The notes under the pieces were generated by a model that was given only the letters and a program-made list of their open reading frames with translations, had not been told where the DNA came from and searched no databases. Below, in pieces: positions 1-64,000 of a stretch of DNA of 64,000 bases. The DNA is from Prosthecobacter sp. SYSU 5D2 (lineage in GTDB: Bacteria; Verrucomicrobiota; Verrucomicrobiia; Verrucomicrobiales; Verrucomicrobiaceae): positions 62,001 to 126,000 of the forward strand of contig NZ_JBBYXL010000011.1 in assembly GCF_039655865.1 (NCBI RefSeq), written 5' to 3'. The number at the start of each line of letters is the position of its first letter. Position 1 is the stretch's first letter. A program made the translations under genes and the position numbers.

Positions 1-71
1 TGAAAGTGCTGCACATTGCGGAGATCCTGGCCGGAGGAGAGCTGGCAATGGATGGCCATGGTTTGCCATAG
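1..71 (+). CDS. lutA: 3' end of lutA-like (YkgE) lactate utilization subunit, partial
   Basis: Only the last 22 or so codons are in the window; the frame starting at base 3 reads KVLHIAEILAGGEL and ends at a TAG at 69-71. LutA is the cysteine-rich CCG-domain subunit of the LutABC L-lactate oxidation complex. The identity rests on its place 46 bases before lutB on the same strand and on a tail resembling the C-terminal helix of LutA proteins. No CCG motif is visible here because the body of the gene lies upstream. This is a reasonable inference, not a proof. Confidence 0.6.
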   Translation, partial: KVLHIAEILAGGELAMDGHGLP

Positions 72-117
72 ATGGCGATGGTTTCTCAAGACGCTGTAAG
101 AATTAACTTCCCTCTTC

Positions 118-1473
118 ATGACCCACTCCACAGCCGCCCATGAATTCCTGCGCGATCCCGCCCGCGCTGCGTGGCATGACCAGACCTTGTGGATGGTGCG
201 TGCCAAGCGCGACCGCATGGCGACGCGTGTGCCCGAATGGGAGCAGCTCCGCGAGGCGGCCTCGCGGATCAAGGAGCACACTTTGTCCAGGCTGGCCGAC
301 TACCTGGAACAGTTCGCAGACAACGCCGCCGAGAACGGCATCTACGTCCACTGGGCAGCCGATGGCGAGGAGCACAACCGCATCGTTCAGGGCATCTTGC
401 AGAAGCATGGCGCGCGGAAGCTGGTGAAGAGCAAGTCCATGCTCACCGAGGAATGCCACCTCAATCCGCATCTGGAGAAGCATGGTATTGAGGTCATTGA
501 TACCGACCTCGGCGAGCGCATCGTCCAGCTTCAGAAGATGCCGCCCAGCCACATCGTCATGCCCGCTATCCACCTGAAGCGGGCGGAGGTGGGCGAGGTT
601 TTCCATGAGCACCTCGGCACTCCCGCCGGCCTGGATGATCCGCAGCAGCTTACGGAGGCTGCCCGGCAGCATTTGAGAAATCATTTTCTCACCGCCGATG
701 CCGCACTCACCGGGGTCAACTTTGCCATTGCCGAGACGGGCGCGTTTGTCGTCTGCACCAATGAGGGCAATGCGGACATGGGAGCGCATCTTGCCCCGGT
801 TCACATCGCCTGCATGGGCATTGAAAAAATCATCCCGCAGCAGGTGCATCTGGGGGTCTTTTTGCGCCTGCTGGCCCGCAGCGCCACCGGCCAGCCCAGC
901 ACCGTTTTCAGCTCCCACTTTCTCAAACCGCGCCCTGGCCAGGAGATACACATCGTCATTGTGGACAATGGCCGCAGTCGTCAGCTAGCCAGGCCGGATT
1001 ACCGCAAATCCCTGGCCTGCATCCGCTGCGCCGCCTGTTTTAATACCTGCCCCGTTTACCGCCGCAGTGGCGGTTACAGCTACAGCTACTTCATCGCCGG
1101 GCCCATCGGCAGCATCCTCGCACCGAATGTGGACAAGGCAGCCCATTCCAGCATGCCCTTCGCCTCCACCCTCTGCGGCTCCTGCACCGCCGTCTGTCCG
1201 GTGAAGATTGACATCCACGCGCAGCTTCTCAAATGGCGTCAGGACATCACCGCCGCAGGCCATGCACCGTGGTGGAAAAAGGCGGCCATGTTCATGACTG
1301 CCTATGTCGTTCGCCGCCCAGCGCTCTTCCGGCTTGGCGGATGGTTCATGCGAAAGTCGGCTCGGATGCTCAGCTTCCTACGCCTAGATCCCTGGACCCA
1401 ATCCCGAGATTTGCCGCAGCCACCCGCGCAGACCTTTCGCCAATGGTATAACCAACAGTCTGATGAAAATTGA
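118..1473 (+). CDS. lutB: LutB: iron-sulfur lactate utilization protein B (LUD domain)
   Basis: This 451-residue protein has an N-terminal LUD domain (about residues 60-290) followed by a ferredoxin-like 4Fe-4S region. Cys301, 304, 307 and 311 form a CxxCxxCxxxCP motif, and Cys353, 356 and 360 form a second cluster motif. LutB is the electron-transferring subunit of the LutABC complex that oxidises L-lactate to pyruvate in the cytoplasm. Its length matches the family. The ATG at 118 follows an intergenic stretch of 46 bases after the lutA stop. lutC follows after a 60-base gap that holds a REP unit. The whole looks like one operon, lutA-lutB-lutC. Family assignment is secure; the substrate is taken from the family. 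Confidence 0.93.
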   Translation: MTHSTAAHEFLRDPARAAWHDQTLWMVRAKRDRMATRVPEWEQLREAASRIKEHTLSRLADYLEQFADNAAENGIYVHWAADGEEHNRIVQGILQKHGARKLVKSKSMLTEECHLNPHLEKHGIEVIDTDLGERIVQLQKMPPSHIVMPAIHLKRAEVGEVFHEHLGTPAGLDDPQQLTEAARQHLRNHFLTADAALTGVNFAIAETGAFVVCTNEGNADMGAHLAPVHIACMGIEKIIPQQVHLGVFLRLLARSATGQPSTVFSSHFLKPRPGQEIHIVIVDNGRSRQLARPDYRKSLACIRCAACFNTCPVYRRSGGYSYSYFIAGPIGSILAPNVDKAAHSSMPFASTLCGSCTAVCPVKIDIHAQLLKWRQDITAAGHAPWWKKAAMFMTAYVVRRPALFRLGGWFMRKSARMLSFLRLDPWTQSRDLPQPPAQTFRQWYNQQSDEN

Positions 1474-1500
1474 CCTTTCTGGAGAAGCGCACTCCACCCC

Positions 1501-1525
1501 GGCACTTGGCAAGTGCCTCTCCTTG
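1501..1525. repeat. Single REP unit between lutB and lutC
   Basis: The 17-nt palindrome GGCACTTGGCAAGTGCC (1501-1517) is followed by TCTCCTTG, the same tail as in the REP pairs at 8281, 8989 and 12156. The bases just before it (about 1480-1497) look like a decayed partner unit. It overlaps a GTG that could be misread as the lutC start. Confidence 0.8.
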
Positions 1526-1533
1526 ATATCATC

Positions 1534-2124
1534 ATGAGCCGCAGCACCATCCTCACCGCCATCCGCCAGGCCCAGGGTACTCCCGTCCCGATGCCGGAGG
1601 CGGCTGTCGCTGCTCTCCATGACTTGCCGAATGCGGCAGGCATGCCGGAGTTCATCGCCACGCTGGATCTCATCGGGGCACGTGTCATCCGGGGCCGCAG
1701 CTTGGCGGAAGCCGCCACATGGCTGCGCGAAAACGTCCCGGCCACCGCATCGCTCGCCTCCACCATCCCGGAGCTTCCCGGCACGATGGATCTGACGGCC
1801 ATTAGTGATCCTCACGCCCTGGACGGCATCCACACCGCCATCCTTCCCGCGCGTTTTGGTGTTTGTGAAAACGGGGCTGTCTGGCTGGATGAAACGGAGC
1901 TTGGCCCGCATCGGGTACTTCCTTTCATCGCCGAACATCTTTTCATCGTCCTCCGCGCCAGCGACCTCGTTCCTACGCTGCACCAAGCCTATGACCGCAT
2001 CGCCAAGATCGGCACCGGTTTCGGCCTCTTCCTCGCCGGACCATCCAAGACCGCGGACATCGAGCAATGTCTCGTCATCGGTGCCCACGGTGCCCGTGGA
2101 GCCACTGTTTTCATTCTTGATTAA
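1534..2124 (+). CDS. lutC: LutC: LUD-domain lactate utilization protein C
   Basis: This is a LUD-domain protein of 196 residues, the third subunit of LutABC. It begins MSRSTILTAIRQA and ends GARGATVFILD, the usual C-terminal strand of the YkgG/LutC family. I chose the ATG at 1534 because the in-frame GTG at 1513 lies inside a REP palindrome and would add seven residues with no family resemblance. It follows lutB in the same direction. The REP unit between them could act as a processing or stabilising hairpin in the lut transcript; this is inferred. Confidence 0.88.
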   Translation: MSRSTILTAIRQAQGTPVPMPEAAVAALHDLPNAAGMPEFIATLDLIGARVIRGRSLAEAATWLRENVPATASLASTIPELPGTMDLTAISDPHALDGIHTAILPARFGVCENGAVWLDETELGPHRVLPFIAEHLFIVLRASDLVPTLHQAYDRIAKIGTGFGLFLAGPSKTADIEQCLVIGAHGARGATVFILD

Positions 2125-2189
2125 AGTCCATTTGAAGTTCCCCCATCTCCGGTCCTGCCCATCCTGTAATCCTGTCTAGATTCTTCTTC

Positions 2190-3029
2190 GTGCCCACCCC
2201 GCCTCCAGCCCTCACTGAAACTACCCGCGACGGTCCCAAGACCACACGCTGGGTACTGGAGGCAGCAGATTGCCGGGCCTTTGCCACCCACCGCATCGCC
2301 CGCCTGGGCATGGATGAGGCCGTGGCTCCTTATGAACGGGTGCGGCTATCCCCCAGCGGCAGTTTTATCATGGTCTGCCTCAGCGGCACCGGCAGTATTC
2401 TTCTTGACGGCCGCTGGCACAAAATTGGCCCTGGCACCGCCTGCATGGCTCCGCCGCGTGTGCCAAATGCCTTTCATGCCCTGCCGGGCAAGCCCTGGAG
2501 CTTTCTCTGGATCCGTTACGACGAGCCATCTTTTGTCACGCCTTTGGTTAGCGCTGCTTCCCCAGTCAGGCTGAAGGTGGATGCCGCCCAGCTTCACCGC
2601 ATCTGGGCCGGGCTAAGGGGCGAGTGGGAAAGCACCCGCGATGTGAAGGCCCTCCATCATTGGACGGAACTCCTCCAGCACCACACCCGCCGCCTGGCGG
2701 AACCCTGGCGTCGCGATGAACGCCTGCGCCGCCTCTGGCAGGAGGTGGAAACCCGTCTGGCCGAGGACTGGACACTTGCCTCCCTGGCCCACGCCGCGCA
2801 TGTCAGTGAAGAGCATTTCCGCCGCCTCTGCTGGAAGGAACTGGGCCGCAGCCCCATGGCCCACCTGACCTCGCTGCGCATCCAGGCCGCGCAGGAGATG
2901 CTCAGCAACACGCAGGACAAGCAGGAGGTCATCGCCTTGCACGTGGGCTATCGCAGCCCCATTGCCTTCTCCCGCGCCTTCCGCCGCTGGGCAGGCTGCC
3001 TGCCATCAGATTACCGGGCCCGCGTTTGA
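2190..3029 (+). CDS. AraC-family transcriptional regulator
   Basis: This 279-residue protein has an N-terminal cupin-like sensor domain (about residues 30-130, with the SGTGSILLDGRWHKIGPG strand pattern) and a C-terminal double helix-turn-helix (about 185-279). The C-terminal part includes the typical ending HVGYRSPIAFSRAFRRWAG and a terminal PSDYR. The GTG at 2190 gives a full-length cupin; later ATGs would cut it. The lut operon lies 66 bases upstream in the same direction, so it might control lut, but sugar or lactate sensing cannot be read from sequence. Its last 24 bases overlap the 3' end of the convergent PAP2 gene. Confidence 0.88.
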   Translation: MPTPPPALTETTRDGPKTTRWVLEAADCRAFATHRIARLGMDEAVAPYERVRLSPSGSFIMVCLSGTGSILLDGRWHKIGPGTACMAPPRVPNAFHALPGKPWSFLWIRYDEPSFVTPLVSAASPVRLKVDAAQLHRIWAGLRGEWESTRDVKALHHWTELLQHHTRRLAEPWRRDERLRRLWQEVETRLAEDWTLASLAHAAHVSEEHFRRLCWKELGRSPMAHLTSLRIQAAQEMLSNTQDKQEVIALHVGYRSPIAFSRAFRRWAGCLPSDYRARV

Positions 3030-3782
3030 TGCCTCATCTTCAACCCTCTCCGGCACGTCAGGCCCCACATTTTCCCCGGCTCCCTTTCGCGGTGAAATTC
3101 TCAGGGCGATCAGCCCAAACGTCAGCGCCCAGATGCCCCCCACCATCCAGCCTGCCAGCACATCTGTGGGCCAATGCACACCCAGGTAAACCCGGCTCAC
3201 CCCAACCAAAAGTGTAATAATCACTGAAAGCGTGATGATGAACAGCCGCAGCCTGAGATGCGGCTGCGTGCGCGCCAACAGCACCCCCAGCGTCAGATAC
3301 ACCACCGCCGCCATCATCGCATGCCCGCTGGGAAAGCTGGCACTCGTCACCAGCACCCCATGCGGAACCAGGTCCGGGCGCGGCCGGTCGAAAAACTCCT
3401 TTAACATGGCCGAAGCCTGCATCCCGCCCGCGATGGCTACCAGTGTCAGCAGTGCCAGCCGGTGCCTCCCCAGCAGCAGCATCAGTCCCAGCGAAGCCGC
3501 CGTCAGCCCCGTGAGAATGGTAAACCCGCCCAGAGCCGTCAGATCACGACCCATCTCTTCCATCCACGGCGGGCCGATGGGGTCCGCAGGATTTCCTGCC
3601 TCTCGCATCGCCAGCAGAATCTTCTCATCATATCCATGCGACTCCATCTCTCCGACCTCATCGGCGAGCTCAATGAACCCCCACAGTCCGCAGGCAATCA
3701 GCAGCAGCGTCGCCAAAATCATCGGCTCTTTGCGCCAGCGTAGCACACGTTTGAGGAAGGGGGACAAAGCGAGCGAAGTCAT
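3006..3782 (-). CDS. PAP2-family membrane phosphatase
   Basis: This 258-residue integral membrane protein has about six hydrophobic segments and all three phosphatase motifs of the PAP2 superfamily. These are K128 to P136 (KEFFDRPRP), PSGH at 151-154, and SR 196-197 through H203 and D207 (SRVYLGVHWPTD). Such enzymes dephosphorylate lipid phosphates, for example phosphatidic acid or undecaprenyl pyrophosphate, on the outer face of the inner membrane; which substrate is used here is unknown. The C-terminal tail is hydrophilic. It is convergent with, and overlaps by 24 bases, the AraC gene. Confidence 0.9.
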   Translation of the reverse strand: MTSLALSPFLKRVLRWRKEPMILATLLLIACGLWGFIELADEVGEMESHGYDEKILLAMREAGNPADPIGPPWMEEMGRDLTALGGFTILTGLTAASLGLMLLLGRHRLALLTLVAIAGGMQASAMLKEFFDRPRPDLVPHGVLVTSASFPSGHAMMAAVVYLTLGVLLARTQPHLRLRLFIITLSVIITLLVGVSRVYLGVHWPTDVLAGWMVGGIWALTFGLIALRISPRKGAGENVGPDVPERVEDEASNAGPVI

Positions 3783-3959
3783 GGGTTGTAAACAGGCATC
3801 AAAGAAGCAGCGGACAAGCAGTCTGTCACATTTTAGATTCGCAGATCACTTGGGCTCCGGTCCCCTTCCCCCCTGCCCCGGAGTGCATTTTGGTCACCTC
3901 TTTGTGGACGCCTTCGGGCGAATCTGATGAAATCCCGGCGTTATATCCTTTCCACCACC

Positions 3960-6900
3960 ATGCGCCGCCTAGCTTTCTTCTGCCTGCTGCTCACCACAGC
4001 CCTTGGCCTCCAGGCCCAGCCCGTCTCGCTCTTTGATGGCAAGACCCTTACCGGCTGGGATTACGACCCCGCCGTCTGGCGTGTTGAGGACGGCCTCATG
4101 ACCGGCGGCTCTCTCACCGAAAAAGTCACGCAGAACTACTTCATCTGCACAAACAAGAGCTACCAAAACTTTGACCTCAAACTGAAGATCAAATGCAGCG
4201 GCGATCCCGCCACCGGCATGCTCAACAGCGGCATTCAGATCCGCAGCATGCGCGTCCCTGGCGGCCATCACATGAGCGGTTACCAGGTGGACTGCGGCAA
4301 TGGCTGGTTTGGCAAAATTTACGATGAGTTCCGCCGTAACAAAGTCATCGCCGAGCCCCTGGATGCCGCTGCTTTGGACAAAGCCGTGGACATCTATGGC
4401 TGGAACGAATACCGCATCCGCGCCGAAGGTGCACGCATCCAGGTCTGGATCAACGGGGTCGCTGCGATTGACTACACCGAGACGGACAAAAACGTCGCGC
4501 TAGACGGCCAACTTGGCCCGCAGGTCCACAGCGGCGGGGCCTGCCTGGTGCAGGTAAAGGACATCACCCTTGAGGAACTCCCCGTCACGCCCGGCGCCCC
4601 CACTTGGCAGTCCCTGGGCGGCGTGGAGGCCGCGCGCAAGCTCGTCGCCCCGCTGCCCAAGCCGAAGGCCAAAGCGGGAGCGGCGAAGAAGTCCAAAGGT
4701 CGCCGCGACATCAGCTACAATGCCGTGACCGGGGAACCCAAAACCGCCGCCGAACAGCAAAAGCTGTTTCATTTGCCCGAAGGGTACGAGATCGAACTCG
4801 TCGTCCAGGAGAGCGACGGCATTGGCAAATTCGTCAGCGTTTATTTCGACCAGCGTGGACGTCTTTGGACTCAGACCGCCTTTGAATATCCGGTGGATGC
4901 CAATGAAAACCCGGCCGCAGCCGAGGCCATTTATAAAAGTCCCGGCAAGGATAAAGTCCTCGTCTATCCCCGCGAGGCGCTGAATGCTCACCTGCCCCCT
5001 GGCGGCCTGACCCATCCAACGGTGTATGCGGATGGACTGGCCATCCCGCTGGGCATCCTGCCCTGGGGCAATGGCGATGCCTGCTACATCCAACATGGCC
5101 ATGACCTGAAGCTTTTCAAAGACTCCGATGGCGATGGCAAAGCGGATACACACGATGTGATCCTCACCGGCTTCGGTGTGCAGGACAGCCACCTTTTTCC
5201 GCATCAGTTCACCCGCGCCCCTGGCGGCTGGATCTGGATGGCCCAGGGCCTCTTTAACAACAGCCAGGTCCACAAACCCGGCAGCGACCAAAAGGTGGAC
5301 TACCCCAAATGCGGCATGGCCCGCATGAGACCTGACGGCAGCGACTTTGAAGTCACCAGCACCGGGCCTAACAACATTTGGGGACTCGTCATCACTGGCG
5401 AGGGCGAGACCTTCATCCAGGAAGCCAACGATTACGGCTACCCCGTCATGCCCTTCCACGAATACGCCTACTACCCCGGCGGCATGGAGGCCCTGAAGAA
5501 GAGCTACCAGCCGGATTTCCCCCCGCAGGCGGAGTTTCGCATGGGTGGGACGGGGCTGAGCGGGCTGGCGCTGATTGAGAGCGGTCCGCTGCAGGACGCC
5601 AAGGCGGCTTATACGATGGCCGTTGCCAATCCCATCACCTCCAAAGTCCAGACCCTCGCCATGCACCGGGACGGCCCCTATTGGAAGCTGGAGCAGAAGG
5701 AGGACCTCATCACTTGCGATGACCCCTTTTTCAGGCCCGTCGCCCTCACCAACGGACCGGACGGCTGCCTCTACATCGTGGACTGGTATAACAAAATCAT
5801 CTCCCACAATGAAGTGCCTCGGGCGCATCCGGACCGGGATAAGACGAGGGGGCGGATCTGGCGCGTGAAGTACAGTACTCATCACTCTCCGAGTGATGCG
5901 AAGCCCCAAACAGCCGCTGTTCCATCGCCAGTTTCCTCCGCAGCCACGTCCGGGGTCCATCACTCGGAGAGTGATGAGTACTGTACCATCCCCGACTTCA
6001 CGAAACTCAGCACGGATGACCTCATCGCCCTCCTGGGCACCAAGCCCACTGGCAGGGCACACCTCGCCTGGCAGACGCTGGCGGATCGGGACATGCTGCC
6101 AAAGAACCATTGGTCCAGCCAGGAATACGCTGCCCCACCCCTCACCGGAGAAGTGCGATCCTTGGCGAAAAACCCCACGGATGAAAACATCGCCAAGCTC
6201 CTCGCCTTCGCCAAACCCTCCCTCCCCAACGGCCCCACCATCCAGTCCTCACGCGCGCCCAAAAAGATCCCCGTTCGCGAAGCCTATGACCGGGAGTTTG
6301 AGAGGTTCCTGGTCCGCCTGTTCCTGGAGCGGCATCCTGAGGCGGTGGCGCGATTTCTCGATTCCGAGGCTGCTACAGCTCTCCAGGTTGAAGCCTGCGT
6401 CCTCGCCGCCCTGGCCCTGGAACCGAAAACCAGCGCTTCACGCGTCGCCAAACTCCTGCCACAACTGGACCGGTCACCCAATGATGAGGAGCTTTTACGT
6501 CTGGCCCAGTTCCCGGAAGAACCCGGCGTGGGCGAAGCCCTGAAGACCCTGCTCGCCCAGCCCACTTCTGGGGCCGTCGTCGCGGAAAAACTCCTGGCCA
6601 AACGTACCTCGCTGGACTCCTCCCGCGTCGGCCCCATCCTCAAAGAAACCGCCCTTAGCATGCTGAAGAGCAACAACCTGGCCACCCGCAAACAAGCCCT
6701 TGTGCTGTGCAGCGGCTTTCAAATTCCTGCCGAGGAAGACATCATCGAGCCCCTCGCCCAGCGGCAGCATCAGGTCTTTGCAGGCCAGCCCGTCCCCCAG
6801 GATGAAAGTGGCGAACTCGCCCTCCGCCTCGCCGCCCTGGCCGCCATCCGTTCGCCTGAGACCCTGCTGTTCTACGTCCTAGCCGAATCCGATCCCGACG

Positions 6901-8246
6901 CCACTCTCCGCGATGCCGCGCTGGATGCCCTCATCGCCGCCAGCACCAATTCCGTGGAGAGCGCCTGCGAACGCCTCTTCAAGCTCTACCCCAAGCTCAC
7001 CCCGGCCCAGCGCAAGCGCACCCTTAATGCCCTCTCCGGCCAGGCCGAAGGCGGAGCCAAAAGCCTGCTCACCGCCATCCTCGGCAAAACCATCCCCCAG
7101 GCTGATCTCGATGGTCCCGTGCTCGAACGCCTCGCCACCGTGCTGGGCGAAGATCCCGCCCTGGCCCAGCTTCAGCAGCAGCTCGGCGGTGTGTTTGGCG
7201 AGGTGCTTTTGCTTGATGGCCAGGACAGCGCCTGGGTGGATTCCAAGCTCACCCTTGAAGGTCCCTTCACCGTCGAGACCTGGGTCCGCCTAACCGGAGG
7301 TATCGGAAATCAGGACAGCATCCTCGGCTCGCCCCAACAGATCGACTTCAATTTCTTCGGCTCCAAATTTCGCGTCTGGCTCGGTGATGGCATCGGCGAT
7401 GTCGCCGTCGCGCAGAAACCGATGACGCCCGATCTCTGGACCCACGTGGCCATCACCCGCGATGCCGGAGGCACCTTCCGCCTGTATCAAAACGGCGAGC
7501 TGGAAGCCACCAGCAGCAAAAAATCCACTGCCTCCTTCAAGGACTGCCGCATCGGCTGGAGCGGCCCCAACCAGGGCACCCACGGCGCGCTCAGCGAATT
7601 CCGCGTGTGGAAACAGGCCCGCACCGAGGCCCAGATCCGCGCCCACTTCGATCGCATCCTGCCCCCCGCCACCGGAGGCCTGGACTTCACCGCCGCCCGC
7701 GACCTGAAGCCCGCCACGCCCAAGCTCTACGGCAAGGGTGCACGCATCGCCAAGACCCTCGATACCCCGCCGCTGCTCACCGAGGCCCAGGCCCAGAAGC
7801 TGGATGCCCAATTCACCCGCTACACCGCCCTGGCCGCCCAGGGAGATGCCGAGAAGGGCAAACCGCTGGCTGCCCTGTGCATCGCCTGCCACCAGATCGG
7901 CAATACCGGCGGGCAGATCGGCCCGAATTTGAGCGGGGCCGGAGCGATGGGGCTGGAGGCCGTTTTGCGTAACATCCTGACCCCCAATGCGGCCATGGAG
8001 CCCGGCTATCGCATCTACCGGGTGGAGATGAAGAACGGCGATCTCATTGACGCCTTCTTCGTTAGCGAGGACGCACAGGCGACCATCATCCGCCAGCCCG
8101 GCCTGCCTGACCGGCGGATCAACAAACAGGACATCCGCAGCACCCGCTACATCCGCCGCAGCCTCATGCCCGAAGGCCTCCTGGATGCCCTGCCCGAGGA
8201 CAGCGCCGCCGACCTGCTGGCCTACCTCATGACGCTGAAAGGGTAA
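3960..8246 (+). CDS. Secreted DUF1080 / PVC-type dehydrogenase / HEAT / LamG / cytochrome c multidomain protein
   Basis: This giant secreted protein has about 1428 residues. Order of parts: signal peptide (MRRLAFFCLLLTTALG); DUF1080 lectin-like domain (about 20-200); PVC membrane-bound dehydrogenase beta-propeller (about 265-635); a palindrome-derived insert (637-676); helical HEAT-like repeats (about 680-1060); LamG/concanavalin-like domain (about 1080-1240); and a C-terminal haem domain with C1307, C1310 and H1311 (CIACH), ending with the usual SLMPEGLLDAL tail. Such proteins are abundant in planctomycetes and verrucomicrobia and are thought to act in polysaccharide or sugar oxidation in the periplasm; the substrate is unknown. 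An in-frame ATG at 3927 would add 11 residues. I prefer 3960 because it starts a clean signal peptide. No Shine-Dalgarno is seen at either. Confidence 0.88.
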   Translation: MRRLAFFCLLLTTALGLQAQPVSLFDGKTLTGWDYDPAVWRVEDGLMTGGSLTEKVTQNYFICTNKSYQNFDLKLKIKCSGDPATGMLNSGIQIRSMRVPGGHHMSGYQVDCGNGWFGKIYDEFRRNKVIAEPLDAAALDKAVDIYGWNEYRIRAEGARIQVWINGVAAIDYTETDKNVALDGQLGPQVHSGGACLVQVKDITLEELPVTPGAPTWQSLGGVEAARKLVAPLPKPKAKAGAAKKSKGRRDISYNAVTGEPKTAAEQQKLFHLPEGYEIELVVQESDGIGKFVSVYFDQRGRLWTQTAFEYPVDANENPAAAEAIYKSPGKDKVLVYPREALNAHLPPGGLTHPTVYADGLAIPLGILPWGNGDACYIQHGHDLKLFKDSDGDGKADTHDVILTGFGVQDSHLFPHQFTRAPGGWIWMAQGLFNNSQVHKPGSDQKVDYPKCGMARMRPDGSDFEVTSTGPNNIWGLVITGEGETFIQEANDYGYPVMPFHEYAYYPGGMEALKKSYQPDFPPQAEFRMGGTGLSGLALIESGPLQDAKAAYTMAVANPITSKVQTLAMHRDGPYWKLEQKEDLITCDDPFFRPVALTNGPDGCLYIVDWYNKIISHNEVPRAHPDRDKTRGRIWRVKYSTHHSPSDAKPQTAAVPSPVSSAATSGVHHSESDEYCTIPDFTKLSTDDLIALLGTKPTGRAHLAWQTLADRDMLPKNHWSSQEYAAPPLTGEVRSLAKNPTDENIAKLLAFAKPSLPNGPTIQSSRAPKKIPVREAYDREFERFLVRLFLERHPEAVARFLDSEAATALQVEACVLAALALEPKTSASRVAKLLPQLDRSPNDEELLRLAQFPEEPGVGEALKTLLAQPTSGAVVAEKLLAKRTSLDSSRVGPILKETALSMLKSNNLATRKQALVLCSGFQIPAEEDIIEPLAQRQHQVFAGQPVPQDESGELALRLAALAAIRSPETLLFYVLAESDPDATLRDAALDALIAASTNSVESACERLFKLYPKLTPAQRKRTLNALSGQAEGGAKSLLTAILGKTIPQADLDGPVLERLATVLGEDPALAQLQQQLGGVFGEVLLLDGQDSAWVDSKLTLEGPFTVETWVRLTGGIGNQDSILGSPQQIDFNFFGSKFRVWLGDGIGDVAVAQKPMTPDLWTHVAITRDAGGTFRLYQNGELEATSSKKSTASFKDCRIGWSGPNQGTHGALSEFRVWKQARTEAQIRAHFDRILPPATGGLDFTAARDLKPATPKLYGKGARIAKTLDTPPLLTEAQAQKLDAQFTRYTALAAQGDAEKGKPLAALCIACHQIGNTGGQIGPNLSGAGAMGLEAVLRNILTPNAAMEPGYRIYRVEMKNGDLIDAFFVSEDAQATIIRQPGLPDRRINKQDIRSTRYIRRSLMPEGLLDALPEDSAADLLAYLMTLKG
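5870..5986. repeat. In-frame insertion made of two inverted 29-nt hairpin units
   Basis: Bases 5870-5898 and 5958-5986 are perfect reverse complements (29 of 29), separated by 59 bases. Each arm is itself a small hairpin: ATCACTC and GAGTGAT around a 3-nt loop. The block is 117 nt, exactly 39 codons, so the host gene stays open. It sits between the dehydrogenase propeller and the helical repeats, a likely linker. It looks like a REP/BIME-type pair unrelated in sequence to the ACTTGCCAAGT family elsewhere in the window. No second copy was seen here. Confidence 0.85.
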
Positions 8247-8280
8247 GATGGGCGAGGAGAGGGACTTGCCAAGCCAGTGC

Positions 8281-8344
8281 CCCAAGGAGTGGGACTTGCC
8301 AAGTCCCTTCTTAATACCCGGCACTTGGCAAGTGCCGCTCCTTG
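8281..8344. repeat. REP pair (BIME-like), left flank of RAYT gene
   Basis: Two head-to-head units of the form CAAGGAG-N-GGxACTTGCCAAGTxCC sit here. GGGACTTGCCAAGTCCC is at 8291-8307 and the inverted GGCACTTGGCAAGTGCC is at 8320-8336, joined by a TTCTTAATACC linker. The 64 bases are identical to 8989-9052 on the other side of the transposase gene. A decayed unit precedes it at about 8255-8276. Confidence 0.92.
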
Positions 8345-8358
8345 GTTAAACCATCTCG

Positions 8359-8985
8359 ATGAAGTTCTTCAATCCGTTCGAAGACATCAAGGTCACCCGG
8401 AACCATCTGCCACATTGGCAGCAGCCTGGAGTACCCTACTTCATCACCTTTCGCATGGCAGATTCGCTGCCTGTCGGGATGCTCGAAGAACTGGAGGCGG
8501 AGCGGCTTTTGTGGCAGCAAAACCATCCGCCGCCGCTATCTCCTGATGAGGAGGCTGAATACCACAAGCGCTTCTCTGCCAGGGTTGATCAGTGGTTGGA
8601 TCAAGGGCATGGCTCCTGCGTCCTACGGCAGACTTGCTACCGGCTGAAGATTGAAGAGTCCCTGAAGTTCTTTGATGGCCAGCGATATGAAATGCTGTCC
8701 TATGTGATCATGCCAAACCACGTGCATGGGCTCTTGATGATCCACCCCGACTGGTCGTTGGAAAAAGTTATCTTCACCTGGAAACGTCGCACAGCAGGAG
8801 TGATCAATGAGAGTCTGGGCGTCACTGGCCCGTTCTGGCAGCGGGATTACTTCGACCGACTGATTCGGGATGGCGATCATCTGAGGAACGTGATCCGTTA
8901 CATCCGGCGAAATCCCACCAAAGCAAGTTTGAAGGAGGGAGAATTCACCTTGTGGGAAAGTGCGCTGGCGCAGGCCGTGGGATGA
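8359..8985 (+). CDS. REP-associated tyrosine transposase (RAYT, Y1_Tnp / IS200-like)
   Basis: This 208-residue protein belongs to the HUH/Y1 single-strand transposase superfamily. The metal-binding motif is H121-V122-H123 in YVIMPNHVHGL. Candidate nucleophile tyrosines are Y164 (QRDYFDRLIRD) and Y181 (YIRRNPTKA). RAYTs are domesticated relatives of IS200 TnpA that act on REP hairpins. The gene lies between two identical 64-nt REP pairs (8281-8344, 8989-9052), with nothing else in between, as expected of a REP/RAYT unit. The N-terminus (PYFITFRMADSLP) is typical of this group. It appears intact and could supply REP mobility for the copies at 1.5, 9.06 and 12.2 kb. Confidence 0.9.
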   Translation: MKFFNPFEDIKVTRNHLPHWQQPGVPYFITFRMADSLPVGMLEELEAERLLWQQNHPPPLSPDEEAEYHKRFSARVDQWLDQGHGSCVLRQTCYRLKIEESLKFFDGQRYEMLSYVIMPNHVHGLLMIHPDWSLEKVIFTWKRRTAGVINESLGVTGPFWQRDYFDRLIRDGDHLRNVIRYIRRNPTKASLKEGEFTLWESALAQAVG

Positions 8986-8988
8986 GGA

Positions 8989-9052
8989 CCCAAGGAGTGG
9001 GACTTGCCAAGTCCCTTCTTAATACCCGGCACTTGGCAAGTGCCGCTCCTTG
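8989..9052. repeat. REP pair, right flank of RAYT gene
   Basis: Exact 64-nt copy of 8281-8344, beginning four bases after the transposase stop codon. Palindromes lie at 8999-9015 and 9028-9044. Confidence 0.92.
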
Positions 9053-9063
9053 AACCTGAAACT

Positions 9064-9088
9064 GCACTTGGCAAGTGCCGCTCCTTGG
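9064..9088. repeat. Single REP unit upstream of the kinase-like gene
   Basis: GCACTTGGCAAGTGCC followed by GCTCCTTGG repeats the right-hand unit of the preceding pair after an 11-nt spacer. It lies 15 bases before the next start codon and may affect its expression. Confidence 0.85.
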
Positions 9089-9102
9089 GATAAGCCCATG
9101 CC

Positions 9103-10314
9103 ATGCCGCCCGTGCCCCCAGAAACGCCCGCCTCCAAACCTGCCGCTCCGGCGGATCTGGAAATCAAGGATGCACATCTCATCTTCTACCAGGTGTGGAA
9201 AAAACTGGAGGAAGACTATGGCCGGGAGAACCTGCGCTTTCCCAAGGAGCTGATTCTTCTGGGCGGTGCTCCAGGAGCAGGCAAAGGCACCAATACCAAC
9301 TTCATCCGCAAGCTGCGGGGCATCACGGCGGAACCCATCGTGGTGAGCGCGCTGCTGGACAGCCCGGAGGCACAAAAGCTGAAGTCGCAGGGCGGCATGG
9401 TGGGGGACCGGGAGGTGGTGGGCATTCTGCTGCGCAAGCTGCTGGAGCCGGAGCAGCAAAATGGGGCCATTCTGGACGGCTTCCCGCGCACGAAGGTGCA
9501 GGTGGAATGCCTGAAGCTGCTCTTTGATGAAATGATGAACCTGCGCCGGGATTTCGCCGAGACGTCGGAGGCCTCTCATTACAAGCAGCCCATTTTTCAC
9601 ATCATGGTGCTGTTTGTGGACGAGGCGGAAAGCATCGCCCGCCAGCTCAAGCGCGGCCAGGAGGTGCTGGCGCACAATGAAGAAGTGCGCCGCTCCGGTC
9701 TGGGTGAACTCTGGGAGGAACGCGCCACGGACTTCGATTCCGGGCTGGCGCGGAACCGCTACAAGGTCTTCAAAGAGAAGACCTACGACGCCCTGGTCTC
9801 GCTGAAGGAGATCTTTCACTATCACTTCATCAATGCCCAGGCTCCGCTGGCGCTGGTGCAGGAAAACATCGTGCGTGAGCTGGAATACCAAAGCTCCCTG
9901 GAGCTGGATCCGCGCACCTTTGACCAGCTTCGCAAGCTGCCGCTGGCCAGCGAGATCGTCCGTCATGCACGGCAGGACCTGGTGCGCCGGCTGGATGGCT
10001 ACAAGGTGGAGAAACCCGAGCTCATGGCGGCCGTGGTGGAATTTATCGAAGTCAAGATGATGCCCATCATCATGCGGCACGCCATCTCCGGCCGGGCAGA
10101 CGTCAATTCCGAGGACAAGCTTTTCCATGATCCCCAGGCCCTGACCATCCTGATTGACATCTTTTCGGAGCGCGGTTTCCACGCAACTGTGGATCTGCAT
10201 CACATTGAAATCCCGGAGAAGTTTGACCTCCAAACAGGGGAGATTCAGTGCCGCAAGAAGAAGGTTTTCCGCTTTGGCATCCGCTTCAAGGGATCGGAAA
10301 TCCGGCGCGGCTGA
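9103..10314 (+). CDS. Adenylate-kinase-like nucleoside monophosphate kinase with C-terminal extension
   Basis: This 403-residue protein contains a P-loop (GGAPGAGKGT, about residues 50-59), an NMP-binding region and the adenylate kinase signature AILDGFPRT (about 125-133). Classical adenylate kinases have about 215 residues. Here the kinase core is followed by roughly 130 residues of unknown function (about 275-403) that end in a basic strand. The usual LID sequence is not obvious, so substrate specificity is open. It starts just after a REP unit, ends 31 bases before the tRNA-guanine transglycosylase gene and is probably co-transcribed with it. The kinase fold is clear; a true cellular Adk role is not established. 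Confidence 0.8.
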   Translation: MPPVPPETPASKPAAPADLEIKDAHLIFYQVWKKLEEDYGRENLRFPKELILLGGAPGAGKGTNTNFIRKLRGITAEPIVVSALLDSPEAQKLKSQGGMVGDREVVGILLRKLLEPEQQNGAILDGFPRTKVQVECLKLLFDEMMNLRRDFAETSEASHYKQPIFHIMVLFVDEAESIARQLKRGQEVLAHNEEVRRSGLGELWEERATDFDSGLARNRYKVFKEKTYDALVSLKEIFHYHFINAQAPLALVQENIVRELEYQSSLELDPRTFDQLRKLPLASEIVRHARQDLVRRLDGYKVEKPELMAAVVEFIEVKMMPIIMRHAISGRADVNSEDKLFHDPQALTILIDIFSERGFHATVDLHHIEIPEKFDLQTGEIQCRKKKVFRFGIRFKGSEIRRG

Positions 10315-10345
10315 TGGGTTGGTTCGCCAGGCTTTGCTGCGACAG

Positions 10346-12061
10346 ATGATTCCTTCCCGACTCGATTTTCAACTGGAAGCCCAGGCCAGCGGTTCGCGTG
10401 CCCGTGCGGCGACCTTCCGCACGCTGCATAGTACGGTCCGCACACCTTTGTTCATGCCGGTGGGCACACAGGCCACGGTGAAGGCGCAGCTCCCGGAGAC
10501 GCTGCATGAATCCGGTTCGCAAATTTTGTTAGCCAATACCTATCACCTGCTGCTGAGACCGGGGCCGGAGGTGTTTAAAAGGATGGGCGGCATTCACAAG
10601 TTTATGCAGTGGCCAGGATCGGTGCTCACAGATTCGGGCGGTTACCAGATCTTCTCGCTGCCGCATTCGCGCTCCATGACGGAGGCGGGGGCGGTTTTCC
10701 AAAGCTATGTGGACGGCCAGCGCATTCTGCTGAGCCCAGAGCTGAGCATCCAGACGCAGATGGCCATCGGCAGTGACATCATGATGGTGCTGGACCAGTG
10801 CATCCCCTCCACGGCGGATGAAGCGGCAGCCCGCAAGGCGCTGCAAGTCACGCAACGCTGGGCGGCACGCAGCCTGGCGGCGCGGGAGGATTCGCCGCAG
10901 TCCATGTTCGCGATTGTACAAGGAGCACTGTATCCGCATCTGCGGCGGGAAAGCGCGGCGGGGCTGATGGAGCTGCCGTTTGACGGCTTTGCCATTGGAG
11001 GTCTGGCGGTGGGGGAGGAGAAGGCGGAGCGCGAGGACACTTGTGAGATGACGGCCTGTCTGCTGCCTGCTGACCGACCGCGCTACCTGATGGGCGTGGG
11101 CACACCGCTGGATGTGCTGGAGGCGGTGCATCGCGGCGTGGACATGTTCGACTGCATCATTCCCACGCAGGTGGCCAAACGTGGATCGCTGTTCACTTCA
11201 CGCGGCATCGTTCAATTGCGTCGCGCGGTGTATAAATTCTCCGAAGAGCCTGCTGACCCTGACTGCGCCTGCCCGGTCTGCGCGAAATACACGCGGGCCT
11301 ATTTGCATCATCTCACCAAGACGCAGGAGCCGCTGGGCTGGCAGCTCATGGGGCAGCATAACATCCATTTTTATCATCAACTCATGCGGGAAATCCGCGC
11401 GAGCATTTTGGAAGACCGTTTTCTAAAACTGTATCACGAGAAGCGGCAGATCCTGCAGGTGGAGGATGTGGATCATCCCATCACCACGGTGAAGCCTCCC
11501 GTCATCAGCCCGGACCATGCGCAGCGGGTGGGAGACTATGAATTGGAACTGCGGCCAGGTGAAGCGGCGCGCATCTTCCACATTGGCACGGCTCACACGG
11601 TCAGCACGGATGTCACCGCAGCGGCCTGGACAGAGGATGCGCATTTGGCCCAGCATCTGCGACTGCCTGCGGGCGAAACGCCTGAGCAGGCGATGCCGCT
11701 GATCGTGTGGGACATCGGCCTGGGAGCGGGCGCGGCTGCGATTGCGGCCATTTTGGCCTATGAAGAAGAGGCGGAAAAAGGTCCCGTGCGGCCCATGCAC
11801 ATCGTCAGCCTAACTAATGATCTGTCACCGCTGCGCCTGGCGCTGAGCCATAAGAAACACTTCCCATACCTGCGCCATGGTGCGGCGGATACATTGGTGC
11901 ATCGCGGTGTGTGGACTTCTCGTTACAAAACAGGCCTGACCTGGACGCTGCTAGAAGGGCCGCTGGATGAAACCTTGCCCCAGGCTCCGGCCCCGCCCGA
12001 GGTGACGTTTCACCAGGTGCTTCCGGGTATGGAATTGCCATCGGTAATCGCGGAGCGATAA
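10346..12061 (+). CDS. tgt: tRNA-guanine transglycosylase fused to an MnmC-like methyltransferase domain
   Basis: Residues 1-370 are a bacterial TGT, which swaps guanine 34 for a queuosine precursor in tRNA. Visible landmarks are DSGGYQIF (95-103), the nucleophile region GVDMFDC (D269), and the zinc site C307, C309, C312 with H338. The family PTR after the nucleophile reads PTQ here, and the usual DEC reads DQC. Residues about 390-571 are extra and contain a glycine-rich IVWDIGLGAGAAAIAA segment followed by MHIVSLTNDLSPLRLAL. That layout resembles the SAM-binding part of MnmC/DUF752 enzymes, which modify U34. The longer frame upstream overlaps the kinase gene, so the ATG at 10346 was chosen. 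TGT assignment is firm; the fused domain is inferred. Confidence 0.85.
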   Translation: MIPSRLDFQLEAQASGSRARAATFRTLHSTVRTPLFMPVGTQATVKAQLPETLHESGSQILLANTYHLLLRPGPEVFKRMGGIHKFMQWPGSVLTDSGGYQIFSLPHSRSMTEAGAVFQSYVDGQRILLSPELSIQTQMAIGSDIMMVLDQCIPSTADEAAARKALQVTQRWAARSLAAREDSPQSMFAIVQGALYPHLRRESAAGLMELPFDGFAIGGLAVGEEKAEREDTCEMTACLLPADRPRYLMGVGTPLDVLEAVHRGVDMFDCIIPTQVAKRGSLFTSRGIVQLRRAVYKFSEEPADPDCACPVCAKYTRAYLHHLTKTQEPLGWQLMGQHNIHFYHQLMREIRASILEDRFLKLYHEKRQILQVEDVDHPITTVKPPVISPDHAQRVGDYELELRPGEAARIFHIGTAHTVSTDVTAAAWTEDAHLAQHLRLPAGETPEQAMPLIVWDIGLGAGAAAIAAILAYEEEAEKGPVRPMHIVSLTNDLSPLRLALSHKKHFPYLRHGAADTLVHRGVWTSRYKTGLTWTLLEGPLDETLPQAPAPPEVTFHQVLPGMELPSVIAER

Positions 12062-12155
12062 GGCAGGCAGGGAAAAGAAAGACATGAGGATCATGGAGTT
12101 GCATGAAGCATCCCTGGCTCATCGGCACTCACAAACTCCGGGACTTCATGGATGC

Positions 12156-12216
12156 AAGGAGCGGGACTTGCCAAGTCCCTTCTTCGAACCCGGCACTTGG
12201 CAAGTGCCTCTCCTTG
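12156..12216. repeat. REP pair downstream of tgt
   Basis: Third full pair: palindromes at 12163-12179 and 12192-12208 with linker TTCTTCGAACCC. It differs from the 8281/8989 copies in the linker and at two tail bases. It lies in the intergenic space before the DUF1549 gene. Confidence 0.9.
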
Positions 12217-12304
12217 GAACCCCTTCAAAGAATGATCGGATAATCCAAAGGCTATGCCTGCACCCTTCATGGCGGGTGACGTACTCTATGTCATGGTATT
12301 GTCC

Positions 12305-15300
12305 ATGTCCGTTCGCCTGACCACCGCCCTCGCTGCACTGCTGCCGCTCCTATCCCACAGTGAGGAAGCGGTGCGTTTCAGCCGAGATGTGCTGCCAATT
12401 CTCTCGGACAATTGCCTGAGCTGTCATGGCCAGGATGAAGAACATCGCAAGGCGGACCTGCGGCTGGATACCCATGAGGGCGCGCTGAGCGTCATCAAAC
12501 CGGGCAGCCCGGAGGCCAGTGACTTCCTGGCACGCATCCTCACGGAAGACCCGGATGAACTGATGCCGCCGCCAAAATCCCACAAGCCACGTCTGACAGC
12601 TGAGCAGACGGACATCCTGCGGCGCTGGATCGCCCAAGGGGCCGTGTGGGGCCGGCATTGGGCTTTTGAAAAGCCGGTCAAAACGGAGGTGAAGGGGCAT
12701 CCGGTGGATCACTTCGTGACAGCACGATTGTCCAAAGCGGGCCTGCAAATGGCTCCCCAGGCCCCGGCGCATACGCTACTCCGGCGGCTGTCGTTTGACC
12801 TGACCGGGCTGCCGCCGACGCCTGAGGAGGTGACGGCTTTTGACCCTTCACTCTATGAGACGAATGTGGACCGGCTGCTGGCGTCTCCTCACTTTGGTGA
12901 GCGCATGGCCATGTGGTGGCTGGATGCGGCGCGGTATGCGGATACGGACGGTTTCCAGGCGGACGCCAACCGCACCAACTGGCCCTGGCGTGACTACGTG
13001 ATCAAGTCCTTTAATGACAACAAGCCCTACGACCGGTTCACGCTGGAACAGTTCGCCGGGGACCTGCTTCCCGATGCGACTGCCGAACAAAAAGTAGCGA
13101 CGTGTTTTCACCGCAACCACATGACCAATGGTGAAGGCGGCCGGGACAAGGAGGAGTCGCGCGTGGACTATGTGATTGACCGGGTGAACACCACGGGAAC
13201 GGTCTGGATGGGGCTGACGCTCGGCTGCACGCAGTGTCACACGCACAAGTTTGATCCCATCACCCATGCGGATTATTACAGCCTGACGGCCTTCTTTAAC
13301 AGCATTGAGGAAGACGGCTCCGCAGGCACCAAGGCGAAACCTTACCTGAGCTATCAGTCCCCCATGGCTCAGCGTGCCGTCACGGAAGCTGAGGCGCTTG
13401 TGGCCCAAAGAACTCCGGTGGAGGCCAAGGCACGCGCGGCCGCAGAGAAACCTTTTTCGAAGTGGCTGGCTGCGCGACATGCGGAAGTGAAGGATGGCTT
13501 TCAGGCCTGGCAGCGCATCCATGGAAAGCTGGAATCTGAAGAAGGCACCGTGCTCACGCAGGAGAAGGATGGCATCATCCAGGCCAGCGGGCCGAATCCG
13601 AGGCAGGATGATTACCGGCTCATCTCACCTATCAACCTGCCGCGCATCACGGGGTTGAAGCTGGAGGTGTTTCCGCATTCATCGCACACCCAGGGCGGGC
13701 TTTCGCGAGGTGCCACGGGTGAGTTTATCCTGACGGACATCAAGGTGCAGGTGCGCAAAAAGGGCAGCTCGCAGATTCGCGATATCCCGGTCACCGGCGC
13801 GGTGGCGGATACATTCATGAAAGCGGACAAAGGGGCGCGTGTGTATGGCGACATCAAGGGCACGCTGGATGATGATCCGCGCAATGGCTGGACGACAAAA
13901 GGCGCAGCGCAGACGGAGCCGCACTTAGGCGTTTATGCCCTGGCTACGCCACTGGTGCTGGAGGCGGATGAGGAGCTGATTTTCCAGATGCTGCACCGGT
14001 CCACGGATGGGGACATGAACATCGGCCGCTTTCGAGTCTCGGTGACGGATCAACCGGGGCCTGCGGTGAACGGATTGGAACCCGCACCGCTGGAGCAACT
14101 TGCGCAGGCTAAGGTAGCGGACCCTGGCCAGGTGGAGCCGGTTTTGCGTGATCGTTTGTTCGCGCAGTTTCTGGAAGATCATGCACCTTATCAGACGGCC
14201 AAGGCATCGCTGGATCGGGCGACGGCACAGCTTAAGGAGGTCAAGGCGGCGGCGGGCAAACTGAATGTGATGGTCCTGTCTGAGCGCAAGGAGCCGCGCG
14301 AGACGCATGTCCTGGTGCGCGGGGTGTGGGACAAACATGGCGAGAAAGTCAGCCATGGCGTACCTGCGGCCATCGCGCCCTGGCCGCAAGGTGAACCCCG
14401 CAACCGCCTGGGCCTGGCCAAGTGGATCACGTCCCAGGAGAATCCGCTGACGGCGCGGGTGTTTGTGAATCATCTATGGCAGATGTGTTTTGGCGCGGGC
14501 CTGGTGCGGACACCGGATGATTTTGGTCTGCAAGGTGAGCGGCCTACGCATCCTGAACTGCTGGACTGGCTGGCGGTGGATTTCATGGAGCATGGCTGGG
14601 ATGTGAAGCGGCTTTTGAAGCAGATCGTGACCAGCAAGGCCTACCAGCAGGATTCGGCCACGAATGAGGAGCTCATCTCGCGCGATCCTCAGAACCGGCT
14701 GCTGGCGCGGGGTCCACGCTTTCGTCTGGCAAGCTGGATGCTGCGCGATGCGGCTCTGACGGCCTCCGGGCTGTTGAATCCGGCGCTGGGCGGACCTCCA
14801 GTGAGGCCGTATCAGCCGGACGGTGTGTGGGAAGAAAACTTCATGGGCCGCTTCACTTATGAACCAAGTGAAGGCGCGGCCCAGTACCGGCGCACGCTGT
14901 ATGCCTTCTGGCGGCGCAGCATCGCCCCAACTTTCCTTTTCGACAGTGCTCAAAGACGCATTTGTGAAGTGGGCGTGAGCCGCACCAACACGCCTTTGCA
15001 AGCCCTGACGTTGCTCAATGACACCAGCATGATGGAGGCTGCGGCGACCCTGGCCCAACCAATGATCCGTCATGACCAAAGCCAGGAGGAGCGGCTTCAG
15101 GGCCTTTATCTGCGGGTGCTGTCAAGGAAGGCGACGGACAAGGAACTGGCCGTGCTGGCCCGTGCGCTTGACCGTGCGCTTGCCTACTACCGGGAGAAGC
15201 CCGAAGACGCCGCCAAATACCTTTCTGCGATCCCTGGGGTGAAGGCTAAACGCGAGGTCATGCCAGCCCTCGCGGCTCATACTCTGGTGGCGAGCCTTGT

Positions 15301-15334
15301 TCTTAACCTGGATGAGGCGATCACGCACGAGTAA
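12305..15334 (+). CDS. Secreted PSCyt1/DUF1549/DUF1553 planctomycete-type protein
   Basis: This secreted protein has about 1009 residues. After a signal peptide (MSVRLTTALAALLPLLSHS) comes a planctomycete cytochrome c domain with CLSCH, then DUF1549 (PSCyt2). DUF1549 contains RRLSFDLTGLPPTPEEV, the WWLDAARYADTDG block and a second CTQCH. A less conserved middle follows, then C-terminal DUF1553 (NRLGLAKWI, RVFVNHLWQ, THPELLDWLA). These proteins are paired with DUF1501 proteins, as here. Genomic context in other PVC bacteria links them to degradation of sulfated or complex polysaccharides, but the reaction is unknown. In-frame ATGs exist at 12254 and 12293; 12305 gives the best signal peptide. 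Confidence 0.9.
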   Translation: MSVRLTTALAALLPLLSHSEEAVRFSRDVLPILSDNCLSCHGQDEEHRKADLRLDTHEGALSVIKPGSPEASDFLARILTEDPDELMPPPKSHKPRLTAEQTDILRRWIAQGAVWGRHWAFEKPVKTEVKGHPVDHFVTARLSKAGLQMAPQAPAHTLLRRLSFDLTGLPPTPEEVTAFDPSLYETNVDRLLASPHFGERMAMWWLDAARYADTDGFQADANRTNWPWRDYVIKSFNDNKPYDRFTLEQFAGDLLPDATAEQKVATCFHRNHMTNGEGGRDKEESRVDYVIDRVNTTGTVWMGLTLGCTQCHTHKFDPITHADYYSLTAFFNSIEEDGSAGTKAKPYLSYQSPMAQRAVTEAEALVAQRTPVEAKARAAAEKPFSKWLAARHAEVKDGFQAWQRIHGKLESEEGTVLTQEKDGIIQASGPNPRQDDYRLISPINLPRITGLKLEVFPHSSHTQGGLSRGATGEFILTDIKVQVRKKGSSQIRDIPVTGAVADTFMKADKGARVYGDIKGTLDDDPRNGWTTKGAAQTEPHLGVYALATPLVLEADEELIFQMLHRSTDGDMNIGRFRVSVTDQPGPAVNGLEPAPLEQLAQAKVADPGQVEPVLRDRLFAQFLEDHAPYQTAKASLDRATAQLKEVKAAAGKLNVMVLSERKEPRETHVLVRGVWDKHGEKVSHGVPAAIAPWPQGEPRNRLGLAKWITSQENPLTARVFVNHLWQMCFGAGLVRTPDDFGLQGERPTHPELLDWLAVDFMEHGWDVKRLLKQIVTSKAYQQDSATNEELISRDPQNRLLARGPRFRLASWMLRDAALTASGLLNPALGGPPVRPYQPDGVWEENFMGRFTYEPSEGAAQYRRTLYAFWRRSIAPTFLFDSAQRRICEVGVSRTNTPLQALTLLNDTSMMEAAATLAQPMIRHDQSQEERLQGLYLRVLSRKATDKELAVLARALDRALAYYREKPEDAAKYLSAIPGVKAKREVMPALAAHTLVASLVLNLDEAITHE

Positions 15335-15358
15335 GGATAAAACGAAACCAGCCCTGAC

Positions 15359-15452
15359 TAACCACAGATGACACAGATATACACAGATAAGATTCAAGAG
15401 AGCGGCTGTCCTGGCTTCTTACATCTGTGTACATCTGTGTCATCTGTGGTTA
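15359..15452. repeat. CACAGAT-type inverted repeat between paired PVC genes
   Basis: Arms 15359-15388 and 15423-15452 match as an inverted repeat at 29 of 30 positions, with a 34-nt centre. Each arm contains three CACAGAT repeats spaced about 9-10 nt. It could form a long stem in the DUF1549-DUF1501 transcript or act as a mobile REP-like element. Confidence 0.85.
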
Positions 15453-15496
15453 ATTTCAGGACCACCGAGTTCGGAACATCGACTCCATTTTAGCCC

Positions 15497-16939
15497 ATGT
15501 CTTCCCAATCTCTTCACACGACACGCCGATATTTTCTCGGGCAATGCACCGGGGTTTCGGTGGGGTCCATGGCTTTGTCTTCTTTGTTAGGCCAGAAGTC
15601 ATCGGCTGGTGAAGCACCTGCGTTAGGATTGCCGGGGCTGCCGCATTTTGCGCCGAAGGCAAAGCGGGTGATTTTCCTGACACAATCGGGCGGACCGTCG
15701 CAACTAGAGCTTTATGATCACAAGCCGGGGCTGATGAAATGGGCGGGAACGGAGCTGCCGGAATCGGTGCGGCAGGGGCAGCGGCTGACGACGATGACGG
15801 CCAACCAGAAGCAGCTTATCCTGCCGGGCATCACCAAGTTTTCCCGGCACGGAAAAAGCGGAGCCACGGTGAGCGAATGGCTGCCGCATCTGGGGTCCGT
15901 GGCGGATGACCTGTGTTTCATCAAGTCCATGACGACGGACCAGATCAACCATGCACCGGCGATGACCCAGTTTCTCACTGGCAACCAGATCCCTGGCAAG
16001 CCGAGCATGGGTGCCTGGGTGAGCTATGGGCTGGGCAGCCTGAACCGCAACCTGCCGGACTACCTGGTGCTGATTTCCAAGATGCAGCGGCCCAGCGACC
16101 AGCCGCTCTATGACCACTACTGGGGCAGCGGATTCCTGCCATCGCGTTATCAGGGAGTGAAGCTGCGCAATTCCAAGGACCCGGTGCTCTATCTGCGCGA
16201 TCCGGACGGCCTGCCACGGCATCTGCGCCGGGGCATGCTGGACGGTATGGCGGAGCTGAACCAGATGCGCTTTGAGCAGACTCAGGATGCCGAGATCACC
16301 ACGCGCATCCGCCAGTATGAAATGGCCTACCGCATGCAGGCGAGTGTGCCGGATCTCACCGATCTGAGCGAGGAGCCGGATGATGTGTTTGATCTGTATG
16401 GCCCGGATTCACGGCGCGCGGGCAGCTATGCGGCCAACTGCATCCTGGCCCGTCGCCTGGCGGAGCGTGGGGTGCGGTTTATCCAGCTTTTCCATCCGGA
16501 CTGGGACCACCACAGCCGCCTGCCCAGCTGGTGCACCGCCCGCTGCCGGGACACGGACCAGCCGAGCGCGGCACTGATCAAGGACCTGAAACAACGCGGT
16601 CTGCTGGATGAAACCCTGGTCATCTGGGGCGGTGAATTCGGACGCGGTGTGGCAGGCCAGGGCAAATGGGATAGCCCGGAAGCCGGCCGCGACCACCACC
16701 CGCGCTGCTTCACCATGTGGATGGCCGGCGGCGGCGTGAAACCCGGCCTAACCTATGGTTCGACCGACGATTTCAGCTACAACGTGGCGGAGAACCCTGT
16801 GCATGTACGGGATCTGCATGCCACGGTGTTGCACCTCCTGGGCATTGAACATGAGCGCTTCACTTTCCGGTCCCAGGGGCTGGATTTCCGGCTCACGGGG
16901 GTGGAGGAGGCGAAGGTGGTGAAGGGGATTTTGGCATAA
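15497..16939 (+). CDS. Tat-exported DUF1501 family protein (sulfatase-like fold)
   Basis: This 480-residue protein has a twin-arginine type leader (TRRYFLGQCTGVSVGSMALS). DUF1501 spans nearly all the remainder. Recognisable segments include FLTQSGGPSQLELYDHKP, the H-rich DWDHHSRLP block and the WGGEFGRG followed by RDHHPRCF block near the C-terminus, which in this alkaline-phosphatase-like superfamily holds metal ligands. It follows the DUF1549/DUF1553 gene in the same direction, the usual PVC pair. It probably acts outside the inner membrane; its substrate is unknown. Confidence 0.92.
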   Translation: MSSQSLHTTRRYFLGQCTGVSVGSMALSSLLGQKSSAGEAPALGLPGLPHFAPKAKRVIFLTQSGGPSQLELYDHKPGLMKWAGTELPESVRQGQRLTTMTANQKQLILPGITKFSRHGKSGATVSEWLPHLGSVADDLCFIKSMTTDQINHAPAMTQFLTGNQIPGKPSMGAWVSYGLGSLNRNLPDYLVLISKMQRPSDQPLYDHYWGSGFLPSRYQGVKLRNSKDPVLYLRDPDGLPRHLRRGMLDGMAELNQMRFEQTQDAEITTRIRQYEMAYRMQASVPDLTDLSEEPDDVFDLYGPDSRRAGSYAANCILARRLAERGVRFIQLFHPDWDHHSRLPSWCTARCRDTDQPSAALIKDLKQRGLLDETLVIWGGEFGRGVAGQGKWDSPEAGRDHHPRCFTMWMAGGGVKPGLTYGSTDDFSYNVAENPVHVRDLHATVLHLLGIEHERFTFRSQGLDFRLTGVEEAKVVKGILA

Positions 16940-17007
16940 AAGAACTCATTAGAATCTCCCACGGCAGTGGATCGAACAAACGACAATCTGGCCAGGTCAT
17001 ACTTCAG

Positions 17008-17688
17008 GTGAATGAATCACTCTTCCTCGCCCATGAACGTTTACGACGCAGCCGGAATAACATTCTCAGGTTGGTAAGCAAGGGGCTGATTGCTCTTTTG
17101 ATCTTTGGCGTACTGCTATATGGCTTCCTGATCGAAATGTCGCCCAGTGGGGTTCTGATCAGAAAGGTTGTGCGTGAGAACCCTTTAACGGCTCCTGATC
17201 CGGTTTTTGACATTACTAGAGATGAGATTCTCACGGCTAAAGGCTCATTTAGACTCGCCGGGATCTGTATCCCCAAAAATACGTCAGATCTTGCCGCCGC
17301 ACTTACTTTTCTGCGGCTGTGTACAGCTCAAGGCATTGAGGTCATACGCCAAGTCAACCCATCCTCACAAATGCTCCGTTGTGAGCCCCGGATCTTGCAT
17401 TGGTGTGGGAATGATCCCGTGGAAGCTCACTATGAGCAACATAACTTGAATGAGCTCATCGTGGCCATGGGATATGCGTCGTTTGAAGATTCATCCGGTC
17501 TGACTGATGTGGAGCGAGCCCGTCTCAAAGCGGCTTCCTTGATCGCCCAACAGGGGAAGAAGGGCATTTGGTCCGACGAGCCCCTTGATAAGGAACGGAG
17601 ATTATCAAAATTTGGCATCAGGATTGACGACGTTTTGACTCTTCAAACACACATTCGACATTTATCAAAAGTGCGTGGTGCAGAATGA
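17008..17688 (+). CDS. Membrane-anchored protein with degenerate thermonuclease-like domain
   Basis: This 226-residue protein has one transmembrane segment near the N-terminus (GLIALLIFGVLLYGFLIEM, about 28-46). The rest resembles the layout of staphylococcal-nuclease-like domains: a strand FRLAGICIP (compare VRLAGIDAPE), then LNELIVAMGYASFED, then RLKAASLIAQQGKKGIWS (compare the ARRGLWG ending). The acidic and arginine catalytic residues of true nucleases are not evident, so it may be inactive. The start is a GTG at 17008. I offer the fold as an inference from pattern only. No functional link to neighbours is visible. Confidence 0.55.
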   Translation: MNESLFLAHERLRRSRNNILRLVSKGLIALLIFGVLLYGFLIEMSPSGVLIRKVVRENPLTAPDPVFDITRDEILTAKGSFRLAGICIPKNTSDLAAALTFLRLCTAQGIEVIRQVNPSSQMLRCEPRILHWCGNDPVEAHYEQHNLNELIVAMGYASFEDSSGLTDVERARLKAASLIAQQGKKGIWSDEPLDKERRLSKFGIRIDDVLTLQTHIRHLSKVRGAE

Positions 17689-17807
17689 ATGGACCTGCTC
17701 TGGACTGGCTTGAAGTCGGAGCAGCCTCAACATGGAGGAGACCATCGCACAATTTTCTGCATGAATACGGTACTCGAAACCCCGAAAGGTGGTGGTTTTG
17801 AAAAGAA

Positions 17808-17832
17808 GCCAAGGCTGCGCAAACCCCTTGGC
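17808..17832 (+). terminator. Possible hairpin in the gap after the nuclease-like gene
   Basis: GCCAAGG and CCTTGGC pair around an 11-nt loop. There is no T tract, so terminator function is weakly supported; it may shape the leader of the next gene. Confidence 0.3.
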
Positions 17833-17863
17833 ACGGGGAGGAAAAATGGGCTAGCTTTTGGCC

Positions 17864-18466
17864 ATGCGATTTCTGCCTCTCTGCTGCCTGTCTGTGGTTT
17901 TGACCCAATGTGTGGATCCGTATGGGAACCCGATGTCGCCGTTTGGTCCAGGTAACCCGAGGCCCTATACGGACGGGCGGGAGCAGTATCGGACGGACAT
18001 GCGGGAGCAGGACCGGGGGATGGCGCAGCAGGCGTATGAGCGCGGCATTCGTGAAGGCACCGATGATGCACGCAGCGGCCTGCCCCGGAATACGCAAAGG
18101 AACCCGTATGGTTATACCTCCACCCAAGGGCGGGCCTACATAGATGGGTATGAACAGGGCTACCGCTCAGCGCCGCAGCAAAGCGGGCCGGGGCTGAATG
18201 CACCGCCTTATCCTGGGCAGGGCCAGGGTTATGCACCGCCGGGGCAGGCACCGGTTTATCCAGGACAGGGAGGCTATACCCCACCGGTACCACCGTCGGG
18301 CCAGCAGTCCAATGACCCGGGCTACAGCCAGGGCTATGAATACGGCCTCCGCGACCGGGTGGCCGGACGACAGGCGGATGCCGGAGCGCACGTGGGGGCC
18401 TATGATCCAAGGTATCGCCGCAGTTTTGAAAAGGGATACTATGATGCGTTTGAGGCGCGGCGGTGA
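17864..18466 (+). CDS. Putative lipoprotein rich in Gly, Pro, Tyr and Gln
   Basis: This 200-residue exported protein starts MRFLPLCCLSVVLTQC; the Cys at residue 16 could be lipidated, although LTQC is a weak lipobox. The mature part is low-complexity, with GY/PG-rich stretches (PGQGQGY, PGQAPVYPGQGGY) and several acidic-aromatic G-Y-E-Q-G-Y type repeats. Repeated motifs of the kind YxxGYxxGxxD appear three or four times, suggesting a short surface-protein repeat. No enzyme family is recognised. The next gene begins 25 bases downstream, so the two may be co-transcribed. Confidence 0.7.
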   Translation: MRFLPLCCLSVVLTQCVDPYGNPMSPFGPGNPRPYTDGREQYRTDMREQDRGMAQQAYERGIREGTDDARSGLPRNTQRNPYGYTSTQGRAYIDGYEQGYRSAPQQSGPGLNAPPYPGQGQGYAPPGQAPVYPGQGGYTPPVPPSGQQSNDPGYSQGYEYGLRDRVAGRQADAGAHVGAYDPRYRRSFEKGYYDAFEARR

Positions 18467-18491
18467 GGGGGCCGACGTCGGTTCTGCAACC

Positions 18492-19184
18492 ATGAGTTCA
18501 ACCCCAGAGACAGGACCGAACCGTATGGCCCACGCCCACCGGCGGTTCTTCATCGTGCTGTGTCTGGCATCAGCCATCGGTTTCGTTTTGCTCAATCGCT
18601 TGGGCAATTATCTGCTTGAACCTTCAACAAAGGTGGAGATCCACAAAAATGCTTACAAAACGGAGTACCTGAGGCCTTATCTCGAAGCTGAAGAATGGAT
18701 TCTCTATTCCCTGGATCCATATCCCTGGCGGCGGAATGAAGGAGAAGATCTATTCAATAAACCACCTCCACTACCGGGATCTGAAGAAGCCCAGAAAACC
18801 AAAAGCAATACTGAACCTCCCGGGGAACCTAAAAGGAAGGTGCCTCCAGATCAGGAGTTCCATAACTTCCCGATCCTCGGCAAATTAGTCATGCAGGAGA
18901 ACGAAAAGCTGCGGTATGTTATCCAAGCATTGGATACGGCCGGACAAAACTGGATGGGAGCTGTAGCAGGATGTTTCTCACCCAGGCATGGAATACGAGT
19001 CATGCGCGAGGGCACGATTCACGACTTGGTGATCTGTTATCAATGCTCAAGCGCAGTCCTTTATGTCAACGGCAAGCATGTGGGCGGCATCTATTTCGCC
19101 ACAACGCTTGAACTTGATCCCTCGCCCGATGTGCTGGATGGCATCCTGAGAAAAGCCGGGATCAAACGTACTCCTGTTCACTGA
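18492..19184 (+). CDS. Hypothetical membrane-anchored protein
   Basis: This 230-residue protein has a short N-terminal region, one membrane segment (RFFIVLCLASAIGFVLLNRLG, about 15-35) and a hydrophilic body. The body includes a P/E/K-rich linker (about 95-125) and a C-terminal domain with MGAVAGCFSPRHGIRV and VICYQCSSAVLYVNGK, which contains paired cysteines. I do not recognise the family. The reading frame is open further upstream but overlaps the previous gene, so ATG 18492 (or 18525) is the likely start. It is convergent with mnmE, with 11 bases between them. Confidence 0.7.
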   Translation: MSSTPETGPNRMAHAHRRFFIVLCLASAIGFVLLNRLGNYLLEPSTKVEIHKNAYKTEYLRPYLEAEEWILYSLDPYPWRRNEGEDLFNKPPPLPGSEEAQKTKSNTEPPGEPKRKVPPDQEFHNFPILGKLVMQENEKLRYVIQALDTAGQNWMGAVAGCFSPRHGIRVMREGTIHDLVICYQCSSAVLYVNGKHVGGIYFATTLELDPSPDVLDGILRKAGIKRTPVH

Positions 19185-19195
19185 GGGAAAAGCCG

Positions 19196-20542
19196 TCACT
19201 TGCCAATACAGAAGGAGGAAAAGATGACGTCGAGGATCTGCTCCACATCCACGACGCCGACAACTTCGCCGAGAGACTGAAGCGCCTCGCGGAGGTCGAG
19301 GGCGACGTATTCGGGGGGAGATCCGGCGAGGAGGGCGGTGCGGGCGGCCTGCACCTGGGTGGCGATGCGGTCAAAGCAGGCTTTGTGACGGGCATTGATG
19401 GCGATGGGATGGTCAGCCTGCAGGGTGCCTGCGCTCATGATGACGGCGCGAATGGCATCGCGCAGGGCCTCCACGCCGGTGTTGTCCAGGCAGGAAAGGG
19501 TGATGCCGTCCAGCCAACCGGGATGCCGGCCCTGGTCAGCTTTGTTCAGGATAAGGATGCGGCGAGATTCGCCTCCAGCGGTGAGTGCCACCCGATGGGA
19601 GCTGGCGGGTGGGAGGCTGCCGTCCACGACTTCGAGGATGAGGTCGGCACGCTCGAGTTCTCGCTGGGTGCGCTCGATGCCGACTTTCTCGATGTCATCG
19701 GTGCTGGTTCGCAGACCGGCGGTATCCACGAGGCGGAGGGGGATGCCGTGGACCTGGATAATCTCCTCGATGGTATCGCGGGTGGTGCCGGCAGTGGGGC
19801 TGACGATGGCGCGCTCGAAGCCTAACAAAAGGTTCAATAGACTGGACTTGCCCACATTGGGCTCTCCGCAAATGACGGTGCGGGCGCCGTGGCGGAGGAT
19901 GCGGCCCTGCTCACTGGTATCAATGAGGCGGCGAGTGCGCTCCAGGACGAGGTCCATTTTGGCGACGAGGGCGGCCCCGGTATCCGGGGAGATGTCCTCC
20001 TCCGGGAAATCAATGTACGCTTCCACATGGGCGAGCACGGGCAGGAGCTCCTCGCGCAAAGCAGCAGCCTCTTTGCCAATGGCCCCGCCGAGCTGCTCAT
20101 GCGCGGCTTTGAGGGCAAGGGTGCTCTGGGCATGGATGAGGTCCATTACAGCCTCCGCCTGGGTGAGGTCCATCTTGCCATTCAGGAAGGCACGTTGGGT
20201 AAACTCCCCCGGTTCCGCAGAGCGGGCTCCGGCGGCGAGGAGTGACTCCAATAACTTTTGAGTGACCAGCAGACCGCCGTGACCATGAAACTCCACCACA
20301 TCCTCCCCAGTATAACTGGCAGGGCCGCGAAAGAGCAGAAGCAGGCCCTGGTCCAGGGTACCGCCGTCCGGGTCCAAAGCGTGGACGAGGTGGGCGTGAC
20401 GAGGTTTTAATTCTGGCAGCGGCTGCGGGGTGCGAAACACCTTTCTGGCCACGGCAAAGGCCTGCAAACCGGTGACACGGATGACGCTGATGGCCGCCTC
20501 CCCCATGGAAGTGGAGATGGCGGCGATGGTATCCTGAAGCAT
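19196..20542 (-). CDS. mnmE: MnmE (TrmE) tRNA modification GTPase
   Basis: This 448-residue protein matches the family length. The N-terminal folate-binding domain is followed by a helical domain with an inserted G domain. The P-loop is GEPNVGKSSLLN (about 225-236), G3 is DTAGLR and G4 is NKAD. The protein ends in the invariant CIGK motif, whose cysteine is needed for the reaction. With MnmG it installs the carboxymethylaminomethyl group on U34 of certain tRNAs. It lies 39 bases downstream of a secreted hypothetical gene on the same strand. The TGT/MnmC-like fusion 7 kb away acts on the same tRNA position but is not adjacent. Confidence 0.97.
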   Translation of the reverse strand: MLQDTIAAISTSMGEAAISVIRVTGLQAFAVARKVFRTPQPLPELKPRHAHLVHALDPDGGTLDQGLLLLFRGPASYTGEDVVEFHGHGGLLVTQKLLESLLAAGARSAEPGEFTQRAFLNGKMDLTQAEAVMDLIHAQSTLALKAAHEQLGGAIGKEAAALREELLPVLAHVEAYIDFPEEDISPDTGAALVAKMDLVLERTRRLIDTSEQGRILRHGARTVICGEPNVGKSSLLNLLLGFERAIVSPTAGTTRDTIEEIIQVHGIPLRLVDTAGLRTSTDDIEKVGIERTQRELERADLILEVVDGSLPPASSHRVALTAGGESRRILILNKADQGRHPGWLDGITLSCLDNTGVEALRDAIRAVIMSAGTLQADHPIAINARHKACFDRIATQVQAARTALLAGSPPEYVALDLREALQSLGEVVGVVDVEQILDVIFSSFCIGK

Positions 20543-20581
20543 GGCGAGGCAGCGAGCAAAAGTGCAGGCCTGGCCTGGAAC

Positions 20582-21190
20582 TTACTTTTTGGCGGCGTCC
20601 GTCTTCGCGCCATCCAGAGGCGTGATGATGGGGCGGTCCTTCATTTCAGGCCAGATGACCCACTTGTCGCCTTCTTTGACGAAGGAGATGAGGAAGAGCT
20701 CTTCGATGCGGTCAGTCAGCGTTTCCTGGGAGGTACGGACTGTGGCGTGGACATACTGCTTGTCCTTTTCTTCCACGAGGCCGAGCACATCAATTTTGAG
20801 GGTGTCCTTTTTCTTGCTGGTGACTTCCGGGGCGGCATTGACGCGCTTGTGCCAGGCTTCACGGTCAGTGATGTAAAATTCCTGGGGGGTGAGCACTTCC
20901 AGGTCGCGGATTTCTTTGACACCGAAACGCTCCAGCATCTGGGCCTCCTCCGTCATGGTGGGGGCGGTCTTGATGATGGCGATGGTTTCCTTCTGCTTTC
21001 GCTCCAGAGAGCTGGGGAGGAGCATGACGGAAGCCGTCTTCCAGTCCTGGGCGACGACGCTCTCCAGGTATTTCTTTACCAGACCTGCGCAGGGATGGTC
21101 AAGCGACAGCTGGGTGGCGAAGGATGAACCGGCGAGGGCCAGAAAGCTCAGAGCCACGGAAAGACGAAACAGAGGAAGGGCGGAATACAT
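20582..21190 (-). CDS. Secreted hypothetical protein
   Basis: This 202-residue protein has a signal peptide (MYSALPLFRLSVALSFLALAGSSFAT). The mature domain mixes helix and strand, with a DWKTASVMLLP segment and a C-terminal half rich in short strands ending in WVIWPEM. The overall pattern recalls small NTF2/DUF-type domains common in verrucomicrobial secreted proteins, but no family is claimed. It precedes mnmE on the same strand by 39 bases and is probably co-transcribed. Confidence 0.75.
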   Translation of the reverse strand: MYSALPLFRLSVALSFLALAGSSFATQLSLDHPCAGLVKKYLESVVAQDWKTASVMLLPSSLERKQKETIAIIKTAPTMTEEAQMLERFGVKEIRDLEVLTPQEFYITDREAWHKRVNAAPEVTSKKKDTLKIDVLGLVEEKDKQYVHATVRTSQETLTDRIEELFLISFVKEGDKWVIWPEMKDRPIITPLDGAKTDAAKK

Positions 21191-21423
21191 AGAATCAGCT
21201 TAGACCCGCGTGATCGCGGAATGTTCGGGCTTTTTAGCCCGCGCCCATGACAACGTCAAATGGAGAAAGACAGCCTTTATGGAAAGGATCAGTCGCCCGA
21301 TGGTGGTTAGAGGGCGGATATGGGCATGAGCAGCGGCTGTATTCGCCACATGAGGAAGCCTCTGCCACTTGAAGTCGTTCTTGCCGCTGGCACCGGTGCC
21401 CGCTAGGAATCTGATCTCACTTT
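21191..21423. other. Divergent intergenic region
   Basis: These 233 bases separate the secreted hypothetical gene (minus) and the oxidoreductase gene (plus), so they should hold two divergent promoters. A small hairpin (CGGGCT, TTTT, AGCCCG at 21226-21241) is visible. No clear operator or RNA gene was found. Confidence 0.5.
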
Positions 21424-22434
21424 ATGAAAGCTTATCACATCACCGGCACTGACGGTCTGGCCTCGCTGAAACAGGTCGAGCTTCCTTCCCCCGCCCCCGG
21501 CCATGGAAAGGTGCGCATCCGCATCCGGGCGGTGTCGCTGAACTACCGCGACTACATGAATGTGTGTGGGATCCGGGGTGTGACAGGGCCGGTTCCGCGC
21601 ATCCCGTGCTCAGACGGGGCGGGAGAGATTGTTGAGCTGGGAGAGGGGGTCACGGACTGGAAAAAAGGTGACCGGGTGGTGGTGCCTTTCATGCCCACGT
21701 GGCTGGATGGCGGCTTCACTCAAGCTCATGCGGGTCAGGCCCTGGGCGGAGCGGTGGACGGTTTGCTATGCGAAGAAGCCTGCCTTCCTGCAGCCAGCCT
21801 GCTGGGCATCCCGAAGCATCTTTCTTTTGAAGAGGCAGCCACACTGCCCTGTGCGGCCGTCACGGCCTGGGATGCGCTGATGGTGCGGGGAGGTCTTCAG
21901 GCGGGGGAAAGTGTGCTGGTCCTCGGCAGCGGCGGCGTGTCGGTCTTTGCGCTCCAGTTTGCCAAAATGGCCGGAGCGCGGGTGCTGGCCATCAGCAGCA
22001 GTGATGACAAGGCGGCGCGGCTGAAGGAGATGGGGGCGGAAGCGGTGCACAACTACCGCCAGGACCCGGCCTGGGATGACTGGGCGCTGGCGCAAACAGG
22101 AGGCCTGGGAGTGGACAAAGTCATTGAGATCGGCGGACCGGAGACATTAAACCGGTCCATCAAGGCCACGCGCTTTGGCGGGCACATTGCGCTCATCGGC
22201 GTGCTGACCGGAACGGCGGGGGATGTGCAGACGGTGGGCATCCTGCGCAAGGGCATCCGCCTGGACGGAGTCTATGTGGGTTCACGTGCCATGTTTGCCC
22301 AGATGCTCAAAGCCATCACGCAGGCGAAGATGCGTCCGGTGGTGGATTCGGCTTTTGATTTCAAGGATGCTGTGCCAGCTTTTGAGCACATCGCCAGCGG
22401 CAGGCACTTTGGAAAGATTGTCATCCGCCTCTGA
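21424..22434 (+). CDS. MDR-family zinc-type alcohol dehydrogenase / quinone oxidoreductase-like protein
   Basis: This 336-residue medium-chain dehydrogenase/reductase has a GroES-like N-terminus (LNYRDYMNVCGI, IPCSDGAGEIVELG). A Rossmann domain follows, with the nucleotide motif VLVLGSGGVSVFALQFAKMAGARV (glycines at about 163-168). The usual catalytic zinc ligands of alcohol dehydrogenases are not all present and the structural zinc loop is missing, which favours the NAD(P)-dependent quinone reductase or enoyl-reductase side of the family. The exact substrate is unknown. The E2 gene follows after 60 bases in the same direction. Confidence 0.88.
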   Translation: MKAYHITGTDGLASLKQVELPSPAPGHGKVRIRIRAVSLNYRDYMNVCGIRGVTGPVPRIPCSDGAGEIVELGEGVTDWKKGDRVVVPFMPTWLDGGFTQAHAGQALGGAVDGLLCEEACLPAASLLGIPKHLSFEEAATLPCAAVTAWDALMVRGGLQAGESVLVLGSGGVSVFALQFAKMAGARVLAISSSDDKAARLKEMGAEAVHNYRQDPAWDDWALAQTGGLGVDKVIEIGGPETLNRSIKATRFGGHIALIGVLTGTAGDVQTVGILRKGIRLDGVYVGSRAMFAQMLKAITQAKMRPVVDSAFDFKDAVPAFEHIASGRHFGKIVIRL

Positions 22435-22494
22435 CCGCGCCTTGACGGACTGCCGCCTGCTTCCATCTTGCTCCCGCCCCTTTTCTCCTCCCAC

Positions 22495-23733
22495 ATGCCG
22501 ACCATTCCCATCCTGATGCCCCAGTTGGGCGAGTCCATCGCCGAGGCCACCATCGTCCGCATCCTCATCGAGCCCGGGCAGCAGATCGAAGCCGGGACGG
22601 ACATCTTCGAGGTGGAGACCAACAAGGCCACAATGGCGGTCAGCTCTCCTTGTGCTGGCCACGTCTCGGGCATCACGGCGCAGGTTCAAAAAAGCTATGC
22701 CGTGGGCACCAACCTGGCCTCCTTTGATGTCACGGACGACGACGCGCTTTCCATGGGCTTTACGGATTCCCCCCCGCCGCAACAGTCTCAGTCCTCACAG
22801 AACAACAGCAATGCGAGCGCCGACTCCCTGCATTTCCAGTTCAATGAGGAGGACAACATCACTGGCTACCAGCCGAAAGTGGAACCTGTGGTCGGCGGAG
22901 CGCTGCCTGTGCCAGCCGGGGCCACCGGGGCCAGCTACATCTCCCCCCGGATGCGGGCGCGGATGAACGAACTGGGCCTGAATGCCTCCGACCTGGCAGG
23001 TATCGCCGGCACCGGGGCCGGCGGGCGGGTGACGGTGGAGGACTTTGAAAATTTCCTGCGCGGGCTGGAGCAGCATCGCCTGACGCCCGCCTCCCCCATG
23101 CGCATCGCGGTGGCGGATTCCATGCGTCGGAGCTGGAGCCGCCCGCTTGCCACTGTGGGCAGCCCGGTGATCCTCGATGCCATCCTTTCCCACCGCAAGC
23201 GGGCTGATCCGAAGCCCGGCCCTGCCCTGTATGCCATTCGCGCGCTAGCCCTGGCGCTGGCGGAGAATACCGCTGTGGCGGGCCGCCTCATTGGCAGCCG
23301 CATCGTGCATCCACGTGCCATTGACATCGGCTTCGCGGTGGAGGTGGATGACGGGGTGCTGGTGCCAGTGCTGCGCGAGGTGGAAAAGACCCCGCTGGTG
23401 AAACTGGTACCCACCTATAACAAGCTCGTGGAGCAGGCCCGCGCCCGCCGCCTGCCCATGGATGTGAACCGCCCCGGCATCGCCACCGTGACGAATTTTG
23501 GCACCTTTGGCATCGTCTGGGCCACGCCCATCCCCCTGCCGGAGCAGAACCTGGTGCTTGGCCTGGGCGCAGGCAGCAAGGTGCCGCGCTGGAGCGATGA
23601 AGTGCAGCAATTCATCCCGGTCACGGAGGCGGAGCTGACGCTCAGCTTTGACCACCGCATCCTGGATGGCGGCGGTGCCGGACGCCTGCTGGCGCGTGTG
23701 GCGCAGCTTTTGCAGGAGCCAGAGAAGCTTTGA
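22495..23733 (+). CDS. 2-oxoacid dehydrogenase E2 component (dihydrolipoamide acyltransferase)
   Basis: This 412-residue protein has the classic three-part E2 architecture. A lipoyl domain at about 1-75 carries K44 in EVETNKATM. An E3-binding domain at about 143-185 contains YISPRMRARMNELG and GAGGRVTVEDF. A catalytic acyltransferase domain ends with DHRILDGG (H387, D391). It transfers acyl groups from lipoamide to CoA in a pyruvate- or branched-chain-type complex. E1 and E3 are not adjacent, so which 2-oxoacid it serves is unclear. ATG 22495 starts MPTIPILMPQLGES, the normal lipoyl-domain start. Confidence 0.92.
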   Translation: MPTIPILMPQLGESIAEATIVRILIEPGQQIEAGTDIFEVETNKATMAVSSPCAGHVSGITAQVQKSYAVGTNLASFDVTDDDALSMGFTDSPPPQQSQSSQNNSNASADSLHFQFNEEDNITGYQPKVEPVVGGALPVPAGATGASYISPRMRARMNELGLNASDLAGIAGTGAGGRVTVEDFENFLRGLEQHRLTPASPMRIAVADSMRRSWSRPLATVGSPVILDAILSHRKRADPKPGPALYAIRALALALAENTAVAGRLIGSRIVHPRAIDIGFAVEVDDGVLVPVLREVEKTPLVKLVPTYNKLVEQARARRLPMDVNRPGIATVTNFGTFGIVWATPIPLPEQNLVLGLGAGSKVPRWSDEVQQFIPVTEAELTLSFDHRILDGGGAGRLLARVAQLLQEPEKL

Positions 23734-23759
23734 TTTATAAGAGCCTCAGCCACGGCTTG

Positions 23760-23791
23760 CAGACACAGGCGGGACGCCCGTGCTCCATGCT
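23760..23791. repeat. 32-nt dispersed repeat, copy 1
   Basis: The segment begins CAGACACAGGCGGGACGCCC and ends CCGTGCTCCATGCT. It is identical over 32 bases to 56436-56467. It contains a small CGGG/CCCG inverted repeat and sits in the gap between two same-strand genes. Confidence 0.85.
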
Positions 23792-23839
23792 TGAGCTTCC
23801 GGTTGCGCGGGGCGTGAGGCCCCATTAATCTCCGCTTTC

Positions 23840-24463
23840 ATGAAGCCAGACTCCCGCCCCGCCTCCACACCCCTGCTCTGGGTGCCGATGATCCTTGTCC
23901 TGCTGGCCCTGGGGCTGCGCTGGATGAAGCTGGAAAGCGAAGGCATGACTCTGCTGCCTAACTTTGCCCCGTGGATGGCGCTGGCCTTTACCGGCACGCT
24001 GGTCTTCCCCCGCCGCAGCCTGCCGTGGTGGTCCTGGCCGTTGATGCTGCTGGCCGTGGATTCCGCCGTCATGGGCGGCCAGCTCTGGTCCCTGGAAGCA
24101 GGCCGTGCCGAGATCTTTTTGACCTATGGCCTGTATGCCGTCGCCGCCCTGGCCGCCAGCCGGATGCGTGGCAAAGCGGGCATCCTTCAGTCCCTGCTGG
24201 GAGTGCTCACCTGCAGCATCGTTTTTTATGTCGTCACCAATGTGATGTCCTGGTGGACGATGCCCCAATACACCAAGGACTTGGCCGGACTGGTCCAGTG
24301 CCTCACGAGCGGTCTTCCTGGATATCCGCCTAGCTGGACCTTTTTGCGCAACTCGCTGATGAGTGACCTTGGCTTCAGCGCCCTGCTGCTCATCGCCTTC
24401 AATGCCGAAGCCAAAATCCGCTCCGTCCCCGCCATGCGCTGGGGCACGGCGGTGACGGCTTGA
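23840..24463 (+). CDS. DUF6580-like integral membrane protein
   Basis: This 207-residue protein has five to six hydrophobic segments. The order of features (NFAPWMALAFTGTL near the start, SIVFYVVTNVMSW in the middle, and a C-terminal FLRNSLMSDLGFSALLL) matches the family I know as DUF6580, whose members resemble ECF-type small membrane subunits. No ligand is known. It ends 21 bases before the convergent RraA-like gene. Confidence 0.75.
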   Translation: MKPDSRPASTPLLWVPMILVLLALGLRWMKLESEGMTLLPNFAPWMALAFTGTLVFPRRSLPWWSWPLMLLAVDSAVMGGQLWSLEAGRAEIFLTYGLYAVAALAASRMRGKAGILQSLLGVLTCSIVFYVVTNVMSWWTMPQYTKDLAGLVQCLTSGLPGYPPSWTFLRNSLMSDLGFSALLLIAFNAEAKIRSVPAMRWGTAVTA

Positions 24464-24484
24464 TGGCAGCCAAGGCGGGACTGG

Positions 24485-25252
24485 TTACCACTCCCCTTCC
24501 CGCTGGAACTTCTGCCTGGCATTGAGGCCAAACTGCCGGCCTGCCGCGCTGAGGTTGTCAATGACTTGGTCCATGGAAAGCCCGGCACTGCCACGTGCCG
24601 CCGGGATGACGGTTTCGCACTCATTCGTATCCATGAAACGCGAGGCATCTAAGAGCCCCTCTTCCTCCCCCTGCGGAATGGCCAGAAAGCCGTGCTTGTC
24701 CGCATGGATCAGTTGGCTCGGCTGGATGCTGCGGCCGAAGACCTCCACCTCGCAGCCCCAGCGGATGGGATGCACATGGGCATGCCCCACGCAAAAGCGC
24801 CGCGCCAGGGCCTTGAAGCCTGCATTGGTCATCTCATCCACATCGCGGATGGCCCCGTCAATGATGGTGCCCACGCAGCCCAGGGCGCGGTGCATGTTGC
24901 TGTTCACCTCGCCCCAAAAAGCCCCGATGACGCGCGGTTTGTCCAGATCCTGGACCACGACAATCTTTGGCCCCGGCACGCTGGCCACATAGCGGCGGTA
25001 TTCATTCCAGGCGTCCGGGTTCGCCTCGCGGTGGCTTTTGTCTGAAGGCTGGATGACCACCGTCACGGCGTAACCCACCATGGGGCCCATCTGCGGCATG
25101 AAATCCCGCGTCTCCTCCAGATTAAAAGCATCGGCTGCAACGTCCGCTTTCGTGATCTGCTCCCAGCCATTGTAGATGGTGGGCGTGTTCCAGCGTTTCA
25201 GTTGCAGGATTTCGGAATGGGTGATGGGCATGGTGAGGTGAATGGAACGCAT
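24485..25252 (-). CDS. RraA-family protein
   Basis: This 255-residue protein has the RraA/HMG-aldolase fold motifs, notably GTIIDGAIRDVDEM (about 125-138; the family GxxxDGxxRD signature) and the following GFKALARRFCVGHAHV. Family members are metal-dependent aldolases or regulators of RNase E. Older annotation as a demethylmenaquinone methyltransferase is misleading. The chain is longer than the roughly 160-residue RraA. A later ATG at 25231 (MPITHSEIL) is an equally plausible start. Confidence 0.85.
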   Translation of the reverse strand: MRSIHLTMPITHSEILQLKRWNTPTIYNGWEQITKADVAADAFNLEETRDFMPQMGPMVGYAVTVVIQPSDKSHREANPDAWNEYRRYVASVPGPKIVVVQDLDKPRVIGAFWGEVNSNMHRALGCVGTIIDGAIRDVDEMTNAGFKALARRFCVGHAHVHPIRWGCEVEVFGRSIQPSQLIHADKHGFLAIPQGEEEGLLDASRFMDTNECETVIPAARGSAGLSMDQVIDNLSAAGRQFGLNARQKFQREGEW

Positions 25253-25341
25253 AAAACGCTTGCATCCGAGAGGGTCTCACTGGTTAGATTTGCTGACCTC
25301 ACCGTGCATCTGTCCTTGAGCCCGCTCCGAACCAGGAATAA

Positions 25342-25357
25342 AATCATGATCATGATT
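25342..25357. promoter_or_regulatory. 16-bp perfect palindrome over the antitoxin start codon
   Basis: AATCATGATCATGATT reads the same on both strands and contains both candidate ATGs of the antitoxin. Self-repression at such sites is common in toxin-antitoxin operons, so it may be an operator; the sequence itself only shows the palindrome. Confidence 0.45.
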
Positions 25358-25597
25358 ACCGAATCTGCAGAACGTGTTTTCACCGCCGCCATGTCGCTGG
25401 ATGCAGATTCACGGCGTGACCTGGCCGAGCGTCTGTGGGATGCTGTTCAGACACAGGACGATGCCATCTTCCCGGAATCCACTTGGAATGAAATTGGCCG
25501 CCGGGTCAGCGCGAGTAATGCCGGCGAGGTGGAACACATTCAGGGTGACCTGGCACTGGCGCAGATTCGTGCTGAGTATGGTCTGCCTGCCCGCTAA
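25346..25597 (+). CDS. Addiction-module antitoxin (TIGR02574-like)
   Basis: This 83-residue protein is typical of the putative addiction module component family: a helical start (ESAERVFTAAMSLDADSRRDLAERLWDAV), then an acidic helix, then an end in EYGLPAR. Partners are usually RelE/ParE toxins encoded directly downstream. Here the stop codon overlaps the start of a truncated toxin frame (TAATG). ATG 25346 or 25352 are both inside a 16-bp palindrome. Confidence 0.75.
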   Translation: MIMITESAERVFTAAMSLDADSRRDLAERLWDAVQTQDDAIFPESTWNEIGRRVSASNAGEVEHIQGDLALAQIRAEYGLPAR

Positions 25598-25692
25598 TGA
25601 AATACGTCTTCCAAAAGGAGGCTCTCGAAGAATACCAGGAGGCGGTGGCCTGGATTACCAACGCTGAGAGCAATCCCCCGCCCCTTCTCTGA
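25597..25692 (+). pseudogene. Truncated RelE/ParE-type toxin remnant
   Basis: The frame MKYVFQKEALEEYQEAVAWI matches the N-terminus usual in ParE/RelE toxins, which would run to about 95 residues. After about 25 codons the similarity stops and the frame ends at TGA 25690. The GntR/LacI regulator starts six bases later. The start overlaps the antitoxin stop by one base, the normal arrangement. This appears to be a deletion-broken toxin with an orphaned antitoxin. Confidence 0.7.
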
Positions 25693-25697
25693 CCGCC

Positions 25698-26768
25698 ATG
25701 AACTCCACCATTCCCCAACGCTCCTCCCTGGTGGCTGAAACGCTGCGTGTGCTGCGGGAGGCCATCGCTGCAGGGCGCTGGCAAGATGAGCTGCCGGGGG
25801 AAAGGCGGCTGTGCGAGGAGTGGCACATCAGCCGCCCCACTCTGCGCGCGGCGCTGACAGCCCTGGCCGCTGAGGGCTTGGTGACCATCTCACAAGGAAA
25901 GCCGACACGGGTGTGCCAGCCGCCGGAAGGCGCGATCACCAGCGCCCCTTCCCAGACACTCACGGTGGGCCTGCTGAGCCCGGAGCCGCTGCATGGCATG
26001 CCGCCTTTTGTCCTGCTGTGGGTGGATGAGCTGCGCAGCCAGCTGGCCAGCGAGGGGCACCTGCTGCAGGTGCATGTGGGCCGTGCCTGGTCCGGAGGCA
26101 AAAACCCGGCCCGCGCTTTGCAAACGCTCACCACCACGGTGCCCGCCAGTGCCTGGGTGCTGTATCGCAGCACAGAGGCCATGCAGCAGTGGTTTGAGCA
26201 AAAGCAGATCCCCTGCGTGGTGGTGGGCTCGGTTTTCAAAGGCCTGACCCTGCCCTCCGTGGACCGCGACCACCGGGCCGTGTGCCGCCATGCGGTGGGC
26301 CTGATGGCCGCCAGGGGCCATCAAAGGCTGGCTTTGGTCATCCAGGAACCGCAATTTGCCGGAGACCGGGAGAGCGAGGCCGGTTTTGAAGAAGGCATCC
26401 AGGCCGCTGCCGCGCGCGGCGTGACCGGTCTCATCCAGCGGCATGACGGCAGCCGGGAGGGCACGCTGAAGGCGCTGGACCGGCTCATCTCCGCGCGCCA
26501 AAGGCCGCAGGCACTGCTCATCGCACGCACCTCCAGCGCGCTGACGGTCTGTACCGGCCTGCTGCACCGGGGAATCCGTATTCCGCAGGACATGGCCCTC
26601 GTCTGCCGGGATGATGACATCTTTCTGGATGAGACGGTCCCGCAGATCTCCCGCTACAGCATCACGGCCGGGACCTTTGCCAAACGTATCTTCCGCCTGG
26701 TGCGCCAGCCGGGGGTGAAGGGGGAGACCAAGGTCATGCCGGAGTTCGTCAAGCGTGATTCCCTGTGA
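25698..26768 (+). CDS. Transcriptional regulator: GntR winged helix with LacI-type sensor domain
   Basis: This 356-residue protein has an N-terminal GntR-like winged helix (about 8-75), with LVAETLRVLREAIAAG, LPGERRLCEEWHISRPTLRAAL and an EGLVTI wing. A periplasmic-binding-protein-like domain follows (about 90-350; HQRLALVIQEP, FEEGIQAA, RIPQDMALVCRDDD), as in LacI. This combination is common in PVC bacteria and controls sugar-related genes, but the ligand is unknown. Nothing visible nearby is an obvious target. The start ATG lies just after the toxin remnant. Confidence 0.88.
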   Translation: MNSTIPQRSSLVAETLRVLREAIAAGRWQDELPGERRLCEEWHISRPTLRAALTALAAEGLVTISQGKPTRVCQPPEGAITSAPSQTLTVGLLSPEPLHGMPPFVLLWVDELRSQLASEGHLLQVHVGRAWSGGKNPARALQTLTTTVPASAWVLYRSTEAMQQWFEQKQIPCVVVGSVFKGLTLPSVDRDHRAVCRHAVGLMAARGHQRLALVIQEPQFAGDRESEAGFEEGIQAAAARGVTGLIQRHDGSREGTLKALDRLISARQRPQALLIARTSSALTVCTGLLHRGIRIPQDMALVCRDDDIFLDETVPQISRYSITAGTFAKRIFRLVRQPGVKGETKVMPEFVKRDSL

Positions 26769-26843
26769 AAATCTGGCCTCACCGTTTGACAGCCGTGCCA
26801 CAGCGTGTACAATCGCCCCCCTTTCCCTGGGAGGGCAATCTTT

Positions 26844-27341
26844 ATGGCAAACGTTCAAGTAATACTCAAAGAGAAGATCCAAGGCCTCGGCGCTGAAGCC
26901 GATGTCGTGCGCGTGGCACGTGGATACGCACGCAATTTCCTCGTCCCTCAGGGCAAGGCTTATGACGCAAGCGCAGGCAATCTTCGCAACCTCAATCATC
27001 TGAAAGCCATCCGCGCCGAGCGTGAGGCCAAGGAACTGCAGGAAGCCGAAAAAGTCGCCTCCAAGCTGAAGAAGCTGAAACTGAAACTGACCCTTCAAAC
27101 CGGTCAGGGCGGCAAGGCATTCGGTTCCATCACCAACATGGACATCGCCAAGGCTGTGGCCGACAGCGCCGCCAAGGTGGAGCTGGACCGTCACCAGATC
27201 CAGCTCGAGAAGCCGATCAAGACCACCGGCACCTTCGAGATCCCTGTCAAGCTTCACGCCGACGTGAACTGCTTCCTCAAGCTCACCGTTATCGCTGAGT
27301 CGGACGCAGGTGCTGCTGATACCGAAGATTCTGCTGAATAA
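26844..27341 (+). CDS. rplI: 50S ribosomal protein L9
   Basis: This 165-residue protein is L9 over nearly its whole length. It has the N-terminal signature VQVILKEKIQGLG and VRVARGYARNFLVPQGKA, a long central helix rich in Lys and Glu (about 45-80), and the C-terminal GKAFGSITNMDIA domain. The last 14 residues form an acidic tail. The ATG at 26844 is preceded by GGAGGGC, a fair ribosome site. It stands alone and is followed by a strong terminator. Confidence 0.97.
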   Translation: MANVQVILKEKIQGLGAEADVVRVARGYARNFLVPQGKAYDASAGNLRNLNHLKAIRAEREAKELQEAEKVASKLKKLKLKLTLQTGQGGKAFGSITNMDIAKAVADSAAKVELDRHQIQLEKPIKTTGTFEIPVKLHADVNCFLKLTVIAESDAGAADTEDSAE

Positions 27342-27370
27342 GCCTTCTCAATTTAAAAAACTTCACAATA

Positions 27371-27402
27371 AACCGCGCTCTTTGCAGAGCGCGGTTTTTT
27401 TA
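27371..27402 (+). terminator. Rho-independent terminator of rplI
   Basis: AACCGCGCTC pairs with GAGCGCGGTT around a 6-nt loop (27371-27396) and is followed by a run of six T's. It lies 30 bases after the rplI stop. Confidence 0.95.
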
Positions 27403-27428
27403 TGCCAAATCACTCCTGGCTCGGGCAT

Positions 27429-27465
27429 AAAAAATCAGGGCAAGGATGGAGTCCCCTTGCCCTGA
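27429..27465 (-). terminator. Rho-independent terminator of the phosphofructokinase gene
   Basis: TCAGGGCAAGG (27435-27445) pairs with CCTTGCCCTGA (27455-27465). On the minus strand the stem is followed by six T's (complement of 27429-27434). It sits 24 bases after the stop of the minus-strand gene. Confidence 0.93.
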
Positions 27466-27489
27466 CACGAAATAAAAACCTGGGCCTGA

Positions 27490-28584
27490 TCAGTCGCGGC
27501 CCACCTGACGGTCGCCAAAGCAGATGCCGATGCTGCGGCCAGCGCGGATGATTTCGCTCTCCGGCTGCACCAGGCGAAGCTGGTTCACAGCCTCTTCGAT
27601 GCTCACATCGCCCACCTGATAATGCTGGTAGCTGACCATGCGGCCAAACTTGCCTTCTTCGATCAGATGCACCGCCTTGGCTCCAAAACGCACTCCGAGG
27701 ATGCGGTCCAGCGCTGTAGGCGCCCCGCCGCGCTGCAAGTGGCCCAGGGTGCAGGCCCGGGTTTCCTTGCCCGTCATCGCTTCGATCTTCTTGGCCACGT
27801 GATCGCCGATGCCGCCAAGGCGGTCTTCGCCTTTGCCGCCAACATTTTCTTTCTTGAGCAGCTCACCGCTTTCAATGCGGGCTCCTTCAGCCACCACGAC
27901 AAGCGTACTGTGCAGGCCGCGGGCATCGCGCTGGCGGATGGCATCCGCCACATGGTCCATCTGGAAGGGAATTTCTGGCAGCAGAATGACATCCGCCCCG
28001 CCGGCCATGCCCCCGTAGAGGGCGATCCAGCCCGCATGGCGGCCCATGACCTCCAGCACAATGACGCGCTTGTGGCTCTCTGCGGTCGTGTGCAGGCGGT
28101 CCAGCGCATCCACCACCGCATGGCAGGCGGAATCAAAGCCAAAGGTCATCGCCGTGGCCTGGATGTCATTGTCAATGGTCTTCGGCACGCCAATCACCGG
28201 CACACCCATGTTGTAAAGCTGCAGACCAGTGGTCAGCGAGCCGTCTCCTCCCACAACGATCAAGGCGCCAATCTCCAGGTGGCGCAGCGTGTTCTTAGCC
28301 TTTTCCACGATCTCCTTCGGCACTTCAGCCACATTGCCTTCCCCCACCTTGGCCACAAAATGTCCTTTGTTGGTGGTGCCCAGAATGGTCCCGCCCAGCT
28401 TCATGATGCCGACCGTGCGGCTGGGGTCCAGCATCATGTAATCGCCAGGAGGCAACAGGCCTTCAAAACCATCGCGGAAACCGACGACTTCCCAACCCAG
28501 ATTGTGGGCTGCGCCGACGACGCCGTGAATCACTGCATTGAGTCCGGGGCAATCGCCGCCACTGTTCAGGATACCAATTCGCAT
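27490..28584 (-). CDS. pfkA: 6-phosphofructokinase, mixed ATP/PPi-type active site
   Basis: This 364-residue protein spans the PFK fold: GGDCPGLNAVI (9-19), GGDGS (112-116), PKTIDND (134-140), MGRHAGWIAL and CTLGHLQRGG. The enzyme phosphorylates fructose 6-phosphate. At the donor site, Gly115 corresponds to the ATP-type residue, while Lys135 (PKTIDND instead of PGTIDND) is the PPi-type residue, so the phosphate donor cannot be settled from these positions. It ends at a clear terminator and starts near the divergent side of a penicillin-binding-like gene on the same strand. Confidence 0.93.
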   Translation of the reverse strand: MRIGILNSGGDCPGLNAVIHGVVGAAHNLGWEVVGFRDGFEGLLPPGDYMMLDPSRTVGIMKLGGTILGTTNKGHFVAKVGEGNVAEVPKEIVEKAKNTLRHLEIGALIVVGGDGSLTTGLQLYNMGVPVIGVPKTIDNDIQATAMTFGFDSACHAVVDALDRLHTTAESHKRVIVLEVMGRHAGWIALYGGMAGGADVILLPEIPFQMDHVADAIRQRDARGLHSTLVVVAEGARIESGELLKKENVGGKGEDRLGGIGDHVAKKIEAMTGKETRACTLGHLQRGGAPTALDRILGVRFGAKAVHLIEEGKFGRMVSYQHYQVGDVSIEEAVNQLRLVQPESEIIRAGRSIGICFGDRQVGRD

Positions 28585-28644
28585 TTTTTCGTTAGGGGGT
28601 GGATGGTGAATAACAAGTGGTTACGCCGCCGCCAGGACGCCGGG

Positions 28645-29622
28645 TTAAAAATGATTCAAAAGCTGACGTTTGTCAGTGATTGGACGTCCAGCCGCCAGCC
28701 AGCGGTCATAGGCTGCCCAGCTCTGCTGCAGCAGCGCGTGCGCCTCCGCCGCCGGGTTGGCCGACCCGACCACCGTCACCACCATGCGGTGGCGGTAGAT
28801 CAGACTGGAGCCGTCCGGCTGCTTAGTCACCGAGGCCGGGCGCTCCGCTGTGACCACGATGCAGCCGCCCGAACGCGGAGTGGAGGTATATTTGATACCG
28901 TCAATGCTGGAGACCCCCAGCAATTGATTGGTATTGTTCAGCGGCAGGCTCACCTGGCCGGCCGGCCGGTACACAGTGATATCACGGGACCGCTGGTTGG
29001 TGTAAAAGCGCAGGGCCGGACGTGAAATGGCATACAGCCCCAGACGGGTCATATCCGCAGCAGTCGAGTACGGAGCCGTGCGCGTGTTCTCAAAACCGTG
29101 CGGATTGGTGAACCGTGTATTGGTAGCCCCTTCACGCACCGCCAGCTGGTTCATCTGGCGCACAAACTCATTCATTGGCTCGCCCCCGCGCTGCAGACGC
29201 TGAAGATGGTCGCGTCCCACAAAATCCCCAAGGGTGATGGCCGCAATGTCATCCGCCGTCATCATCGTGGCATAGATGAGGTCGCGAAGCGTCAGCCGGT
29301 CCCCAGGTTGCAACCCCAAAGTGTTGCTCCCGGCAATCTGCGGCGCATAGGCGGGCACCGTCGCCAGGATGTTCACTCCGGCCTTGGAGGCCTCCGCCCA
29401 GTCCAGAGTCACCATCGCCGTGGCGATTTTAGCCAGCCCGCCCACCGCTCGTTTGTCATTGGCCTGGCTGGCCACATGGATTTTGCGGTTAAAGCTGTCC
29501 GCCGCCAAAACCGCTGACTGGCCCAGGGCAGACCCGGGAGTCAGGACAAGCCAGGCACTGCCGAGGCAGAGGCTGGCGAAGACGCATTTTGAGAGGGGTA
29601 AAAAGCGGGGGAAACGCAGCAT
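28645..29622 (-). CDS. PBP5-like D-Ala-D-Ala carboxypeptidase homolog with degenerate active site
   Basis: This secreted protein has about 325 residues: signal peptide (MLRFPRFLPLSKCVFASLCLG and so on) and a peptidase S11-like domain. Family landmarks such as NPHGFENTRTAPYSTAADM are intact. However, the SxxK motif reads GLAK (G62 to K65), the SxN motif reads TADD and the KTG region reads KYT, so all three catalytic motifs have lost key residues while the general Lys remains. It is probably not a penicillin-binding hydrolase but a binding or scaffold protein. The frame also opens from 29661; ATG 29622 gives the better leader. No operon partner is evident. Confidence 0.75.
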   Translation of the reverse strand: MLRFPRFLPLSKCVFASLCLGSAWLVLTPGSALGQSAVLAADSFNRKIHVASQANDKRAVGGLAKIATAMVTLDWAEASKAGVNILATVPAYAPQIAGSNTLGLQPGDRLTLRDLIYATMMTADDIAAITLGDFVGRDHLQRLQRGGEPMNEFVRQMNQLAVREGATNTRFTNPHGFENTRTAPYSTAADMTRLGLYAISRPALRFYTNQRSRDITVYRPAGQVSLPLNNTNQLLGVSSIDGIKYTSTPRSGGCIVVTAERPASVTKQPDGSSLIYRHRMVVTVVGSANPAAEAHALLQQSWAAYDRWLAAGRPITDKRQLLNHF

Positions 29623-29837
29623 AGGGCACCCTCTCCTTAGCACCTCATCGCCCAGGGGCAACCGGGGATTGTCACCTCTTCACCTTCCACAAAAGCCGTC
29701 TCCCCCCCTGATTCACCCGTCTTATAATTTGATGCCACAGGCCAGCCTCAACGCAACTCACCGGCCAAGCGCGCGCACCCCTCCGTTCAAGGTTCAGAAC
29801 ATGCCTAGGGAGCAGTCAACCTTTACCATTTCCATAA

Positions 29838-30974
29838 TCACTCCACCGCACGCACCCGCAATCGTCGCAGGGAAAACAGTTCTCCTTCACACTCATTTAG
29901 ATGCCGGGCTCCATCCTTGCGCTTGGGGCCAAAAAGTGAACGATTTTCCTGGAACACGCTTTCGACAAACTCCTTGCTGCCCAGGACGAGGCCATCGCTG
30001 AAGTAGCGCACCCGCAGGCGGATGAGTTCGGCCGGACTCAGCTTGCCTTTTTCAGCCAGCACTTCCCGCGCCTTCTCCACGCTGATTCCTGGCCGGGCGA
30101 TGTTCTCATTTTGGGCATCGCGCACCTCAATTCCGCTGGCGAACAGGAGGCTCCGGTAGGCGTCGCCAGCATCATGCGTCTTCCATCCGTCCACCGGTTT
30201 GGCGACGGCTTTGCATAGGCCGCGCTGCGCCCGTCGGCTGCCGCTGAGGGCTTCGGCATACCCGCACCAGCGGTAGTCTTTGGGATCCTCGACGAGATTG
30301 GCGCGGACGGGGTTCAGGTCAATATAGGCGGCCATCGTCCGCAAGGCTTCGCCCCCGCTTTCCACCATGACGCTTTTGAAACGGTCCATCCACAAAGTGC
30401 CTTTTCGGCCCTGGCGCTTGTTGAACCAGCGGCTGAAGCGTTCTTTGACTTCCTTGACGAAAATGGACAGGTCGCAAAACCGCTTCTTGATCGCCTTCAG
30501 TTTCTCCTGGACGCGATTTTCCATGCCCATTCGGCGAAGCTCCGACAGGTCCTGACGCAGGAGCCCAACATAGGTTTTGCTGTAGAGTATGGACAGGTGT
30601 TCCAAGAGCTTCTCTTCTCCTTCTGAACCAGAGAACCGCTCCAGCCAGGCGTCCCTCCTGGGCACTTCCACCAGCAAATGAAAGTGGTTCCCCATGAGGC
30701 AATAGGTGACCAGCTTCACCCCGCAAAAGTCCGCCAGCCGCCACATCAGCCGCTTGAGCGCCTCCTTCTCCACCTCATCAAAAAAGACCTCGCCGCCGCA
30801 GGTGCGCGACATGACGTGGTAGCAATAGCTTTCATAGGGTCCCTTTCCCACGACCCGCTTCCGGCCGCCTGACCAGGACCGCGCGGCAGGATAGGGAGCC
30901 GTCTTCGCATTCACTCCAACGAGCTGGGCTTCCAGTTCATCGCGTTGCGGATCAATGGTTTGAGTCGCTTTCAT
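29838..30974 (-). CDS. IS200-like / Y1 transposase (Transposase_17)
   Basis: This 378-residue protein has a Y1 transposase domain at about 45-240. The HUH motif is H97-F-H99 in MGNHFHLLVEVP, and candidate Tyr lies in AAYIDLNPVRANLV. The C-terminal 130 residues are an extension common in this subgroup. This is a different lineage from the RAYT at 8.4 kb. No REP copies flank it, but a 7-bp stem hairpin lies just upstream of its start (31057-31075). It appears full length and may be active or domesticated. Confidence 0.85.
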   Translation of the reverse strand: MKATQTIDPQRDELEAQLVGVNAKTAPYPAARSWSGGRKRVVGKGPYESYCYHVMSRTCGGEVFFDEVEKEALKRLMWRLADFCGVKLVTYCLMGNHFHLLVEVPRRDAWLERFSGSEGEEKLLEHLSILYSKTYVGLLRQDLSELRRMGMENRVQEKLKAIKKRFCDLSIFVKEVKERFSRWFNKRQGRKGTLWMDRFKSVMVESGGEALRTMAAYIDLNPVRANLVEDPKDYRWCGYAEALSGSRRAQRGLCKAVAKPVDGWKTHDAGDAYRSLLFASGIEVRDAQNENIARPGISVEKAREVLAEKGKLSPAELIRLRVRYFSDGLVLGSKEFVESVFQENRSLFGPKRKDGARHLNECEGELFSLRRLRVRAVE

Positions 30975-31056
30975 GAAGCGAAATTAGCAGGAATTGGGGC
31001 TAACGTCAAGCACTGTATGCCTGGCATCTTTTTTTCAACCTCTTGTTAGACCTGGC

Positions 31057-31075
31057 TCCGCCGCAGCGCGGCGGA
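31057..31075. repeat. Hairpin upstream of the Y1 transposase gene
   Basis: TCCGCCG and CGGCGGA pair around CAGCG. Y1 enzymes recognise subterminal hairpins, so this could mark an element end, but no matching partner was found on the other side. Confidence 0.4.
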
Positions 31076-31153
31076 TGGCTTGAAGACCCACTATGCCCAC
31101 GTCCCAAGACCACTTCGCCGGTGAGATTTGTGCCATAAAGACAAACTTCGTGA

Positions 31154-31555
31154 CTAAGGCTTAAGCTCTTGCTTAACCCAATCAATATCTCTATCGAGCG
31201 CAGTATGAATATTAAAATTTTCCATCACAAACAACCTGCCATCGTTGCTTGGATTTTTTCCATAACTCCACGCAACAAAACGTCGGGAATTTCGTACGTT
31301 TTTTAATGAGCGTAAATCAGGGGGCAAATAAACTATTTCATCAAAGTATGCGGCTGCTCCCGGCATTTGTATCAACTGCTCTCTTGTCGGAAACACATAA
31401 TTATCTTGGTAAGGTATCTGAGCTAAAAAAAGAGCAAATTCACGTGCGACAGACTTATTCCTTTCCCATTCAACCTTTTTCTCCAAAGAAATCGATGTCT
31501 TGAATGTGAGAAAAACAATCAGCATCCCAATCCCAAATAAAATCATGTATTTCAT
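31154..31555 (-). CDS. Small membrane protein, candidate immunity protein of the RHS tip
   Basis: This 133-residue protein has one N-terminal hydrophobic segment (MKYMILFGIGMLIVFLTF). A soluble domain rich in aromatic and charged residues follows, with no recognised family. The ATG at 31555 overlaps the RHS stop codon (TGATG), so translation is coupled. The DNA is markedly AT-rich like the RHS tip. Small genes directly after an RHS toxin tip are usually immunity proteins, and the membrane anchor fits a toxin acting in the envelope or periplasm. This role is inferred from position only. Confidence 0.6.
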   Translation of the reverse strand: MKYMILFGIGMLIVFLTFKTSISLEKKVEWERNKSVAREFALFLAQIPYQDNYVFPTREQLIQMPGAAAYFDEIVYLPPDLRSLKNVRNSRRFVAWSYGKNPSNDGRLFVMENFNIHTALDRDIDWVKQELKP

Positions 31556-33687
31556 CACATCCCCCCCGAAAGAATCGGTTTTGAATTACTGTATTTTTTA
31601 CCTGGAGTATTGGTGGGTAGCTTTTTACCACAAGGCTTACAGGGCAATTTTTCGATCAAATCAAGGTACTGGCTCATTTCTTTTTTCAGTTCATAAGGTG
31701 TGATCGAGCGGGAGGGATCAAGGTACGGCCCCGCCGCCCTAGAGCCAGCCGCATATGCCCCCTTCTGGTTTAATCCTTCTAAACCTTGACCTTTTGCAAG
31801 ATTATTAATTTCCGCACCATCATTCCTAATCCCCGGCGGAACCTTCATCATCTTGCTCACAAATCCATAAAGAATATTATTCATCGTCCACTTGCTAACA
31901 CACTTATCTAAGAGCATATAAGTATCTTTACACCCTTCGCCAGCGCATCCTTCGAGCAACTCTTTTGAAGGCGCTGGCATTGCATCTATATTCACTCCAT
32001 TGCGTAAAAGGAAAAGAGCACCATCAATCGGTCCCTTTTCTGAACTCGGCAAATTAATGTGAGACAAATAAACCTTCATCAGTTCCAACATGAACCAATC
32101 GGTGGCATCTGGACCACACTTGCATAAACCTAAATAATCCCACCGATTCACCGGATCATTGCCCACCATCCCGTAGAGGTTGATGCCGCCTCGTTCCTCA
32201 ATGGGGTCCCGGCTGATCCACCTCCCCATTTCCGGCGCATAGTATCTGTAGCCGTAGTACAACATCCCACTCTCCGAGTCCTCATACTTCGTGCTGAAAG
32301 CAAAGGGCGGACGCTCCAGCCACTCGGCTCCCACACCCAGGTCGCGCTGCTTCTGGTTACGCACCACCCGCACCTCGTCTTCCACCAGCAGTTTGCCGAA
32401 GGCATCGTACTCCAGACGGTGCAGCGGCAATGGCTGCGTGCCGTCGTTTTCCAACCAGCCCATGACGTTGCCATTGCCGTCATACCAGGGGGCAAGCTGG
32501 CGGTTGCTCCCGGTCACGCCCGGGACATACTCCGCCACCCACAGCAGGCCGCCGACGCCGCCTGCCCCGCCGAGTGTGCCATTGACGTCCATCCCCCACA
32601 GATAGCTGCGGCGCAGGCTCAGCGGGCCGCCGGAGCTCATCCGCACCAGCTCCGCCAGCAGCGTCCAGTCCTGCCAGATAAACACCGTCTCACGGGAAAA
32701 CGTCCAGCCTGGGGACTGCAAAGTACCGTTCGGGGATTTGATGCCAGTGAGGACCCGCTTGGCGATCCGACGCCCCAATCCGTCATAGACAAATTCCAGT
32801 CGCTTCACCGCCTTGGCTCCTTCACCGCTGACCCCTGGGTATGCCTGCTCCTGTGAGACGAGACGGTTTTCCGCATCACAGGCATAGGTCCACACGCCGT
32901 CAGAGGCCAGGTTGCCCTGGAGATTGAATTGCCGGGCCGTGGGAATGCGGGGAAAAGTCACCACCTGGGTTTGCGACAGCGGGGCGGGCTGGAGATCCGG
33001 CCTCCCTGCACTGATGACCACCTGCTGGGGAGCAGGGATGGCAGGAAGGTTCAGCCGGTAGCGCCAGAGTTCGCCCTCACGCTCGGCCGTGGCCTCCCCA
33101 ACTTTCACCAGGGCATCCGGATTGGCCCGCCCGCGCAACCAGCGCCAGGAGGGTTTGGTATTGGTGAGCTGATATTCGCCCGTGGTTCCGGCCAGCTGGA
33201 AGGCATATGACAACCCATTCCCATCGGGGGTGTAGGTGTAGGTGAGGTCGCCCATGTTGTTGTAGCTGTAGTCATGGCTCCAGTCGGGCCTCAGGCTGGA
33301 GTCCGCCACGCGCTCGCGCCGGACCTCATCCAGCTCCCCGCGGTCATTGTAATCGTACCGCAGCCGGGTGCCGTCATGCCGGGTTTCAAGGGTCCGCCGT
33401 CCAGCCGTGTTCAGTTCGTAGTCATAAGAGGCGGTGACGGCAGAGCCGCGCGTCCACTGAACCGCATCCAGCCGCGACTGGACATCCCAGCCCCAGGTGC
33501 CGACAAGGGCCTGGCCGCCAGCCAGGGGACGCGTGAGCGTGTGCAGCCGAGGGCTGTCGGGGTAATGTGCATAGGCGGCCTCTGCCAGAAGGGGGGCATT
33601 CACAGGCTGTAGTTTAGCCGTTTCCATGCGGTCATGCGAGTCATAAGTGTAAACGCTGCGGTGGGCCGTGCCGGCAAGCGAAGGCAC
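31555..33687 (-). CDS. RHS-repeat protein fragment with C-terminal polymorphic tip (candidate toxin)
   Basis: This 710-residue frame contains RHS/YD repeats (YTYDSHDRM, YDYNDRGELDEV and others, about 10-400). The RHS-associated core follows at about 450-530 (YEDSESGMLYYGYRYYAPEMG, WISRDPIEE, NLYGMVGNDPVNRWDYLGL). After the core, about 180 residues form an unrecognised tip with several cysteines (CKCG, CAGEGC, PCKPCGKK). The DNA of the tip is AT-rich, unlike the core. The frame has no secretion leader. It begins at a GTG inside a 14-bp palindrome (33681-33694) only 24 bases after hslR, with a stop codon three codons upstream, so it is N-terminally truncated against full RHS proteins. It could be an orphan RHS-CT cassette. 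Confidence 0.75.
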   Translation of the reverse strand: MPSLAGTAHRSVYTYDSHDRMETAKLQPVNAPLLAEAAYAHYPDSPRLHTLTRPLAGGQALVGTWGWDVQSRLDAVQWTRGSAVTASYDYELNTAGRRTLETRHDGTRLRYDYNDRGELDEVRRERVADSSLRPDWSHDYSYNNMGDLTYTYTPDGNGLSYAFQLAGTTGEYQLTNTKPSWRWLRGRANPDALVKVGEATAEREGELWRYRLNLPAIPAPQQVVISAGRPDLQPAPLSQTQVVTFPRIPTARQFNLQGNLASDGVWTYACDAENRLVSQEQAYPGVSGEGAKAVKRLEFVYDGLGRRIAKRVLTGIKSPNGTLQSPGWTFSRETVFIWQDWTLLAELVRMSSGGPLSLRRSYLWGMDVNGTLGGAGGVGGLLWVAEYVPGVTGSNRQLAPWYDGNGNVMGWLENDGTQPLPLHRLEYDAFGKLLVEDEVRVVRNQKQRDLGVGAEWLERPPFAFSTKYEDSESGMLYYGYRYYAPEMGRWISRDPIEERGGINLYGMVGNDPVNRWDYLGLCKCGPDATDWFMLELMKVYLSHINLPSSEKGPIDGALFLLRNGVNIDAMPAPSKELLEGCAGEGCKDTYMLLDKCVSKWTMNNILYGFVSKMMKVPPGIRNDGAEINNLAKGQGLEGLNQKGAYAAGSRAAGPYLDPSRSITPYELKKEMSQYLDLIEKLPCKPCGKKLPTNTPGKKYSNSKPILSGGM

Positions 33688-33711
33688 GTGCCTTCATTCT
33701 ATTTTCACCAT

Positions 33712-34119
33712 TTACATCGAGTGATTTTGCTCTTCCCATTCCCGCAGCTGGCGGAGTTGCTGCTTGTTAGGCTTGGTCAGCATTTCGTGTTCACGCGGGG
33801 TCTCCAGCTCCTTCTGCCGCCGCAGTTCCGCCGCTTTTTGGATCCATTCCAAAGGCGTCAGGTTTTCATAAAAATCCGCCACCTGGGGGGCGCTGAGCCG
33901 ACGGGGCGCAAAGGCAGTCACCTTTAATCTGATCAGCAGGTCGCCGCGCACCACCTCCAGGATGTCCCCTGCCCGCAGATCCCGCGCGGGTTTCACGGGC
34001 TTGCCGTCCAGGGTGACATTGCCTTTGGTGCACGATTGCGTGGACAAGCTGCGGGTCTTGAAAATCCGCACATGATGCAGCCACTTGTCTGCCCGCTGCG
34101 TCTGGACCGGCTCACTCAT
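33712..34119 (-). CDS. hslR: S4-domain RNA-binding protein, Hsp15-like
   Basis: This 135-residue protein has an N-terminal S4 domain (about 8-70; RADKWLHHVRIFKTRSLSTQ, GNVTLDGKPVKPARDLRAGDILEV). The family includes Hsp15, which binds 50S subunits carrying stalled nascent chains. The C-terminal half is charged and helical, typical of the group. It overlaps the rsmB stop by four bases (ATGA), so the two are translationally coupled and share an operon. Confidence 0.85.
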   Translation of the reverse strand: MSEPVQTQRADKWLHHVRIFKTRSLSTQSCTKGNVTLDGKPVKPARDLRAGDILEVVRGDLLIRLKVTAFAPRRLSAPQVADFYENLTPLEWIQKAAELRRQKELETPREHEMLTKPNKQQLRQLREWEEQNHSM

Positions 34120-35342
34120 GCTTTCTTCACCAGCCGCGCGGCAAAGGCACCGTCCGTTTGCTCCTTGGGGGGAAAGATGAGGCGGCTTTCCAGCAGTTCC
34201 ATTTCAGGATGCGCTTCGAGGATGGCTTTGACCACTCCCTGGTTTTCATCCGGATCAATGCTGCACGTGCTATAGACAAGAGAGCCGCCCGGCTTCAAAA
34301 ACCGCAGGGCGGATTTCACCAACCGGAGCTGCACATCCGCCAGGGCGGCAAATTCCTCCTCCTGCAGCCTCCAGCGCACATCAATCCGCCGGCGCATGAC
34401 CCCGGAGTTGGAGCAGGGCACATCCAGCAGGATGCGGTCAAACAGCAGATCCCCGAATGGCGGCGGCGAATCTCCCAGCAGATCAAAAGTATGCACATGG
34501 GCGATGCGCACCTTCAGCCGCGTCAGGTTCTCCCGCAGACGCGTCAAGCGAAGGGGGGAAGAATCGCAGGCAAAAATGCGGCCCTCATTGCACATGATCT
34601 CCGCCAGCAGAGCCGTCTTGCCGCCCGGTGCCGCACAGGCGTCCAGTACATTCTCACCGGGCTTCGGCGCCAGCATCCGCGGGGCATGCGCCGTGCTCGG
34701 GTCCTGCGCATAGCAGAGACCGTGCTTCAGGGCCTCACGCGGTGCGCTTTCGCATTGGTAAAAACCTTCGCCAATGTCTGTCAGTTCCGGCATTTTGGCC
34801 AGCCGCCCGGCCGCCTCTTCATTGAGTCCGTTCAGCCGCACAAACACAGGCGGCGGCTCCTGGTTCCACTGGCACAAGGCTTCAGCTTTTGCCTTGCCCA
34901 TGATTTTAATCCACCGGCGCACCAGAAATTCCGGGTGGGAATACTTCACCGCCAGAGGCTGCTCCTCCACCAGCGCCTTAAGCCTGGCTTCTTCCCGTCC
35001 CGCCCGGCGCAGCACTGCATTCACCAGCGCACCGGAGCGCCCCGCCGCAGCCACGGTCTCATTTACGGCTGCATGGGACGGCACCCCCAGCAGGAGGAGC
35101 TGGCAGAGGCCTATCCTTAGCAGCCAGCGTGTGCGATGATCCAGATGCTTGCCATCCGTGAGCTGGTCCGCCCAAAAGTCCAGCAGGCTCAAATGGCGCA
35201 ACGTCGTAAAAACGATGTCATGCAGAAATGCCGAGTTCGGCGGCGAGAGCACCGCACGGCGCACCCGTTCGTCCAGCAGGTCGGTGGCGAAGCGTCCGGA
35301 TTTTTGCCAGTCGGTCAGCACATCCAGGGAATGGTGGCGCAC
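34116..35342 (-). CDS. rsmB: RsmB: 16S rRNA cytosine methyltransferase
   Basis: This 408-residue protein has an N-terminal NusB-like helical domain (about 5-140) and a class I methyltransferase domain. That domain contains LDACAAPGGKTALLAEIM (SAM site), DVPCSNSG (one of the two cysteines) and VYSTCSIDPDENQ (the catalytic TCS motif). It methylates C967 of 16S rRNA in E. coli numbering. It is translationally coupled to hslR. The ugd gene lies 98 bases upstream in the same direction. Confidence 0.93.
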   Translation of the reverse strand: MRHHSLDVLTDWQKSGRFATDLLDERVRRAVLSPPNSAFLHDIVFTTLRHLSLLDFWADQLTDGKHLDHRTRWLLRIGLCQLLLLGVPSHAAVNETVAAAGRSGALVNAVLRRAGREEARLKALVEEQPLAVKYSHPEFLVRRWIKIMGKAKAEALCQWNQEPPPVFVRLNGLNEEAAGRLAKMPELTDIGEGFYQCESAPREALKHGLCYAQDPSTAHAPRMLAPKPGENVLDACAAPGGKTALLAEIMCNEGRIFACDSSPLRLTRLRENLTRLKVRIAHVHTFDLLGDSPPPFGDLLFDRILLDVPCSNSGVMRRRIDVRWRLQEEEFAALADVQLRLVKSALRFLKPGGSLVYSTCSIDPDENQGVVKAILEAHPEMELLESRLIFPPKEQTDGAFAARLVKKA

Positions 35343-35440
35343 ACTGGTGGCGGGGGAAGATGAATGGAGGGTTTTCAGCGGAATCAGGTTGGGGGAAAAA
35401 TCTGTCTTATATCAACGGCGGCAAATAAAGAATCTGGCCC

Positions 35441-36757
35441 TTAGCCACGCTCAGCCACGTTACCACGGCCAATGCCTCGGTATTGGAAGCCGAAATCACG
35501 CACGGCCAGCGGGTCCAGCAGGTTGCGCCCGTCAAAAATCAACGGACTGTTCATGGTGCTGCGCAAAGCCTCCAGGTCAGCAGAGGCGAATTCCGGCCAT
35601 TCAGTGGCCAGGACCAGCACATCTGCATCCTTGGCTGCATCCAGTGCACTTGCCGCCAGACGGATCTTTGCGGCCACGGGCAGCTCCTGCACCTTGCTCA
35701 TGGCCTTGGGATCATAGGCACTGACCAGCGCCCCCTCCGCCACAAGCCTTTCGACAAGCTCGACGGCCACCGATGCCCGCACATCATCCGTATGAGGTTT
35801 GAAGCTGAGTCCCCACACGGCCACTTTTTTTCCCGTCATGGTGCCCAAGGCCTCACGAATCCCATCCAGAAAACGGTTCAACTGGCGGTCATTGATTCTC
35901 TGCACTTCTTTGAGCAGCTCAAAGGGCTGCCCGCACTGCTCGCTGATGGCGATAAACGCAGCAATGTCCTTCGGAAAGCAAGATCCTCCATACCCCAGTC
36001 CGGCGTTCAGGAAACCGCGCCCGATCCGCCGGTCCGCTCCGATGCCCTCTGCCACTTTTTTCACATCCGCACCGCTTACTTCACAGATCTCCGCCAGCGC
36101 ATTGATGTAGCTGATCTTGAGGGCCAGAAAGCTGTTGGCCGCGTGTTTGATCAGCTCAGCACTGTTAATATCCGTCACCAGCACCGGCGCCATGAAAGGC
36201 TCATAAATCTTCTGCATCAGCGCCAGCGCCCGGTCACTGTTGCCGCCGATCACAATCCGGTCCGGCTTCATCAGGTCTGCCACCGCACTGCCTTCCCGCA
36301 GAAACTCAGGATTGCTCACCACGTCAAATTCGACACCCGGCCTCGCGTGTTCACGGATGGTCCTTGCCACCTGCTCCCCCGTCCGCACCGGCACCGTGCT
36401 TTTGTCCACGATGACCCGGTAGCTGCTCAGATGCTGGGCGATCTCACGCGCCACTTTTTCCATGTAACTGAGGTCCACGCTGCCATCCTCAAGCGGCGGC
36501 GTCGGCACGGCGATAAAAAGCACCTCCCCGTGGTCCACCCCTTCCTCGGTGGATGTGGTGAAACCCAGCCGGCGTGCCGCTACATTTTTCTTCACAAGCG
36601 CTTCCAGACCCGGCTCGAAAATGGGAATCTCCCCTGCTTTCAAAGAGTTCACTTTTTCCGCGTCACTGTCCACACATAGCACATGGTGGCCTGCCTCAGC
36701 AAAACAGGCACCTGTCGTGAGGCCGACGTATCCAGAACCGATGATGGAAAGCTTCAT
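35441..36757 (-). CDS. ugd: UDP-glucose 6-dehydrogenase
   Basis: This 438-residue protein has an NAD-binding GSGYVG motif (7-12), the conserved FEPGLEALVK, and the catalytic Cys260 in NAGLGYGGSCFPKD. It makes UDP-glucuronate for envelope or capsule polysaccharides. The length matches the family. It follows lptD on the minus strand with 103 bases between and probably belongs to the same envelope-biogenesis block. Confidence 0.95.
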   Translation of the reverse strand: MKLSIIGSGYVGLTTGACFAEAGHHVLCVDSDAEKVNSLKAGEIPIFEPGLEALVKKNVAARRLGFTTSTEEGVDHGEVLFIAVPTPPLEDGSVDLSYMEKVAREIAQHLSSYRVIVDKSTVPVRTGEQVARTIREHARPGVEFDVVSNPEFLREGSAVADLMKPDRIVIGGNSDRALALMQKIYEPFMAPVLVTDINSAELIKHAANSFLALKISYINALAEICEVSGADVKKVAEGIGADRRIGRGFLNAGLGYGGSCFPKDIAAFIAISEQCGQPFELLKEVQRINDRQLNRFLDGIREALGTMTGKKVAVWGLSFKPHTDDVRASVAVELVERLVAEGALVSAYDPKAMSKVQELPVAAKIRLAASALDAAKDADVLVLATEWPEFASADLEALRSTMNSPLIFDGRNLLDPLAVRDFGFQYRGIGRGNVAERG

Positions 36758-36860
36758 GAAATGGTGGTAGATACCCTGCGTCCGGCGGCCTGCGCCAAAA
36801 ACACCTCAGGTCCCCAACAGTGTGCCGGAAGACAACTGCTCTCAACCTCAAAAACGGGCC

Positions 36861-39299
36861 TCACTGGTTGCCACCACGACCGGAAGGATTTGGATCAATG
36901 TCGAGCGGGACACTGAGCTGCGGGAAGTCCTTCAGCGTCAGGGAAAACATCAGCCCGAAGTCATTCAGGCCGTTGCGGTTGTCCCGCACCATGGCACCGA
37001 CGGATGCCACCCAGCTCGAAAGATCGCGGGAGACGCTGTAACTCTGGAACTCCATCGTCCCGTCATCCATTTCAAAGATATGGTTCATGGAGAAGCCCCA
37101 GTTGTCCGTCAGGCGTGCGTAGATCCGGGAGAACACCAGACTGGAATCCACAAAGAACGGACTGTCGCTCACATACTGGTGGCCTAACGTCATTTGCACA
37201 TTTTTACCCGGCATGAAGGTGATGCCCTGGTTCAGCTCCGTAAAACTGCCTTCTCCGCTTTGCAGCGGCATCTGCCAGTCCATCCAAAAACTCACCCATG
37301 GCACGGGGCGGAAGAACAGTTCATTGTACAAATTGGAGATGCTCCGGTCGAACTCCGGATCCTTCATAAACACATCTACATACGTGTTCAGACCTGCCCA
37401 GGTATAAGTCTGCACAGGCTCCGTCGTCGCGGAGAAAAAGTTTCCCCGGCTGGCGGAGGTGTAGTCCCGGCGTGTCTGCAGGAGATTGCGCATCCCGATA
37501 CGTGCAATGTTCCATGATTGCAGATCATCCACAGCCGTGAAGAGAGGCACATCAATGGAGCGGGGGCGCGTTGTCGGGGAAAGCCTGTCAATGCCACGAA
37601 AACCCTCCTCCTGGGAAGCATCCAGATAAGAAAGATTCAGATATGGCTGCATCACATGCCGCAGCCCGTCCAACCCCCACTCAGGCTTCTGAAAATCCTC
37701 CCAGCTCTTCGTCAGCTTGAAAGAGACATCCACACCGGCATGGAACAGCGTCTTGGTATGGTCTGACATATCAGGACGGGAACCGTCAATGTCCGTGTAA
37801 TGGGTCAGTCCGGCTCCAATTCTGGGTGTCACGTTTAACCAGCCCAGGAAAGTCTTCGGATACAGCAGCTCCTGATAGGTATGAACGCGGCCAAAACCCG
37901 CCCCTTCCAGCCTGGCCGAAAAGAGGTCAATGCCCCGAGCCAGGTCCGCATTCGAAAGCGCCGTCCCCGGATTCAGTCCAAGCAGGGACTGATAGCTCGC
38001 CAGATTATCTTCCGTCACCGCAGCTCCCCCGCCCAGCTGGCGCCGCCCTACCTGGATCAGCCTGGCAAAATCCTCCTCCTCTTCATCCCCCAGTTCGTCT
38101 TTAAGAATGCCAGCGCTGAATGTCCCCTGATGAAAGATCCCCGTGTTCCACAACTGGCGGCGGGTCCAGTCAATGGCCAGTTCCGGCAGCTTGGTTCCGA
38201 CCGTATAAAAATCGTTCGCCTGGAAGCGCGCCATCAGTGTGGCCACATACGCAGGGTCCGTATGCACCAGGGAAATCTGGTTTTCCGGCTCCGGCGTCTC
38301 CCGGAAGTCATTGAAGTAAAAGTCCTCATAAAAATGGGCGTCAGAGACTTTGTTGACGTCAAAATCCAGATACCAGGTGCTTTTCTCCGGACCTGGCAGG
38401 TAAATCCGGTGCTGGAAGTTGATGCGATACCGGTCTTCTCCGACCGGGCCGCGAAGCTCACCTGTGCGGTTGTTTTCCGGATCTGCATCCCGGAGATAAT
38501 ACAGCTTCAAATTGCCAAAGTTGCTCCGGTTGTCTGCATGCCGCAGGGAGTGAAAATCCGCCCCCAAGCCCACTCCCCGGGAGGAACGCAGATCCAGCCG
38601 GTACTTCGCCAGTGTATGATCCCCATGGATCATCCCATACTGCAGAAGCAAAAACGCCCCCCACCGGCTCTGGTAGCCTGGAGTGAAACGAAAGCCCACC
38701 TCATCCTTCAGCGGCTGGGAGATGTATGGGAAATAAAACACCGGCGTATCCCCCGCCAGCACGGTCACATTACGCATCACCACCCGGTTCTCAGGATAAA
38801 TCGTCAGCCTCCGTGCGCGCAGGCGGAAGTTTGGGTTCTGCACGTCATGAGTGGTAAAGTAAGTGTCACCACCCTCCACTTTTTCGATCATCTTGGTCTC
38901 CGTCTCAAAACCTTTGGTATCATAAAAAAACGATCCCATTTCCATCGGCATCGCACTGCGCACCGCATCCCCGCTCAGCTCCCCGGTATTGGCATTATAG
39001 ATGATGTTTTCTCCACGGTAGGTCGTTCCCGCCTTCCAGATCACCACCCCGTCCCGTGCAATGACCTCCCCGGTGCTCGCATTGTAGCTGGCCGTGCCGC
39101 TGCGGATTTCCACATCCGTGTAGCTGATGCGCACATCACCCTTTGCCGTCGCCAGCCCGGTTTCAGGATCATAGGTGGTCTCCAGCCCCTCAATGTTGAG
39201 GTTGCTGGTCAGAGAGTCTAGCAGAGCCTGGGCGCGCAGGCCAGGAGCGACCATCAGGGCTGCAAAGCCGAGGACGACACACAGTCGGGAGAATGTCAT
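36861..39299 (-). CDS. lptD: LptD-like LPS assembly outer membrane protein
   Basis: This 812-residue protein has a signal peptide (MTFSRLCVVLGFAALMVAPGLRA). An N-terminal OstA/LptA-like domain follows (about 30-200) with repeating G-E-I-I-A-R-D type strands and YRGENIIYNANTGE. A long C-terminal beta-barrel region ends in alternating aromatic strands. LptD forms the outer membrane LPS exit pore with LptE. The two cysteine pairs known from E. coli are not seen, as in many non-proteobacteria. The frame stays open up to 39497, overlapping lpxA; ATG 39299 gives the signal peptide. It follows lpxA closely. Confidence 0.88.
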   Translation of the reverse strand: MTFSRLCVVLGFAALMVAPGLRAQALLDSLTSNLNIEGLETTYDPETGLATAKGDVRISYTDVEIRSGTASYNASTGEVIARDGVVIWKAGTTYRGENIIYNANTGELSGDAVRSAMPMEMGSFFYDTKGFETETKMIEKVEGGDTYFTTHDVQNPNFRLRARRLTIYPENRVVMRNVTVLAGDTPVFYFPYISQPLKDEVGFRFTPGYQSRWGAFLLLQYGMIHGDHTLAKYRLDLRSSRGVGLGADFHSLRHADNRSNFGNLKLYYLRDADPENNRTGELRGPVGEDRYRINFQHRIYLPGPEKSTWYLDFDVNKVSDAHFYEDFYFNDFRETPEPENQISLVHTDPAYVATLMARFQANDFYTVGTKLPELAIDWTRRQLWNTGIFHQGTFSAGILKDELGDEEEEDFARLIQVGRRQLGGGAAVTEDNLASYQSLLGLNPGTALSNADLARGIDLFSARLEGAGFGRVHTYQELLYPKTFLGWLNVTPRIGAGLTHYTDIDGSRPDMSDHTKTLFHAGVDVSFKLTKSWEDFQKPEWGLDGLRHVMQPYLNLSYLDASQEEGFRGIDRLSPTTRPRSIDVPLFTAVDDLQSWNIARIGMRNLLQTRRDYTSASRGNFFSATTEPVQTYTWAGLNTYVDVFMKDPEFDRSISNLYNELFFRPVPWVSFWMDWQMPLQSGEGSFTELNQGITFMPGKNVQMTLGHQYVSDSPFFVDSSLVFSRIYARLTDNWGFSMNHIFEMDDGTMEFQSYSVSRDLSSWVASVGAMVRDNRNGLNDFGLMFSLTLKDFPQLSVPLDIDPNPSGRGGNQ

Positions 39300-39432
39300 G
39301 ATACCGTGGGAGATTGAAAAAACGGCCAAGAAAGACGAAAGGGAGTGTGAACTTTTTCTCGGCTGGCCATTCAATAGGCCACCGCCCCGAGGGTGACAAG
39401 AAAAAGCAGGGGAAAATTGCGGCTCCGTTTTC

Positions 39433-40227
39433 TCAATCATCCTCCGCATCCGTGCCGCCAAACGCGCAAATGCCACGCTTGCTCGGGGTTGCCACAAAAT
39501 CCAGCAACCTTTGCGCCGCTGGCGGCCATTCCCGCTCCCTCGCAGTTTCCACGGCCTGGGACAGATTTTTACCGGACCTGAAAAGCAGTTGGAACATCTC
39601 TTTGATCACAGCGCGCTGCTCCGCATTAAAACCCTGCCTCCGCAGTCCGATCACGTTCAGGCCCATCAGCCGGTTGATCCGGTGCGCTGCGCAAAAGTGC
39701 GGGATGTCCTTGCCAAAGCCCCCATTGCCCTGGACCACGCAGTAATCCCCAATGCGGATGAACTGGTGAAACACCGCCCCTCCCCCAATGAAGGTATTGC
39801 TGCCCACGGTGATGTGCCCCGCCAGCAGACAGGCATTGGCCAAAATATTTTTGTCCCCCAAGATGACATCATGGGCCAGGTGCGCTCCGGCCATCAGGAA
39901 ATTGCCATTCCCCATGCGGGTGTGGCTCCCCGCCTTGCTCGCCCGGTGGATGGTCACCTGCTCGCGGATCACATTGTCCTCCCCCAGGATCACCCCACTC
40001 TCCGTTTCCCGCTTGAATCCCAGATCCTGAGGGTCTCCGCCTATGATGGCCGCCCGCCCGATGACGGTCCGGGCGCCTACTTTGACCTGGCCCACAATCT
40101 GCGCATGCGCCTCCACCCGGCAGCCTTCCCCAATCTCCGCCGCCCCGTCCACAATCACATAGGGGCCGATCTCCACGGAGGGGTCAATTTTCGCAGAGTC
40201 ATGGATGATTGCAGTCGGGTGGATCAT
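39433..40227 (-). CDS. lpxA: LpxA: UDP-N-acetylglucosamine acyltransferase
   Basis: This 264-residue protein consists of hexapeptide repeats forming a left-handed beta helix (MIHPTAIIHDSAKIDP and so on), with catalytic H119 in LAHDVILGD and the helical C-terminus (LRRQGFNAEQRAVIKE). It adds the first acyl chain of lipid A. ATG 40227 gives the normal start and matches the length of E. coli LpxA. A TTG 36 bases upstream overlaps the stop of the oxidoreductase. Together with lptD and ugd it shows that the organism makes an LPS-type outer membrane. Confidence 0.95.
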   Translation of the reverse strand: MIHPTAIIHDSAKIDPSVEIGPYVIVDGAAEIGEGCRVEAHAQIVGQVKVGARTVIGRAAIIGGDPQDLGFKRETESGVILGEDNVIREQVTIHRASKAGSHTRMGNGNFLMAGAHLAHDVILGDKNILANACLLAGHITVGSNTFIGGGAVFHQFIRIGDYCVVQGNGGFGKDIPHFCAAHRINRLMGLNVIGLRRQGFNAEQRAVIKEMFQLLFRSGKNLSQAVETAREREWPPAAQRLLDFVATPSKRGICAFGGTDAEDD

Positions 40228-40259
40228 TGGCTTAGCAATGGCAGAGTCCGCTGACAGAA

Positions 40260-41330
40260 TCAACCCAGCAGAGGCAGTGTCCGCTTTTCCTGCGCACTCA
40301 GGTACGCGGTGTCCACAATCTGCTGGCCGATGCGGCTGATTTCCAGGCTGAGCGGCCCGATCAGCGGTGCTCCCGTCTCCAGCGAATGGATTAAATGTTC
40401 GATGGGATTGCGGTTTGGGGCAGCGATCTCATCCACAGGCACCTCATATCCCTCCGGCCGCTTAGCAGTCTGCACCCTCAGCGTCTTCTCATAATCGTAG
40501 CAGGAAATCGTCCCATCGGTCCCCCTCAGCACAAACCCGCACTTCGGCTGGGGCTGGAATGTCCAGGGATCCGTAAAGGTCCCCCAGCGTGTCTCCGTTT
40601 TGCTCAAACCACCTGCATAGCGGATCACCGTGATGCTATGCTCATCCACCTCCAGTCCGTTCGGGTGGTCCCAGGTGCAGGTGACCTCCAGCGGGGATTT
40701 CCCACCCAGATGCCAGGTGCCCAGCGTCGCCCCATAGCCCATGTAATCCAGGAGGGATCCCCCGCCCTGCTCACGGCTGTAAAACCAGCTTGCCGCCTTC
40801 TCCGCAGCGGTTGGCTCATGCTCCGTCTTGTCTGCCCCGTGATACAGCGGCCCCCGGTTGCCCCCGTGGTGATGGAATTCACGCACCTCGCCGATCAGTC
40901 CCTCCAGGATCAGGCGGTGGGCGGTCTGCTGCCCGGCATCCCACACCAGCGGCCAGTTCACCGCCAGCACCTTTCCCGTGGGTGTCATCGCCGCCACCAT
41001 CGCATCCGCCTCAGCGAGGCTCGCGGCAAAGGGTTTTTCCATTAACAGATGCGTCCCATACGGAGCCACTTTTTCCACCCACTCCCCGTGTTTGGATGCG
41101 GCCGGGCATAACACGACAATATCCGGCTTCGTTTGCTCAAGACAGGCCCGGTAGTCGGTGAAAACCTGGTCAGCCTCCAGCCCGAAATTTTTCACCGCCC
41201 CCTGCATCCGCTCCGGCTCCTCATCACAGATACCAACCACCTCCGCATTGGGGTGCGCAGAAGCCTGGCGCAACAAATCACCCATGTGAAAATGTTCAAA
41301 ATTTATTCCTGCGATTCGCCAGCGTTTCAT
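40260..41330 (-). CDS. Gfo/Idh/MocA-family oxidoreductase
   Basis: This 356-residue protein has an N-terminal Rossmann domain (AHPNAEVVGICDEEPERMQ) and the active-site region LLMEKPFAASLAEADAM, in which the EKP lysine is conserved. The C-terminal domain contains GYGATLGTWHLGG. Members oxidise or reduce sugars with NAD(P). The product is unknown; location before lpxA may point to sugar nucleotide or LPS chemistry but could be chance. It is probably the first gene of the minus-strand envelope block. Confidence 0.88.
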   Translation of the reverse strand: MKRWRIAGINFEHFHMGDLLRQASAHPNAEVVGICDEEPERMQGAVKNFGLEADQVFTDYRACLEQTKPDIVVLCPAASKHGEWVEKVAPYGTHLLMEKPFAASLAEADAMVAAMTPTGKVLAVNWPLVWDAGQQTAHRLILEGLIGEVREFHHHGGNRGPLYHGADKTEHEPTAAEKAASWFYSREQGGGSLLDYMGYGATLGTWHLGGKSPLEVTCTWDHPNGLEVDEHSITVIRYAGGLSKTETRWGTFTDPWTFQPQPKCGFVLRGTDGTISCYDYEKTLRVQTAKRPEGYEVPVDEIAAPNRNPIEHLIHSLETGAPLIGPLSLEISRIGQQIVDTAYLSAQEKRTLPLLG

Positions 41331-41971
41331 GGTTCAGTTTCAACATTTTGGAGCTGCCATCCATGGCGGTCCGGGCTTCTTCTTCGCAAAAAATGCCCTG
41401 GTTAACAACATCAATTCACAAGTTATTCACAGTGCTCACAAACGGAAAGAAAAAACTCCCCTGGTGCTTCTTTTGCTGAGCCTCAAACCTTGGCAATCCA
41501 CAGAGAATCAACGTTGAGCGGTCATTATGCCATAGCGGCTGGTGACAAGATTGGCACGTAGCCCGCCGCCATCCAAAAATTGCCACAGGGTTCTATTTCC
41601 ATCACTTAACTTGTTCATTACCAAGTGGTTGTTGCAATTATTTCGAATACGTGTTATCCATTCTGAAACATTATTTGCCAGCAGATCCAACTATTTTGTT
41701 TCCGTGCCACCCATGGTTAAAGGATCCCGGCCCAACAATGATGCAAAATGCAATTTCGCTGGCGAGGTGAAAAATTGTGCCTTTCAAGGATTATTTCAGC
41801 AACTCCAACGCCTAAAATGGGTACGCAAAAAAGGCGCTAAACGCCTGTTGACAGCAGCTTTCTTCACAATGTGCAGAGAATCTTGTCAGCGTGTGCTGAC
41901 AAGAAGCTACAAAATTTAACAACCCAGCTTCAAAAGTCGTGCCACCCCCTGACATAGCGAGCTTTCAACCC
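41331..41971. other. AT-rich gap without a supported gene
   Basis: About 640 bases between the oxidoreductase start and the terminator of the NagB-like gene. Short open frames on both strands (for example 41508-41690 and 41542-41919) have no recognisable composition or start site. One DnaA-box-like site TTATTCACA lies at 41423-41431. I see nothing else that is firm. Confidence 0.4.
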
Positions 41972-42008
41972 AAAAAAAGACCGCCCAGCCCGAAGGAACT
42001 GGACGGTC
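41972..42008 (-). terminator. Rho-independent terminator of the NagB-like gene
   Basis: On the minus strand GACCGTCCAG pairs with CTGGGCGGTC apart from one G-U or mismatch position, followed by seven T's (complement of 41972-41978). It is 19 bases after the stop codon. Confidence 0.85.
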
Positions 42009-42026
42009 ATCATAAGGAGGTCAGCT

Positions 42027-42965
42027 TCAGTGCATCTCAACAGCGCAGCTTCCCAGCCCGCCGCGGAAATAATTGAACTGCACATTCGGGTGGTCCGCCA
42101 GCAGGGACATCGGCACCGCCGCATCCGCCAGCCTCTTGGAGATCATTAGCGCCGTCAGCCGCTGGCCCAGGGGGTTGTCATGCATACCGGCCTGCCAGAT
42201 GCTGACCTTCTCCGCCATCCAGGTTTCCTTTGGCCCCACGGTGATGGCCATCTGCGGCACCATGGTGATGTTTCCGCCGCCGGAAGTACGGGCATTTTGG
42301 GAAAGCGTCACCGGGTGCAGGTCCACGATGCGGGTGCCCAGCTTCCGGTATTCTGCGGGCGATGGCGGCTCAGTCTTCCATTTGCCCGTGCGCTTCAGGG
42401 GATCGTTGAAGGCCCAGTGCTTGATGTCCCCCTGCCCGCCCTGCATCACAATGCAGCGCACGCCGGAGTGCCAGCTCTTCACATACTCCGTCACATCCGC
42501 CTTCGGGAAATGCATCTGCGCATCCGGCATCACCAGCTTTTTCTGGATTCGGTCGAAGCACAGCTCACGGTCCGCTTTCTCAAAGGACAGCGGGTGCTCC
42601 ATGGAGACCTCTTTTTTCGTCTCCGGATCATACCATTCGTCCATGCCCCAGAAATGGCCGTCCTTGATGGAAATGCCCAGGTCATTGACCAGCCGGGCCA
42701 CCAGCGGCATTTGCTCAGTCGGTCCCACCGGGCCGCAAATGCCCGCCGGGTTGTCCGCCGTCGCCTGCTTCCAGGCATGGATGTATTCCAGCGCTTCCGC
42801 CAGGTAAAAATCCTCCAGCGTATCATACATCACCACCTTGAACCCAGGGCGGGAAAGCTGGCGCAGGTCCCGCTCCGTCAGGCGCGCCGCATCATTGATG
42901 AGATCATTGTCGAGCGTGGTGTAGTCCCACCAGTCGGGGGCGATGTGGCTGAGTTTGCGTGGCAT
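42027..42965 (-). CDS. Glucosamine-6-phosphate deaminase-like protein (NagB superfamily)
   Basis: This 312-residue protein has the NagB-type fold order: [17 protein letters not shown] in place of the phosphate loop, GHFWGMDEW (D109), [14 protein letters not shown] (H183 kept as in the catalytic GxxGHIAFNEP motif) and a late [16 protein letters not shown]. The core residues suggest an active deaminase or isomerase. The phosphate loop is changed and the chain is about 45 residues longer than NagB, so the substrate may be a different amino sugar. The gene stands alone and ends in a terminator. Confidence 0.78.
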
Positions 42966-43176
42966 AGGTTCAGTTCGGGATGTGAGATTGCAAAATGACA
43001 GACGCGTCTAAATAAGACAAACGCACCAGGATTCTCCAGTTTGTCGCCCAACGGCCGCTTTGCCAAGCCCGAAAACTTCCGCGTTCCTGCGCAAGGGCTG
43101 TCTTATTGTGATAACACCCGGTTTTGCCCGGGCTGCCTTTTACGCGCAACCTCGCATCGTCATACGATATTCCTGC

Positions 43177-43644
43177 GTGAATACCACCAGCCTCACCACG
43201 TACCTCACAGACCATCTCGCCGGTTCCGTCGCAGCCATCCAGATGCTGGATCATCTCATGGCCGTTTATGGAAAGCGCCCGGAAGCCGTCCAGATCCGCA
43301 CGCTCAAAACAGAGGTGGAATACGACCAGCAGCTTCTCAGAGACCTGATGGACAGGTTCGAGGCCAAGGAAAGTCCGTTGAAGAAAGCCGGAGCCTGGAT
43401 TGCAGAAAAAGCGCTCGAACTGAAGGTCAACACCTCCCCAGATGACTTTGACATCCTCCAGACCTTGGAAGCCCTCGTTCTGGGCATTGAAGGCAAGCTA
43501 CGCCTCTGGCGCTCCCTGCAATGCGTGGAAACGGGCCTGGACCTCCCCCATCTTCAGTCAGACGCCCACCGCCAGATTCATCAGGTCGAGCTCCTCCGCC
43601 TGGAAGCCGCCGAGCGTGCCTTCGGTGCGTCGCCATCCCGGTGA
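43177..43644 (+). CDS. Hypothetical alpha-helical protein
   Basis: This 155-residue protein is almost wholly helical, with four long amphipathic stretches (SVAAIQMLDHLMAVYG, VEYDQQLLRDLMDRFEAKE, AGAWIAEKALELKV, IEGKLRLWRSLQCVE). It could form a four-helix bundle of the ferritin-like kind, but metal ligands cannot be assigned. The start is chosen as GTG 43177 since the upstream frame is poor. It is divergent from the NagB-like gene. Confidence 0.6.
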   Translation: MNTTSLTTYLTDHLAGSVAAIQMLDHLMAVYGKRPEAVQIRTLKTEVEYDQQLLRDLMDRFEAKESPLKKAGAWIAEKALELKVNTSPDDFDILQTLEALVLGIEGKLRLWRSLQCVETGLDLPHLQSDAHRQIHQVELLRLEAAERAFGASPSR

Positions 43645-43727
43645 ATCCGTTCGCTGCGGATTCCATGAGCACAGCATCCTCGGACTCTTGATGTAAAGAA
43701 AAGGATAATTGAATCCGCTCTTCCCCC

Positions 43728-44507
43728 ATGATTTGTATGCCGATGCATAGATCCTTCCTGGGCTGCCTGATTGCCCTCTTTGCCACACCTTTTGCCTATT
43801 CTGCGACCTTGCTTCAGCAGGACGCAGGCTATTTTGCCTTTGAGGCCGAAGACTATTCGACCAAGAACAACGCCAACTGGTCCACCATCAGCACCACCAC
43901 CGGCACCGTGACCCTTCCAGACGGCACCAATGCCGTAGGAGACGCCATTTATAACAGCGGCGGCGGCGGGCTCACCTCCTTCGTCACCTATGATCTCCAG
44001 TTTACAACGGATGGCACCTATTACCTCTACACGCGCTATTCCATGTATGACCGCACCGTCAATGACGCTGCCAGTTATGGAAACGAAGATTCGTTTTACG
44101 TGGCCCGTAATTTTGGAATTGATGACACCTCGGGAGGGGGTGCGGACGTTGACTGGTACAACCAGGGCCTGTCCAACCAGGGCCACCGACCTGCCAACAA
44201 CGCCAGCCCCAATCCCAATGAAGGCCAGTTTTTCTACTGGGATGAAGCCACCCTCTCACCAGTTTCCACCGTGCACAGCTACGTCGTCTCCGGCGCCAGC
44301 GAGGAAAATCCGCTTGATGTCACCTTCACCATTGCCAATCGCGAGGCTGGCGTCGCGATTGACCGCTTTGTCTTCAGCACCACCCGCATCTCCCTCACCG
44401 GCGGCAACAGCCCCACGCTCGATGGCATTGCCTCCGTACCGGAACCCTCCCGCGCCCTGCTCTCATTCCTCGCCCTCGGCTTCCTGCTCACCCGCCGCCG
44501 CCGTTAG
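43728..44507 (+). CDS. PEP-CTERM sorted secreted protein
   Basis: This 259-residue protein has a signal peptide (HRSFLGCLIALFATPFAYSA) and an N-terminal segment AGYFAFEAEDYSTKNNANW that resembles CBM6-type carbohydrate-binding starts. The C-terminal sorting signal reads VPEPSRALLSFLALGFLLTRRRR, with PEP, hydrophobic stretch and arginine cluster. PEP-CTERM proteins are cut by exosortase and are associated with exopolysaccharide or biofilm. No exosortase is in this window. In-frame ATGs at 43740 and 43746 would give a shorter leader. Confidence 0.85.
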   Translation: MICMPMHRSFLGCLIALFATPFAYSATLLQQDAGYFAFEAEDYSTKNNANWSTISTTTGTVTLPDGTNAVGDAIYNSGGGGLTSFVTYDLQFTTDGTYYLYTRYSMYDRTVNDAASYGNEDSFYVARNFGIDDTSGGGADVDWYNQGLSNQGHRPANNASPNPNEGQFFYWDEATLSPVSTVHSYVVSGASEENPLDVTFTIANREAGVAIDRFVFSTTRISLTGGNSPTLDGIASVPEPSRALLSFLALGFLLTRRRR

Positions 44508-44512
44508 CCGAG

Positions 44513-45953
44513 TCAGGTTTTGACCCTCCTGGTCGTTGGGGAGGTTTCTTCAGTGACACTGACGGCCTGCTCTTCCATGCCTTTCCATTTGGTGCGGTCC
44601 CATCGCTGGCCGACAGGCACCATGACCTCACGGGCGAGGTCTGGCATTTTCAGGATCACGGCCAGGCGGCCAAGGTCATTGCGCACCTCCAGGCTGTGAG
44701 GATAAAGTTCAAGCGTGCGCCGGATGGAGGTTTCCAGCTTGGGGATGTCCACCCACACATTCAACAATGGGCCAAGCTCAGGAGGCAACGCGGCCAGAAG
44801 GATCGCCATGGATTCAGGATGATCGGAGGCGGCCAGATGCTCCAAAAACTGTTTGCATAACGTCTGGCCGTTGGGGTCATACATGAGGCGCAAAAACATG
44901 ACCATCAGGCTGCTCGGATAGTCTGGAAATTTTTCATAACCCGCGTGAAAGTTTCCTGCGGCGATGCTGAGGTCCTCCTTGAGGGTGATGCTGATGACCA
45001 TCTGCAACTGGGGGATGATGGGGCTTACAGGGCCGACCTCTTCCAGCTTCTTCCTCTGGCGGGCCAGCAAGGCCTTCCTGGTTGGCCTGTCCGGCGGCGG
45101 AAATCTGACCATTTGGTAGATTTCATAGACCATTTCTCCGATGCGTGCGTCGATGGAGGTGGGCTTGGACTTGCGCCACTCTTGGATCCGGTCTCCCATT
45201 TCCTCCCAGGCTGAGGATGACCATTGTTCATTTTCCAGCGGGTGCATGCCACGATAAATCAGCTCCGACACCCACTGGCCGGAGGCTGTCTTCAACTGGC
45301 GTACCCGGGCCTGCATGGCGTAGTGTTCCAGCGAGTCGTAATCGCCTTCCTTCAGCCGCAGCATGGCCATGTCTTCACAGGCCTTGCGCTGCGCGCCTGC
45401 ATCAAATTCATCACGCTCTGGCGGGAAGACAAAAACGTCCATCTTCTTTGTGATGATGCCTGCATAAAGGGCACAGGCCTGCTCATGATAACGCAGCGTT
45501 TTGCGCACCTGGATGACGGTACTATAGCAGCAAGGCGTGAGGAAACCTGGCATCCACCAGTTCCAGTGCAGACCTGGCTTCTTCCACCCGGCCGTAATAG
45601 AGGAGGGCGTAACATTTGGCCAGAAGGATGGCCCCGGCATCATGATAGGCCTGGTGACAGTGCGCCTCTTCCCAAGTGGGCAGACTGGTGACCCAGGGAG
45701 ACTGGGTCAGTGCCAGAGGCAGGATTCCGGCGAGCGCCTTTTCCATTTCCGGGAGCTGTTTCGGATTCCGGCTTTCATACCAGTAGCGGGCGGCCGCTTG
45801 CAGGTCGTCATGCTCACTCCGTTCCTCAAAATCCCTGGCCTCACGTCCGCTTTCCTGCCGCTGATGAGAAGGGATTCGGGACTGGGCGACGGCTTGAAAT
45901 GAGGTGACCCCGAGAAGGCTCACGCCCAAGACGTATGAAAAAAAGGAAGGCAT
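44513..45953 (-). pseudogene. Secreted helical-repeat protein broken by a frameshift
   Basis: Two frames together make one protein of about 480 residues. The 5' part (from ATG 45953; signal peptide MPSFFSYVLGVSLLGVTSFQAVAQS) ends with LELVDARFPHALLL at the TAG of 45522-45524. The downstream frame continues as YSTVIQVRKTLRYHEQACALYAG and runs to 44513. A one-base insertion near 45525-45535 explains the break. The rest looks like TPR-style helices (GDYDSLEHYAMQARVRQLK). The break may be real, programmed, or a sequencing error. No known family. Confidence 0.7.
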
Positions 45954-46131
45954 AGGGGATTGCGCTATGGAAATTATGGCCAGTTCCGGCACATTTGCAA
46001 ATCCTAGCCTGATATGTTCAAAAAGTGGCTGGGAGCCGGCTTTCCGCTGCTTGCCAAGCGCCGAGCCGCTTCGATAGTTACCCAGAGGACATGCGAAAAT
46101 CATAAGCCATCAATCCTAAATCATAACTCCC

Positions 46132-47445
46132 ATGTCCTCTTCCCGCCCTGGCGTCTCTCTCCTCACCGCCACTGCTGTAGTCGTGGCCAACATGATTGGC
46201 ACAGGGGTCTTCACCAGCCTGGGCTATCAGGTGGGAGGGCTGCCTTCAGGATTTGCCATTGTGGTCCTCTGGGCCGTGGGCGGACTCTGCGCCTTTTGCG
46301 GTGCTCTGGCCTATGGTGAGCTGGCTGCCGCTCTGCCCCGTTCCGGCGGGGAATACCATTTCCTCTCCCGCATCTTTCATCCTGCCGCAGGTTTTGTCGC
46401 GGGCTGGCTGTCTTCCACCGTCGGTTTTGCCGCGCCGATCGCGCTGGCGGCCATGGCCTTTGGCAAATATTACACCGGCATCTTTCCCGGAGCGTCCGCC
46501 CTGCAGCTCTCCATCGGCGTCTCCGTGGCGGTCACCCTCATCCATCTTTTCGGTATCCAGGTGGCGGCGCGGTTTCAAAACCTGGCCACCTGGGGCAAGG
46601 TCACCCTGATTCTTGTCTTCATCATCGCCGGGGCCATCCTCGGTGGTGATCAGCCTATTTCCTTCACACCGGTGGAGGGGGATGGTGCGCTCCTCACCAG
46701 CAGTGCCTTTGCCATCAGCCTAGTTTACGTCATGTACTCCTATGCCGGATGGAATGCTGCCACCTACATCATTGGCGAGATCCGCGACCCGGCCCGCAAT
46801 GTCCCCAAGGCCATCGCCCTGGGCACCGGCCTGGTCACTGTTCTTTACGTGGCCTTGAATGCCGTTTTCCTGTACGCCGCCCCCATCAGCGAGCTGGAAG
46901 GCAAGAATGAGGTGGGCCATATTGCGGCGGATTTTATCTTTGGCAAGCTGGGCGGCAACCTCATGTCCGGCCTCATCTGCCTGGGGCTGGTCTCCAGCAT
47001 CAGTGCCATGACCTGGGTGGGGCCGCGTGTCACCATGGCCATGGGGCAGGATCTGGTGCTACTTCGTCCGTTTGCGAAAAAATCCTCCCGCGATGTCCCG
47101 GTCACCGCCTTAATTTTTCAACTGCTCATCGTGGTGACGCTGCTGCTCACCTCCACCTTTGATTCCGTGCTGAATTACGTCCAGTTCAGCATTCAGCTCT
47201 GCTCTTTTGCCACCGTTCTCGGCATGATGATTCTGCGCTGGACGCAGCCTGATCTTCCACGTCCTGTCCGTTGCTGGGGCTACCCTTTGACGCCGCTCAT
47301 TTTCCTGGGCATCAGCCTGTGGATGCTCATCTTTGTCTGGCAAGAGCGCCCTGAAGAATCCCTCGCCGGTCTGGCCACGATTGGGGTGGGCTTGTTGATT
47401 TACTTCGTCTCTCCAAAAGGCAAAATGCAAGAAAACGAAAGTTAG
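46132..47445 (+). CDS. APC-family amino acid permease
   Basis: This 437-residue inner membrane protein has about 12 transmembrane segments. The family start motif is GVSLLTATAVVVANMIGTGVFTSLG, and conserved parts include LPRSGGEYHFLSRIFHP and YSYAGWNAATYIIGEIRDPARN. APC permeases move amino acids by proton symport or exchange. The substrate is not readable. It stands alone between the frameshifted gene and the superoxide dismutase gene. Confidence 0.92.
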   Translation: MSSSRPGVSLLTATAVVVANMIGTGVFTSLGYQVGGLPSGFAIVVLWAVGGLCAFCGALAYGELAAALPRSGGEYHFLSRIFHPAAGFVAGWLSSTVGFAAPIALAAMAFGKYYTGIFPGASALQLSIGVSVAVTLIHLFGIQVAARFQNLATWGKVTLILVFIIAGAILGGDQPISFTPVEGDGALLTSSAFAISLVYVMYSYAGWNAATYIIGEIRDPARNVPKAIALGTGLVTVLYVALNAVFLYAAPISELEGKNEVGHIAADFIFGKLGGNLMSGLICLGLVSSISAMTWVGPRVTMAMGQDLVLLRPFAKKSSRDVPVTALIFQLLIVVTLLLTSTFDSVLNYVQFSIQLCSFATVLGMMILRWTQPDLPRPVRCWGYPLTPLIFLGISLWMLIFVWQERPEESLAGLATIGVGLLIYFVSPKGKMQENES

Positions 47446-47537
47446 GTGATCAGCATTAGACAAAATTACAACGATAAATGAATTACTTATTGCTCCTTTT
47501 TTTCGAATTTTGCTAAACTCGGTTCCATTCATTAAAT

Positions 47538-48362
47538 ATGAGCATTTCGCGTCGAGGATTTATCAATGCATCCATCTCTGCTCTGGCAGGCAGTCTTTAC
47601 GCAGAATCAGGAATCCCGAACGCTCGAATGGGTGTTCCCTTGAAGCAAGAGCCGCTGACTTTCGCTTTTGAGGCATTGGAGCCCTATATGAAAGCCAGCA
47701 TGCTGCGCCGCCATTATGAAGAGCACCATGCCAGCCTGCTCCTTGATTTGCAAAACACTCTTGCAGCAGAAGGCATGACCGTCGGTAATGTCGTCTCTCT
47801 GATGCCTGGAATGGACCGGGTCATTCTGCCACAGCGCACGGACTCCCGCATGCCGCTTGGCCGTCTTGCCAGCCTGGGCCAGTCGTTCCAGCCTCCGCAG
47901 ACTGCCTCCAACAGAACCGTTCAGTCCATCCGCCGTGCAGGCGGCGGTCACATCAATCACACCGCTTTCTGGCGTTTCCTCTGCCCGCCAGGAAAAGGAC
48001 CCAAAAGCCCCAATGGCCGTGTCAGCCGCGCCATTCAGGAGGATTTTGGCAGTGAGCGCATGTTCCGTCAGGTCTTCAAGGAAGTGGCGATGAATCGCAA
48101 TGGCTCCGGCTGGGCCTGGCTGACCTACCGGCAGGACGGCTGCCTGATTGCCAGCAGCACGTCAAATGAAGACAATCCTCTGATGAAGGACCATGTGCCC
48201 TGGCAGAACAGCGGCCGCCCCATCCTGGCGCTGGACCTCTGGGAGCACAGCTACTACGAGCAGTTCAAAGATGACCGCGAGCAGTACATTGATGCCTGGT
48301 GGAAGCTGGTGAACTGGAAATTCGTGGACCGCGCCTACGGCATCGTCACCGCTAAAGCCTGA
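47538..48362 (+). CDS. Tat-exported Fe/Mn superoxide dismutase
   Basis: This 274-residue protein has a twin-arginine leader (SRRGFINASISALAGS), so it should act in the periplasm. Metal ligands can be assigned: H59 (RRHYEEHH), H141 (INHTAFW), D233 and H237 (ALDLWEHSYY). It also has the GSGWAWL block. Between the first two ligands there are about 27 more residues than in E. coli SodA (82 versus 55), an extra loop rich in Pro, Arg and Ser. The enzyme dismutates superoxide. The metal (Fe or Mn) is not clear. Confidence 0.92.
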   Translation: MSISRRGFINASISALAGSLYAESGIPNARMGVPLKQEPLTFAFEALEPYMKASMLRRHYEEHHASLLLDLQNTLAAEGMTVGNVVSLMPGMDRVILPQRTDSRMPLGRLASLGQSFQPPQTASNRTVQSIRRAGGGHINHTAFWRFLCPPGKGPKSPNGRVSRAIQEDFGSERMFRQVFKEVAMNRNGSGWAWLTYRQDGCLIASSTSNEDNPLMKDHVPWQNSGRPILALDLWEHSYYEQFKDDREQYIDAWWKLVNWKFVDRAYGIVTAKA

Positions 48363-48447
48363 ACCGCTTCACCCCTCTGGATTTCTTCTGGCAAGGCTGG
48401 CGGGCCTGCTGCTGTATAATCAGCACAGCCACGCTTTCCCCCACCGC

Positions 48448-49539
48448 ATGAAAAGACTTCTCCTCAGCCTGCTATGCCTGTCCTTCTCACTCCAGGCCGC
48501 CGCTCCGCCTGACCATCAGGCCCGTTTCCTGGCAGGTCTGGCCGTAGATGCCACGGAGCTGGAGCCGGAGGCCCGCGAAGAATCCTGGCAGGTCCATGCC
48601 TCCTCTTTTCACCGGGCCTGGCTGGACCTGGAGGAGCGCCAGCTCGCCAACATCCGCCTGTGGATGCCGAACACGTTGAACCACATCTATGAGGATACCA
48701 GCCCGCTGTTTTATACCTTCAGCGGACCCGACTTCCTCTATGCCAATGCTTTCTTTCCCAACGCCAGCACCTACATCCTCTGCGGGCGCGAGCCTGTCGG
48801 CAGCCTGCCGGAGGTCACCGCCCTCAGCTCTGATACCCGGGCCGCAGCGCTGGGCAACCTGCGCACGGCCCTGAACTCCATCCTCAGCTTCAGCTTCTTC
48901 ATCACCGCCGACATGAAGAACGACCTCAGCCAGACGCAGCTCAGCGGCACTATCCCTGTCCTGTATGTCTTCCTGGCCCGCGCCGGCTGCCGCATCACGG
49001 ATGCAGAACTCGTCAAACTGGACGATGCCGGCAACCTCACCAGCGGCAAGTCCAAGACTCCTGGCGTGAAGATCAGCTTCATCGGCCGCAGCGGGCGCAA
49101 TCAGACCCTTTACTACTTCACCACCGACCTCTCCAACTGGGGCATCAAGAACAATCCGGGCTACATGGAGTTCTGCAAAAAGCAGGGCCAGGGCAATGCC
49201 TTTGTCAAAGCCGCCTCCTACCTCATGCACATGGATGAGTTTAGCAGCGTGCGTAACTTTTTGTTAGCCAACAGCCGCAACCTCATTGAAGACGACAGCG
49301 GCATCCCTTTGAAATACTTCGACCCCAACCAGTGGATGGTCAGTCTCTATGGCAACTATCCCGGCCCCATTGAGCTCTTCAAACAGCACTTCCAAACCGA
49401 TCTCGACCAAGCCTTTAAGGCCGCCGTTTCCGGTGACCTGCCCTTCGGGGTCGGATACCAGTGGAGGCCCGGCATTTCATCCCTTATTGTCGGCACCGCC
49501 TACCGCGCGGTTCCAAAAGCCCAGCCGGTGGAGGAGTGA
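48448..49539 (+). CDS. Conserved secreted protein of unknown function
   Basis: This 363-residue protein has a clear signal peptide (MKRLLLSLLCLSFSLQAAAPP). The body is compact, with PLFYTFSGPDFLYANAFFPN and YILCGREPVGSLPEV, an extended helix and strand pattern, and YLMHMDEFSSVRNFLLANSR near the C-terminus. I know similar proteins only as hypothetical secreted proteins of PVC and Bacteroidetes. No catalytic motif is seen. A strong terminator hairpin follows. Confidence 0.8.
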   Translation: MKRLLLSLLCLSFSLQAAAPPDHQARFLAGLAVDATELEPEAREESWQVHASSFHRAWLDLEERQLANIRLWMPNTLNHIYEDTSPLFYTFSGPDFLYANAFFPNASTYILCGREPVGSLPEVTALSSDTRAAALGNLRTALNSILSFSFFITADMKNDLSQTQLSGTIPVLYVFLARAGCRITDAELVKLDDAGNLTSGKSKTPGVKISFIGRSGRNQTLYYFTTDLSNWGIKNNPGYMEFCKKQGQGNAFVKAASYLMHMDEFSSVRNFLLANSRNLIEDDSGIPLKYFDPNQWMVSLYGNYPGPIELFKQHFQTDLDQAFKAAVSGDLPFGVGYQWRPGISSLIVGTAYRAVPKAQPVEE

Positions 49540-49554
49540 ATAGCCGGATATGAA

Positions 49555-49586
49555 GATGCCGCCGGTCTAAACAGACCGGCGGCATC
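49555..49586. terminator. Bidirectional terminator hairpin
   Basis: GATGCCGCCGGTCT pairs perfectly with AGACCGGCGGCATC around AAAC (14-bp stem). It sits between the convergent secreted gene and pyruvate carboxylase gene. T tracts are short, so it may work without a long U run. Confidence 0.8.
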
Positions 49587-49601
49587 CAAGGATAATGCAG
49601 C

Positions 49602-52600
49602 CTACTTGCCCAGCCTGACGAGCAGGTCCTTGCTCTCGACACTCTCGCTGATCTTCACGCAGATTTCCTCCACAGTCCCGGCCTTCGGGGCAGAGACGGC
49701 GGCGAACATCTTCATGGCTTCGAGGGTGACGAGGGTCTCGCCCTCCTTCACCTTCTGGCCGACGCTGACGGCGATGCTGGCGACCATGCCGGGCATCGGG
49801 GCTCCGACCTGGGAGGCATCGGCGGGATCGGCTTTGATCTTGGAGACGGCATTGACCGCGAGGGCCTTGTTCGTGACCGTGGTGTGGCGTGGGTAGCCGT
49901 TGAGCTCAAAGATGGCAGTCTGCTGGCCGTTGGCATCGGGCTCGGTCATGTTGAGCAGGCGGACAAAGAGGGTCTTGCCAGCTTCCAGCTCGATGTTGAT
50001 CTCTTCCTTCTGCTGCACGCCATAATAATAGGCCGGGGTGGGCAGGGCGGAGATGTCGCCATAGGTCTTGCGGAACTCGGCGAACTTCAGAAACACATCC
50101 GGATACATGAGGTAGCTCCAGACATCGTCCTCGCTGGGCTTCTTCTTCATCTTGGTTTCCAGCTCGGCGCGCACGTCCTCCAGCTTCACCTTGGCGGCGT
50201 GGGTGCCGGGGCGGCCTTTGATGCGCTTGCCGCCTTTGCCGACGATGGCATCGGCCAGGGAGTTCCACTTCTTGCGGCTGTCGGCGGCCTTGTCAGCCTC
50301 CATGCCGTAGAAGGGCTCGCCCAGCCAGCCTTCGAACATGCTGGTGACGTCCTTGCTCCACTTGGTGCCGGTAAGCTGGAAGATGTCGCCAGGCTTCACG
50401 CCACGGGCTACGCATTCGATGGCCAGGTCGCCGACGACTTTGGAAGAAGGGGTCACTTTAACAATGTCACCGCAGAGCTGGTTCACCTCCGCATAGGCGT
50501 GGGCGATCTCCGGCCAACGTGGCCCCAGGCCCATGCCGATGGCCTGTTCCTTGAGGTTGGTGTATTGGCCGCCGGGCATCTCGTGGAGATAGACCTCGGC
50601 GGTGCCGTAGGGCTCGCTGGTATCGAAGGGCTTATAGAAGGCGCGGACGGCGGCCCAGTAGTCGCTGAACTCCTGGAGGGCGGCGGTATCGAGGCCTGTA
50701 TCGCGCGGGGTGTGCTGGAGGGCGGCGACGATGGAGTTCAGGTTCGGCTGGCTGGTGCCGCCGGACATGGAGGCGATGGCGGCATCGCATACATCCACAC
50801 CGGCCTCAGCGGCCTCGATGATACTGGCGGCGTTCAGGCCGCTGGTGTCATGGGTGTGAAAGTGGATGGGGATGCCCACTTCGTCCTTCAGTGCCTTGAC
50901 GAGTTTCTTGGCGGCATAGGGGCGCACCAGGCCGGCCATGTCCTTGATGCAGAGCATGTGCGCGCCCATTTTTTCCAGCTCCTTGGCCAGACGGACGTAG
51001 TACTTGAGATCATACTTGTCGCGTTTCGGGTCCAGGATGTCGCCGGTATAACAAAGAGTGCCCTCACAGATGGAAGTCGTGTCCTCGCGCACGGCGTCCA
51101 TGGCGGCGGTGAGGTTGGGCAGGTAGTTGAGGCTGTCGAAGATGCGGAAGATGTCCATGCCGTTCTGCGCGGCATGTTTGATGAAGCCTTTCACCACATT
51201 GTCCGGATAGTTGGTATAACCCACAGCATTGCTGCCACGGAAAAGCATTTGCAGCAGGATGTTAGGCACCTTTTCGCGGATGTCGCGCAGGCGCTCCCAG
51301 GGGTCTTCGCGGAGGAAGCGCATGGTTACATCGAAGGTCGCGCCGCCCCACATTTCCAGGGAGAAAAGGTCAGGCGTGCGGCGAGCCACGGCATCCGCCA
51401 CGGCCAGCATGTCAAAGGTGCGCATGCGGGTCGCCAGCAGGGACTGGTGGGCATCGCGCATGGTGGTGTCGGTGATGAGCAGGCGCTTCTGCTTGGCGAT
51501 CCAGTCTTTGCAGAACTTCTCCGGCCCCATCTCGGTGAGGATCTGCTTGGTGCCATGGGCCGGCTCCACCTTGTGGTCCCACTGAGGGATGGGCGCACCC
51601 AGGAAGGCCTTGTTGATCTTGTGGCCTTTGGCAAACGGGTTGCCGTTGACGATGGTATCCGCAAGGTAGTTGAGCAGCTTGGAAGCGCGGTCCTTGCGGG
51701 CGACAAACTTCAACAAGTCCGGGTTGTTATCGATGAAGCGTGTGGTGGCCTGGCCGGTCTTGAAGTCTTCATGATGCACCACGTTCATCAGGAACGGGAT
51801 GTTGGTCTTCACCCCGCGAATGCGGAACTCACGCAGGCCACGGTCCATGCGGTCCAGCGCTTGCTGATAGGTGCGGCCATAGACCGTCATCTTCACCAGC
51901 ATGGAGTCATAATAGGGAGTGATGACCGCATTCGTCGCGCCGAGCGCGCCGTCCAGACGGACGCCAAAACCACCGGGGCTGCGGTAGGTGAGGATCTTGC
52001 CGAAGTCGGGTGTGAAGCCGTTTTCAGGATCTTCCGTGGTGATGCGGCATTGGATGGCGAAGCCGCTTTTTTCGATCTGGTCCTGCGGTGGCAGGGCCAG
52101 CGGCTCCTGATGGATCTGGTAACCCTGGGCGATGAGAATCTGGCTGCGGACGATGTCAATGCCGGTGATCTCTTCCGTGACGGTATGCTCCACCTGGATG
52201 CGCGGGTTCATCTCGATGAAGAACCATTCGCCAGTTTCGTGGTCCACGAGGAACTCGACGGTGCCGGCGTGGGTGTAGTTGACCTCTTTGGACAGTTTCA
52301 CAGCGGCATCGCACAGGCCGTCAATGACCTCCTGTTTCAAACCGTAGCTGGGGGCCTGCTCGATGACCTTCTGGTGGCGGCGCTGCACGGAGCAGTCGCG
52401 CTCATGCAGATGCAAAACGTTGCCATGCTTGTCCGCCAGGATCTGCACCTCAATGTGCTTGGCCTTGCCGACGAATTTTTCCAGGAACACGGCTCCGTTG
52501 CCGAAGGAACGCAGGGCTTCCGTCTGGGCTTCGTCCAGGAGCTTTTCCAGGTCCTTGGCTTCACGCACCACCCGCATGCCGCGCCCGCCACCGCCAAAGG

Positions 52601-53162
52601 CGGCCTTGATGATGAGCGGGAAGCCAATCTTCTTGGCGATGGCCACAGCCTCCTTGCGGTCGCTGACCGGGTCGTCCGTGCCTTCCAGGATGGGCACCTT
52701 GACTTTGCGGGCGACGTTTCGGGCGGCGGTTTTGTCCCCCATCATGTCGAGGATCTTGGCCTCCGGGCCAATGAAGATGATGCCCGCATCCGCGCAGGCC
52801 TGGGCGAACTGGGGGTTCTCCGAAAGGAAACCGTACCCCGGGTGGATGGCATCCACGCCCTTTTCCTTGGCCAGGGTGACGATGCCCTCGATGTCCAGAT
52901 AGGCACCCAAGGGGCCTTTGTTTTTGTTCAGCTCATAGGCCTCGTCCGCCTTGAAGCGATGCGGGCAAAACCGGTCTTCCGCCGCATAAATGCCCACCGT
53001 TTTCAGCCCCAACTCCGTGGCCGCCCGCATCACGCGGATGGCGATCTCGGAACGGTTCGCCACCATCAGCTTCTTGATCGGCCGGATGCCGCCCTTGGCG
53101 GCAGGAGGACTCGAGGCAGGAGGCGCGGGGCGAGGGGCTTTGGCGGCGGCTTTTTTGGACAT
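49602..53162 (-). CDS. pyc: Pyruvate carboxylase
   Basis: This 1186-residue protein has all domains in the usual order. An N-terminal P/A-rich tail (1-25) is followed by biotin carboxylase (about 28-480; HPGYGFLSEN, FGGGGRGMRVV), carboxyltransferase (about 560-850; DTTMRDAHQSLLATRMRT), the PYC-specific region and the C-terminal biotinyl domain with K1151 in EAMKM. It makes oxaloacetate from pyruvate, ATP and bicarbonate, feeding the citric acid cycle. Length and order match the single-chain form. The ATG at 53162 lies at the upstream edge of a gap without another gene. Confidence 0.97.
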   Translation of the reverse strand: MSKKAAAKAPRPAPPASSPPAAKGGIRPIKKLMVANRSEIAIRVMRAATELGLKTVGIYAAEDRFCPHRFKADEAYELNKNKGPLGAYLDIEGIVTLAKEKGVDAIHPGYGFLSENPQFAQACADAGIIFIGPEAKILDMMGDKTAARNVARKVKVPILEGTDDPVSDRKEAVAIAKKIGFPLIIKAAFGGGGRGMRVVREAKDLEKLLDEAQTEALRSFGNGAVFLEKFVGKAKHIEVQILADKHGNVLHLHERDCSVQRRHQKVIEQAPSYGLKQEVIDGLCDAAVKLSKEVNYTHAGTVEFLVDHETGEWFFIEMNPRIQVEHTVTEEITGIDIVRSQILIAQGYQIHQEPLALPPQDQIEKSGFAIQCRITTEDPENGFTPDFGKILTYRSPGGFGVRLDGALGATNAVITPYYDSMLVKMTVYGRTYQQALDRMDRGLREFRIRGVKTNIPFLMNVVHHEDFKTGQATTRFIDNNPDLLKFVARKDRASKLLNYLADTIVNGNPFAKGHKINKAFLGAPIPQWDHKVEPAHGTKQILTEMGPEKFCKDWIAKQKRLLITDTTMRDAHQSLLATRMRTFDMLAVADAVARRTPDLFSLEMWGGATFDVTMRFLREDPWERLRDIREKVPNILLQMLFRGSNAVGYTNYPDNVVKGFIKHAAQNGMDIFRIFDSLNYLPNLTAAMDAVREDTTSICEGTLCYTGDILDPKRDKYDLKYYVRLAKELEKMGAHMLCIKDMAGLVRPYAAKKLVKALKDEVGIPIHFHTHDTSGLNAASIIEAAEAGVDVCDAAIASMSGGTSQPNLNSIVAALQHTPRDTGLDTAALQEFSDYWAAVRAFYKPFDTSEPYGTAEVYLHEMPGGQYTNLKEQAIGMGLGPRWPEIAHAYAEVNQLCGDIVKVTPSSKVVGDLAIECVARGVKPGDIFQLTGTKWSKDVTSMFEGWLGEPFYGMEADKAADSRKKWNSLADAIVGKGGKRIKGRPGTHAAKVKLEDVRAELETKMKKKPSEDDVWSYLMYPDVFLKFAEFRKTYGDISALPTPAYYYGVQQKEEINIELEAGKTLFVRLLNMTEPDANGQQTAIFELNGYPRHTTVTNKALAVNAVSKIKADPADASQVGAPMPGMVASIAVSVGQKVKEGETLVTLEAMKMFAAVSAPKAGTVEEICVKISESVESKDLLVRLGK

Positions 53163-53402
53163 GGTTGGTGGGTTGGGAAAGGTAAAGACAGGCGATTTTC
53201 AACGTCTGCGATGCTTTTGCAAGGCTTGGAGCGGATTGCAGCGGCTTAATTTCATGATGCAGTCGCGTGAATGGCCGGAAAACTTGCAATGTTTTCGGGG
53301 GCAGCATGACGGATCTAGGCTGGGAAAAGCCCAACGAACCCTCTATGGAGAGGCCGCCGAATTCGAAATTCGGGTCAGGGGGGCTGAGCTTTTCCTCCAA
53401 GA

Positions 53403-53834
53403 TCACCCGATTCTTCCTGCCCTAATCTTAGGATGAAAATTTATTTCAAAAAATGCCTCGATAGCCAATAACCAATGCCTGTCGATTTTATTCTTCACAT
53501 TGATTAACAAAATCGCTTTGTCATCAAATTTATCAATATCCCAAATTCCATGCTCACTATTCATTGTGCATGCATCAAGGTGCTGCATAACCCTAGCCCT
53601 GCTGTTGTTCATACTAACTCCGACACGATACAAAGAATCATTGCCAATAAAAAAATATACCCCTGGATGCCAGACAATATTATTAACTTCCGAAGGGAGC
53701 TTCAAACCATCTATTATCTCATAATCCATTGACGAGTTATTTGAAAGCAAATCCATAATTTCAAATTTATCGTTCATGAATCCGAACTCCGATTCAAATG
53801 CTTCCAAGATTTTCACTTTAAGGCTTGTTTTCAT
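53403..53834 (-). CDS. GIY-YIG-like protein of an AT-rich island
   Basis: This 143-residue protein may have a GIY-YIG nuclease-type domain in its C-terminal half. GVYFFIGNDSLYRVGVS gives the GVY and YRVG blocks, SRARVMQHL supplies the conserved Arg, and LLAIEAFFEINFHPKI supplies the late Glu and Asn. The N-terminal half (MKTSLKVKILEAFESEFGF) is unassigned. The DNA is strongly AT-rich against the flanking genes, a sign of transfer. The HEPN-motif gene lies 137 bases upstream on the same strand. Motif identity is by eye only. Confidence 0.6.
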   Translation of the reverse strand: MKTSLKVKILEAFESEFGFMNDKFEIMDLLSNNSSMDYEIIDGLKLPSEVNNIVWHPGVYFFIGNDSLYRVGVSMNNSRARVMQHLDACTMNSEHGIWDIDKFDDKAILLINVKNKIDRHWLLAIEAFFEINFHPKIRAGRIG

Positions 53835-53971
53835 GTATTTTATTGCAGTGCTAATCAAAAACTAAATTTGATTAACCATAAATAGCTTACCTGGAAAATT
53901 ATCGTGACTGCATAAATTTCTAACAGTTAACCAACGGACAATGAGGGGCCGAGTGCAGTTTTTGCGCTTAA

Positions 53972-55243
53972 CTATGTACCATTCTTGCCTGGCATCTTAT
54001 CTGATGGATTTTCCGAAGTAAGTAACTCTTCTCGAGACTCGAAATGCTCGTTATAGCATTCTTGGTAGATTTCAGGAAATTTTTCGTGCTTTCTAAGCCT
54101 CTTAAAAAGAGGCCAGGATTTGTAAAAAACTTTATCGAAATCAGAGTCATGTTTTAGCTTTTTCATATATTCGAAAGCCACATCCCAATCGTCCTTCAAC
54201 ACAGCAACTGCAAGGCTAAACTTACCCATTGAAGAAGACCAATCGTGCTTATCTAGAAGCTTTAAACATGCTTCATCTTGCCCATTCCATTTATATGCCT
54301 GAGCTAGATTAATAACCATAATTCTCTTTGAAGCGTCACTTTTATGTTTCATTTGGTTTTGAGTGAAAAACTCTAAAACCTTTATGGATATTTGATAATT
54401 ACCTTTCTCAATGAGGGATAAAGACATGTCGTTCAGATTAGTGTCGATATTAACTAGATCATCTTTCAATAAATTACGCCAAACGACGTGAGCAAGTTTA
54501 ATCCCTATCTCATAGAGGCAATTATAGCAATTATCGAAATAACCACTTGGCATTCCAAGCGTCGTCCCAATAACTGTTCCCTGATCGATATTACATTTAT
54601 GATCACCGCAAACCTTAAGATATTGCGATGAAACTTTTCCGTCCGTATGTACAAAAAGATTTCTCCTTTCTGTGAGTTCTACAAAGTTCGGCCAACTTTC
54701 CAGTCCTTTATTAAAAGGAGTTTCCAATTTTTTCTCTAGCCACTTAAAGTGGTCGATATGACTCTTTCTCAGAACTGTTTCAATTTCCTTTTCGATAATA
54801 AACTCACGTGCCGCATCAATACTTTCAAAATTCTGGAGTTCCGAAAATGATAATTGCCGTTCAGATAAATCCAAGATCGAAGGTTGAACTTCGAGGATAA
54901 ATCGTATCAATTTCCCAAGAAATGCATCATAGGTGCATACCAAAGCCACTAGTAAATTTCGAGGCATCAGCCGATGAGCCGATCTCATGCTCATAAGTTG
55001 CGAATTCAGACGTCGGTAGTCTGATATTTTGGAAGGAGGGATGTTAAATCGGAGTAGCTCCTCAGTATCTTCAACTTCAGTTCCATACTTTTGAGCGAAC
55101 TCTTTCATTTCTCGCTCTTTCTCCATGGTAATATAGGTGAAGAGCATCATAGAGCCCTCAAGAGAAACTTTGATTGCCTCAAGTTCTTCGGCGTACTGAT
55201 GAAGCGCTGCTACAAGTCTTCTAGCGGGAGATTCGGGGCTCAT
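53972..55243 (-). CDS. HEPN-motif protein with helical-repeat tail, AT-rich island
   Basis: This 423-residue protein begins with a long helical region (1-180). The motif R194-N195-x3-H199 follows in ELTERRNLFVHTDG, the RNxxxH type used by HEPN RNases. A short Cys/His-containing patch comes next (CGDHKCN, CYNCLYEIG; about 212-247). The C-terminal half (about 265-400) looks like TPR helices (LAQAYKWNGQDEACLKLLDKHDW). HEPN proteins often serve in phage defence or toxin-antitoxin systems as RNases. No clear partner other than the GIY-YIG-like gene exists. The AT-rich DNA suggests horizontal origin. Function is unproven. Confidence 0.6.
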   Translation of the reverse strand: MSPESPARRLVAALHQYAEELEAIKVSLEGSMMLFTYITMEKEREMKEFAQKYGTEVEDTEELLRFNIPPSKISDYRRLNSQLMSMRSAHRLMPRNLLVALVCTYDAFLGKLIRFILEVQPSILDLSERQLSFSELQNFESIDAAREFIIEKEIETVLRKSHIDHFKWLEKKLETPFNKGLESWPNFVELTERRNLFVHTDGKVSSQYLKVCGDHKCNIDQGTVIGTTLGMPSGYFDNCYNCLYEIGIKLAHVVWRNLLKDDLVNIDTNLNDMSLSLIEKGNYQISIKVLEFFTQNQMKHKSDASKRIMVINLAQAYKWNGQDEACLKLLDKHDWSSSMGKFSLAVAVLKDDWDVAFEYMKKLKHDSDFDKVFYKSWPLFKRLRKHEKFPEIYQECYNEHFESREELLTSENPSDKMPGKNGT

Positions 55244-55551
55244 ATATTCATCTTATTACATCAATATTTTATTGATCAATATTATTTTATTTATTCTTAA
55301 TAGAATACTGTTTTTGTAATATTCGATAAGGTGCTAGGCGAATGGTGAGAATTTGAGTTCAAAGTGTTGATTATCAGCAATTATTTCATGAATTACTGAC
55401 TCCGGCGTGTGCGCGTTTGGCGGCATCGATTTGATGGTGGGTGGATGACGGTGCAAGCGCTGCGATCCAGTGGGAGAGAGAATTGGGGGTAGCGGGGTCA
55501 GGTAATATTTTGAAGATCAGGATGAGGGGTGGGAGCGTGGGCGGGGTGTCT
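55244..55551. other. AT-rich upstream region of the HEPN gene
   Basis: About 300 bases, very AT-rich from 55250 to 55330 and probably holding the promoter of the minus-strand gene. The rest shows no gene. The composition turns GC-rich at about 55440, where the hairpin region begins. Confidence 0.5.
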
Positions 55552-56266
55552 CGCCCTTTTGGGGCTCTGGGTCCTTTAGGAGGTGCGGCACCTTCCCCAG
55601 GGCTGCGCTACGCTTGCCCTGGGCTTCGTTGTTTCGCCCCTTTGGGGCTGGGGGATAAAAGGGGATAGCGTGGGGTCTGGAATTGCTGTCTGGCAGCATT
55701 TTCAACCGAGAGGTACACCGCTGGCATCCCTCTGGGATGCGACCTTGAGAACGAGGGTTGAGCCCTTTACCAGGAGTGCGCTTCGCTTACTCCTGGCTAC
55801 CTGCGGGGATGCCTCCGGCATCCAAAAACGGGTTCAGGAAGCGATTCTTGTCAGATATGAACTTTCACTCGTATCTCACCCATCTGACAACAGAACCAGG
55901 AGTAGTCGCGTCCTTTTTGACAGGATATCGTCATCTGGCCGGGTTCAGGCGTCACTTCGTGACGCACCCCTTGGAAAGCGAAATCGCCGACATCATTCCG
56001 GGGGTTAAAAACGCCCCGGCTACGGATCAAATGTCGCTTCGCGACAGCAAACTGTTACCCAACGGTGCAGGTTGAGCGAGGCGGGTGGGGAGCGCACGCG
56101 CCCTCGCGTGCTAGGGAAGGCGCCCCCGCCTTCCGTCGAAGCTCCATGAGGTTCAGCTATCGGGGGGTGTGCCTTCAGAGGGTACCTGGAAGGCCGTGGC
56201 GCGAGGGCGCACCACGGAACACGCGGGGGCGCGTGTGCTCCCCTTGCGTCGCTGCGCCCGCAAGGG
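55552..56266. repeat. Non-coding array of at least ten short GC-rich hairpins
   Basis: Perfect stems can be listed: 55596-55623 (CCCAGGGC), 55636-55648 (GCCCC), 55724-55740 (GCATCCC), 55770-55796 (CCAGGAGT), 55807-55823 (GGATGCC), 55949-55965 (GCGTCAC), 56032-56046 (TGTCGC), 56094-56111 (GCACGCG), 56115-56134 (GGAAGGCG), 56219-56236 (ACACGCG) and 56241-56266 (CCCTTGCG). The two hairpins at 55596 and 55770 have different stems but nearly the same loop (GCGCTACGCTT and GCGCTTCGCTT). Stop codons and changing frames argue against a protein. Confidence 0.8.
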
Positions 56267-56435
56267 CGTGGTCCATCTCCACTCCCCGCAGGGCACGGCA
56301 CCTCCGGCTCGCGTCAACAACGGCAAAACGGATGGCAAAAAGATGTCTGGTAAAAGATAAAGAGGGGGATGTTTTCCATTTTTTACCAAACAACTTTTTG
56401 CCAGTCTCAGACGGTTTTAATCCCATGGACGCTGT

Positions 56436-56467
56436 CAGACACAGGCGGGACGCCCGTGCTCCATGCT
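56436..56467. repeat. 32-nt dispersed repeat, copy 2
   Basis: Identical over 32 bases to 23760-23791. It lies just beyond the 3' end of the minus-strand secreted NlpC/P60-like gene, after the hairpin array. Confidence 0.85.
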
Positions 56468-56504
56468 GAGATTCCGGGATTGCCCATATTGAGGCTAAAT
56501 CGGA

Positions 56505-57857
56505 TCAGCTTTTGCGGGTGACCTGGATGTCCTGGCGGATTTTCAGGCGACCGAGGGGGTGCTGGCCGATGAGCCAGACTTGGAGGGTGCCGGGTTTTTT
56601 TAGCAGGTGGGCGGGGATGGTGGCTTGGCCTTGGCGGCGCTGCTCGGGGGTGAGGACGAGGGGGTGGCGGCCGTAGCTGTCGGCTTCGTTATAGAGATAG
56701 ATGGCGGCGATCTCGATGTTTTCGGAGGTGAAGTGGACGGTCCAATCCTTCTCTATTGGGGCGGTGCCGGGGGGGAGGCGGAGGTGGAGGTCGGCAATGG
56801 CGAACTGGCAGGCAGGACTGGGGGTGCCGTCGGGTCTAACCATGTGTGCGGTGTAGTTGCCGCAGGTGGTGAAGGTGCGTTCCACCAGGCCGGGACGGGT
56901 GAGGGGGATCTCTTCCACGGGTTTTCCATTGCGACTGATGACGAGGGTTTTGACGCCGAGGGCATCGTGGTCCATGACGTTGATTTTGACTGGCTGGCCT
57001 TTTTGATAAGGCACCCAGTCGCCGAGGTCGAGCAGGAGGGTGCGGTTGATTTGCGGTGGGGTGGCGTCTAACAAGTAGTTGGGAAAGAGGAGGGATTCGG
57101 CGCGGTTGCTGCCCCTCCAGGCATCGAGATCGGTGATGCGGAAAAGCTGTTTGTTTTTAAGTGCCAGGTGGGCGGCGAAGTCGGCAGGGCTGCGCTGGGT
57201 GGTTTTGGTGGTGGGAGGACGGCTTTCTTCGACCAGGACGGAGACGACCTGGCCCTGCTCATCTTTGGTGACGGCGGTGACCATTTCGATGTGGGAGCCG
57301 GAGGTGGCGGAGGCATGGGGGGTGTAAATGACATCACCGACCTGGGCGGCCTGCGCGGTCTGCGGCTGGACAAGCTCCACGCCCTGGCCGACGCCTGGCC
57401 CGTGGCGGCGGCTGACCTCAGGAATGGCGCACTGCAGGGCATAGCTGGTGAAGGAGGAGCAGACGGTGCCGTAGAAGCCGGCTGAGTTCGGGGTCTTGTC
57501 GGCGAGGTTTTCCGAATAAAGGACGCTGAGCGGGTTTTGGACGGCGGCCAGGAAGGTGCGCAGGTTGATGTCGAAGCCGATGTAGCGGCCCTCCGACTTG
57601 ACGCTGGAATAGGGGACGCCGGTGTATTCCTGTCCCTGCTGGAAAAAGCCGCCTTTTCGCGACGGCATGGTGCCGGCCACAGGGGTCCATTTTACCTGGG
57701 AGAGGATGTGGGCATGAGCGGCGGCGGCGGCCTGCCAGTTCTCGCGGGCAGCGACGGGCGGCTGGGGCAGCTCATCGGCGAGGGCGGCGAAGGGCGAGAG
57801 GCCGAGGATGAGCCAGGCGTGAACGCCCATGCGAGACAGGAAGGCCGGTGCGTGCAT
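56505..57857 (-). CDS. Secreted protein with NlpC/P60- or CHAP-like cysteine site
   Basis: This 450-residue protein has a leader (MGVHAWLILGLSPFAALA). A domain at about 60-240 carries a candidate Cys133 in GTVCSSFTSYALQCA and a candidate His189 in GSHIEMVTAV. The GDVIY segment (174-178) lies just before the His, the order found in NlpC/P60 or CHAP peptidases. The C-terminal half (about 270-450) is strand-rich, as in Ig-like modules. It might cut peptidoglycan peptides or other amides outside the cell. I am confident of secretion, moderately of the cysteine-peptidase fold. Confidence 0.65.
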   Translation of the reverse strand: MHAPAFLSRMGVHAWLILGLSPFAALADELPQPPVAARENWQAAAAAHAHILSQVKWTPVAGTMPSRKGGFFQQGQEYTGVPYSSVKSEGRYIGFDINLRTFLAAVQNPLSVLYSENLADKTPNSAGFYGTVCSSFTSYALQCAIPEVSRRHGPGVGQGVELVQPQTAQAAQVGDVIYTPHASATSGSHIEMVTAVTKDEQGQVVSVLVEESRPPTTKTTQRSPADFAAHLALKNKQLFRITDLDAWRGSNRAESLLFPNYLLDATPPQINRTLLLDLGDWVPYQKGQPVKINVMDHDALGVKTLVISRNGKPVEEIPLTRPGLVERTFTTCGNYTAHMVRPDGTPSPACQFAIADLHLRLPPGTAPIEKDWTVHFTSENIEIAAIYLYNEADSYGRHPLVLTPEQRRQGQATIPAHLLKKPGTLQVWLIGQHPLGRLKIRQDIQVTRKS

Positions 57858-58045
57858 AAGGCAGAGGTGACGTGGGGCCGGGAGGGAAGCTTTCAGGGGA
57901 GGCGGGTTTTGTGCCTCTTTGCGTGCAGCTTCAGGTCGATATTCTTGGTCGCTCCAGTGATGCGAGAAGACTCTGTCGAGGTTCAGGTGTTGGTTGCCAG
58001 GAAGCCGAGGTAGGGTATATTCAGATTATCAAGGAAAGACACGCC

Positions 58046-58267
58046 ATGTCACATCTGGAGATTCAAAGGCTTGAGAACCAGTTTCCCTCCTTGTCCACGG
58101 AGGCGTTTGCTGCCGCCCGTAGACGGGTTCTGGAATCTGGCCAGAGTGTGCTCCAGTCTGAAGGTGGCTTTGTCTTTCGGGTCTTTCCGGACGGAACCAA
58201 AAGGAAGCTGAAGGAAATCGACCCGCCGGTGCAGGTGGATCTGAAGAAAGTTTATATCCTTCGTTAA
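58046..58267 (+). CDS. Small protein upstream of the zeta-like kinase, candidate antitoxin
   Basis: This 73-residue protein, preceded by a good AAGGAAAG ribosome site 7-8 bases before its ATG, has an N-terminal helical half (LEIQRLENQFPSLSTEAF) and a C-terminal strand half (GGFVFRVFPDGTKRKLKEI, VDLKKVYILR). It ends five bases before the kinase start, so the two are co-translated. It is not the classic epsilon antitoxin by sequence. Its position suggests that it may be the partner of the toxin-like kinase. Confidence 0.65.
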   Translation: MSHLEIQRLENQFPSLSTEAFAAARRRVLESGQSVLQSEGGFVFRVFPDGTKRKLKEIDPPVQVDLKKVYILR

Positions 58268-58272
58268 GCCGC

Positions 58273-59019
58273 ATGGAGGCCCTCCGAATGCGAATGTTTG
58301 CCGGGCCGAATGGTTCTGGGAAAAGTGTTCTGAAGTCCTATCTGCCGACACCTCTCCTGGGGGTTTATCTGAACGCCGATGAAATCGAAACAGGCGTGAA
58401 GCACCTCGGATTTTTAGATCTCCAGGCATTTGGGGTTGAAACCACGGTGGAGGAGATCCTGCCGTTTTTCCAGGAGTCGGCTTTGCTAAAGCAGCAAGGA
58501 CGATCCGCAGCGGCTGAAGCATTACGCTTTGAGGATCATCGGCTGCATTTTCCAGGTGGAGGGATGGACTCGTACCTGGCCTCTGTGACGACGGCTTTTT
58601 TGCGCAAGAAACTGCTGCAGATGCAGATGAATTTTACCTTTGAAACGGTGATGTCCCACCCGAGCAAAGTGGATATGCTGAAACAGGCCCAAGAGGCTGG
58701 CTACCGGACTTATCTCTACTACGTGGCCACGGATGATCCGGCCATCAACATCTCGCGGGTGGAGAACCGGGTGAAGCTCAATGGGCATGATGTACCTGCT
58801 GATCTTGTGGTGAAACGATATTACCGTTCGCTGGAACTGCTGATGGAGGCCATCCGCTACACGCACCGGGCTTACATCTTTGACAATTCGACCGACAATG
58901 CTGACAACACGCATACGTGGCTGGCAGAGATCACGGACGGCAGCCGCATGGAGTTTAAGACGGAGCAGATCCCGGCGTGGTTCAAAAGGGCGGTGCTCGA
59001 CAAGGCCCAGGGCGGCTGA
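58273..59019 (+). CDS. Zeta-toxin-like P-loop kinase
   Basis: This 248-residue protein has a Walker A GPNGSGKS (11-18) and the NADEIETG motif (35-42) of the zeta toxin/UNAG kinase group. TFETVMSHPSKVDMLKQAQ, the YLYYVATDDP strand and an Arg-rich R-V-E-N-R-V segment follow. Zeta toxins phosphorylate UDP-N-acetylglucosamine and block cell wall synthesis. Many relatives are unpaired housekeeping ATPases, so toxicity is not given. The small gene 5 bases upstream is a candidate partner. Confidence 0.8.
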   Translation: MEALRMRMFAGPNGSGKSVLKSYLPTPLLGVYLNADEIETGVKHLGFLDLQAFGVETTVEEILPFFQESALLKQQGRSAAAEALRFEDHRLHFPGGGMDSYLASVTTAFLRKKLLQMQMNFTFETVMSHPSKVDMLKQAQEAGYRTYLYYVATDDPAINISRVENRVKLNGHDVPADLVVKRYYRSLELLMEAIRYTHRAYIFDNSTDNADNTHTWLAEITDGSRMEFKTEQIPAWFKRAVLDKAQGG

Positions 59020-59124
59020 CTGAATGAAAGGCACGTGGCGTCCATGGGAACAAAACCAGTTCGTACGCATGTGAATGTGTGACAAGTGGATGGGAATTGT
59101 GACGTAGCATGGTATTCATCCTTT

Positions 59125-59916
59125 ATGCCCTCTGTACTCGCCTTATTCGCCCATCCTGATGACATTGAATTCGTGGCCGCCGGCACGATGCTGCTGCTGA
59201 AGGAGCGCGGCTGGGACATGCACTACATGAACATGTGCACGGGGAATGGCGGATCGGTGGAAATGGACGGGCCGACGACGGCGCGCACGCGGCTGGCGGA
59301 GGCGGAGGAGGCGGCGCGGATTCTGGGGGCTAAGTTTTATCCGCCGATCGCGGATGATCTGGAGCTGGTTTACAGTGTGCCGCTGCTGCGCAAGGTGGCG
59401 GCGGTGGTGCGGGAGGTGAAGCCGACGATTGTGCTGACGCATTCCCCCGCCGATTACATGGAGGACCACCAGAATGCGCAACGGCTGGCATGCACGGCGG
59501 CGTTTGCGCATCCGATCCAGAATTTTGTGACGGATCCGCCGCGCGATTCCTTTCTGCATGATGTGACGGTGTATCATGCGATGCCGCACGGGCTGTGTGA
59601 TCCGCTGCGCAAATGCATCCATGCCGGGGCGTATGTGAACACGACGAAGGTGCATGCCACCAAACGCGAGGCGCTGGCAGCCCATGCCTGCCAGAAGGAC
59701 TGGCTGGACGTGACCCAAGGAATGGACTCCTACCTGGTCAGCATGGACGAGGCCTCACTGAAGGTGGGGGAGCTGTCCGGGCAGTTTAAGTATGCCGAAG
59801 GCTGGCGGCGGCATCTGCACCTGGGCTTCAGCGCAAATGCGGTGGATCCGCTCCAAGACGCGCTGGGGGAGGACTGCGTGATCAATGGAGACTATGAGGC
59901 GTGGCTGAAGGTCTGA
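59125..59916 (+). CDS. PIG-L family deacetylase
   Basis: This 263-residue protein has the LmbE/PIG-L zinc motif AHPDD (9-13), the late His in DHQNAQRLA (third ligand) and VLTHSPADYMEDH. These enzymes remove acetyl groups from N-acetylglucosaminyl compounds. The frame is open upstream to 59086, but ATG 59125 begins the usual PSVLALFAHPDD start. The neighbouring ThuA and dehydrogenase genes suggest use in sugar breakdown. Confidence 0.9.
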   Translation: MPSVLALFAHPDDIEFVAAGTMLLLKERGWDMHYMNMCTGNGGSVEMDGPTTARTRLAEAEEAARILGAKFYPPIADDLELVYSVPLLRKVAAVVREVKPTIVLTHSPADYMEDHQNAQRLACTAAFAHPIQNFVTDPPRDSFLHDVTVYHAMPHGLCDPLRKCIHAGAYVNTTKVHATKREALAAHACQKDWLDVTQGMDSYLVSMDEASLKVGELSGQFKYAEGWRRHLHLGFSANAVDPLQDALGEDCVINGDYEAWLKV

Positions 59917-59967
59917 ACCCTTGGCTTCAGACCTCGACCCGTTCAGCCCCCTTCCCTGCTTCGGCAC

Positions 59968-60972
59968 TCACTTTAAATCGGTCACCTTCACCCCTTGCTT
60001 GTAGCCTTTGAAGCCGTAAGCGGTGGGGGTGTAATCACCGACCAGGGAGACATCCGCTTGCGCGGGGACCTCGAGGCCAAGACCCCAATAAACACCGTTC
60101 ACGACAAGGCGGCGCAGGCTTTCGTTGGTGAGATCGGTGGCGGCGCCCATGGTGGTGGTGAGCACTTTGTTCTCCGTGCCTGCCCCATTTTTCACCAGGC
60201 GGGTCCAGGCGATGGGCATCATGGGATCGTTCACGGGCTGCTCCTTCTTGTCGGTGGCGCGGGGTTTGACGTGATCCGCATGTCCGGAATCGGGAGTCAT
60301 GCCTTTGAGCACCCGACCGCGCATCAGTATCTTCGCATCGGCGGGCGGATAGGCTTCATAGACATCGCTGGTGCCGAAGACATCGGTCACGCCACGCAGA
60401 AGCGGATCAGTTGCGTTTGCCTCTTCGATGACACCCTCGCAGGCCTCGAACTTGTGCTTGCCCCAGTGGCTCACCCAGGTCTCGCCCAGGACTTTTTTGC
60501 CCCAGCCGCCGTCCTGGTTCCAGTTCCAGGCGGCATAGGGGCTGTCCTTCGGGATGCCCGAAAAGGCATGGGTGCTGGTGCGCAGGGCCACGATCGGAAT
60601 GCCACGCTTCACCGCTGCATCAAACTTGCCCAACGTGGCCTCGTCCCAGTTACGGAAACGCAACAGCATGATGATGGCATCCGCAGAATCCAGTGCCGCC
60701 GGATTCGTCAGGCTACCTCCCGCTGTGGGGTCAACGGTTCCCTCCGCATCCACGGAAAACAGCACCGTGGTCTTGAAGCCATGTCGCTCGCTGAGCAGGC
60801 GCGCGAGCATGGGCATGGCCTCCTCGCTGCGGTATTCCTCATCCCCGGCCAGCAGGACGACATGCTTGCCCTTGGCCTCGCCTTTGGGTTCGTAGCTCAG
60901 GAAGTCATCGGCAGCAAAACAGGCGCTGAATAGAAGCGCGGCGGCCAGGGTCAGAAAAGTACGGCGGATCAT
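59968..60972 (-). CDS. Secreted ThuA-domain protein
   Basis: This 334-residue protein has a signal peptide (MIRRTFLTLAAALLFSACFAA); a Cys at the cleavage site might be lipidated. The ThuA (trehalose utilization-like) domain fills the rest, with HVVLLAGDEEYRSEEAMPMLARLL, the ADAIIMLLRFRNWD strand and VALRTSTHAF. ThuA domains are amidotransferase-like and common next to PVC dehydrogenases. It lies 48 bases after the dehydrogenase gene on the same strand, probably in one operon. Confidence 0.88.
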   Translation of the reverse strand: MIRRTFLTLAAALLFSACFAADDFLSYEPKGEAKGKHVVLLAGDEEYRSEEAMPMLARLLSERHGFKTTVLFSVDAEGTVDPTAGGSLTNPAALDSADAIIMLLRFRNWDEATLGKFDAAVKRGIPIVALRTSTHAFSGIPKDSPYAAWNWNQDGGWGKKVLGETWVSHWGKHKFEACEGVIEEANATDPLLRGVTDVFGTSDVYEAYPPADAKILMRGRVLKGMTPDSGHADHVKPRATDKKEQPVNDPMMPIAWTRLVKNGAGTENKVLTTTMGAATDLTNESLRRLVVNGVYWGLGLEVPAQADVSLVGDYTPTAYGFKGYKQGVKVTDLK

Positions 60973-61020
60973 AAGGGATATGGGCGGATGGATGGGATGG
61001 AAAAAGGGTGCAGCTAAAAA

Positions 61021-64000
61021 TCACTTCGTCACCGTCAGCGTGCCCCACATGATGAGGGCGTGGCCGGGGAAGGTGCAGACGAATTCATAGTCGCCGGGCT
61101 GGCTGGGGGCGCGGACTTTGAGCTGCTCTTTCTGGCCGGGCTCCAGCAGCCGGGTGGCGGCGATGATGTCCTTTTCAAACTTGGCGGGCAGGTAGGCGCG
61201 GCCCTGCTTGTCCACCTTGTCAGGGGTCATGGTCATGGCGGCATTGCCGATGTCCATATGCTTTCCTGGCGACACGATGACAAAGTTATGTGGCATGACG
61301 TCATCATTTTCAAAGATGACCTCAAAGGAGCGGCCCGCCTTTACCGTGAGCTTGGTCGTGTCATACCGCAGCTGCTCATGCACGGTGTGGACGATGAAGA
61401 CATCCACGCTGACGGCGCTCAGGGCTTTCAGCACCGTTTCGGCGGCATCCCCCTGGAGGGCGGCCATCTCCTTGGCGGCGGTGATGATCTCCACATAGTC
61501 CTGGCCGGAGCGGTCAGCCGGAGGCACGGTTTTAGCAAAGGCGAGGACGCTGTCGGTGAGCGGCTTCGCCTTGGCGGCATCCCAGTTCTTTTTGGGGAAC
61601 TTCAGCAGCGCCTTGGCCGCTGCAGTGCGTTCCTTGCCGGCGATCAGATGGTCCGCAGCAATGGCGAAGTTGGCCGAGGCCTGGGTCGGACTCATCAGCG
61701 GCAGTGCGGCCAACACCGCGCGCAGGGTGGCGGCATCCGCTTTGCCATCCGCAAGCAGCGCGGTCAGCAGAGGCTGAAACTTGGCACGCAGGGAGGCCTT
61801 CGTGGCCGGGATCTGGGCGATGGATTCCAGCAGATAAAGCCGCGCCTTGCCCGTACTCGCCTGCCAGATTTCATCCGGGCTGGCATCGGTGATGACCAGC
61901 GCTGCATAGGCGGCACGGATGACCGGGGGTTGTGTGCCCTCGGTGGCCAGGGCCAGGATGGCCTCACGATGGCGCAGCAGGTGGCCTTGGATTTCCAGCA
62001 CCAGCATCTTGCCGATCTCCTCACCGGTCGTATTCAGCCTGCCTCCCGCGGCATCAATGATCTGCAGCAGTTTCACTATCTCCAGCGTGCGGTCATTGCC
62101 GGTGAGCTTGACCAGTTCCGTCAGGGCATTGGCACGGACGTCGGCAGGCAGCTTGGGACGGGTCAGCTTTTCCATCAGCACGGGCTGGATGTCCGGCAGC
62201 TCTTTGAGATCGGCATCGCTGCTTTTGGAAATGTACTCGGCCAGAGCCTCAGGATCTTTCGGCAGCAGCCTGGATTTCAGCACGCTTTGCAACCCTCTGC
62301 GGCACTCGCCAAAGACGTGGTCAATGTAATAGTCCGACGGCTGTTTCAGCACGTCATAAGCGATCTCCAAGGCCTTCTCCGCATCCGGGCTGGGTTGGAA
62401 AAAGCTGAGGGCGCGCACGCCGTGCATGCGCACGCGGGGATCTTCATCATTCACAGCGGCGCGCAGCAGATCCAGGGCACCGGGCACCTGGTCCTTCCAA
62501 TAACTGAGCACGCGGGTGGCGGCGGCACGGGCGCGGGCATCCGGAGAAGCCAGCACCTGTCTGAGGAGGTCTGCATCCAAGACGTCCACCCACTGATGCG
62601 TCCACAGCGCTTCCAGGCGATGGTGCTCATACTCGGGGTCTGACTTGTCCAAGGCCGCCGCCCACTTTTTGGCCGCGGCTGCCACTTCCTTGGCGTCATG
62701 TTTGGCCAGCTCCACCTTGGCGAGCTGCCGGGTGATATCTTCCCATTCCTTCAGCAGCTCCAGCAGATTGGCGATGGGTTCACCATGAATCTTCTTGGGC
62801 TTCAGCAAAGGGCGGCCCTCATAGGTCATCTTGTAAATGCGGCCATGTTTCTGGTCGCGGTTCGGGTCGCGCAGGTGATGCTGCATATGGCCGATGATGG
62901 CATTGGACCAGTCACAGAAATACAGCGCTCCATCCAGGCCTACGCTCACACAGGCCGGACGGAAAGTCGGGTAGGCAGCGGGATCCGCCTTCACGAGATC
63001 CTCCACCGTTTCCCCCTTCATGCCGGAGCCATCTTGCGTAAGTTTAACACGCCAGATGCCCTGGAAGCCGATGACGTTGCAATTCAGGAAGTTGTTTTGA
63101 AACTCCTCAGGAAAGTGGCGGCTGCTGATGATGCCATTGCCCGGACTCGGACGTGCGGGCCGGTCCCAAAAGGGATTCATCTTGGCGCTGCCGCCGCCTT
63201 CACGCGGGAGGTAACATGAGGAGGCCTCGGCAAAGGTGTTCACATTGCCGGTGGCATCGGTGAAATAGGAGTTGCCCCAGCGGTCCCAGATTTTCCCATG
63301 GGGGTTCACCGTTGCATTGGTGGTGAAACGCTCCAGCTCGTTGCGGTTGATGTCATACCGGTAGATGGCTCCGTTGGTGTTGCGTACCACGCCATTGATG
63401 GTCTCCACCTGGGTACGATGGAAAACACCATCGCTGGGATAGATGGCACCACCGTTGTCATAGCTCAGGTAGCATGTCTCATGGTGGCTGTCCGCTGCGC
63501 ACAGGCCCATGAGGATGCGTTCGCGCTTGTCAGCTCTGCCATCCCCATCGGTATCGGCGAGGTAAACCAGGCTGGGTGACTGCATCACAATAACGCCGTC
63601 TTTATAAATCTGAAAGCCGGTGGGGCAGTTCAGGTCATCAGCAAAGGTGGTCATCTTGTCCGCCTGACCGTCCCCATTGGTGTCTTCAAAGATGAGCAGG
63701 CTGTCCCCTTTCTTGCTGGTCGGCGTGCGCTCAGGATAGTTCAGCCAGGCGCTGACCCACAGGCGGCCTCGGGTATCCCACTGCATGGCCACCGGGTTTA
63801 CCAGTTCCGGGAACATTTTCTCATCGGCAAAGAGCTGGATCTTCATGCCGCTGTGCACCTGGATATCCTTCATCTTTTCCGTGGCATCCGGGATGGCCAC
63901 CAGACCGTCCTCTGTGAAGGTCATGCCGGTCATCGGCACCTTGTTGAACTCCTTGCCTTCCTTGGGATCAGGCATGTTGGTGGGCACTTTTTCCACTGGC
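61021..64000 (-). CDS. PVC-type membrane-bound dehydrogenase with HEAT repeats and C-terminal cupredoxin domain (5' end off window)
   Basis: At least 992 residues are in view, and the frame is open at the window edge, so the start is missing. The NHL-like dehydrogenase propeller occupies roughly the first 420 residues seen (GMKIQLFADEKMFPELVNPVAM, ADTDGDGRADKRE, GLDGALYFCDWSN). HEAT-like helices follow to about 860. The last 120 residues are an azurin-like cupredoxin, with copper ligands H (DVMPHNFVIV), then C and H in FVCTFPGHA. Compared with the dehydrogenase at 4 kb, which ends in cytochrome c, this one uses a copper site as its electron partner. The substrate is unknown. Confidence 0.9.
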   Translation of the reverse strand, partial: PVEKVPTNMPDPKEGKEFNKVPMTGMTFTEDGLVAIPDATEKMKDIQVHSGMKIQLFADEKMFPELVNPVAMQWDTRGRLWVSAWLNYPERTPTSKKGDSLLIFEDTNGDGQADKMTTFADDLNCPTGFQIYKDGVIVMQSPSLVYLADTDGDGRADKRERILMGLCAADSHHETCYLSYDNGGAIYPSDGVFHRTQVETINGVVRNTNGAIYRYDINRNELERFTTNATVNPHGKIWDRWGNSYFTDATGNVNTFAEASSCYLPREGGGSAKMNPFWDRPARPSPGNGIISSRHFPEEFQNNFLNCNVIGFQGIWRVKLTQDGSGMKGETVEDLVKADPAAYPTFRPACVSVGLDGALYFCDWSNAIIGHMQHHLRDPNRDQKHGRIYKMTYEGRPLLKPKKIHGEPIANLLELLKEWEDITRQLAKVELAKHDAKEVAAAAKKWAAALDKSDPEYEHHRLEALWTHQWVDVLDADLLRQVLASPDARARAAATRVLSYWKDQVPGALDLLRAAVNDEDPRVRMHGVRALSFFQPSPDAEKALEIAYDVLKQPSDYYIDHVFGECRRGLQSVLKSRLLPKDPEALAEYISKSSDADLKELPDIQPVLMEKLTRPKLPADVRANALTELVKLTGNDRTLEIVKLLQIIDAAGGRLNTTGEEIGKMLVLEIQGHLLRHREAILALATEGTQPPVIRAAYAALVITDASPDEIWQASTGKARLYLLESIAQIPATKASLRAKFQPLLTALLADGKADAATLRAVLAALPLMSPTQASANFAIAADHLIAGKERTAAAKALLKFPKKNWDAAKAKPLTDSVLAFAKTVPPADRSGQDYVEIITAAKEMAALQGDAAETVLKALSAVSVDVFIVHTVHEQLRYDTTKLTVKAGRSFEVIFENDDVMPHNFVIVSPGKHMDIGNAAMTMTPDKVDKQGRAYLPAKFEKDIIAATRLLEPGQKEQLKVRAPSQPGDYEFVCTFPGHALIMWGTLTVTK

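Follow-up and report, generated by a model that had tools for sequence, protein, structure and literature searches.

A probable orphan RHS C-terminal cassette with a cysteine-patterned tip, a candidate immunity gene and a shared 3′ element in Prosthecobacter sp. SYSU 5D2

Polymorphic toxins are thought to draw on orphan tips as a reserve when they change their weapons. The orphan rhs-CT/rhsI and cdiA-CT/cdiI modules, as set out in the available text of Poole et al. (2011; PMC3150448), consist of a core fragment, a variable tip and a small gene without the delivery part of the toxin, and lie in arrays beside full-length genes; the same text calls the mechanism of tip exchange unknown. C-terminal displacement of rhs tips, in the excerpt available from Jackson et al. 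(2009; PMC2935791), likewise involves core fragments of varying length and low-GC tips, which in that model stay downstream of the same locus, and the excerpt leaves the origin of a circular intermediate open. For an effector–immunity insertion in Vibrio, the part of PMC5361080 available to us states that no evidence for an integrase is known.

The locus described here resembles both the orphan modules and the displaced tips in its parts, but it stands alone at another site, between an hsp15-like and a dac-like gene and in the company of a RAYT-like gene. An orphan rhs-CT/immunity cassette is a known kind of module, and what differs is the isolated placement. Beyond that core reading the analysis adds the isolated site with its empty-site comparison, a remote link to Ntox44, the membrane-protein neighbours of related tips and a DNA element shared 3′ of several cassettes. 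A cassette at a new site whose empty form is available, and a conserved element behind unrelated cassettes, offer two handles on the mechanism of exchange.

An RHS C-terminal fragment at a site that is empty in two relatives

The window (the whole stretch of 64,000 nucleotides that was analysed; G000:C11:62001-126000) belongs to a genome of 5.87 Mb in 26 contigs, and its features are listed in Table 1.

Table 1. Features of the cassette and its surroundings, in window coordinates
Feature	Position	Strand	Basis
RHS protein fragment, N-terminally truncated	31555..33687	-	710 aa, GTG start; RHS domain matches, G002 alignment
RHS-associated core domain (residues 427-521)	32125..32409	-	TIGR03696 Rhs_assc_core E=2.2e-22
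C-terminal tip (residues 519-710), cysteine-patterned candidate toxin domain	31555..32133	-	Relatives' profiles, conserved Cys, low GC
Candidate immunity protein, 133 aa, single-pass membrane	31154..31555	-	ATG overlaps RHS stop
Shared 3′ element: box 31075-31088, then GC hairpin 31058-31074	31037..31125	-	Copies behind other cassettes
Y1/REP-associated tyrosine transposase (RAYT-like) gene	29838..30974	-	PF01797 E=7.3e-11; same inserted segment
Inserted segment, approximate limits	29672..33711	.	Missing between hsp15 and dac-like gene in G006, G002
hsp15-like S4-domain gene flanking segment	33712..34119	-	Same direction as RHS
dac-like gene, opposite flank of segment	28645..29661	-	ORF; adjacency in relatives

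The RHS protein carries an RHS repeat (PF05593; E=1.4e-5 in a Pfam search), and its residues 3–526 align at 61% with residues 1396–1917 of a full-length RHS protein of 2,100 residues from the genome of a sister species (G002). Because the alignment begins at residue 1396 of the latter, some 1,395 N-terminal residues are missing from the window protein; a hydrophobic leader can be read by eye near the start of the G002 protein, and none was seen in the sequence of the window protein. The TIGR03696 stretch marks the conserved end of the RHS core. A Pfam match to Ntox44 at residues 136–179 (E=0.11) falls inside the core and was put down to chance. Homology to the G002 protein stops at residue 526, just inside the tip. 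The layout is that of an orphan rhs-CT module: a core without its N-terminal delivery region, whose conserved end directly precedes the variable tip, and a small gene immediately 3′ of the tip. With the whole 64-kb window at 0.587, the G+C content is 0.633 for the core, drops to 0.439 over the tip and is lowest, at 0.381, for the partner gene; the 63.3% and 43.9% of core and tip compare with 67.7% and 46.4% for an example in the available excerpt of PMC2935791.

The inserted segment spans about 4.04 kb and comprises the RHS fragment, its partner, an intergenic element and the RAYT-like gene, with the RHS frame starting 24 bp past the hsp15 stop, exactly at the junction. In the relatives G006 and G002 the dac-like gene, which we take to be D-alanyl-D-alanine carboxypeptidase-like, comes straight after hsp15, with pfk next. 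An hsp15 gene was matched in 43 of 48 genomes, and its loci were compared in 30 (own genome included) with flanks of up to 1.5 kb; the dac-like gene adjoins hsp15 in two of the 29 others and was not found within the flanks in the remaining 27. The site is empty in these two relatives, and it is from G006 and G002 alone that the empty-site argument is drawn.

A sequence-only reading of this DNA had proposed an orphan, N-terminally truncated RHS gene that might act as a recombination cassette or be secreted with help. The core domain and the alignment to the G002 protein bear out the truncation and the empty site agrees with a recombination cassette, while nothing was found in favour of assisted secretion, the leader not being seen and most of the core missing. 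The same reading had suggested a look for full-length RHS genes elsewhere in the genome. Four places besides the window gene were matched, three of them large RHS-like frames (C10:6941, 3,042 residues; C2, 1,640; C5, 1,051), but these gave only short matches of 22–25 bits, and the best same-class relative in the genome is itself a short RHS copy (C10:3296; 786-residue frame, 41%). With its other RHS matches on C10, C2 and C5 and with hsp15 and the dac-like gene as flanks, the window cassette is not part of an array behind a full-length rhs. Orphan cassettes usually adjoin one, which in our view is a common and not a defining trait; this one stands alone. On C10 the large RHS gene, a 177-residue gene and the short RHS follow one another in the layout of displaced cassettes; G002 also has a full-length RHS, a small gene and a short RHS, and arrays of core fragment, tip and small gene are found at two further loci (L068, L069). 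Across the genus the RHS core was matched in 15 of 48 genomes, own included (E<=1e-30), and neither tip nor partner had a match among the 47 other genomes at E<=0.01. In the absence of close relatives of the two, their pairing is seen once.

With the truncation, the change of tip, the drop in G+C, the coupling of the genes and the site empty in two relatives all observed, the locus is probably an orphan (displaced) RHS-CT/immunity cassette, made up of the C-terminal part of an RHS protein, its tip and a partner, placed at a new site with a RAYT-like gene. The source would have been an RHS toxin of the kind that is still full-length and leader-bearing in the sister species, from which the C-terminal part, tip and partner may have moved to the hsp15/dac-like site together with the RAYT-like gene. 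Since it has no leader and only a partial core, the fragment is probably not deliverable as it stands. It may persist as an immunity store, perhaps read through from rsmB–hsp15 24 bp upstream, and as donor DNA that could be recombined onto a full-length RHS core.

Alternatively, the RHS fragment could be a decaying, non-functional remnant that travelled passively alongside the RAYT-like gene, with both tip and partner inactive. We think this unlikely: the loss of the leader and of most of the core, the negative promoter scan (no sigma-70-like site on the minus strand within 30900–34200) and the failure to match tip or partner in congeneric genomes would all fit a remnant, but both frames are intact and keep their start–stop overlap, and in the tip none of the six cysteines invariant in the set described below has been lost, nor has the N..G pair of that set.

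A cysteine-patterned tip and its membrane-protein neighbours

The tip was unmatched in Pfam, NCBIfam and the PDB and in a search of IMG/VR; PADLOC and a tblastn search of plasmids also gave nothing for the cassette. The AlphaFold model of the tip is poor (mean pLDDT 53.5). A first search of the phylum, over 387 genomes, gave weak matches in 21 (E<=0.1), counting its own. Of the 20 others, three (L007, L009, L021) were read, proved to be RHS tips sharing the cysteine pattern of the window tip and were kept, the remaining 17 (E 0.0035 to 0.098) being left out. A profile of these three with the window tip, searched in the same 387 genomes, returned 10 matches in eight of them: the four tips built in, four new RHS tips, an Ntox44 protein (L036) and the locus L034 (E=3.6e-4), whose frame holds an Ntox44-like stretch of 19.1 bits, below the cut-off. 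The cysteine-patterned set comprises eight RHS tips, window tip included, and across their alignment six cysteines and, in tip numbering, G2, G7, T11 and G90 are invariant. Profiles built without the window tip still match it, that of the seven other tips at E=8.5e-11 and that of six, with L009 also removed, at E=7.9e-8; the score comes from tip residues 63–171, the N-terminal CxCG..D.T stretch contributing nothing (−0.3 bits). The eight tips make up a small, unnamed set, and the tip of the window is undescribed. The earlier description of an unrecognised, cysteine-containing tip of about 180 residues in AT-rich DNA holds in all but its limits, since the start is better placed at residue 519 than at 530, giving 192 residues.

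The nearest named family is Ntox44 (PF15607), to which the likeness is distant, made at the level of profiles and centred on a C..C...T....C...N...G stretch. L036, a bona fide Ntox44 protein with 61.6 bits where the cut-off is 24, is matched by the tip profiles at E values between 5.8e-7 and 2.4e-6, by the seven-tip profile at 9.8e-7 and by the six-tip profile at 5.8e-7. Four multi-sequence profiles place L034, itself a relative, at E=0.0039–0.034, while the best true background reaches E=0.94 in a set of 3,381 ORFs that is not neutral, some of its loci having been fetched for their likeness to the window tip. As sole query, the window tip ranks one such fetched background locus (L011, E=0.0015) above its relative L021 (0.0083) and finds L036 at E=0.81. 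It has no Ntox44 match in Pfam, where the gathering cut-off is 24 bits, and the one sub-threshold match among the eight tips is that of L009 (E=0.017, 15.9 bits). The motifs given for Ntox44 in the available text of PMC3482391 are DxK, GNxxxG and DxxxD. The window tip lacks DxK, having NIDAMPA where L036 has WDFK in the alignment, and lacks DxxxD, which L009 has as DYSYD; GNxxxG is half kept, with the N and second G in NNILYG (GNILYG in L009, GNLMYG in L021). The invariant cysteines are an addition to the Ntox44 pattern. With no score above the cut-off and DxK and DxxxD missing, membership was rejected, and the profile-level likeness points to a remote relative of Ntox44 and not a member.

The partner ORF (31154–31558, minus strand) most likely starts at the ATG at 31555, which produces a TGATG overlap with the RHS stop. 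It has one predicted membrane segment (best 19-residue Kyte–Doolittle mean 2.05), and when its 402 nt were base-shuffled 2000 times, an open run as long never arose. No family match (Pfam, NCBIfam) or PDB match was obtained, and its AlphaFold model is poor (mean pLDDT 50.4). The small membrane gene seen from the letters alone is confirmed in these respects, and its proposed coupling to the tip as a candidate immunity gene agrees with the start–stop overlap. A downstream gene that proved unrelated in other strains had been named as a refutation; as neither tip nor partner has a match elsewhere in the genus, the comparison falls to the distant relatives. No ORF near the seven related tips has detectable homology to the window partner (best E=0.23), but six of these seven distant relatives encode a predicted membrane protein in the gene after the tip. 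Counting the window, seven of the eight cysteine-patterned tips are followed, at a gap of −24 to 121 nt, by a gene whose product has one or more predicted membrane segments; the eighth tip, L035, has no partner within 250 nt and is followed at 308 nt by what we read as a transposase-like gene. The Ntox44 protein L036 also precedes a membrane gene, with five predicted segments.

Genes with at least one membrane segment are common behind other RHS-type tips too (16 of 24 in the fetched loci, duplicates and loci with a tip or next gene cut off by the end of the fetched DNA having been removed). Four or more segments are predicted for four of the seven partners of cysteine-patterned tips versus none of these 24, a contrast confounded by lineage, as the four partners come from distant members of the phylum and the 24 genes divide into 21 from the genus of the window and three from distant phylum members.

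Because seven of the eight tips are followed by the gene of a predicted membrane protein, we infer that the tip may be a toxin acting at or in the cell envelope (inner membrane or periplasm), with the membrane partner as its putative immunity protein. Different membrane proteins would then neutralise related tips, as would fit a toxin in or at the inner membrane or in the periplasm, where the conserved cysteines could form disulphides. The argument carries least weight for the window tip, with its single-segment partner; for the set as a whole, the cysteine pattern and the mostly membrane-protein neighbours point to a candidate envelope-acting toxin.

A cytoplasmic toxin of the Ntox44 superfamily, with the membrane helix of the partner incidental, is a doubtful alternative. 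The matches of the tip profiles to L036 and the sub-threshold scores of the L009 tip and the L034 frame speak for such a toxin, but the window tip by itself misses both L036 and the Pfam family and is without two of the three motifs, and membrane proteins are the usual neighbours, even behind L036. That the 133-residue gene is instead a chance acquisition, a membrane gene with no relation to the tip, is less likely again: it has neither a family match nor homology to the ORFs near related tips, but it overlaps the RHS stop, has a similarly low G+C and is unmatched in the rest of the genus (47 genomes).

A DNA element shared behind RHS-type cassettes

A 64-bp stretch 3′ of the partner also lies 3′ of the short cassette on C10 (92%), and a search of the 5.87-Mb genome at E<=0.01 returned these two copies, each behind a short RHS cassette. 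At the same threshold the 48 genomes of the genus gave at least 19 matches in 12 genomes, a lower bound, as in most genomes the 18 candidates of a first look were scored. Fifteen of these matches are intergenic and lie behind a gene, in 8 of the 48 genomes, and four weak ones (L079–L082, E 0.001 to 0.007) fall inside unrelated genes. The box consensus GGTCTTCAAGCCAT is exact in six of the intergenic copies and has one to three changes in the other nine; the coding matches show one change (L081), two (L080), and five in each of the remaining two, so that the box alone does not separate the two classes. The exact box pattern was not found in IMG/VR.

Twelve of the 15 intergenic copies follow an RHS-type cassette, as judged by tblastn to the core or by reading of the core-end motif and counted without a random intergenic comparison set. 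In G030:C29 the gene before the element is one for SUKH-3 immunity (PF14433, E=3.9e-15), and at the last two places, G030:C1 and G001:C14, it is a small gene that Pfam does not match. The orientation of the element relative to the preceding cassette is constant except in G044, where both copies lie between two convergent RHS-type genes and where, in one (G044:C438), no partner ORF of 80 residues separates tip and element. The nearest preceding ORF ends 27–103 nt from the box in 8 of the 13 rows computed, one short overlapping ORF being left aside; in two of these eight the distance is to an unconfirmed ORF, of 63 residues or 84, with the end of the tip itself 304 or 333 nt from the box. Comparison of the element loci by blastp (E<=1e-3) found similarity among the RHS genes alone and none among the partner genes. 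It is mostly short and placed around the core end, and longer in some pairs; since G002 and G044:C35 share 188 residues, some of the tips are related.

The hairpin differs in strength between copies (z −4.2 to +1.2, 100 base shuffles each), being long and strong in the C10 copy, in G006:C1 and in both G044 copies and weak or absent in others. A terminator scan listed no intrinsic terminator at the element, and Rfam gave no match up to E=1 within 30800–34000. A strong terminator or a uniform fold is not supported by the varying z and the negative scan.

The RAYT-like gene scores 59.1 bits against NF047646 (E=4.2e-16), below the cut-off of 80. The genome has 10 Y1_Tnp matches, one of them in the inserted segment and another about 1 kb behind the C10 cassette. 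A comparison limited to two RAYT queries and the fetched flanks placed relatives of the window RAYT next to RHS genes in G028 (L066) and G038 (L050) as well. This adjacency is suggestive only, because the per-genome counts of Y1_Tnp matches sum to 480 in 48 genomes. The REP elements of RAYTs occur as many dispersed copies per genome, and the two copies of the present element against 10 Y1_Tnp matches led us to reject that identity.

Integron attC sites have RYYYAAC...GTTRRRY ends tens of bases apart with complementary boxes between them. The element is similar in being short, partly palindromic DNA right after a cassette gene, with GTCTAAC and GTTAGAT-like boxes in some copies, but these boxes stand about 5 nt apart, are missing from several copies, and one to three copies of the element were found per genome. 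As GTCTAAC-AAGAG-GTTAG is confined to some copies, with its boxes 5 nt apart, attC identity was rejected as well.

As to its function, a terminator or 3′ leader, or an ancestral flank common to the loci and usable as a homology arm, is at present likelier than a recombination site. It is a long shot that the element is a dedicated tag of toxin–immunity cassettes, a recombination or excision site marking their 3′ end and possibly acted on by Y1-type (RAYT) transposases; if true, such a tag would supply the missing mechanism by which RHS tips move between loci and species. A search of the open-licence part of PMC found no report of rhs with RAYT, or of an rhs toxin–immunity cassette with an inverted repeat. 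Groups of the element loci share 100–410 bp from the element onward.

A conserved element and transposase genes beside the cassettes

A search of the 48 genomes of the genus identified at least 15 intergenic copies of the box-plus-hairpin element, distributed over eight genomes, and most of these copies are preceded by toxin-immunity cassettes. Two unlinked RHS cassettes of one genome (G005; loci L073 and L083) share 84% identity across 411 bp downstream of the element, the similar stretch beginning within the element itself. RHS cassettes adjoin RAYT/Y1 transposase genes at four loci, including the window.

Coordinates of the features
Feature	Location	Strand	Remark
Box-plus-hairpin element	window 31037-31125; L071-L078; L083-L089		conserved DNA
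RAYT/Y1 transposase genes	window 29838-30974; L037:210-1268; L066:1-279; L050:2169-3299		
Short RHS gene	L037:2727-5617 (own C10:2727-5617)		
Ntox44-like frame (L034)	G254:C238:1587-1790	minus	135 residues; Pfam Ntox44 19.1 bits, below cut-off of 24
Mini-RHS genes	L125:2035-2490; L126:6751-7767; L078 (G044:C438); L128:2-1060		

Tips and variant RHS genes

In the sub-threshold Ntox44-like frame the C...C pattern is present, as is the sequence GNFLFSY. The short RHS gene on contig C10 of the window's genome stops about 24 residues past the core and is overlapped in a different frame by a 209-aa ORF, which may hold the tip, so that this cassette is possibly frame-shifted.

Mini-RHS genes are short and encode a hydrophobic leader, some tens of residues, the motif that ends the RHS core (GPNLYAYV.QNPW.., or a sequence close to it) and finally a tip; no RHS repeats were seen in them by eye, nor by Pfam search in that of L126. 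Tandem arrays of RHS core fragments occur in Lentisphaerae bacterium WC36 (L069) and a Victivallaceae MAG (L068), where the tip differs from one fragment to the next and each fragment is also accompanied by a small membrane or secreted-looking gene.
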